Shown here in pieces: positions 1 through 34,107 of a stretch of 34,107 bases of DNA. The translations under genes and the position numbers were made by a program. This DNA is from Candidatus Altimarinota bacterium (GTDB lineage Bacteria; Patescibacteriota; Gracilibacteria; BD1-5; UBA2023): the NCBI GenBank assembly GCA_014377245.1, contig JACMPX010000041.1:1-34107 (forward strand), read 5' to 3'. Each line of letters opens with the position of its first letter. Positions within the stretch are counted from its first letter, which is position 1. A model generated the notes under the pieces. That model had not been told where the DNA came from. It did not search any database and saw only the letters and a program-made list of their open reading frames with translations.

Positions 1-566
1 TATCGAATGAAACCGCCGCAATAGAGATACTCAGATCTCAGTGGAAAACAGAAGATCGCATCAAAGAACTCGAAGCAAAGATTGATGCGCTCAGTAATAA
101 GACCCTAACAAATATTCAGACAGCAACTCTCCAGAGTACTAGTAATACCAACACTGGTATTCTGGAGTCTAGCACAGGAAACACGATTATACCGATATCT
201 GCAAAATTCCTCACTAGGATAATCACCAAGGTGAATCTATCACTCACAAAAAATAATGGGATCTATAGCCTCTATATATTCGATGCAAGTACAGAGTACT
301 CCACCTATTCAGATCCAAAATTTGGTATCGTAGTTATAGCAAGTCGTGTCCCGTACAATACTTGGCTCAAAAACTTCCAGGCAATAGATAAGACTATCTA
401 TGTCATCAATGAAACTAAAACCTATCCTTTTGTGAGTTTTTATCTCAATCCTCCAAAAGATGATGGTACTATCCGTGTAGTAATGCAAGTAGAGGCTCAG
501 ACACTACTCATCTCTATTCCCAAGTTGCGGTTCGCAGAATTCAAAGCTATGATGACCAAAAAATAG
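1..566 (+). CDS. Hypothetical protein, 3' part only (coiled coil plus C-terminal domain)
   Basis: The reading frame is already open at the window edge (first whole codon at position 3) and ends with TAG, so the N-terminus is missing. About 187 residues are visible. The first 30 or so are charged and heptad-like (QWKTEDRIKELEAKIDAL), suggesting the end of a coiled coil. A Ser/Thr/Asn-rich linker of about 40 residues follows, then a compact beta-rich domain of about 110 residues (GIYSLYIFDAS, TYPFVSFYLNPP). A GTG at 231 could be an internal start, but the frame is open well upstream, so I treat it as one gene. It contains no in-frame UGA. I do not recognise the family. The architecture (coiled coil, linker, small C-terminal domain) would fit a surface or scaffold protein, but that is inference. 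Confidence 0.75.
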   Translation, partial: SNETAAIEILRSQWKTEDRIKELEAKIDALSNKTLTNIQTATLQSTSNTNTGILESSTGNTIIPISAKFLTRIITKVNLSLTKNNGIYSLYIFDASTEYSTYSDPKFGIVVIASRVPYNTWLKNFQAIDKTIYVINETKTYPFVSFYLNPPKDDGTIRVVMQVEAQTLLISIPKLRFAEFKAMMTKK

Positions 567-573
567 TAGACTG

Positions 574-622
574 GCAGGATAGTGGTGAGTAGCTCGTATT
601 GAACTAGCTATCACTCTCCTGC
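574..622 (+). other. Imperfect stem-loop between genes
   Basis: GCAGGA (574-579) pairs with TCCTGC (617-622). After one mismatch AGTG pairs with CACT, and TAGCT/AGCTA pair near the loop. It lies just after the TAG of the upstream gene and before greA. No T-tract follows, so it is not a textbook intrinsic terminator. It could still end the upstream transcript or act in the greA leader. The rest of 567-696 shows nothing clear. Confidence 0.4.
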
Positions 623-696
623 TCATCTGCTCTAATTAACTCAGTCTTATCCAGACTATCAGACTAATACGCTAATCCAATAACCCACTATCTCCT

Positions 697-1173
697 ATGG
701 CTGATAAAAAAATCCTCCTCACTCGTGACGGACTCAATGAACTCCAGATTGAACTCCGCATCCTCCGCGAAGAGAAGCGTGTAGAAATAGCGGAAAAACT
801 CAAAGAAGCAATCTCCTATGGAGATCTCTCTGAGAATGCTGAGTACCAAGCAGCTCGTGATGATCAGGCTCAGATGGAGCTCCGTATCACTGAGCTCGAG
901 GAGATGCTAAAGCCAGGGGGCTATGAGATTATTGATGAGAAAAAAAAGAAAACAGGAATTAATGTCGGTTCTATCGTTACACTCGAAGAAATTGAGAAAA
1001 AAGAGACTATTACCTATACGATCGTCGGTTCTCAGGAAGCAAGTATTCTCGATAGTAAGATCAGCAATGAGTCTCCTATCGGTCGTGCTCTCATCGGGAA
1101 AAATACTGGTGATAATATCACCGTCACTTCTCCATCTGGAAAAACTGAGTACTCTATCCTCAAAGTTGCATAA
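697..1173 (+). CDS. greA: Transcription elongation factor GreA
   Basis: This factor binds in the secondary channel of RNA polymerase and triggers cleavage of the backtracked transcript 3' end. The 158-residue product has the family length and layout: an N-terminal antiparallel coiled coil (about residues 8-75) whose tip carries the conserved acidic stretch (YGDLSENAEYQAA, with the D and E that hold catalytic magnesium), then a C-terminal FKBP-like globular domain (about 80-158) ending in the usual SPxGRALIGK and tail region. The ATG at 697 gives the expected N-terminus; the leader is pyrimidine-rich (ctatctcct) with no Shine-Dalgarno. It has no UGA codon, unlike most neighbours. It stops with TAA, three bases before the next start, so cotranscription with the DUF212 gene is likely. 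Confidence 0.97.
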   Translation: MADKKILLTRDGLNELQIELRILREEKRVEIAEKLKEAISYGDLSENAEYQAARDDQAQMELRITELEEMLKPGGYEIIDEKKKKTGINVGSIVTLEEIEKKETITYTIVGSQEASILDSKISNESPIGRALIGKNTGDNITVTSPSGKTEYSILKVA

Positions 1174-1176
1174 TCT

Positions 1177-1605
1177 ATGTTTACAATCTTCCAATCTTTT
1201 CTCGAGACTCATACTATTGCTATACCTTTTATATCACTGATTGTTGCTATAATTATCAAGTGACTCGTTCATGCACTCAAGGGGAGATTTAGCGTAGCGA
1301 GGATGTTCTGAAGTGGTGGGATGCCATCAGCTCACTCGACATTTGTGATTGCACTATCGACTGCTATAGGACTCAAGTATGGACCCTGGAGTGATGAGTT
1401 CATGATCTGTCTCGTCGTATCTATCATCATCATCTACGATGCTATGAACGTGAGATATCAGGCTGGCCTCCATGCGAGAGTACTCAATCGTCTTACCCCA
1501 GATAATGGTGAGATACTCAATGAGTCGATGGGACATACGCCATTTGAAGCTCTAATTGGTGGTATCATATGATTTCTCACAGCTGTAATACTACTGGGAG
1601 TATAG
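1177..1605 (+). CDS. DUF212 / YuiD-like divergent PAP2 membrane protein
   Basis: Reading UGA as Gly gives a 142-residue protein that matches the small DUF212 (B. subtilis YuiD-like) family from end to end. It has an N-terminal hydrophobic helix, the signature GGMPSAHS at about residues 46-54, a central hydrophobic segment leading to YDAMNVRYQAG, and a C-terminal LNESMGHTPFEALIGG motif before a last membrane helix. In-frame UGA codons lie at 1261, 1309 and 1570 (codons 29, 45 and 132). The one at 1309 sits next to the GGMPS signature and the one at 1570 where the family has glycine. The family is called divergent PAP2 by similarity to acid phosphatases, but it lacks the full phosphatase signature and its function is unknown. 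It probably forms a short operon with greA. Confidence 0.9.
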
Positions 1606-1786
1606 ATAATTAGATATGCTCCTATTTCTTGATTTGATACTCAAGATAATCTCAAACATCTCTGGCACTATTACTACCTTGAATAGGATAAATAGATTGA
1701 ACAAGTTATTTTTAGTATAGAAACCTAAAAAATATATCCATGATACCTACTATGCCGTTTAGTAATTCTAGCCTTTTACTCTATCA
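1606..1786. other. Intergenic, 181 bases
   Basis: This is an AT-rich gap between the DUF212 gene and rlmN. It likely holds the rlmN promoter, but I could not identify a convincing -35/-10 pair. No open frame or strong hairpin is evident. Confidence 0.5.
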
Positions 1787-2881
1787 ATGTTCTCTATCCA
1801 CGATGAAGGCGCCATCATAGAACTTCTTGAGGCAAATGGACAAAAAAAATTCCGCTATGCTCAGATAGAGAATGCGATCTATAAGAATCTCGTGACTGAT
1901 TTCGATATGATCGAAACACTGCCTCAGTCGATCCGCGACCTACTCAAAGATAACTGTTCGTACAATTCTCTCTCCCTCCACAGTGAAAAGACTGATCCAG
2001 AAGGACAAACAACCAAGTTTCTCTTCACAACCCATGATGGCAAGATGATAGAAGCAGTGATCATGCGACATCTCTCAGGACGCAATACTCTCTGTGTGAG
2101 TTCTCAGGCAGGTTGCCCTATGGCTTGTACGTTCTGTGCGACAGGCAAACTCGGTCTCATTCGCAATCTCACATTCGCAGAGATCATCGACCAGATCATG
2201 TGGGCGATACACCACCTTGCAAAAGAAGACAAAAAACTCCGCAATATCGTCTATATGGGTATGGGTGAGCCACTCCTCAACTATGTCGAAGTATCCAAAT
2301 CCATCCATATCGCCTGTGCTCAGAAAAAACTCGATCTCTCGAATCGTCGTATCACAGTATCAACATGTGGTATTGCCCCTCGTATTATCGATTTTGCCCG
2401 AGACTTTCCTCAGGTATCTCTCGCGATCTCTCTCCATGCACCCAACGATGAAGCAAGACGAAAAATTATGCCCGTCGAGAATACGTACCCGATTGATGTC
2501 CTCATGGCGTCTATCGAGGAATATGTCCGCATCACAAACAAGCGAGTATTCTATGAATATATCATGATAAATGGTGTCACAGATCGCATCGAGTACGCAA
2601 CTCAACTCGGTAAACTATTGCAGGGTAAACTCGCACATGTGAACTTCATCCCATATAATCCAGGTGAAGGAACTGATAGCAATGGATATCTCCCCACGAG
2701 TAAGATAATCATCAAAAAATTCCAGTCAACGCTCGATAACTATGGTATCCCCTCGACTATCCGTCATACAATGGGTGATGATATCGATGCTGCGTGTGGG
2801 CAACTCGCACTCAAAGAAGAGTGAAAGAGCCTAGCCACAGAGATCGGTCGCACACTCGGGAAAACTCAGAACAAAATTTAA
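1787..2881 (+). CDS. rlmN: 23S rRNA (adenine-2503-C2)-methyltransferase RlmN
   Basis: RlmN is a radical-SAM enzyme that methylates C2 of A2503 in 23S rRNA and of A37 in some tRNAs. The 364-residue product carries the radical-SAM cysteine cluster motif CPMACTFC (Cys110, Cys114, Cys117), the SAM-binding MGMGEPLLN region, and the methyl-carrying cysteine near the end (DIDAACGQL, Cys337). A UGA at 2822 (codon 346), just after the usual RlmN end point, is read through to a TAA at 2879-2881, adding an 18-residue tail typical of family members with a short C-terminal helix. It has the normal bacterial length. Upstream is a 181-base gap, so it probably has its own promoter; the start is preceded by actctatca with no Shine-Dalgarno. 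Confidence 0.96.
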
Positions 2882-2891
2882 TACCATTCTT

Positions 2892-3209
2892 ATGGAATCC
2901 AATAATACTTCTACTGTCTCAGCAAAAGAAAAACCGTCACGCAAACAGGCACAACGTGATGCTCGCCGAGCCAAGATAGTCGAGAAAGCAAAGCGAAAAC
3001 TTAAAGTTGCCAAAAAAGCAGAGCGTAAACTCGTGGTCAAAGCAGAGAGAGTTAAGGCAAACAAGCGAGAAAATAGCAAACGTAAACTCGTGAGAAAAAT
3101 TCAAGTGAGAGAAGAGGCAGGTACGCTGAAAAAAACAGACACACCAATATCCAAAGCTAAAAAGAAAGTATTCGTAAAAGATAATTTCGGAATACCACAG
3201 AAGAAATAG
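2892..3209 (+). CDS. Small highly basic coiled-coil protein, unknown
   Basis: This 105-residue protein is dominated by Lys, Arg, Ala and Val with few hydrophobics, e.g. RKQAQRDARRAKIVEKAKRK. It should be a long charged helix that binds nucleic acid or ribosomes. It begins 10 bases after the rlmN stop, so it is probably cotranscribed with that rRNA methyltransferase, and the TPR gene follows 36 bases later. It has no UGA codon. I do not recognise a family: low-complexity basic proteins of this type occur in many small genomes and similarity alone would not define a function. Codon use looks like that of its neighbours, which supports a real gene rather than a chance frame. Confidence 0.7.
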   Translation: MESNNTSTVSAKEKPSRKQAQRDARRAKIVEKAKRKLKVAKKAERKLVVKAERVKANKRENSKRKLVRKIQVREEAGTLKKTDTPISKAKKKVFVKDNFGIPQKK

Positions 3210-3245
3210 ATTGATTTTTTGCTACATGTCACTATAATCAAATTC

Positions 3246-3803
3246 ATGAATCCAACTATACCGAGTCCTCTTGATGACATCATCCTCACTATCGAGACTC
3301 TCAAAAGTGAAAGTCGATATACAGAGGCTCGTCAGACTGCACTACAAGCACTCAGCAAATATACTGATGACTATCGTATCTATGAGGAGCTCGCTGATAT
3401 CTACATCTTCGAGGAGAATCTAGATAAAGCCGAAGAGGTCATCTCATACGCTCGTGCACTCCATCCTGAATCAGGTACTGGAGCCTACCTTGAGGGATAT
3501 ATTGCAGTGGCTCGTGGGGATTTTGATAGGGCGATATCTATACTCACTATAGCAAATACCAAGTTTCCTAATAATGCTGAAATAATACGCAATCTCGGCT
3601 GGTCATATGTGATGCGAGGTGAGATATCGAGATGACTCGGACTCCTCAGGCGTGCCTATGCACTCGCACCGACAGATATTATGATTATCAACGATCTCGG
3701 AGTAGCCCTGATGGCGAGCTGAGCAGAGATCGAGGCAAGAGAACTCTTCAAGAAAAGTGGACACACGGTATGACTCGGTGCTATCGAAGCAATGGATAGC
3801 TAA
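3246..3803 (+). CDS. TPR-repeat protein
   Basis: The 185-residue protein consists of tandem tetratricopeptide repeats, a helical scaffold for protein contacts. Repeats with the typical W/L-G-A-P spacing are visible at about residues 20-52 (YTEARQTALQALSKYTDDY), 54-86 (LDKAEEVISYARALHPES), 88-120 (FDRAISILTIANTKFPNN), 122-150 and 152-180. UGA codons at 3633, 3720 and 3771 supply glycines at repeat positions where glycine is common (e.g. MRGEISRGLGLL). ATG at 3246 is preferred over an in-frame TTG at 3219 because the first repeat starts soon after it. There is no signal peptide, so it should be cytoplasmic. Partner unknown; a TPR gene after an rRNA-modification gene gives no specific hint. Confidence 0.88.
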
Positions 3804-3825
3804 TTGTAGATGAGTAAGATGGTAA

Positions 3826-3854
3826 TTGGTGATTAGCTGCAACACTAATATACT
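3826..3854 (+). promoter_or_regulatory. Possible sigma70-type promoter for the YceD-like gene
   Basis: TTGGTG (3826-3831), a 17-base spacer and TATACT (3849-3854) lie about 50 bases upstream of the start at 3906. The -10 is good and the -35 only partial. Confidence 0.45.
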
Positions 3855-3905
3855 ATTATCCTACTCGGCTATCTACTACCCTACTAATTACTACCTTATT
3901 ACTCT

Positions 3906-4274
3906 ATGTTCACACTCCCTGTATGAGATCTTATATCCAGCTACACTGGTGACTCTCGTGAGTTTGTTTTTGCAGGCCCTATATTCGATGGATACTATGA
4001 GGATATCAGATTCTTGTCTGATCTCGAGTTCGCTGTTTCTATCATGACTCTCGATAACGGCATATACGTCTCATGGAGTTACCTCAGGACAACTGTTGAA
4101 TACGAGGGCAAGAGAGAGATTATCGATCTCTCTCCATTCGATCGTACGTGGAAGATAAAGCTCAAAGTATGAGATCCTGATGATATATCAGAAATAGATA
4201 TGCGTACGCAGACAATAGATCTCGGACCCGTCATACGTGAGGAGATCATCATGGAGTGCTGCAATAGTTTCTAG
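3906..4274 (+). CDS. YceD/DUF177-like protein
   Basis: The 122-residue product resembles the DUF177 family, to which YceD (large ribosomal subunit rRNA accumulation protein) belongs. The visible features are an N-terminal beta-rich part, a segment with a WSYLRTTVEYE strand and, near the C-terminus, the family hallmark IDLGPVIREEIIMECC. In longer homologues the segment after this hallmark usually carries a CxxC/Cys-rich tail and a DPR motif; here the protein ends at once, so it is a short version. UGA codons at codons 7 and 89. In many bacteria yceD precedes rpmF; here no rpmF follows. Its TAG (4272-4274) overlaps the TAG of the convergent FemAB gene through the palindrome CTAG. The family call is moderate, based on the C-terminal motif. 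Confidence 0.6.
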
Positions 4275-5251
4275 TGCTGTATGATTTTTTTGAGGTTCTG
4301 CAGTATTCGGAATCATCTATATTTCCATGAGAGTGGGAATATTATTTTTTTGGGTAACTCGAGTATCTCTCCGCCAAATCGAGACTTGAAAAAACTCACT
4401 CCAGCGAGTGCATCATCGCCAATGCCCGGCTTCGATACACCGAGAAAATCGTAGAATTGACTCCCTCGCGATTTTGCTATACGGATAGCATCCCACTGGA
4501 GTAGATATGACCCGAATACCTTGCGATCTCAGGCATCTGATGAACTCGCTCCATAGTAATAGATGGCTCGTTCTGGAGTGAACACGAATATCCCACCAGC
4601 GATCACTCGTCCCTCGAAACTGGCAAAGTAGAGTCATCACTGTTTGTACTGTTCCAGATATCGGATGAATATATCATAGTATGAACGACTGTTGCCAAAG
4701 AAACTATCTCGAGAGAGTGTATCTATAAGGAGCCTCATCCAGATGTCGAGATTTTCTTTGGTTGACTCAACTGCTTCGATCTGGACTCATTTTTTTATAG
4801 CGGTGCGGATATTGTAGCGTCACTTCTCATGCATCTGAGCGAGAATCTGATCCTCAGACTGAGTCAGATCTATAGTTCTAGTGTATGGAATCAAGAATTC
4901 TTTATATACTCCTTCTCGAGATCAGTTTAGATTACTGAGATTCAGCTGATCGATCGGCTCTATCTGAAAAAATAATACTCATCTCTCCCTGAGGATAAGA
5001 AGCAACTCTGTGATATACTCCTGCCAATCAGATCCAATCTGAGTCTGTGATACTCCAATTGCAAATGCACCAAAAAATCCGAGTCCAATGGACCGAATCT
5101 CAATAAGTAAACATGTAGATTCAGCCTCTCAAAAATAAAAAGTCTCTCGGGCTTGCCCAGAATCTGTGAGGATATCAGCCCAGATAGATGATTGCCAGAA
5201 TGATAGATGAGAGTTCTCTATATCAGACGCTGAGATAAAACGATACTGCAT
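4271..5251 (-). CDS. FemAB/MurM-type peptidoglycan bridge aminoacyltransferase
   Basis: Enzymes of this family use aminoacyl-tRNA to add amino acids to the stem peptide of lipid-linked peptidoglycan precursors. With UGA as Gly (nine in-frame UGAs) a 326-residue protein appears with the expected tandem GNAT-like folds. Diagnostic stretches are MHEKGRYNIRTAIKKGV (about residues 150-167), the surface-loop segment YFASFEGRVIAGGIFVF, then YYYGASSSDAGDRK and LLQWDAIRIAKSRG followed by FYDFLGV. These fit FemX/FmhB and related BacA-like proteins. The start ATG at 5251 gives the family N-terminus. In the standard code the gene is shattered. It is divergent from the STAS gene and convergent with the YceD-like gene. 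The amino acid added and the lipid acceptor cannot be told from sequence. Confidence 0.9.
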
Positions 5252-5293
5252 ACTCAAAGTGTACAAAAAAAAGTGGAAAAGCAAGAAAAAAAG

Positions 5294-5322
5294 TTGCAAG
5301 AGAAGATGAAAACTGATATACT
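5294..5322 (+). promoter_or_regulatory. Sigma70-type promoter for the STAS gene
   Basis: TTGCAA (5294-5299), a 17-base spacer and TATACT (5317-5322) lie 29 bases upstream of the ATG at 5352. The same TTGCAA with a 17-base spacer recurs at 14106 and 15203, which raises confidence. Confidence 0.65.
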
Positions 5323-5351
5323 ATTTATATATTTCTTATTTTACTCTATAT

Positions 5352-5708
5352 ATGCTCACTCAACTTGAGGTCAATAAATCCTCTACCAATACTGGTGTCA
5401 AGATATTCGCATTCAAATGAGAACTCGATGAAACCAATGTGGATACTACTTTTCCGAATATTATTATTGAAATTGGTGATTTTTCTCGATCTCGTACGCT
5501 TTTCGATCTCAGTGCACTCACATATCTCAATAGTAAATCTATCGGATACATCGCTGATGTTGCTCAGCGTACTGAGGATGGAAGTGGTAAGTTTGCACTC
5601 TGTGCTCTCTCGAGTGAGGTATACGATACACTCGACCTCGTCGGGATCACATCTATTGTTCCAGTATTTGAGACTCTTGAGGCTGCAGTCGCTGAATTAT
5701 CGAAATAA
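5352..5708 (+). CDS. STAS-domain protein (anti-sigma factor antagonist-like)
   Basis: STAS proteins of the SpoIIAA/RsbV type bind partner kinases or anti-sigma factors and are controlled by phosphorylation of a serine. The 118-residue product is a single STAS domain: first strand FKGELDETNV, a central LFDLSALTYLNSKSIGYI in the place of the usual DLSxVxFxDSxGLG, and a final helix FETLEAAVAELSK. The glycine of FKGELD, invariant in this family, is encoded by UGA at 5418 (codon 23), so the gene begins 87 bases upstream of the GTG-like start that the standard code would suggest. A serine is kept at the phosphorylation site region (NSKS). No kinase or anti-sigma gene is adjacent. The next gene starts 26 bases downstream. 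Confidence 0.88.
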
Positions 5709-5734
5709 TCAAACCATAAATATACATACTATAT

Positions 5735-6994
5735 ATGCCCGTATTCTATAAGAGTGTCGACGCACTATCATATCCTCCAGAAAAAATCCCTAATGGCAGG
5801 GAATGAGGAACTATGGATACCAAGCTAGAACTCGCAATTCTCAAAAATGCTATACAAGGAGAAAAAGATATGATAAAAAGAAAAGAACTCCAGAGAAAAC
5901 TGAGTCGTATGGAACTATTCGATCGATTGCAGGATGGTACAGATACCAAAGATGAGAAAACAAAAGAAGATATCCAAAAAATCCTCAAGTGAAAAAATAC
6001 TGAAACTTACAGCAACTCTGATCTCCTCACTCTTCGTAAGAAAAATATCGACATAGCAAGTCTCACTCTCGTGAACAGAGACAATCCTGATACAGCAGTA
6101 AAGTCAAATGAACTCAAATCAGGAGATTCTTTTACTGTGAATTTTGGATCGAATCCGAGTCTCCGTGAGCATACAGGTGCTGGTGATATCCTCCCTCCAT
6201 CAGTACACAAGGTAAGAATCAATGGAGTTGATTGTAAACGCAACAATAGTCCTCGTCCTGGATACTATGATCCCAAGTGAAAATATCAGAGAATCTATGA
6301 TGGATACACTATCGAGATCATGGGAGTTGGAGTGGTAAAAGAGGAAGATAATAAGGCAAATGAGATGCAGTGGAAAAAATCAAGAATGTCTGAAATGGAA
6401 GATAATGATTGAAAAGTACTTGCGAATACTGAAGAGGATACAAGTTTAGTAAAAGAATATGAGGAACGAGTAACAAGAAGACTTGAAAATAGAGAAAAAT
6501 TTAAAAATTATAATCCTGAAAATAGGGATAAATTTATGAAATTCTTTTGAGATATTGTACAAAGAGAAACAACTAAATATGGAATTCCAGAGAAAATCCT
6601 AGTAGATAATCTATTTGCACGTGAGAACGCAAAATTTGATCCAAGTATCAAAAATCCATACTCATCAGCACATTGATTTTGACAAATTATTTCTGGAACA
6701 TGGAAATTAGTAGAAGATAGCATATTATTCGAAGATCTCGATAGAAATAATCCTGAGGATCAAATTCGTGCGACCTGTGCATATCTCAGTCACATTAAAA
6801 ATCTTAAAAATTGTTCATGGTGAGATGCCGTTGTATATTATCACACTGGACCTGGATTTTCTAATAAAGATGTTCAAACAGCGATGTCCGTGAATGCCCC
6901 GATTGTCAGACACATGAAGAATATAGATAATCCAACAGCTCAAGATTATATAAATTGAGCAAAAAAATATTATTGAATCAATGAAGTTGTCTAA
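5735..6994 (+). CDS. Lytic-transglycosylase-like (SLT/lysozyme fold) protein
   Basis: The 419-residue protein has ten in-frame UGA codons. The N-terminal two thirds are charged and helical (KNAIQGEKDMIKRKELQRKL) with a beta-rich insert at about 125-170, and are unrecognised. Residues from about 285 look like an SLT/lysozyme-type domain: a helix with the presumed catalytic glutamate in ARENAKFDPS (Glu297), then NPYSSAHGFGQIISGTW as in the G-x-x-Q motif, and a later AYLSHIKNL...VVYYHTGPG repeat helix. Such enzymes cut glycan strands between MurNAc and GlcNAc. No signal peptide or membrane helix is visible, so export is unclear: it could be cytoplasmic, phage-like or non-classically secreted. 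Its TAA overlaps the convergent exonuclease gene's TAG. The domain call is by motif only. Confidence 0.72.
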
Positions 6995-8163
6995 AACAAT
7001 CTCCCCTGCCCCTCTGGAACTCAATTCTGGAGAGGTTTTTGTATCCCATAGAGCCTCTTGATATCTGCCTTGAGCTCATATCCGACGAGTTCGATATCCG
7101 AGTTGAGAAGATAGGTGATGAATCAGATACAGTCCACCACAGTCGAGTCGATCGTATATATCTCATTATGATATCCGATACAGATTTTGCCATATAGATC
7201 AGTCGAGATGATGACTTGGTTGATCGTTGAGATCTCTATCTGAGATTGGAGTTCGTCGAGTTGCCTGATTGTATCGATTGTATGTGTATCTACTTTTTTA
7301 GTTTCTTTTTTTATCGCCTGCAGACTCTGTGGTATGAGTGATCGGAACTCATACTGCCCGAGAAGTGCTATATAGGCAGGATAGCTCACTCCAGGAGCAA
7401 ATGGTGTCTCAGGGAGACTCGATACATCGAGATCCGTCACAATCGATGCGAGTTGCTGTGATAGAAATGCGTTTTCTTTTTGTGATATCAACACCTCTTG
7501 CATCTTGGGAGTCAGCTCATCGAGATGATCATATATTCACTGCAGAGTTCCATATTTCGAGAGGAGGTCGACAGCCTTCTTCGGACCGAATCCTGCAATC
7601 CCAGGGATATTATCAGATGCATCACCCACAATCGCAAGGTAGTCACAGACTTGCTGGTATGGTACGCCGAATTTTTCGATGACATCTTTTTCTTTGAGGA
7701 ATTTTTGCTTCATCGCATCGAATATGTGGACATGTCCATCTCGGACGAACTGACAGAGATCCTTGTCTGATGAGACTATCACAATTTGATACTCGTTGTT
7801 CTCATGCTGATGTGCGATCGATCCGATGATATCGTCTGCCTCATATCACTCACGTGAAAGAGTCTCGATACCAGCCGCAGCAAATAGTGCAAAAACCCCA
7901 TCAATCTGAGATCTAAGATTATCAGGCATACGTTCACGGGTTCACTTATACTGCGTATATATCTCCGAGCGGAAGCTCGCTCCTACATCAGTCGTCACTA
8001 TGAGTGAAGCGTCAGGATTCTCAGCGGCGAGTCACTTCAAAAATTTTGCTACACCGAATACGGCATTCACACACAGACCGGATCGAGTCGTCATCTCGGG
8101 AATAGCATAGAACATCCGATATATCAGATTGTAGGCATCGATGACAAAGAGAGTTTTTTTCAT
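6991..8163 (-). CDS. PolA-type 5'-3' exonuclease with remnant of a 3'-5' exonuclease domain
   Basis: The first ~290 of 390 residues are the FEN-like 5'-3' exonuclease of DNA polymerase I: LFVIDAYNLIYRMFYAIPEM, YKGTRERMPD, GYEADDIIGSIA, SSDKDLCQF and VGDASDNIPGIAGFGPKKA carry the metal-binding acidic residues and the helix-hairpin-helix. Six UGAs are read as Gly. After this comes a ~100-residue tail (VIISTDLYGKICIGYH ... LVGYELKADIKRLYG) that resembles the start of the PolA 3'-5' exonuclease-like domain and then stops at TAG; no polymerase domain follows. It is therefore a stand-alone primer-removal nuclease or a truncated PolA. It starts one base after the Nudix stop at the end of the thymidylate operon. 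A separate polymerase would have to be elsewhere. Confidence 0.88.
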
Positions 8164-8164
8164 A

Positions 8165-8728
8165 TTATACGAGTTTTTTTATTTTCTCTATCATATCGAG
8201 CATTCATTTTTCTCCAATATATTTTTCGATTCACTCGATATCGAACCATCTAATATCATCTACCTCAGACTCTTGTCGAGCAAATAGTGTATCTTCAGAA
8301 ATAGCAGCAAGATATATGATATCATAATGATGATGTGCTGGCTGAAATATACCAGAAGAGCTAGTACGGTCAGAGACATCCCACATCTGTACAGAAAATA
8401 TATCATCAAATATTCCTGGTTCTTGTATGATACCTGATTCCTCATGGAACTCACGAGTAGCAACAGCGAGTACATCCGTCTCGCCATCACAATGTCATCC
8501 AAATTGTGTCCATTCTTGATATTTTTTATGGAACATGAGAAGTACTTTGGTTTTCTCAAGATTGGTAATAAGCATAGATCCTGTAATATGTCCTCTCATA
8601 TTATTTTTCACGAAAGCAAAATCCTCATATTCACGAATCCAACTTATAGTTTGGTCTGTATATAATTTTTCGATAAGAAAATCGCGGCCGTGTTGTTCGA
8701 GAGATAAGATAAGGGATGGGATAGACAT
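8165..8728 (-). CDS. Nudix hydrolase
   Basis: The 187-residue protein belongs to the larger Nudix group that starts with a ~65-residue N-terminal helical part, then GHITGSMLITN, then HKKYQEWTQFGGH. The Nudix box is at about residues 78-99 (GGHCDGETDVLAVATREFHEESGI, split here as two pieces: GGHCDGETD and REFHEESGI). The catalytic REx2EE is intact. The second Gly of GGH is encoded by UGA, as are two glycines near the C-terminus. The HHHYDIIYLA and ESEVDDIRWF segments are typical. The substrate is unknown, but the position between tmk and the exonuclease suggests nucleotide pool cleaning (inference). Start 5 bases after the tmk stop. Confidence 0.9.
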
Positions 8729-8733
8729 ATATA

Positions 8734-9351
8734 CTATATTTTTATTTTTTGTACTATTCTTTCAAAAATCTCCTGCTGTGATCCACTCGCATCAATACGG
8801 ATGAATCTATTTTTCATGATATCCAACTTTTCACACTTATCATACCCACGAACAATAGAGTGAAAAAAATCAGATCCCATCTTCTCCCACTTATCTCATA
8901 CAGCGTCGAATGTACGAGAGAGTGCGGTCTCCACATCGATATCCATATAGAATACGATATCTGGTAATATGCCTCGTATTGCATCTTGATTCACCGATAA
9001 TATGGTATCGATACCAAGCCCCTGGGCCTCACCCTGATAGGCACAAGACGATAGGAATGATCTATCTGATACAACTATCTGACCAGATTCTAGTGCAGGC
9101 TTGACAACAGTATGGAGCGTCTGTGTACGAGCTGCGGTATATAGATATGCATTTGTGAGGGGATGCATCAGCTCATTTGCCCACTCTTTTCCTTGGCAGA
9201 GATGTCGGATATCCTCAGCGATCGGAGTCGATCCTGGCTCACGGACGTGGAGGATCTTCTCATTTCCATACTTCTCACACAAAAACTCTACCAGTTTTTT
9301 TGACTGAGTAGACTTTCCTGACCCGACGATACCTTCAAAAACGATATACAT
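8734..9351 (-). CDS. tmk: Thymidylate kinase
   Basis: dTMP kinase phosphorylates dTMP to dTDP with ATP. The 205-residue product has the P-loop FEGIVGSGKSTQ (residues 5-16), the DRx motif in VVSDRSFLSSCAYQG and a following LPDIVFYMDIDVETALSR strand-helix; the lid region contains one UGA-coded Gly (AVGDKWEKMG). The family usually has an acidic residue (D or E) at the third position of the P-loop motif (G-x-D/E-G); here it is Val9. DRY is DRS-F. Both are small departures, and the overall fit is clear. Direct neighbours are thyA (10 bases upstream) and the Nudix gene, so it makes the next step after dTMP synthesis. Confidence 0.95.
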
Positions 9352-9361
9352 AAATAAAAAA

Positions 9362-10300
9362 TTAAACAGCTATTGGAGCCTTAATAGCTGGATACGAATC
9401 GTAATTCTCAAGAGTGAAGTCCTCATATTTGAAACTAAATAGATCTTTCACCTCTGGGTTCAACTGCATAGTCGGAAATGGTCGAGGCGTATGAGTGAGT
9501 TGTTCTCTCACCTGATCATAGTGATTGTGATAGATATGTACATCGCCAAATGTATGGACGAATTCTCCTATCTCGAGTCCACTTGAGTGAGCGATCATCA
9601 TCGTGAGGAGTGCATATGATGCAATATTGAATGGTACTCAAAGGAATACATCAGCAGATCGCTGATAGAGCTGACATGAGAGTCGACCATCGGCGACATA
9701 GAACTGAAATAGTGTATGACATGGTGGTGGTGCTGTATCTTTATCCTTGATGAGTTCCTCTATCTCCCCCACATTCCATCCTGAGATGAGATTACGACGG
9801 CTATAGGGATCATTGGCGAGAGTATTGAGGACATTCTGCATCTGATCGATCACATTTCATTTTTTGGTTTCCCAAGCTCGCCACTGTTTGCCATAAACGG
9901 GACCGAGATAACCCCACTCGAGTGCGAACTCTGCATCATTTTTGATTTTTTCTATGAAAGCGACGAGCTCCCCATCCCACTCTGGACTATAGCGAGGAAA
10001 TTCAGCATCCTTTGCTGTTTTTTTGAGATACTTGGCGAATGCCCACTCATTCCAGATCTTCACATCGTTCTGCACAAGTGGTCGGATATTGGTCTCTCCA
10101 GAGATGAACCAGAGAAGCTCATGGATGATAGCTCGGATGAATACCTTTTTAGTCGTGAGGAGAGGGAATCCGTCTTGCAAATTGAAACGAATTTGATGAC
10201 CAAAAATCGAACGAGTCCCCACGCCAGTGCGATCCATACGATCCACGCCAGTATCCATAATCTTCTTGAGCAAGTCGAGATATTGTTGTTCTGCGTGCAT
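9362..10300 (-). CDS. thyA: Thymidylate synthase ThyA
   Basis: ThyA methylates dUMP to dTMP using 5,10-methylene-tetrahydrofolate, giving dihydrofolate. The 312-residue protein has [12 protein letters not shown] near the N-terminus, the nucleophile region [13 protein letters not shown] (Cys194), the dUMP-binding [13 protein letters not shown], and [15 protein letters not shown] codons supply the glycine in KKGNV (about residue 148) and the Gly of FLGVPFN, which is invariant in ThyA. It has the size of the long ThyA form, with an insert after the first third ([20 protein letters not shown]). It is the dihydrofolate-generating type that needs DHFR, which is the next gene upstream (11 bases away). 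Confidence 0.98.
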
Positions 10301-10311
10301 AGGTGAAAAAA

Positions 10312-10788
10312 TTAAGAATTTTTGACAAGAGATATGAACTTGCCTTGTGAGAAATCTAAACTTGCTGTTTCATGGAAATCAAAGCGGAACTCCGATACTC
10401 GTATATCTCACTCGTATTCTCCATCTAGGAGTGTGAGCTCTACCTGATCGACGAGCCCGTGAGCAAAGAACTGATCATAGATAGAGGCTCAACCGATGAG
10501 CCAAACTTGATTTACTGTTTCTTTTTGCATCATTGTAATAAAAAGCTCAATACTCGAATAACACTCCACTCCATCTACCGGTGTGTGAGTGATGACGATA
10601 TTGCGACGATGAGGCAGTGGGCGAAACCTCTCTGGCAGGGAGAGATAGGTATTGCAACCCATTACGACAATTCCCCCAGTAGTGAACTCCTTGAACCGCT
10701 TCATATCTTCGGGAATGTGCCATGGCAGTCCATTTTTGCTACCAATGAGCAATGAGCTATCCATAGCGAGTATTGCTGTGATTTTCAT
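10312..10788 (-). CDS. folA: Dihydrofolate reductase
   Basis: DHFR reduces the dihydrofolate made by ThyA back to tetrahydrofolate with NADPH. The 158-residue protein has [14 protein letters not shown] (Trp23, Glu28 region as the proton donor), [19 protein letters not shown] and WLIGGASIYDQF (glycine from UGA). In the usual MGRxT motif that binds the NADPH 2'-phosphate, the arginine is replaced by Cys45 (MGCNTY), which might change cofactor preference (inference). Two UGA codons are read as Gly. The start at 10788 follows the dut stop by 10 bases; the frame upstream of this ATG is open but covers the dut end, so the ATG is preferred. Confidence 0.95.
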
Positions 10789-10798
10789 AAATAATACT

Positions 10799-11227
10799 TT
10801 AGTTGAGTCCAGTTGTCCCAAATCCACCACGATTCGCTGCTTCCATCTTTTCGACAAGTTGGAATTCTGGTTTCTCTATTTTCACGAACATTCCCTGTCC
10901 GATTCTTTCGCCTTTTTTTATCACTACTTCTTCTTTTCTCATATTAATATATGGGAACTTGATTGTATCCGTATCTCCACAATAGTCCTGGTCTACGATA
11001 CCGATACTATTGACCTGCATGAGACCATAGTTCTTGAATATACTCGACCTAGGAGCCACAACGAGACAATATCCCTCTGGGGTTGCGATGACTGTACCAG
11101 TATCGACGAGTTGCCACTCGCCAGGAGCGAATATCACATCTTCGAGCGCCTCAAAGTCGAATGCACAGGCCCCAGGAGTCTTGTACTCGAGGACCATTCC
11201 TGAATTATTTTTTATCTGAACTTGCAT
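10799..11227 (-). CDS. dut: dUTP diphosphatase (trimeric dUTPase)
   Basis: dUTPase hydrolyses dUTP to dUMP and diphosphate, supplying thyA and keeping uracil out of DNA. The 142-residue product shows the five trimeric motifs: GACAFDFEA (I), APRSSIFKNYGL (II), NSIGIVDQDYCGD (III), KGERIGQGMFV (IV) and the C-terminal RGGFGTTG arm (V). Motif III carries DYCGD in place of DYRGE, a variant I associate with CPR-type and viral dUTPases. It has no UGA codon. The distance to dcd upstream is 69 bases, the largest gap inside this operon, leaving room for an internal promoter, though I do not see a convincing one; a GGAGG in that gap is too far upstream (about 25 bases) to be a normal ribosome binding site. 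Confidence 0.97.
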   Translation of the reverse strand: MQVQIKNNSGMVLEYKTPGACAFDFEALEDVIFAPGEWQLVDTGTVIATPEGYCLVVAPRSSIFKNYGLMQVNSIGIVDQDYCGDTDTIKFPYINMRKEEVVIKKGERIGQGMFVKIEKPEFQLVEKMEAANRGGFGTTGLN

Positions 11228-11296
11228 AGATGGCCAAATATTAAAAAAATACCTCCAGATTATATGAAAATAGGAGGATTTTGCTAGTGGAAAAAG

Positions 11297-11839
11297 TTAT
11301 TTTTTGATATACCCTACCATATTATCCTCCCCCTCCCCATATCTTCCCACTTTTTTGTAGTCCTGATCTGGTGGTGATGACATCTCCGCGAAAAGGAGCT
11401 GGGCGATATCCATACCAGGACGGAGGATAATGGGTACTGAGTTCATATTCGCAAGCTCGAATGTGATATTGAGATAATGACCTGGATTGATGAGTCCAGC
11501 AGTATTATGGACGATGAGTCCGATACGAGCGAGAGATGATTTGCCTGAGAGTTGGATGAGATACTTCTCTGAGCCGAACTTCTCGATACTCGTACCAAGA
11601 ACCGTCACTCCAGGTCTGAGGATCAGTCATTGCTCGGCAGTGACGATGATCTCTTCATACTCAGGTAGGATATGATTAACTGGATCGATATTGGCAACTG
11701 AGTACTCTTTCACTATGAGAAATCTATCTCCGAGACGGATATCGTAACTCGCTGGCTGAAGACGAGACTCGTCAAAGCCAGAGATAGAAATAGTACCAGA
11801 GTCGATAGCAGCACGGATATCACGATCAGAGAGATACAT
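11297..11839 (-). CDS. dcd: dCTP deaminase
   Basis: This enzyme deaminates dCTP to dUTP, the substrate of the dut product next door. The 180-residue protein begins with the family start MYLSDRDIRAAIDSG, has LQPASYDIRLGDRF, the ligand-binding SGKSSLARIGLIVHNTAGLI, the catalytic-glutamate segment NITFELAN and IAQLLF. A single UGA (between EQ and LILRPG) is read as Gly; with the standard code the gene would split into two. It sits 29 bases downstream of the amidase-SpoIID gene and starts the dCTP to dUTP to dUMP to dTMP to dTDP chain. Whether it is a monofunctional deaminase or a bifunctional Dcd/Dut was not decided; the separate dut suggests monofunctional. Confidence 0.95.
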
Positions 11840-11868
11840 AGGATAGAAATTATTTTTGCTTAGTATAT

Positions 11869-14100
11869 TTATTTTCTCTGGATTTCAACTCACTTGAGAT
11901 AATATTGTATGATTTTCTTGTAGTCCCATCATTCATTTGCCCAATAGGTAGCTCCGATTCCTGATATACCTACCCCATGTCCAGCTCTTGTTTTTCACTG
12001 TGATCCTGGATCAACAACGGACTGGAGGTATGGTATATCGATACAGTTTGATGAACCATTCTGCTGACAATATTGGAGTGCTGAGAGTGTACGCCCATCA
12101 GATGATGAGTGATACCAAGGCTTGATAAGGCTACCAGAATACGTGATCACTTGTCTACTCGTCGAGTCGACCACCTGAGCTACACTTGGAGATCTGAGTT
12201 CATATGAGTAGCCGAGATACTTCTGGAATACATCAGGATCATCCGATCCATCATAGAGATTCGTATTGAATTTGCGATTTTTCGGATCCATATACCATCG
12301 AGCATAGGATCGAGCCGAGACGACAATCGTTTTGATCTTTTCAGTGAGATCACTATTAGATACTTCTCACATTCCCTTGAGATACCATTCGATGGGAAGA
12401 TCATTAATGAGTATGAGCTTACTATCTTGGTTGATCACTCGTATTGTATCACGGAACGTATTATCATTGTACCTACCACTCTTATCCCAATCTGGCACTC
12501 GATCCCATGAGTCGATGCGGACAGCTGTATGAGCGAGTTTGAGTACTCATCCAGTATATATATTTTCTCCTATTTTTATTCTTAGTTGGTTATTTCATAC
12601 TGTTCATACTTGTATTTTTTCTAATGATTTCAACGGGATTTTTTTGTTATCGAGGATGAGTTTCCCTATTCCTGTATCAGCAGCAGAGAGAGTAATATTC
12701 TCAATATTGGGGTACGAGAGACGCACTCGGAACTTGGGTCAAATATAACGAACTATAGCTATATTCACGTTTGACGCTATTGTCGTAGATGCACTAGCCG
12801 TTGGTATGAGTACTATCCGAGGGGTATTATTTTTGAGAGTAGTATTCATAACTCTGTTCGCTACCTTTGGTTCGATCACTCACTGCTCAAGATTGTATAC
12901 TGGTGAATACACTCGGTCGAGTCGACTGATCCACTCAGGGATATACTGATATATCCCTGCTCCGGGACAACTAGTATGACCGATATCTTGATGTCAGATG
13001 AGTGACTTAGTTGTTACTTCTTCAAAGAGATAACAAGATGCTATCATACATTTTCTGACTCATTTTTTATTCTCAGATAGAGTGATCCCATACTTACTCG
13101 CCATCATCGATATTGCTTGCTCGATACCTCCTATCTGATCACGATTGAGGCTATTACGACTATAGTCCCCGATGACGGAAATACCAACGCTTCACATATT
13201 ATTGTAAGCAGCATGAGACGCTACCACATAGTCCCCACCTGCCCTTCCCTCATATATAAGACCTCGTTGTCCTATAAGATAGTTATATCCGATATCTCCC
13301 CATTGCCTCGAGAGCGTATGATAGGCATATATTCCACGGATAAGATCGGCATCTGATTTGCTTGTATCCATACTCTCGGCCGTGTGATGTATGACGATAC
13401 GAGATATCTGCTTAACCTTCTGTATTGGCCATAAGAGCTCATGTCAGTTCTCAGTACGCTTGATCGATGTCATCTCAGTACTAGCTCAGCCATTCTTGAT
13501 TATGTAGTCAGCTTTCTTATCCTCCAGATCTATTGCATCGAGCTCATTCTGAGTCTTGGGTCGCTGTATATAGTCGAGGATAGTCGCATATTTCGACTGC
13601 CAGTACGAACTATCTACATATCGCATTGTCTCATCAGCTCACCACTCAGCACGCGAAATGATCCCTGATTCTGCCTGAGTACCAGGCATCACAAATGCAA
13701 GTCTACTACCAGAAGTACGAGTATCTATCGAGTATACGGTGATATCTCTTGGGTCGATCTGTGTGGAACCGACGATACGAAATGATGCCCCATTCTCAGC
13801 TTCAGATAGGACTGGAAATGAGAATACCTCAGATCCACTATTTCCATCATTGTCTATGCATTCTCTCTTTTTTTCTGTAGCAAATTTCCATTCCACACAG
13901 ATATCAGCCATATTGAGAGCTGGATTATTCACTCAAATATACCAGATATTTTTGATCCTAGCTGTCTCTATATGATAAGATCAATCGGAATCTAGTTGAG
14001 CGACAGATCTTTCGACTGATAAGTCATAGGTGGGTACTGAGTTTAGACAACTCCCAATAAAAATGAGACACAGAATAGAAATAAGGAGAAAATAACGCAT
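11869..14100 (-). CDS. Lipoprotein: N-acetylmuramoyl-L-alanine amidase fused to SpoIID
   Basis: The 743-residue product begins with a lipoprotein signal peptide (LLISILCLIFIGSC, Cys18). A ~200-residue N-terminal region is unrecognised. From about residue 230 a PGRP/Amidase_2 domain follows: SRIVIHHTAE (zinc ligand near His238), YHTLSRQWGDIGYNYLIG, GISVIGDY and GHQDIGHTSCPG (His370/His375 region). The C-terminal ~170 residues are SpoIID-like: LPIEWYLKGMGEVS (likely catalytic Glu579), ARSYARWYM and AGHGVGISGIGA. In sporulating Firmicutes SpoIID cuts glycan strands already stripped of peptides by an amidase; here both activities appear in one chain. About 15 UGA codons. It is the first gene of the minus-strand run that goes on into dcd; the ATG at 14100 is required for the signal peptide. 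Confidence 0.9.
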
Positions 14101-14105
14101 TTTAT

Positions 14106-14134
14106 TTGCAATAATAGGAAATAAACGATAGAAT
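14106..14134 (+). promoter_or_regulatory. Sigma70-type promoter for the 14160 gene
   Basis: TTGCAA (14106-14111), a 17-base spacer, TAGAAT (14129-14134), 25 bases before the ATG at 14160. Same -35 and spacing as the sites at 5294 and 15203. Confidence 0.65.
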
Positions 14135-14140
14135 ACACAA
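14111..14140 (-). promoter_or_regulatory. Overlapping divergent promoter for the amidase-SpoIID gene
   Basis: On the minus strand TTGTGT (14140-14135), an 18-base spacer and TATTAT (14116-14111) precede the start at 14100 by about 10 bases. It overlaps the plus-strand promoter, so the two directions may compete for polymerase. The -35 is weak and the leader would be very short. Confidence 0.45.
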
Positions 14141-14159
14141 ACAGATTACTTCCCAAATT

Positions 14160-15005
14160 ATGGTTTTCACGAGCGAAGTCAAGGACTTCATACGAAACAC
14201 ACTCATTCTGACGCTATTCTTCACATTGGTTCTCCACCTCTCATGGGGGTATATAGGTCCAATGCTCGGTATGCGTACCAGTGCAGGAGCTAATGATCTC
14301 TCATTCCAACAAACAAATATGACCTATATGGGCAATATCGCGACGGCGATGAGTCTGTCCATATGACAAAAAGAAACGCAGATAAAGAACACTGGAGTTG
14401 ATCTCTCGAGTAGCACTATCTCTATTGCTGAAGTACTCTCTGCTCCTAACTCAGGTCAACAGAAGCTCATAGGTAGTAATATGCTCGGAGTCTCTAGCTA
14501 TGCCAATATTCTATCGACGGATATATTAGTACTCCTCGACAACGCTCCAGATCGCAGTAGAGCAATCGGTGAACATATATCACTCCTGAAGAGCTACTAC
14601 AATCGTACTCTCGAGCGACTCACAATCATCGGCGAACAGATTGCTGATCTCCAGGGGATCATCAGTCAGTCAAAAGGTAAAACCGATGCATCAAAGTCAA
14701 TAATGCAATCATCATATAACGGATATGAGTACGCATGAGTAGACGGCGCTATCGATAGCTATGTGATAGCGAAGAATACCGATACTAGAGCCCGGGTGTA
14801 CCTCATATATCTTGAGGGGTTCCAGAAGAGCTATACCGCACTCCAAGTACGCAATCTAGAGCTCATATCGGCTCTCGAGAAAAATCGTGATGCCCTCATC
14901 AAGAGATCGACTGTCACTATACCCAACTCAGGTACTGATATCATACGAACTCTCAAGTTGATACAGACAGAGGCAGAGGCATCCACACGGGCAACTCTCC
15001 CATAA
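14160..15005 (+). CDS. Membrane-anchored helical protein, unknown
   Basis: The 281-residue protein has one strong N-terminal membrane helix (NTLILTLFFTLVLHLSWGYI, about residues 12-31) followed by a mostly helical, Ser/Thr/Asn-rich exterior or cytoplasmic part with coiled-coil character (ISLLKSYYNRTLERLTIIGE, ALQVRNLELISALEKNRDAL). UGA codons near 14364 and 14736 are read as Gly. The following gene, 252 bases away and on the same strand, is a large multi-pass membrane protein, so the two may belong to one envelope assembly; this is inference from order and shared membrane character. I do not recognise the family. Confidence 0.8.
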
Positions 15006-15257
15006 AATAGAGAGTTCTTTCTCAAATACCCCCTCTGACTCCCCCTAAAAAGAGGAAAATCGAGAATGTCGCTGTTTAGCTCATCCCCTCAAAGATCTCG
15101 AGTTCGCTACTTTTAGGTGACGAATTATACCGAATAAGGAGGCTAAGTGGAGTACATTCGGAAACTCTGGGAGATATATCCACAAGAAAAGATGGGAAAT
15201 ATTTGCAATAAAATCCAAATTGTGATCTAATAACTCTATATTCATCATTGTATCTCT
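15006..15257. other. Intergenic, 252 bases
   Basis: This is the longest gene-free stretch in the window. It has a pyrimidine-rich run (accccctctgactccccct) soon after the upstream stop and a promoter at its downstream end (listed separately). No long open frame in code 25 and no strong hairpin with a T-tract were found. Confidence 0.5.
15203..15231 (+). promoter_or_regulatory. Sigma70-type promoter for the multi-pass membrane gene
   Basis: TTGCAA (15203-15208), a 17-base spacer, TCTAAT (15226-15231), 26 bases upstream of the ATG at 15258. It implies that this gene is transcribed separately from the 14160 gene. Confidence 0.65.
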
Positions 15258-17516
15258 ATGTACCTGAAGCGTCTCATCTCATATTGACTCCTCTCACTCG
15301 TGGCTCTCGGTGGATTTTTTGGGAGTGTGCATATTGATATTAGAGAAAATGAAAACACAAGAACACTATCTTACATATCAGTAACAGATACTTATGCCGA
15401 TCCTCCAGGTAGTACAATGGAACAACGTGGGTATACAACACCATCCACCTCAGCAGTAGAAAAATACAATGGTATGATCGAAAGTATCAATATTGCTCTT
15501 GCGGTACTATCAGCACTCATATCCCCTATCATACTCTTCGTAGGTTGGCTCATGTCACCAGACTGGACGAGTGGAGATCTATTCGGACTCAGGACTCCTA
15601 TGTACTCACTCTGGGTGACAGTATCCAATATTGTATATTTCGTCTATGCGATACTCCTCATACTCATAGCACTCGGGACGATGTTCGGGCATGACAAGTT
15701 CTCATACAAGGTGATGTTGCCCAAGCTCGCCCTCGGTATCCTGATGGTACCATTCACTTGGTGGTTCGTCCAGTGGACGATCTCTCTCGCGAGTGTCGTG
15801 ACCGCATCGGTGATCAGTATACCACTCGAGACTATCAGCAAATTTGACTCTGATTGGATGAAAAAAGAATCTATACCAAAAGAGATCATATTCAACAGCT
15901 GGTGAAGTGGAGAACTCGCTACAGAAGATGAAGCAAAGACATGTGCACAGAGTGGATGTATATCACCAAAGGAATTGCTCACAAAAGCTGGATGAATGTA
16001 TGGTCCACTCGTCGTCTACGCATATTCAGTATTCAAATTCGAGGATATTAAAAAACTCTGAACTGATGTAGATATCGCGACTGCCGCACTCAAGATCGTA
16101 CATACATCACTCGTGAGTGCGATCATGTTCGGTGTATTTTGACTCCTCGTACTCGCTCTGGCAGCGATGCTCATCGTGAGAGCTATCAAGCTCTGGGTCT
16201 ATGCGATATTCGCACCACTATTCACATTCCGATTTGTCGCGGGATCCAATATGATGGGCGGTAGTGAGGATACATTTAGTATCAAGGAGTTCATTGGACT
16301 TGCATTCGTCCCAGCGATCGTAGGACTCACTCTATCATTCGGTCTGATCATGGTGAGTGCAGTACAGTCGACTGGTTGACCTGATGGAGATAGCAAACAG
16401 CCTTGTGATCTAATTAACCCTAATGGATGTGAAATCACGAATATCATGTGAGATCCTGATAGTGAGATACGCCGTTGGCTAACAAGAGATACAAGTACTG
16501 CCTCATGATATCTCACGCAGACTACATTCACATATGGCTCGATGGACTTCGTATTCCTCGGGAAGTCGACCAATCAGTCAGCTGATACAACTACAACAAC
16601 TTCAGGAACACTTGAGGCAACAGGTGGGATGTTTGGGACGCTCATAGTAGATATGGTTGCTCTGGTATTCATCTGGTTGGCATTCATGGCGGCCAAGAAT
16701 GTTAGCACAGTAGCTAAAATGGCCTTCGAGCCCTTTGAGAAGATCGGTAGTCAGGTGGGCAATCTCGCGAAGAGCATACCCAAGTATGTACCACTCCCTA
16801 TTCCTGGAGGCAGCGTAGCAGGACTATGAATGACCGCAGATCTCACGAAATCAAAATTCGAAACAGCTATGAGAGCAAAAGAAGAGAAAAATATCGGCAC
16901 GATGTTCCCTGGTCTTGTAGAATGACTCATCAAGGCAGATGATATGGCTAAGCTCGAGAAGACTATGAAAGATAATAATAGTAATACGAGTACCAATATA
17001 TCAAATATAACTAAAGCTATGGGTGAAGCAGCGAATAAGTGAAATGCTGATAAGAATATAGAAGCATTCTGAGAGAGAGTAAAATGAACAATGAATGAAG
17101 ATACTATCAAAAAACTATTGAGTGAAAAGAGAATATTACCGTCTGACAAGGAGTATGGTATATTAACAGCAATACTGAGTGGTAAATCGAATACACTCAA
17201 TAGTACAGAAAAAGATACAGGTTGGAGAAAGATACAGTCATGGGCGACTGCAAGCGAAAAGCCTATATCAAGTGAAACATTTATAAAAGCATGAGTCGCA
17301 TGAGCTGAATCTATTAATATAAATATATGAGGAATTACGAAAGCGTCAATAGACGTCAAGACTGGTAAAGTCACAAATCTTACTCCCGAAGTAATAAAAC
17401 ATCTAAAGGAGAATATTACAGAAGAAGATCTGAGGAAATCGTTAAATTGATTATCTTTACCTGATCAAGAAAAAGTAGTAACAGCTGTCAAAGAGCATCT
17501 CAAGAAAGCAGTATAA
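15258..17516 (+). CDS. Large multi-pass membrane protein, possibly VirB6/TrbL-like
   Basis: The 752-residue protein has an N-terminal signal or anchor helix (LLSLVALGGFFGSVHI), then at least six to seven further membrane helices between about residues 75 and 490 (e.g. LSALISPIILFVGWLMS, VYFVYAILLILIALGTM, LGILMVPFTWWFVQWT, FVPAIVGLTLSFGLIMV, MVALVFIWLAFMAAKN). The segment RAIKLWVYAIFAPLFTFRFV before a KEFIGLAF helix recalls the core of VirB6/TrbL inner-membrane channel proteins. A Cys-containing loop (TCAQSGCISP) and a ~250-residue hydrophilic, helical C-terminal tail follow. More than a dozen UGA codons are read as Gly. The tail is charged and probably cytoplasmic. No VirB4, coupling ATPase or pilin gene lies nearby, so a secretion role remains a guess. 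Confidence 0.68.
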
Positions 17517-17533
17517 TGATAGATTATAAATAT

Positions 17534-17553
17534 AAACACCCTCTCGGGTGTTT
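17534..17553. terminator. Intrinsic terminator between convergent genes
   Basis: AAACACCC, loop TCTC, GGGTGTTT: a perfect 8-bp stem followed by TATTTTT on the plus strand. It lies 17 bases after the TAA of the multi-pass membrane gene. On the minus strand the hairpin is the same but the following run is less T-rich, so it mainly serves the plus strand. Confidence 0.9.
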
Positions 17554-17558
17554 TATTT

Positions 17559-18104
17559 TTATCTCACGTGTACTACATCTATGAGTTCTCATAGATGAGT
17601 AAATATCGGAGATCCACTATCTCCTGGGAGGAGTGATATATCAGTGAGAACTATACCTGAGAGGATCATAACTCGTCCAGTTGTATCATATCAGGTGACT
17701 ACTCCACTCGGATCTACCACCTTCCCTGCTATCCTCACGATCGATCCAGATCTAGTGACCTCGGTATATATAGGATCTCCTACTCGTATTATATTCGTGT
17801 TTTTCACGATATCTCGGATTTTGGATTTTAGATCAGGAATCTGCGAGAGTATTGCTCTATCTCATATGGTATCTCTCTCCCATACTCTATATATCACTCA
17901 ATCTGTCTCATAGATCAGCCTATCATCTCGAACTACATGAGCACTCGTGAATATCGACCCGTCTGGCAGCATGACTCACATTCCACGTATGAGTACCTGT
18001 TTGGTCTGGCTTTCTTTTCATATGATCTCCATAGTCTCATATCGTGACTGCATGCAGGCCGTCAGGAGTAGTGATATCGAGATGAGTATGATTATCTGCC
18101 GCAT
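17559..18104 (-). CDS. Trypsin-like serine protease lipoprotein
   Basis: With UGA read as Gly a 181-residue protein appears that begins with a lipoprotein signal (ISISLLLTAC, Cys17). The mature part has the marks of a chymotrypsin-fold protease: GSIFTSAHVV with the histidine (His56), TIGDRAIL with the aspartate (Asp82) and PGDSGSPIF with the serine (Ser163). At about 165 mature residues it is a minimal protease with no PDZ domain, unlike DegP/HtrA. It would be tethered to the outside of the cell membrane. It is divergent from the holA-like gene and convergent with the multi-pass membrane gene; the terminator at 17534 separates the latter pair. Substrates are unknown. In the standard code nothing longer than fragments is seen, so automated annotation would miss it. 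Confidence 0.85.
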
Positions 18105-18175
18105 ATATGAGCATAGTAGAGAAAAAAGATGAAAAGAAAAGTTGAATTTTGGGGAGATAATCCTAGGATAGCAAT

Positions 18176-19162
18176 ATGTACAAGAATATCATCCACATCA
18201 CGGGCAATGATAGCTATGGCGTAGAACTCGAGGTCACGAGATGGCTAGGAGTATTTCATAGCAAGTTCGGGGATATCAATATCGATCGCTACGATCTCGG
18301 GGACAAGGATGGACTGAAATGAGTCGGAGACATGATCCTCATGAGTGGGCTCTTCGCCGACAAGCGACTATTTATATTTCGTGGCGGTCGAGATCGCAAG
18401 AGCAAGGCGAATTGACTCGAGTCTATACTTGCGGATAAGCTATCAGACATACCCGAGGATCACTATCTCCTCTTTCACAACATCTGAGAAAAAGAAGAAT
18501 GACTCACGAGCTGGCTCCGAAAAAATGCTGACACTAGGAAAATAGATACCATTTGGGATGCTGCAGTATGGGAGTCGAGATCAGATATAGATATGAATGC
18601 ACTCAAGTTGATACTCTCGACCTATAAATCAGCAGAAGCAACTCGGAGCAAAGATGAGATCATGAACCCACTCCTCGGTCACGATATTGCTCATACGATC
18701 GAGATGATCCTATTGACTGAAAATAGTGGACAGAAACTCCTAAAATCTGATATCATATCATTCTGTCATGGCTACGGTGGAGATACAATGTTTGCACTTG
18801 CTGATGCCATCATAGCGATGAATATCTTACTGGCACTGGACATACTTCATCGCCTCTCTTCACAGACCAAAGTAGATGAATGGCTCGGGAGTCTGATAGG
18901 GACTCTCCGAAATATTCTCTACATCAAGTATCTCAAACAACATGGTGCAAGTGAGAGTATGATAGAACAAATCCTCCAAAAACAAGTCTACAAATGATAT
19001 AAGAGTCAGATTTCATATATGGAAATCCAAAAACTCTATGAAAAATTAGTAACTATGAATGTCGCATACAAGAGAGGACTCTGACTCAAAGATAGTGAAT
19101 TATGACGAATTTTATCAATAGAGCTAGCCCTACTCGACTTGCAAAAAAACAAAAATCCATAA
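18176..19162 (+). CDS. holA: DNA polymerase III delta subunit (HolA-like)
   Basis: The delta subunit opens the beta clamp within the clamp-loader. The 328-residue product follows the HolA plan: N-terminal IHITGNDSYGVELEV with the family GxD-x-Y pattern, FADKRLFIFRGG, the YLLFHNIGEKEEG strand, then the C-terminal collar helices (MFALADAIIAMNILLALDIL, LIGTLRNILYIKYLKQHG, LYEKLVTMNVAYKRGLG). As usual for delta, no Walker motifs are intact. Seven UGA codons are read as Gly. It starts 71 bases from the divergent protease gene; a weak TTGAAT/TAGGAT pair with 16-base spacing (18142-18169) ends only 6 bases before the ATG. Similarity in this family is low, so the symbol is given on layout and motifs. 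Confidence 0.82.
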
Positions 19163-19176
19163 TATACTTATTAATT

Positions 19177-19198
19177 GGCAACTGATATTCTTGTTGCC
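19177..19198 (+). terminator. Probable intrinsic terminator after the holA-like gene
   Basis: GGCAAC (19177-19182), a 10-base loop and GTTGCC (19193-19198), followed by a T-rich run containing eight consecutive Ts. The stem is only 6 bp but the tail is strong. Confidence 0.6.
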
Positions 19199-19229
19199 TT
19201 TATATTTCTATTTTTTTTAATATTACTCT

Positions 19230-20135
19230 ATGCGTATTCTCATAGCTTCTGCCCTCCTCTTGACTCTAGCGAGTTGTAATCTTCCAGGTTCGACAAATGA
19301 CTCAGAAAAAATACCTCCAGCAAAAGTACCTGTTCAGACAACTCCAGTAACTACTACTAAATCTGCAAATACTGGATCAGTCGTGAGTCTCAATTATACA
19401 CTCAGAACTGACTCTCCAACTGGACCAATTCAGGAGACAACTATAGAGTCAGTAGCTATCTCTAGTGGACTATACAAGACTGGATCTACATACCAGCCAT
19501 TCCAGGTAGTACTTGGTCAAGGACAGGTAATTAAAGGATTTGAGTCTGGGCTCATGGGCGTAAAAATAGGAGACAAGAAAACAATAAAAGTCATCCCATC
19601 AGAAGGTTATGGTCGTCCAGTAATAGTACCAAAGGAACAGATTGCTCCAGAGTTCTCACTCACTCGTGATAAAAAGTTGTTTGAGAATATACTCACTCAG
19701 ACAATCGAGAAGTCTCAGTTCCCAGCAGAAATGCAAACAAAGGTAATGGAGGCTAAGGTCGGTGATACACTCACTTGAGCTAATAACTCAGTTGCGAAGG
19801 TAGCATCAGTATCAAGTGGGTCTATTACCCTTGCGATCGAGAATACTGGTAACCCTTTCTATAAAAAAGAAGTAAAACTTGGAGCAGTTGCATCTACTGC
19901 TGGTGCAGACTTCAAAGTAGTTTCAATAGAAGGTAATAATGTTACTCTCCAAATCACGAACAAAGAAAGTCCATTCTTCGGTAAGACATTTGCTGTCGGC
20001 GAATCAGCTACTCCAAAAAATGGAAATAAAATAACAATCCAAGCAATCAGCGATACTAGTGTCACGATCCTTGCTGATCATCCATTCATGGCGAAGGATC
20101 TCTACTTCGATGTTGAGATCACAGATATCCAATAA
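19230..20135 (+). CDS. FKBP/SlyD-type peptidyl-prolyl isomerase lipoprotein
   Basis: Peptidyl-prolyl isomerases speed folding at proline bonds. The 301-residue product starts with a lipoprotein signal (LIASALLLTLASC, Cys16), then a Thr/Pro/Lys-rich linker. An FKBP domain begins near residue 50: GSVVSLNYTLRTD, PFQVVLGQGQVIKGFESGLMG, KIGDKKTIKVIPSEGYG. A long insert follows, and the C-terminal VTILADHPFMAKDLYFDVEI matches the end of SlyD-like FKBPs (NHPLAGKxLxFDV). There may be a second related beta domain at 180-260 (AVASTAGADFKVVSIEGNNV). One UGA at 19776 is read as Gly. It would fold exported proteins at the cell surface. The trmD start follows one base after its TAA. Confidence 0.9.
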
Positions 20136-20136
20136 T

Positions 20137-20787
20137 ATGATGACGATCCACGTCGTATCTCTCTTTCCGGAAAGTGTACGTCCCTATCTCGATACGAGTA
20201 TAATGCAAAGAGCCCAAGACAAGGGGCTCTTTCGCTATGTACTCCATAACCTCGCAGACTATAGCGTGAAGAATACAAGACGAGTTGATGATCGACCCTA
20301 TGGATGAGGTGCTGGTACTCTGATCACTATAGAGCCACTCACACTCTGTCTGCGGTCTATAGAGCATGATTATGGTATTACCACGATACTCCTGACATCA
20401 CCGAGATGAGCTACTCTTTCTCAGTGAATATCGCATAACTTATCCGAATCAGTAAATAACTACACTATAATTTGTTGACACTATGAATGAGTTGACGCTA
20501 GGATATTTGATTTGTTCAACATACGCGAGATATCCGTAGGTGACTATGTACTCTCGAGTGGCGAGCTCGCTGCGCTAGTCATCATCGATAGTATAGTCAG
20601 ACTCCTTCCATGAGTCATATCTGTTGAGTCATTACGTGAGGAGAGTTTTTCAGAGGAACTTTATTGAAAAAAAGAATATCATCAATACTCCAGACCTGAA
20701 GTATTCGAATGAGTATCTGTCCCTGCAGTACTCATTTCTTGAGATCTCAAGAAAATAAAAGATTGGAAACTAAATAATCTCCTCTAA
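20137..20787 (+). CDS. trmD: tRNA (guanine-37-N1)-methyltransferase TrmD
   Basis: TrmD methylates G37 next to the anticodon and prevents frameshifting. The 216-residue protein carries the SPOUT-knot signatures: [10 protein letters not shown] near the start, [67 protein letters not shown], and the C-terminal [20 protein letters not shown]. Glycines in YGGGAG, HYEGVD and LLPGV, all invariant in TrmD, are coded by UGA (e.g. 20488 and 20611), which is one of the strongest local proofs of the altered code. The GxxSG loop reads SSGE where most have SGGE. Two in-frame ATGs (20137, 20140) are adjacent. Its stop faces the stop of the minus-strand gene at 20834. Confidence 0.97.
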
Positions 20788-20833
20788 AATAGAAGATCAT
20801 TTAGTGTAGATAAATACTATCGCTAGATAGATA

Positions 20834-22768
20834 TTATTTCACACTCACAGTTTCATCAACAACTGGAATGTTGATTATCTCAGCGGCAGGTATCTCTGGG
20901 TTCGGTGTTAAGGCTGGAGGATTATTTTTATACTTCTCTATAGATCCATCCATATTGAGAGCAGGTAATAGCGTGCCACCAATATCTTTTACTATATATG
21001 GGGACTTTTGGTATTCTCGATATCGTCATTCAGCTGTCATATCTATGAATGCACCTATTCGGATTATTGAATCACGCCAAGAAATGAGAGTATATTGTTG
21101 TTCATCTGCAGTATATAGTGGGGCTATATTTTCATAGCTTCTTTTGAGTAGAGCATAGCTAGACTCTAGATTTTCTCTTATCTTAGAGTCAAATCTAATC
21201 TCGTTTCCATCTAGATATTGTTTTCATAGATAGATCTTCTGATCAGTAGTAGTTGTATAATTAGTATAGAGTGACCGACTTATTGCATTAGCAATAGGTG
21301 AGTAGAATTGTATGACCAGAGTCTGATATGCGGACTTCTGCATATCAATATTTCAGAGTCATTGTATATATTTATTTGTAGCTCAGAACAACGTCTTAAT
21401 TAATCAGTATGTAGCATTGGAACCGAGAGATTCACTTGTGAACATTTGCTGATCTTGTGCTTTCTGAAGGAGCTGATATGAATAGAGTGCGATATCGAAG
21501 TAATCTTTTGATTCGATATTCTCATTATCGAGTGTACGCTCTAGTCCATCAGCAGTAGGTGAATATGTATCAACTCCTGAGAAAGTATCATCTCGACGTT
21601 GTTGTATAATATTACGGGAGTAAATATCAGAAAGGTACTGGAAGAACTTTCATTTTCCACTTTCTGGAGTAATACCCAATATACTCGCAGTCTCAGTATA
21701 GATAGCATTGAATTGGGTATTTCTGACATTACCAAATATAGCAAAACGAGCATCCGTCAAAAAACTTTCGAGGGTAGATTGTACACTATTACCCTTAACA
21801 AGTATCTGTGATTCTGCGTGAATTTTCTCGATTCTAGTACGGAAATCAGATGGTTCCATCTGAGATTGAACAGCGCGAGATAGTACTGATTTTAGTCAAT
21901 CAAGGAGGTAGTAGTTTTTTTTATTTGGGTTGTAGATAAGGCTATTAATGGTGTCACCTGTAAGTAAACTATTACTTGCATAGTCCTTAATCAGATTAAC
22001 TTGCTTGATACGATCACGAAATAAGAGATGTAGCATCTGGAATAATGGTCTTGTTGGAGTCGGGAGCTTGAACATAAAAAATACATCCTCACCTTTTCAT
22101 CCATCGATGCGAGGATTAACAAAATCGAGTCCAGTATTTTTATCATTTTTCTCATCACCAAGTACGAGCATAATACGAAATAAATCTGCTCACCTGAGAT
22201 CCACATTGGACTCTGGATCAAATCTAATATACATACCAGGAAAGAGAATCATATCAGTCATGATATTTCCCTTGTCAAAAAAGGATAACTGTACAACAGC
22301 ATCTATCGAGTAGATAGAAACTGTCCCGTCGGGTTCATCAGAAATATAAAAACTACCACTCGTAATTTGACTAATACTATATTTAATATCTGCTCGATAC
22401 AGTTTATAGGTAACGAATGGATCGTAGAGAGAGATAATACCTTGTAGGTTCTGAAAATAGATCTCTTGAGATCAAGAGAAAGAGATCACAGGAGTTGGGT
22501 TCGCCATAACAAATGCTGTAGAGAGTCTTCCAAAGTCCAGAGAGAGAAATCCTGAACTCGTGGATCCACTTTGGTATGGTGAGTATGATATACTCTGTGT
22601 TCATTTACTGTCTATTGAGATACTCGCAACAGATGTTTTGATTTGGCGAATACCTGATACTCATGTAGACTCGGTACTCGTAGTTCCAAAGACAAATGAT
22701 CCATATATAAAAAAGACAGCAAGAGCTATTGATAGAGAGATAATGAGAATATTTCAAAAGAATTTCAT
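20834..22768 (-). CDS. Large anchored extracytoplasmic protein, unknown
   Basis: The 644-residue protein has an N-terminal signal/anchor helix (ILIISLSIALAVFFIYGSFV), then a beta-rich region of about 200 residues (SIDSKGTQSISYSPY, GTVSIYSIDAVVQLSF, MILFPGMYIRFDPES) that loosely recalls FecR-type domains, and a long helical region of about 350 residues (LERTLDNENIESKDYFDIAL). Near the C-terminus RIGAFIDMTAEGRYREY and PYIVKDIGGTLLPALNMDG, followed by a Pro-rich tail. Ten or more UGA codons are read as Gly. It is the last gene of the long minus-strand run, 41 bases after the PLD-like lipoprotein. I do not recognise the family; the FecR comparison is weak. Confidence 0.75.
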
Positions 22769-22809
22769 GTTATGATAATATCATATCTCACCGAGAAATG
22801 CAAAAAAAA

Positions 22810-23829
22810 CTACATTTTACAAGTATCATTTCGATAATCAGTCTCGATACTATCAATAAGATCAGGTCTATTGTGTAGAATGATACCCATTTCTCGATTA
22901 TTTTCTATTGCATTGGTTGTGAGATTGTGACTCCCGATGAATATCTGAGAATGGTCAACTATAATAACTTTAGCATGAAGATATGGTTTTCGGATCAGTT
23001 TCCATCGCCATGATGGATATTGAGTCTGACGAGCTCGGTTGGAGTCATTGTCTGCGGTACATATTTCGACATGTTTTCCAGATTCTATCAGTCACTCGAT
23101 TATTGAGATAAGATGCTCATCGTCGAGTGTTTGTACATAGATCATGAGATTTTCTTGAGTCTGATTGAGCAAATTCTCGATTTTGGCACGAGCATCGAGT
23201 GGTGATATGACGATGTGAGCTGGGATTTTAGATATTTTTTTGTATCCCATATGCGAATAATCTGATATGAATATCTCTTCGAGAAATCGGAGAGTACTAT
23301 TGTCAGTTGAACTATAGATATATTCCCTATTTTTCTTAAAGAAGGATGCTGTCCAATTGCCTGTAGAGATCGAATAAGTATTATCGATAATCCAGAATTT
23401 CGCATGAGTAAAAGAATATCTGTCATTATCAGCATAGATGAGACTGATTCCTGCATCCTTGAGCTTTTTGGCTATTGGCATATTGATGCGTGGTGTACCG
23501 AATACATTCCCCTCGAGTACAATCCTTATATCGACTCATCTTTTTTTTGCTTGTATGATTGGATCTGTGAGCTTCGCAGCATCAGTCCATGTATATATCT
23601 CAATCCAGATACGACTTTTTGCATTTTGTATAGATTCTATGATATTGTGTTGGGTATATGTATTCGGGAGTGATTCGACTCGACCAGTTGATGCAAATAT
23701 CTCCTCTGTTACTTTGATTATATCCGTAGAAAACTCAGGGTTCTCACGAAAAAAATGCTCATGATATGGGCTTGAGCAGCCACCAACTATCAAAAGCAAG
23801 ATGATAATATATATTTTCAATTGAAGCAA
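22810..23829 (-). CDS. Phospholipase-D-superfamily lipoprotein (two HKD motifs)
   Basis: The 339-residue protein has a lipoprotein signal (IIILLLIVGGC, Cys18) and two complete HxKx4D motifs: HAKFWIID (His142, Lys144, Asp149) with TGN downstream, and HAKVIIVD (His285, Lys287, Asp292) followed by IGSHN. This pseudo-dimer layout is shared by cardiolipin synthases, PLD-like nucleases and toxins. Unlike cardiolipin synthase it has no membrane helix pair and is tethered outside by lipid, so it may act on external lipid or nucleic acid (inference). The start must be TTG (23829 or 23820): no ATG lies before the signal peptide and the previous stop is only four bases upstream. UGA codons near 23537 and 23092 are read as Gly. 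Confidence 0.88.
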
Positions 23830-23833
23830 AAAT

Positions 23834-24385
23834 CTACTTATTGATAATGAACTCAGATTTCTGATGGTATGCGTGGAGTTTTTCTATTGTATCGAGACCA
23901 GCTCTCTCTTCATCAGAATACCGCGATAGAGCATTCACTAGTGCATATACTTTTCCTACTTTGGGCACATAGTGTGCTCTAAAATCTCACTCACTCGCAG
24001 ATGAACGGATAAAAAGTGATCCATATTTGAAGAAATATCCCCACATACTATTCTTGCTCACTGCAGAGTCACGGATATTGCGATAACGTATATTCATAGC
24101 ATATTGTGACCAGAGTCCGTCGCGAATTGAGAGGGTCAATTTCTGATTACCAATCATGAGCCAAGAATGATGCCATAGATAGTAGTCATAGAGTGACAAC
24201 ATAGCTGATATAACAACGAAAACAAGTGCCATAATAATCCATGAATACCCCGAAATAAAATATGTGATAATCGTGAGTGGTATAGATACTATGATAATGA
24301 GTTTGATCGAGTTGATAACTGGTATAATCCAATGTTGGTGAGTCTTATAGAGGATTTTCTCTTCGAATATTTGCTTGTTTGACAT
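23834..24385 (-). CDS. bPH2-domain membrane protein (YdbS/YdbT-like)
   Basis: The 183-residue protein has a short N-terminal segment (EEKILYKTHQHW), two membrane helices (SIKLIIIVSIPLTIITYFI and IMALVFVVISAMLSLYDYYL) and then a bacterial PH-like domain: WLMIGNQKLTLSIRDGLWSQ, IRYRNIRDSAVSKNSMWGY, FFKYGSLFIRSSASEGD. This is the bPH_2 layout found in YdbS/YdbT-like proteins, whose role is unknown. One UGA (after SSASE) is read as Gly. I place the start at the ATG at 24385 because the in-frame GTG at 24448 lies inside the upstream gene and adds a segment unlike the family N-terminus. The gene is 28 bases downstream of another membrane-protein gene and four bases before the PLD gene. Confidence 0.8.
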
Positions 24386-24413
24386 GAGAATTGTGCTAAG
24401 ACTATGAGAAAAA

Positions 24414-25187
24414 CTAATGATGTACGTTTGCAGCATGGCTAGGTGCACCTACGGCTGTAACGCTGTGAGGATCAGCTCAGTGCCCAGCTACACCTCCCAC
24501 CTCATGGAACTCGACTCTATACGCTGTATCCTCAGCCTTGCGATAGAATCCAATATGTGAAAGATTGTACCATATCGAGAGAACTACAGCACTGACAATA
24601 TTGGAGAGGAGGAGCTTGTAGAGCATCAAGAGTATTCCGAGTGGAATAATAGTATCCTTATGTGAGATGATGTATGCAAATACAGCTGATGTATGGATAA
24701 CATTCTGGTAGTACCAGCTATCTCTGAACCAGACAAATATTGTACCAACCTGGAATATATAGGTTTGTTCTATCATGTAAAATAGCACTGATGCAGCCGA
24801 AAACATCAGAAACATACCTACAAAAAGATACTGCAGTACATAGATACCCTGATGTGTCGTCTCTGCGATGACAAGTCCACCATGTATTGGGAATACAACG
24901 GCAAGAGCAAATACCGCATACACAGCAATACTAATAATGAGCACAGCAAAAGGAAAAGGAAATAATCCACCAGTTGTGCCCATAGGACCATTACCAAGGA
25001 GCAAAACAGAGAGAAGTATATAGATACCAAGACCAACAATAGCTCCGAATGCTATCTCATAGAGAGTATGGAGAGTCCAGAAATAGTACATGACCAATGT
25101 AACAAAAAAAATGATAAAGATAAACATAATATCAAATTCTGTGACTTGGAATGTCTGTGCAAGTGCGGCAAAAATACCCATAAACAA
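24414..25187 (-). CDS. Multi-pass membrane protein, unknown
   Basis: The 257-residue protein has about six to seven hydrophobic segments (e.g. IMFIFIIFFVTLVMYYFW, AIVGLGIYILLSVLLLG, AVLIISIAVYAVFALAVVF, YLFVGMFLMFSAASVLFY, IIPLGILLMLYKLLLSNIV) and a short hydrophilic, histidine-rich C-terminal tail (GHGADPHSV and an end HH). One UGA at 24477-24479 is read as Gly, extending the product to the TAG at 24414. No family was recognised. It lies between ruvC (54 bases) and the bPH2-like gene (28 bases), and like its neighbours is probably cotranscribed. Confidence 0.8.
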
Positions 25188-25241
25188 TCTATTAACTATT
25201 GGATATAGTGTATAGAAGAGGGAGGGAAAGGCAAGGGAATT

Positions 25242-25715
25242 TTATACTTTGATTTTGAGACTCGTGAGATAGGCTATCGCGAGTGCATCAGCCGCATCAT
25301 CCGGCTTCGGTATCTCACTTAGACCTAGGAGCATCTTTAATGCTTTTTGAACTTGGGGTTTTTTGGCGAATCAGTTCCCTGCTATTCCCGACTTGACTTG
25401 GAGTGGCGTATATTCAACGAGTGATATGCCTCGGGTAGCAAGTGTATATAATATGACCCCCCGAGCCTGTGCGACATCTATGCCATTCGTCACATTCCGG
25501 AGAAAAAATAAACGCTCAATACCACAAATACTCGGACGATAGGTATCGAGTATCTCACTGAGATCTGCACCAATCTGTACGAGCCTATCAGAAAATGCGA
25601 CTCCAGCCCGAGTTGATATGACTCAATACTCGAGTATTGTCAGACGAGTTCCCTCTTTTTCGAGGACAGCAAATCAGGTTGTAGCAGTTCATGGATCTAT
25701 GCCAAGGATTATCAT
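25242..25715 (-). CDS. ruvC: Crossover junction endodeoxyribonuclease RuvC
   Basis: RuvC resolves Holliday junctions by paired nicks. The 157-residue product has the four catalytic acids in place: IIGIDPG-type start ILGIDPGTATTGFAV (Asp7), GIERLFF (Glu67) and [12 protein letters not shown] (Asp140, Asp143). The Gly of IDPG, invariant in RuvC, is UGA at 25689-25691; four UGA codons in total. The length is typical (about 155-175). It follows a hypothetical gene by seven bases. No ruvA or ruvB is in the window. Confidence 0.97.
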
Positions 25716-25722
25716 GATGAGA

Positions 25723-26532
25723 TTATATGGAAAAAATCATTTCAAGGAAACTTTTTCGACTACTTGCATCGACCATAACTTCCCTGATTCTCTTGGCATC
25801 ATTATAGCTCACTTTGCCTTCATGTCGCTTGCGAGAGAATACCTCAAGCTCAACAAGTTCAGAAAATGGTATATAGCAATTATCAGATATGAGTAATTCC
25901 AGTGTATTCGGGATTTCTTTTTGCCAATAGATGATCAAATGCTCAGTCATAGGAGATAACTGAACACGATCCCGAACGAGAGAAATGATCTGGTAGAAAC
26001 GCCCAATAGAGAGAGTATAGTTCTTATATATGATATTTTGGAGATCTCTTTCGAGTACTTCAGATTCCCGTCATTGCGATGTAGAAAGTAATCCAGTGAT
26101 AACAAGCGATTTTCTTTTGCTTTTTGGATCGCTTCATACCTCGCGATGACTGAGACGAAATGGAGAAATCAATCTCTCCTCAATCCAGGCATCGAATATC
26201 TTCTGATAAGCGAGAATGATCGGTAGAGCGTCCATCTGAGGATACCGCTGGAGCGTCTGCCAATATATCTCTGCATCTATGAGTCGCTCTGTACTATATT
26301 TTGGAGCACTATTGAGTGAGTCATCAAATTGATCGAGTATTCGCTTAGTGATTATATCGAGTCACTCAGACTCGAACATGTTAGCAAGGGATTTACGAGT
26401 AGAGTTTTTTGATTTTTCTTTTTGTATGCGAGTGATCGAGGTCGCAACCTCACGACGCATCCACTTCTCAGCAAATTCGAGACGAGATCTGAGCTCTATA
26501 TTTTCAGCGATGAGATCTTCCTTTTTTTGCAT
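25723..26532 (-). CDS. Hypothetical helical protein upstream of ruvC
   Basis: The 269-residue protein begins with a charged coiled-coil-like helix (KEDLIAENIELRSRLEFAEK), and the remainder is predicted to be mostly helical and soluble (AEIYWQTLQRYPQMDALPII, RQ-rich ERDLQNIIYKNYTLSIG, FYQIISLVRDRVQLSP). There is no signal peptide. UGA codons at three positions are read as Gly. Its stop is seven bases before the ruvC start, so the two should be cotranscribed; a role with DNA repair is only a guess. I do not recognise a family. Confidence 0.78.
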
Positions 26533-26573
26533 AGGCAAATTATATCATATAACTCTCATGAGGGCAAATCGAA

Positions 26574-27320
26574 CTATCCTAACTTGATAATATTCTCGAT
26601 AAGGCTGTGTGTCATATCTGGTCATGTAGTTTTCTCATAGTGGATACCCGCCTCGACGGCTGCATAATCGTTGCCACCTGGGAATATCGCATCTCCGATA
26701 AAGAGCATATCTGCGAGTGGGACTCCGAGATATTTTTCCATCTGGTAAATTCCATATTTTTTATCGACTCATTTGCGAGTGACGTCGATCGTAGTCGCTC
26801 CACCGATCCTGACTTCATATTCTGGAATACTCGCGTTCAGGAAAGGAAGCATTGAGAGTCGTTTTTGTTGATCTGGATCCCAGGTGACCTTGAGTACTGG
26901 TGGACACTGCTGTCCGAGTGCCGACCAAGATACCTGAGTTCTACGATCCTCGGTCTGTTCTCAGTAGAGAGATCAATCAGTGATAACGCCTGCTGATTTT
27001 TGTGCATCACGGAGAGCTTGGAATATTTTCTTCACATCCTCTGGAGAGAGTCGCTCCTCATAGACATTGATCCATACTCAATCGATAAAATGATAGTACG
27101 ATGCTCAGCAAGTTGGAAAAAGATACAAATTCGATAGATTAGCATCTTTGGGTAGATTCGAAACGACTTGTTTGATAATCTGTTCGTATTTGCCTCCTGT
27201 GATGATGGCTACTTTTTTGATCTGGAGGAGATCTCTCAGTGCGATTGCCATATTAGGCAAAATTGCAGATTTGCTCTCAGCAAGAGTATCATCGAGATCG
27301 AATATAATGAGTGATTTCAT
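26574..27320 (-). CDS. HAD-IIB phosphatase (phosphomannomutase/SPP-like)
   Basis: HAD-IIB enzymes use an aspartyl nucleophile to dephosphorylate sugar phosphates or interconvert hexose phosphates. The 248-residue protein has motif I IFDLDDTLAES (Asp9 nucleophile, Asp11), motif II VAIITGGKYEQI, a cap region at about 80-190, TIDVTRKGVDKKYGI with the motif III lysine, and motif IV LFIGDAIFPGGNDYAA. The motif order and small C2-type cap fit eukaryote-like phosphomannomutase and sucrose-phosphatase relatives, also common in CPR genomes. Six or so UGA codons are read as Gly. Substrate not assignable. It lies 37 bases downstream of the FemAB/GNAT-like gene. Confidence 0.88.
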
Positions 27321-27357
27321 ATGTATGAAAAGTTATAAAAGTAGAACTATGAGAATC

Positions 27358-28224
27358 CTAGAAAATGCGAATCCACATATCATGAAAATAGACATCATGA
27401 TCAGCAATCGAGGATTTAAACTGAGTATATCCAGAATACGATGTTGACTGTCCAATATCTCGCATATGATCGAGATCACAATATTTTATTCATTTTGAGT
27501 AAGAGTCAAGAAACCATCTATCAATGAGAGCAATCCCAAGATGATATGGATGGCTATCTTTATGATAAAAGGAAACCCAATACTCACTCGACACTCTTTC
27601 ATCGATGAATATCGCCCCTGCGAGTACTCTTTTGTCGACACTGGCTGTGTAGATGCGATATCCTGATTCCCTATTCTCCAGGAGCTTGCGAGTCATGCGG
27701 ATACGGGATCATTTTTCTTTATCAGATACGGGAGTCGCCCGATAGAGCGAGAGAAAATCATCGAGTGAACAATCGGAATCAATCACAATCTGTCCACTAC
27801 CTATATTCTCGAGCACCTTGCGTCTATGTGCTCTCGCAGGAGGCGTCCACTTATTCCAATAATCAGCTTGATCAAGTACAGAAAATGCCGAGCGAGATGA
27901 ATGAATATCTCTTTTGGTGTACCAAGTTGGTACTCTCCACCATCCTACAGGTTTCTCAATTCGCCTCATTGGTGTCCACCAGATGATCCCATGAGATACT
28001 CATGATTTCTGGAGTTCTGTCCTCGTGAGTTCAGTATCATTTTTCTCTAATGTAACACTCCAAAATCCAGGAAATATCCGAAATGCAGAAAAGAACTCAT
28101 ATCATTTCCCTATTCGCTCTACGATATTGTTAGTATATTTGCGATAATAGTCAAAAAAAAATCCAGATCCAGTGCGATAGTAGGTAAAATCATCAGGAAT
28201 GAGAGAGCGAGGGAAGATTTTCAT
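27358..28224 (-). CDS. FemAB/GNAT-like acyltransferase
   Basis: The 288-residue protein looks like the acyltransferase half of the FemAB/GNAT group: ARAHRRKVLENIGSG resembles the R-x-x-I-RxA segment, followed by DDFLSLYRATPVSDKEKG, then the core sheet YTASVDKRVLAGAIFIDE, EYWVSFYHKDSHPYHLG, and LIDRWFLDSYSKGIKYCDLD. The aromatic-rich N-terminal part (WWTPMRRI, GWWRVPTWYT) is unrecognised. The four UGA codons are read as Gly. It starts within the stop of the preceding gene (TAATG), so it is translationally coupled to the BPSL0067-like amidase. It may attach an amino acid or acyl group in the envelope; acceptor unknown. Call based on layout, less sure than the 4271 gene. Confidence 0.62.
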
Positions 28225-28856
28225 TATATATTCACAATATGATAACACCGAGCATATCCTACACCTGACTGAGTAGCGTGTCACCACGGGATCGTATGCT
28301 TCGCAATCTTACCCATATACTGCAAATATGGTGCATAACTATAGTAGTTCTGATCCGCAACGATGATCCCTGTAGGTTTTCATGCTGTATTCCAGTTGAT
28401 CCCTAAGAGGATAGCTACATGTTTGCGATTGGCAAGAGCGAGAGAATAGTTTGATTTGCCATCGAAACTAGCAATCATCATACCTCTATGGTGAGTGAGA
28501 TCTCTCGCCTGGGGAGTATTGATATAATCTATGAGAGACATTCCAGGTTTCCATGCGCTCGATGGAGTCGATCTCTGATCGGATACTGCCTTCGCAAAAG
28601 CGACACATTGGCCAATATAGCCATTCTCAGAGAATTGGGGATATGTCATATCCCCAGTATATCTGACAGAACCTGGGGCTGGAGAATATGCCATCATGGA
28701 AAGATACTCCGTATCTACAGGTTTATTTGGTATACTAAGATTTGTAGTCAAGAGTATTTTACCTCATGGAACAACGCTAGTTTGCCAGTATCCTGAAGGG
28801 ATGCCAGTATCATACCATGGAAGCGTGAATGCGAGAGGGGATTGGATGAGAGGCAT
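28224..28856 (-). CDS. BPSL0067/CHAP-like cysteine amidase domain protein
   Basis: The 210-residue protein matches the BPSL0067 pattern within the NlpC/P60-CHAP superfamily of papain-like peptidoglycan amidases: GYIGQCVAFAKAVSDQ (catalytic Cys), SAWKPGMSLID, MMIASFDGKSNYSLAL, RKHVAILLGIN (His) and GIIVADQNY. No signal peptide is seen. Four UGA codons are read as Gly. The ATG at 28856 is chosen; a TTG at 28751 would drop the first 35 residues without family reason. The TAA overlaps the next ATG by one base. Members of this family occur in bacterial antagonism and wall turnover; which one applies here is unknown. Confidence 0.76.
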
Positions 28857-28867
28857 AGAATTATAGA

Positions 28868-29593
28868 TTATTGAACTATTGTTCCTCCCCATTCTACAAC
28901 TGAGAATCACTTTCTTTCGAATTTACTGAGTTTTTGTTCTGGAATCTCCTTGTATTCACTCAGTAGTTTTGCAACCATAAATACCCGAAGAAGAGAATCA
29001 GGTGTTGGAGTAATATTGAGTTTTGCTGTATCTGTATAGTCTTTTCCTGCGAAAGTAATTTGGATGTAAGAATATTGTTGAAGTTTGGGGTACCAATACA
29101 TGATAAAATCACTCTTTTCTTTAGTATTGAGTCCTATTTCTGTGAGCTTATTATAGAGAAAATTCCTAAGTTCTGATCATTTTATAACAAATGATTTTGA
29201 GAGATCATATATAGTGGATCAGGGATTCCCTTCCCAAAAAAGTCCATAGGTATCTTGATTAGATGAAAAATTCTTGAGAGTTCCATCACTGTGGGCCTGT
29301 ACTGACCAACCCTGTTTTTCGGAGCTGTATTCTGGATAGGTTGCTGAGAATCCTGGTGCATATTTGAGAGTCACATTTATTAGAGTATCTGAAGTAGGAT
29401 AGAGAAGAATAAGAGGTTTTTTAATCCCAAAATCTTCAAGATCACGCTTATAATTGGAAATACATAATATTTGTGTATCAATAGCTACATACTCAAAAGT
29501 ACAATTATTAGTATTTTCATAATAATTGAGACCAAAAAATCCAAGAGTTCCTATGGAGAGAAAAATACTAGAAATAATAAGGAATTTTGTCAT
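28868..29593 (-). CDS. Anchored protein with a conserved WGG-ending domain
   Basis: The 241-residue protein has an N-terminal membrane anchor (FLIISSIFLSIGTLGFFGL), then a domain I recall from Firmicutes and CPR hypothetical proteins: ILLYPTSDTLINVTLKYA, TYPEYSSEKQGWSVQAHSDG, TYGLFWEGNPG, SELRNFLYNKLTEIGLNTKE, DFIMYWYPKL, ITPTPDSLLRVFMVAKLL and an end RKGFSVVEWGGTIVQ. The glycines of GNPG, IKGSE and RKGF are coded by UGA, the last just before VVEWGG. The domain has no assigned activity to my knowledge. An in-frame TTG at 29599 is six bases upstream of the ATG chosen. It is in the middle of the minus-strand run, after pepF. Confidence 0.8.
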
Positions 29594-29614
29594 AAACAAT
29601 ACAGTTAAGTAATA

Positions 29615-31396
29615 TTACGCCAATTTCTCAAACTCCTCTACCATTTTCTCTACTTCTCGTAGTCCTGACTGATAGAACTCTGGTGATGCAATATCTATAC
29701 CATAGCGACTGAGGAGGTCGCGTGGACGCTCAGATCCACCAGAGCGAAGGATATCCTTGTAGTCCTCTACTGAGAGGGACCCCTCTTGTACCTTATTATA
29801 GAGAGCAAATGTGAGCAAATTACCAAATGCGTAAGCATAACAATAAAATGGCGTATGGAATATATGAGGTATCATAGACCATCCACTCTCGCTCTCTGCA
29901 TCGATATCATAGACAACTACTCCACCATAGAGCTTATCTTGATGTAATCTCCAAAGTATATTGAGATCCTTATATGTGAGCTCAGATCCACTATGTATCT
30001 GAGTATGTACGTCACGTTCGAACGCGACATATTGCACCTGACGAAAAATTGTCGAGAATATATCTCCGAGTCGCTCATTGAGATACTCTCTGTATTCTTC
30101 AGGTGTGACGAGGGATTTTACCTTTTCACCCAAGAGCATCTCAGAGAAAATTGAAGCCGTCTCTGCCATCGAGAGAGCTGAGTCATAAACAGGAGCCTCT
30201 TGTCACTGAGAGAGATAGCCATGGATAGCATGTCCGAGCTCATGTGAAATAGTAGAGACGTCTCTGAGTTTACCAGTGAAGTTGAGGAGCACGAATGACT
30301 CTTCTCATTTACGATATGATGCGTATGCTCAGCCTCGTTTCCCTGCTCTCGGGAATACATCTATACGTTCTTCTTGTATCATCTTGAGTGAGTAGTCATA
30401 GAACTCTGCGTCAAAATCCTTCATCACACTCAAATGGAGATCATACGCCTCGTCAAATGTGAAATCCTTATCAACAATACCGAGTGGAGCACCAACGTCA
30501 TAAACAGCAAAAATATTCTCAAGTCAGAGCATTTTTGCTTTTATTTTCAAATATCTCTGGTACAGTGGGTATGCTTTTTCTACCTCTGAGAGGAGCATAT
30601 CGACGACCGCATCGTCCATTTCCTCTGATATATTGCGTTGTACCATCACAGTATCTGGATATCATCGCATCGTGATTTCGGAGCTCCAGTCTTTGACGAT
30701 ACTCGTATAGATATTACCAAGAGATATCTGAGTTTGCTTGGAGTTATATATTCGACGAAGTGAATGATATGATTCTTTTCGTATATTACGATCAATATGC
30801 TGGCGATAGCTCCTGACCTCTTCTTCTGTTAGTTTTTTCTCCTCATCGTTGATCATCATCGTGAACTCATATGAGCCCGTGAGTTCGTCATGGAGAGAGT
30901 TCGCGAGCCCTAGAGGTCGAGATTTGAGATTGAGGACTTTTTCTTCGGCTTCTAAAAGAATATATCGTATACTATCAGATGTTGATATGAGATCATTTTT
31001 GTATCTTGAGAGTGCTGGATCATTTGCCCACGTGATGATCTGATTGTATCAGATTTTTTTCCATCCTTGTGCCACAAAGAGGAGACGATTTGACGCCTCA
31101 GTATAGATATAGTCTATCTCACCCATACGCTTGGTCACTGCGAGGTCCTGAGTATCGAGAGAGGATCTGTAGAATAGATAATAGCTCGGGGTAGCCATAT
31201 CATGTGACATGATTGTATAATCATTATAAAATCACAATATTTGAGTTGTTGTTGTAAAAGTATGAAAAATATGTTCATACTTTTTTGCGAAATTATCTAC
31301 AAGCGGAAGAATATTTGCAATATCCATTGTGATTTTTGGGTCTTCGAGTCCAGTATAAAAGTAGTGGGAAAGATTCCACTTGTTTGGGTATACCAT
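29615..31396 (-). CDS. pepF: M3-family oligoendopeptidase (PepF-like)
   Basis: M3 metallopeptidases degrade short peptides in the cytoplasm. The 593-residue product has the size and plan of oligoendopeptidase F: a helical N-terminal half, then GGAYASYRKGEESF, LNFTGKLRDVSTISHELGHAI with the HELGH zinc site (residues 385-389), and downstream ALSMAETASIFSEMLL carrying the third zinc ligand glutamate. The C-terminal HTPFYCYAYAFGNLLTFALY and SGGSERPRDLL are also typical. Several UGA codons (about seven) are read as Gly, including in YLSQGQ next to the active site. It begins three bases after the exonuclease stop. It could recycle peptides taken up by an auxotroph, which is an inference. Confidence 0.95.
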
Positions 31397-31399
31397 ATA

Positions 31400-32002
31400 T
31401 TATTTTTTGAAATGTAAAAATTTGAGAAGAACTTCGCGTGTAGCGAGCATATCACCCTTAGCAGTATGTGCTTCATAGCCACTTATACCGAATTTATCAG
31501 TGAGTCATCCAGGCTTTGAGAGACTCGTACTCTGAAAAGGCAGTGGTATATTATTATATCTGGCAATAGCATTAGCTTGGTTGGCTATTGACTTGGTATC
31601 GATGATATCATTGCCGAGTGAATCCATGAGAATACTACGACGAGAACGATCGAAGATACTCGATAAAAATACTATATCAGCAGTTATATACTGTCAGACG
31701 ATAATCGGCTTGTGCTCAGGAGTGAAGTATGTTGCATAAAATCATGTGAACATATCACAGAACTCCTCATACGATCGTCATGCGGCAATACGATCCAAAG
31801 TAAATCCATTGTACTCAAGTGATGACCTATCAATAACTATATCCTCAGGAGGACAGAGGTCAATAAGAAACTCACCGATGGTCTCAAACTGAATATTGAG
31901 CACCATCATACCTACCTCGATGACTCCATGCTGAAAAGGGTTCAAACCTGTCATCTCAAGGTCCATCAGGAGGTATGTTCATTTTTGGGGTTGATTTTCC
32001 AT
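31400..32002 (-). CDS. DEDDh 3'-5' exonuclease (oligoribonuclease/DnaQ-like)
   Basis: The 200-residue protein has the DEDDh exonuclease motifs: exoI LMDLEMTGLNP (Asp, Glu), exoII IIVGQYITADIVFL, and exoIII YEAHTAKGDMLATREV (His and Asp). The EMTGL form of exo I is like oligoribonuclease (Orn), but the rest is closer in length to generic DnaQ-like exonucleases. Substrate could be short RNA or DNA ends. UGA codons after QK, AA and PG are read as Gly (three or four). ATG at 32002. It is the first gene of the long minus-strand run and has its own promoter. Confidence 0.88.
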
Positions 32003-32039
32003 GCAAAAAGACTAGGATACAAGCAGATTATTCGTATTT

Positions 32040-32067
32040 AGTGTATCGAGATTTATCTATCTGTCAA
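32040..32067 (-). promoter_or_regulatory. Sigma70-type promoter for the minus-strand run starting at 32002
   Basis: On the minus strand a perfect TTGACA (32067-32062), 16-base spacer and TACACT (32045-32040). Transcription would start about 30 bases upstream of the ATG at 32002. It is the only perfect consensus -35 I noticed next to a start in the window. Confidence 0.65.
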
Positions 32068-32073
32068 CAAATC

Positions 32074-32685
32074 ATGACCAAACAATTCATTGTACAGGAT
32101 TCCTACTTCGAAAAAGCTAAAAAACTCGGATATCGAGCTCGCAGTGCATTCAAACTCCTCGAAATCCAAGAGAAATATAATGTCATCCAACCTGAGATGA
32201 ATGTTCTCGATATAGCAGCTGCACCAGGCAGTTTTCTACAGGTAATCTCGAAAATCATCGACCTCGATCATAAAGTAGTCGGTATCGACATCACGAAGAT
32301 TGATCCCAACTTCGGTCGTCCCAATATCTACCTCCTCCAAGAGGATATATTCGAGTATGAGAAAATCCGAATCTACCTAGACTGACTCTCTATCTGACAA
32401 TTCGACCTCATTACCTCAGATATCGCCCCATCGACCACTGGGATGAGTGGTGTAGATCAGTATCGATCTGTAGAGCTCAATCTAGCGATCCTCGATGTTG
32501 CTCGGGTATTTTTGAAAAAGTGAGGCAATCTCGTGTTGAAAGTATTTGTAGGCGAAGATATAAATGATCTCATGTGACCACTCAAGGAAAATTTCATCAA
32601 AGTAAACCGATTTAAGCCAAAAGCCTGTCGCGAGCGAAGTTTTGAAGAATACTTTGTCTGTATAGGGAAAAAGGACTTGTCATAG
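32074..32685 (+). CDS. rlmE: 23S rRNA 2'-O-methyltransferase RlmE/FtsJ
   Basis: RlmE (FtsJ/RrmJ) methylates the 2'-OH of U2552 in 23S rRNA. The 203-residue product has YRARSAFKLLEI (catalytic Lys), VLDIAAAPGSFLQ (SAM-binding motif I), ITSDIAPSTTGMSGVDQYRS (catalytic Asp region) and KKGGNLVLKVFVGED (Lys). The glycines in LDGLSIG, KKGGN and LMGPL come from UGA. The final YFVCIGKKDLS is followed by TAG. An upstream in-frame ATG at 31975 would overlap the divergent gene and add unrelated sequence, so 32074 is preferred. In motif I the second Gly of the usual APGG(W/F) is Ser. Confidence 0.95.
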
Positions 32686-32690
32686 TATGA

Positions 32691-33317
32691 CTATAACCAA
32701 TCAACTATGTCAGCGATCTCAGCCTGTGTGATAGTATGCCCTATCGGATAGTATATCAGGGTCGGCAAGAGTCCGATATCTCGGACGAATCCACTTGTCA
32801 GCTCACTCGCAGCAAAAGGTATCACTCTATCCTCCGTCCCATGTCCGATGAATACCCTTTTTTTATTATATTTTCGGAGATCTATATTCGATACATCGAT
32901 CTCTGTGAGTAGACGACCAGAGAGTGCGATAATCCCACCGATTAGCTCTGGAGATCTCCATAGTACATAATAGGACATGATCGCTCCTTGACTGAAACCC
33001 ATAAGGTATATTTGCTCTGGATCTATACCATATTGCCCTATCATCTATCTAATATATGCTATGATACTCTTATATCCTCGCTCGACATCTATAGTCTGAT
33101 ACACGGGCTTCCCAGTAGAGAAATCTACAGGAAACCAAGCATATCTGCCACCTCCAAGGTCAAATGGTCACCTCAATGAGAATACAGAGTATTCCTTTGG
33201 GAAATTCGCCTCCAAAGCAAATAAATCTGCCTCATTAGATAATATCCCATGGAGCATAATAATACATTTGGATTTCTCAGTTGTGTGTGATGGGATACGG
33301 GAGAGAGAAGTTATCAT
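32691..33317 (-). pseudogene. Carboxylesterase/phospholipase-like hydrolase interrupted by an in-frame UAG
   Basis: A frame of 209 codons reads as an alpha/beta hydrolase of the carboxylesterase type: IIMLHGILSNEADLFALE (oxyanion region), FSLRGPFDLGGGRYAWFP, IYLMGFSQGAIMSYY (Ser nucleophile in GFSQG), VFIGHGTEDRVIP (Asp) and IYYPIGHTI (His). At codon 91 (33045-33047, minus strand) there is a TAG between YIR and MIGQYGIDPEQ. In related proteins the sequence continues through this point, and a C-to-T change from CAG (Gln) would explain it. A shorter product from ATG 33044 would lack the oxyanion half. It is therefore a pseudogene, a sequence error, a polymorphism or a readthrough case. UGAs elsewhere are read as Gly. 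Confidence 0.7.
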
Positions 33318-33413
33318 AAAATATTAGGTTGTGGTTATAAATCAAATTTCTCTTTGTTTTGTCATACCATAGGGATCTCTTTCAATCTCATCTTATGTGA
33401 ATTTGATAGTTTT
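33318..33413. other. Intergenic, 96 bases
   Basis: This is the gap between the DUF1653 gene stop and the start of the esterase. Nothing specific is visible; no clear promoter or terminator. Confidence 0.4.
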
Positions 33414-33743
33414 TTACTCATAATTACAAATAAAAGGGATTCCTCAGTTATACTTGAAATTGCAAAAAAATAATTTATAAACAGTCTCTAGCCAATCTAA
33501 GTGAATCTGGATCTGTACTCAGTTGTACTCTACAATAGCATCCCACATCAAGAGTGGTCGAACAGCAAATTCATATCACTTCATCCAATCATTTTCTTCT
33601 GGAATATAGAGTGGAGGATATACGACCATATCTTCATGAGTTTCTGAGTGTCGAGCTATACCGATCACCTCGTAGGTGCGGTCCACTCATCCAGAAGACT
33701 TATAGTGACGCCCGTGAGTATTTGGGAGGGGTTTATTTTGCAT
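33414..33743 (-). CDS. DUF1653-domain protein
   Basis: The 109-residue protein contains DUF1653, a small domain of unknown function common in bacteria: GRHYKSSGGVDRTYEVIGIA, RHSETHEDMVVYPPLY, and YEFAVRPLLMW near residue 70. The Gly of SGGVDR and those of WMKGYE, EYNGV and YNGGI are from UGA. Most DUF1653 proteins end soon after the VRPLxMF motif; here about 35 residues follow (QIHLDWLETVYKLFF), which look unrelated. It is between alaS and the esterase, 11 bases after the alaS stop. Confidence 0.88.
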
Positions 33744-33754
33744 AAAAATACTTA

Positions 33755-34107
33755 CTACTCCAACACCGCCTTGATCCTCCGCACCCCTGCTGATGATGAC
33801 TCTTCTTTCACAATTCGGAATTTTCCCATTTCGAGAGAGTTCTCGACATGAGGTCCACCACATAACTCCCGGGAGTATGTAGTACCATCAGCTCCCACCA
33901 TGGAATATACTTTTACGATATCTGGATATTTTTCCCAGAAAGCCCCAGAAACTCATGCTACTTGAGCTTCTTTTTTGTCCATGTTCGATATGGTCACTGC
34001 GAGACCTGAAGAGATAGCTTGATTCACATATTCCTCTACTTGTTGTATTTGTTCAGGAGTCATTTTCTCAGAATGAGTGAAGTCGAATCTCAGCCGTTCA
34101 GCGGTGA
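33755..34107 (-). CDS. alaS: Alanyl-tRNA synthetase, C-terminal part (editing domain), truncated at window edge
   Basis: About 117 residues of the tRNA-SAD/editing domain are visible: [33 protein letters not shown] and [20 protein letters not shown] with the C-x3-H zinc-binding pair, ending [14 protein letters not shown]. The Gly of VAGVSG is coded by UGA. The gene stops at a TAG with a TAA as the very next codon, directly after VRRIKAV. Typical AlaS continues into an oligomerisation/C-Ala domain of over 150 residues, so this is a short AlaS with no C-Ala. The catalytic part lies outside the window to the right, so the overall length is unknown. Confidence 0.93.

Follow-up and report, generated by a model that had tools for sequence, protein, structure and literature searches.

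Genetic code 25, the code of Gracilibacteria and Absconditabacteria, reads UGA as glycine. According to PMC8629427, the code changes known in bacteria when it was published all reassign UGA, and a pseudogene that carries an in-frame stop may be mistaken for a case of reassignment. Among the papers listed in a literature search, none reports UAG readthrough in Gracilibacteria in its title or the opening of its abstract. Here we describe a carboxylesterase gene interrupted by an in-frame UAG in a stretch of 34,107 nucleotides (the window) of contig JACMPX010000041.1 from Candidatus Altimarinota bacterium. As in code 25, UGA encodes Gly in the host genome and its relatives; unlike the UGA change of that code, the present finding concerns UAG, which is still a stop in this organism.

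The gene belongs to the same sequence family (PF02230) as the phospholipase/carboxylesterases represented by esterase PE8 (5dwd), the P. fluorescens carboxylesterase (1auo) and 4h0c, and shares with them the Ser-Asp-His triad and the fold, as predicted for the orthologue of its closest relative (G007). It differs from these enzymes in being interrupted by UAG and in having the Gly of the HGxG motif replaced by Leu. With its single in-frame stop, intact orthologues in relatives and no compensating decoding machinery found, it resembles the nonsense pseudogenes of other bacteria and differs from them only in its host, where the assignment of UGA to Gly leaves UAG and UAA as stops. The esterase is very probably a young pseudogene that arose by a recent nonsense mutation, and the interruption looks like an ordinary event of this kind rather than a new codon reading.

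Organization of the interrupted esterase gene

The esterase is encoded on the minus strand (32691..33317) by two pieces in a single frame that ends in a terminal TAG. The interrupting TAG is codon 91 (33045..33047, minus strand), and the next codon is ATG. The sequence-only reading had recognized a hydrolase split at this UAG, and the single minus-strand frame from 33317 to 32691, with pieces of 90 and 117 residues, confirms it. The N-terminal piece (90 residues; 33048..33317, minus strand) carries the first strands and the HGxG loop, while the C-terminal piece (117 residues; 32691..33044, minus strand), whose ATG start abuts the TAG, contains all three triad residues. When read through, the esterase matches PF02230 over residues 7–208 (1.5e-24, 87.5 bits, cut-off 23). 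The C-terminal half matches the family by itself (9e-19, 68.6 bits), and the N-terminal half by itself has no Pfam match. This gene alone matches PF02230 in the host genome (G000; 779,031 bases in 54 contigs, 80% complete), which is the one genome sampled for the species. A scan for promoters and terminators around the gene found such sites to be no commoner than in shuffled sequences.

The putative catalytic residues, with roles assigned by homology, are Ser109 of the GFSQG motif as the nucleophile (32991..32993), Asp163 (32829..32831) and His194 (32736..32738), all on the minus strand and invariant in the five aligned sequences. The HGxG loop, which presumably contributes to the oxyanion hole, reads HGIL in the window, where V25-G26 has become I25-L26; codon 26 (33240..33242, minus strand) is TTA in place of the conserved Gly. 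This Gly is present in all four relatives and in five of five solved homologues among the alignments listed, and is lost only in the window. The proposal that the two halves fit together with all motifs therefore stands for the gap-free join and the triad, but not for the HGxG motif. In the orthologues the codon for this Gly is itself a recoded UGA in G007 and G008 (L002 and L004), and GGA in G006 and G009.

The structure of the G007 orthologue, predicted from an alignment of five rows (mean pLDDT 88.8), matches 5dwd (Foldseek E 4.4e-15) as well as 1auo. The UAG site maps inside a predicted helix (residues 75–96), twelve residues ahead of the strand leading to the nucleophile. Judging from this model, a break within the helix would not be the expected place for a workable two-chain enzyme.

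Orthologues and the origin of the stop

The esterase gene was found in 5 of the 27 family genomes searched, namely the host and all four others of its genus, and in none of the 22 from other genera. The four orthologues, which include JACMPW010000008.1 (Candidatus Gracilibacteria), are 79, 60, 51 and 50% identical, match over nearly the full length and have no TAG. Both pieces of the interrupted gene join onto all four without a gap, so the frame is not a chance open frame. A scan of genome contigs confirmed one of 30 candidate stretches, which is the G007 orthologue. No esterase copies were confirmed in viral contigs, and phage records gave distant matches only (24–29% identical, in unannotated records).

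All four orthologues have Glu at the UAG site (GAA in three, GAG in one). The recent mutation proposed earlier is retained, but not its suggested source, CAG, which we rejected as unlikely because of the Glu at this site in all four; the ancestral codon most likely specified Glu.

Selection and age of the interruption

Compared with G007, the esterase has a pN/pS of 0.235 overall, 0.238 in the N-terminal part and 0.234 in the C-terminal part. Other matched genes (n = 133) have a median of 0.213, with a 10–90% range of 0.079–0.421. Values near 0.24 in both parts rule out an old, decayed pseudogene. Since both halves are conserved in a protein-like manner, the interruption appears to be recent relative to the split from G007.

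Amino-acid changes specific to the window outnumber those specific to G007, 12 to 7 with G006 as outgroup (p = 0.36) and 16 to 8 with any of three outgroups (p = 0.15), an excess that is not significant in either case. The window departs from the other four sequences at 6 of the 87 columns in which these are invariant, the stop included. The same count is 3 of 84 for G007, 2 of 83 for G006, 8 of 89 for G008 and 20 of 101 for G009, so a count of six is not exceptional, although the HGxG glycine is among them. As a check on selection after the stop arose, pN/pS was found not to be raised in the interrupted gene. The absence of any frameshift, the complete triad and a pN/pS typical of a functional gene count against the nonsense reading. 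For a plain pseudogene, the sequence-only reading had looked to orthologues without UAG combined with decay elsewhere in the gene: the UAG is missing from every orthologue and a conserved motif residue is lost too, but general decay is not seen.

UAG is used as a stop codon in the host genome

We surveyed 275,490 of the 779,031 bases of the host genome (35%) against proteins predicted from 594,152 bases of G007. With thresholds of 45% identity and 80 bits, this yielded 157 matched stretches (181 accepted), which together cover 50,262 aligned residues. A smaller, earlier version of the survey gave the same picture. At the 101 gene ends that match exactly, the host has TAG in 36 and TAA in 65; in G007, the counterparts of the 36 genes that end in TAG are divided between TAG (18) and TAA (18). 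UAG is an ordinary terminator in this genome.

A stop falls inside the matched frame in 20 of the 157 stretches. By our reading of the table, the match extends upstream of the likely start in 12 of these, and the substitution pattern is noncoding in 7 (pN/pS 0.67 to 2.05). Coding constraint on both sides of an interior stop is seen in the esterase only (pN/pS 0.25 and 0.23 in this survey), and no second interior UAG at a sense position occurs among the 157. A TAA followed by ATG at L066:15579-14590 was considered and rejected as an interior stop: it precedes the likely start, and the 61 codons upstream have a pN/pS of 1.47 with changes mostly outside third positions. At L058:30-573 (G000:C53), one G007 protein matches two different frames next to a tRNA, which may reflect a frameshift or an artefact of the start site.

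Decoding machinery

The statement that UGA is already recoded is borne out by the comparison with G007, in which 264 TGA codons of the host are aligned to some codon different from TGA, and 177 of these are opposite Gly. An RNA search of the host genome gave 23 tRNA-like matches. ARAGORN read 21 different genes among them; the 22nd is a damaged CAU tRNA, and the 23rd is below the cut-off at a spot where ARAGORN found no tRNA. There is no CUA tRNA among the 22 tRNA genes of this incomplete set, and the tRNAs that were read in G007 (29 matches) and in G013, the most complete relative (36 over the cut-off), do not include one either. PylS (TIGR02367) gave weak partial matches only, none over the cut-off in the five genomes of the genus. 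Recoding of UAG was rejected on gene-end usage, the survey, tRNA content and PylS, and the readthrough raised in the sequence-only reading is not supported.

The UCA tRNA, the expected reader of UGA, was not found in the host or in the 93%-complete G007, and a pattern search for it gave no convincing match. G013 has a UCA tRNA at L165:909-987, which scores low and to which ARAGORN gives the label tRNA-SeC. Its absence from the host and G007 would be accounted for by incomplete genomes or by divergence of the tRNA. Damaged tRNA-like sequences at L047:113-212 (G000:C49) and L040:4513-4614 (G007:C1) are 80% identical between the two genomes; one of them adjoins tRNA-Phe, and its counterpart adjoins tRNA-Leu. 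Another damaged tRNA lies at L027:1501-1556, and such sequences are possibly tRNA-derived repeats. A near-perfect inverted repeat with arms of ∼26 bp at L028:1250-1315 (G000:C48) is matched by microRNA models through its hairpin shape only.

Release factor RF1 was not found in the host assembly, which has no match to PF00472 or PF03462. PF00472 has exactly one match in 23 of the 27 family genomes, including all 16 that are at least 90% complete; the G007 protein carries a PxT-type tripeptide, and we take it to be RF1-like. The prfA gene adjoins tRNA-Leu(CAA) and a gene that is presumably corA-like in the three genus genomes examined, G006, G007 and G009 (loci L040, L042 and L046, of which L040 is from G007). 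This block (L040:3586-6213) is missing from the whole host assembly, and a DNA search with it returned short pieces only, the best of them tRNA-like. The tRNA-Leu(CAA) is absent from the host genome, and the corA-like gene was not found there in a search that had no positive control, although a local comparison with this protein did find L042 and L046. Because these conserved neighbours are absent too, the missing RF1 probably reflects an incomplete assembly. Real loss of RF1 was set aside as less likely, the neighbours of prfA being gone as well. The lack of RF1 in the assembly, which leaves normal termination at UAG to be argued from end-of-gene usage, counts against the nonsense reading, as do the incomplete tRNA set and the single genome sampled for the species.

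Alternative explanations

The TAG could be an error of the consensus or of the assembly, or it could come from a minor variant where the population is mixed, with the gene intact in most cells. The assembly is fragmented (54 contigs, 80% complete), the site lies ∼1.06 kb from the contig end, as judged from the length of locus L001, whose end is 790 b beyond the start of the gene, and the remainder of the gene appears functional. However, no other interior stop with coding sequence on both sides occurs in the 157 matched stretches, so the base quality looks good, and a separate motif residue is altered as well. We consider such an error or variant unlikely. A suppressor tRNA or the loss of RF1 might instead allow UAG to be read through or read as sense and yield the full-length protein, as would fit the RF1 missing from the assembly and the frame conserved on both sides of the UAG. 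This is extremely unlikely, given the 36 of 101 exactly matched genes that end at UAG, the lack of a CUA tRNA among the 22 of the host and those read in G007 and G013, and the failure of PylS to exceed the cut-off in any of five genomes. Moreover, the survey contains no second interior UAG, the RNA downstream of the UAG, searched for structure that stimulates readthrough, is not unusually structured (z 0.26), and the assembly also lacks the neighbours of RF1, namely tRNA-Leu(CAA) and the corA-like gene, as a gap would predict.

Since AUG directly follows UAG, termination and restart are possible in principle, and the two resulting chains (90 and 117 residues) would then form the enzyme together. 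The sequence contains TAG ATG (G007 has GTG at the second of these codons), the two parts are equally conserved, and the C-terminal piece still matches PF02230 alone. A two-chain enzyme is nevertheless very unlikely: the split falls within predicted helix 75–96 rather than in a loop, it is absent from all four relatives, and the N-terminal piece has lost the HGxG Gly. Because the comparison with G007 spans all of the time since the two lineages diverged, most of the conservation is older than the split. The proposal that UAG-AUG marks a two-cistron, two-chain alpha/beta hydrolase with both pieces serving the cell, or that UAG is partly read through where UGA has already been given away, is also very unlikely.

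Proposed history and implications

In the favored explanation, a nonsense mutation at the invariant Glu codon would recently have broken a genus-specific, accessory carboxylesterase/phospholipase gene (PF02230) in the host lineage. Ribosomes would terminate at the UAG and produce a 90-residue N-terminal piece; because this piece lacks the catalytic Ser, Asp and His, no active enzyme would be expected from it. The lost HGxG glycine may be a second sign of relaxed constraint. We infer a loss of function of recent date, with no suppression of the stop.

If UAG were read as sense, a second stop codon would be giving way in a code-25 lineage. The esterase serves instead as a warning that lone in-frame stops in recoded genomes need to be checked against orthologues and gene ends before recoding is proposed.
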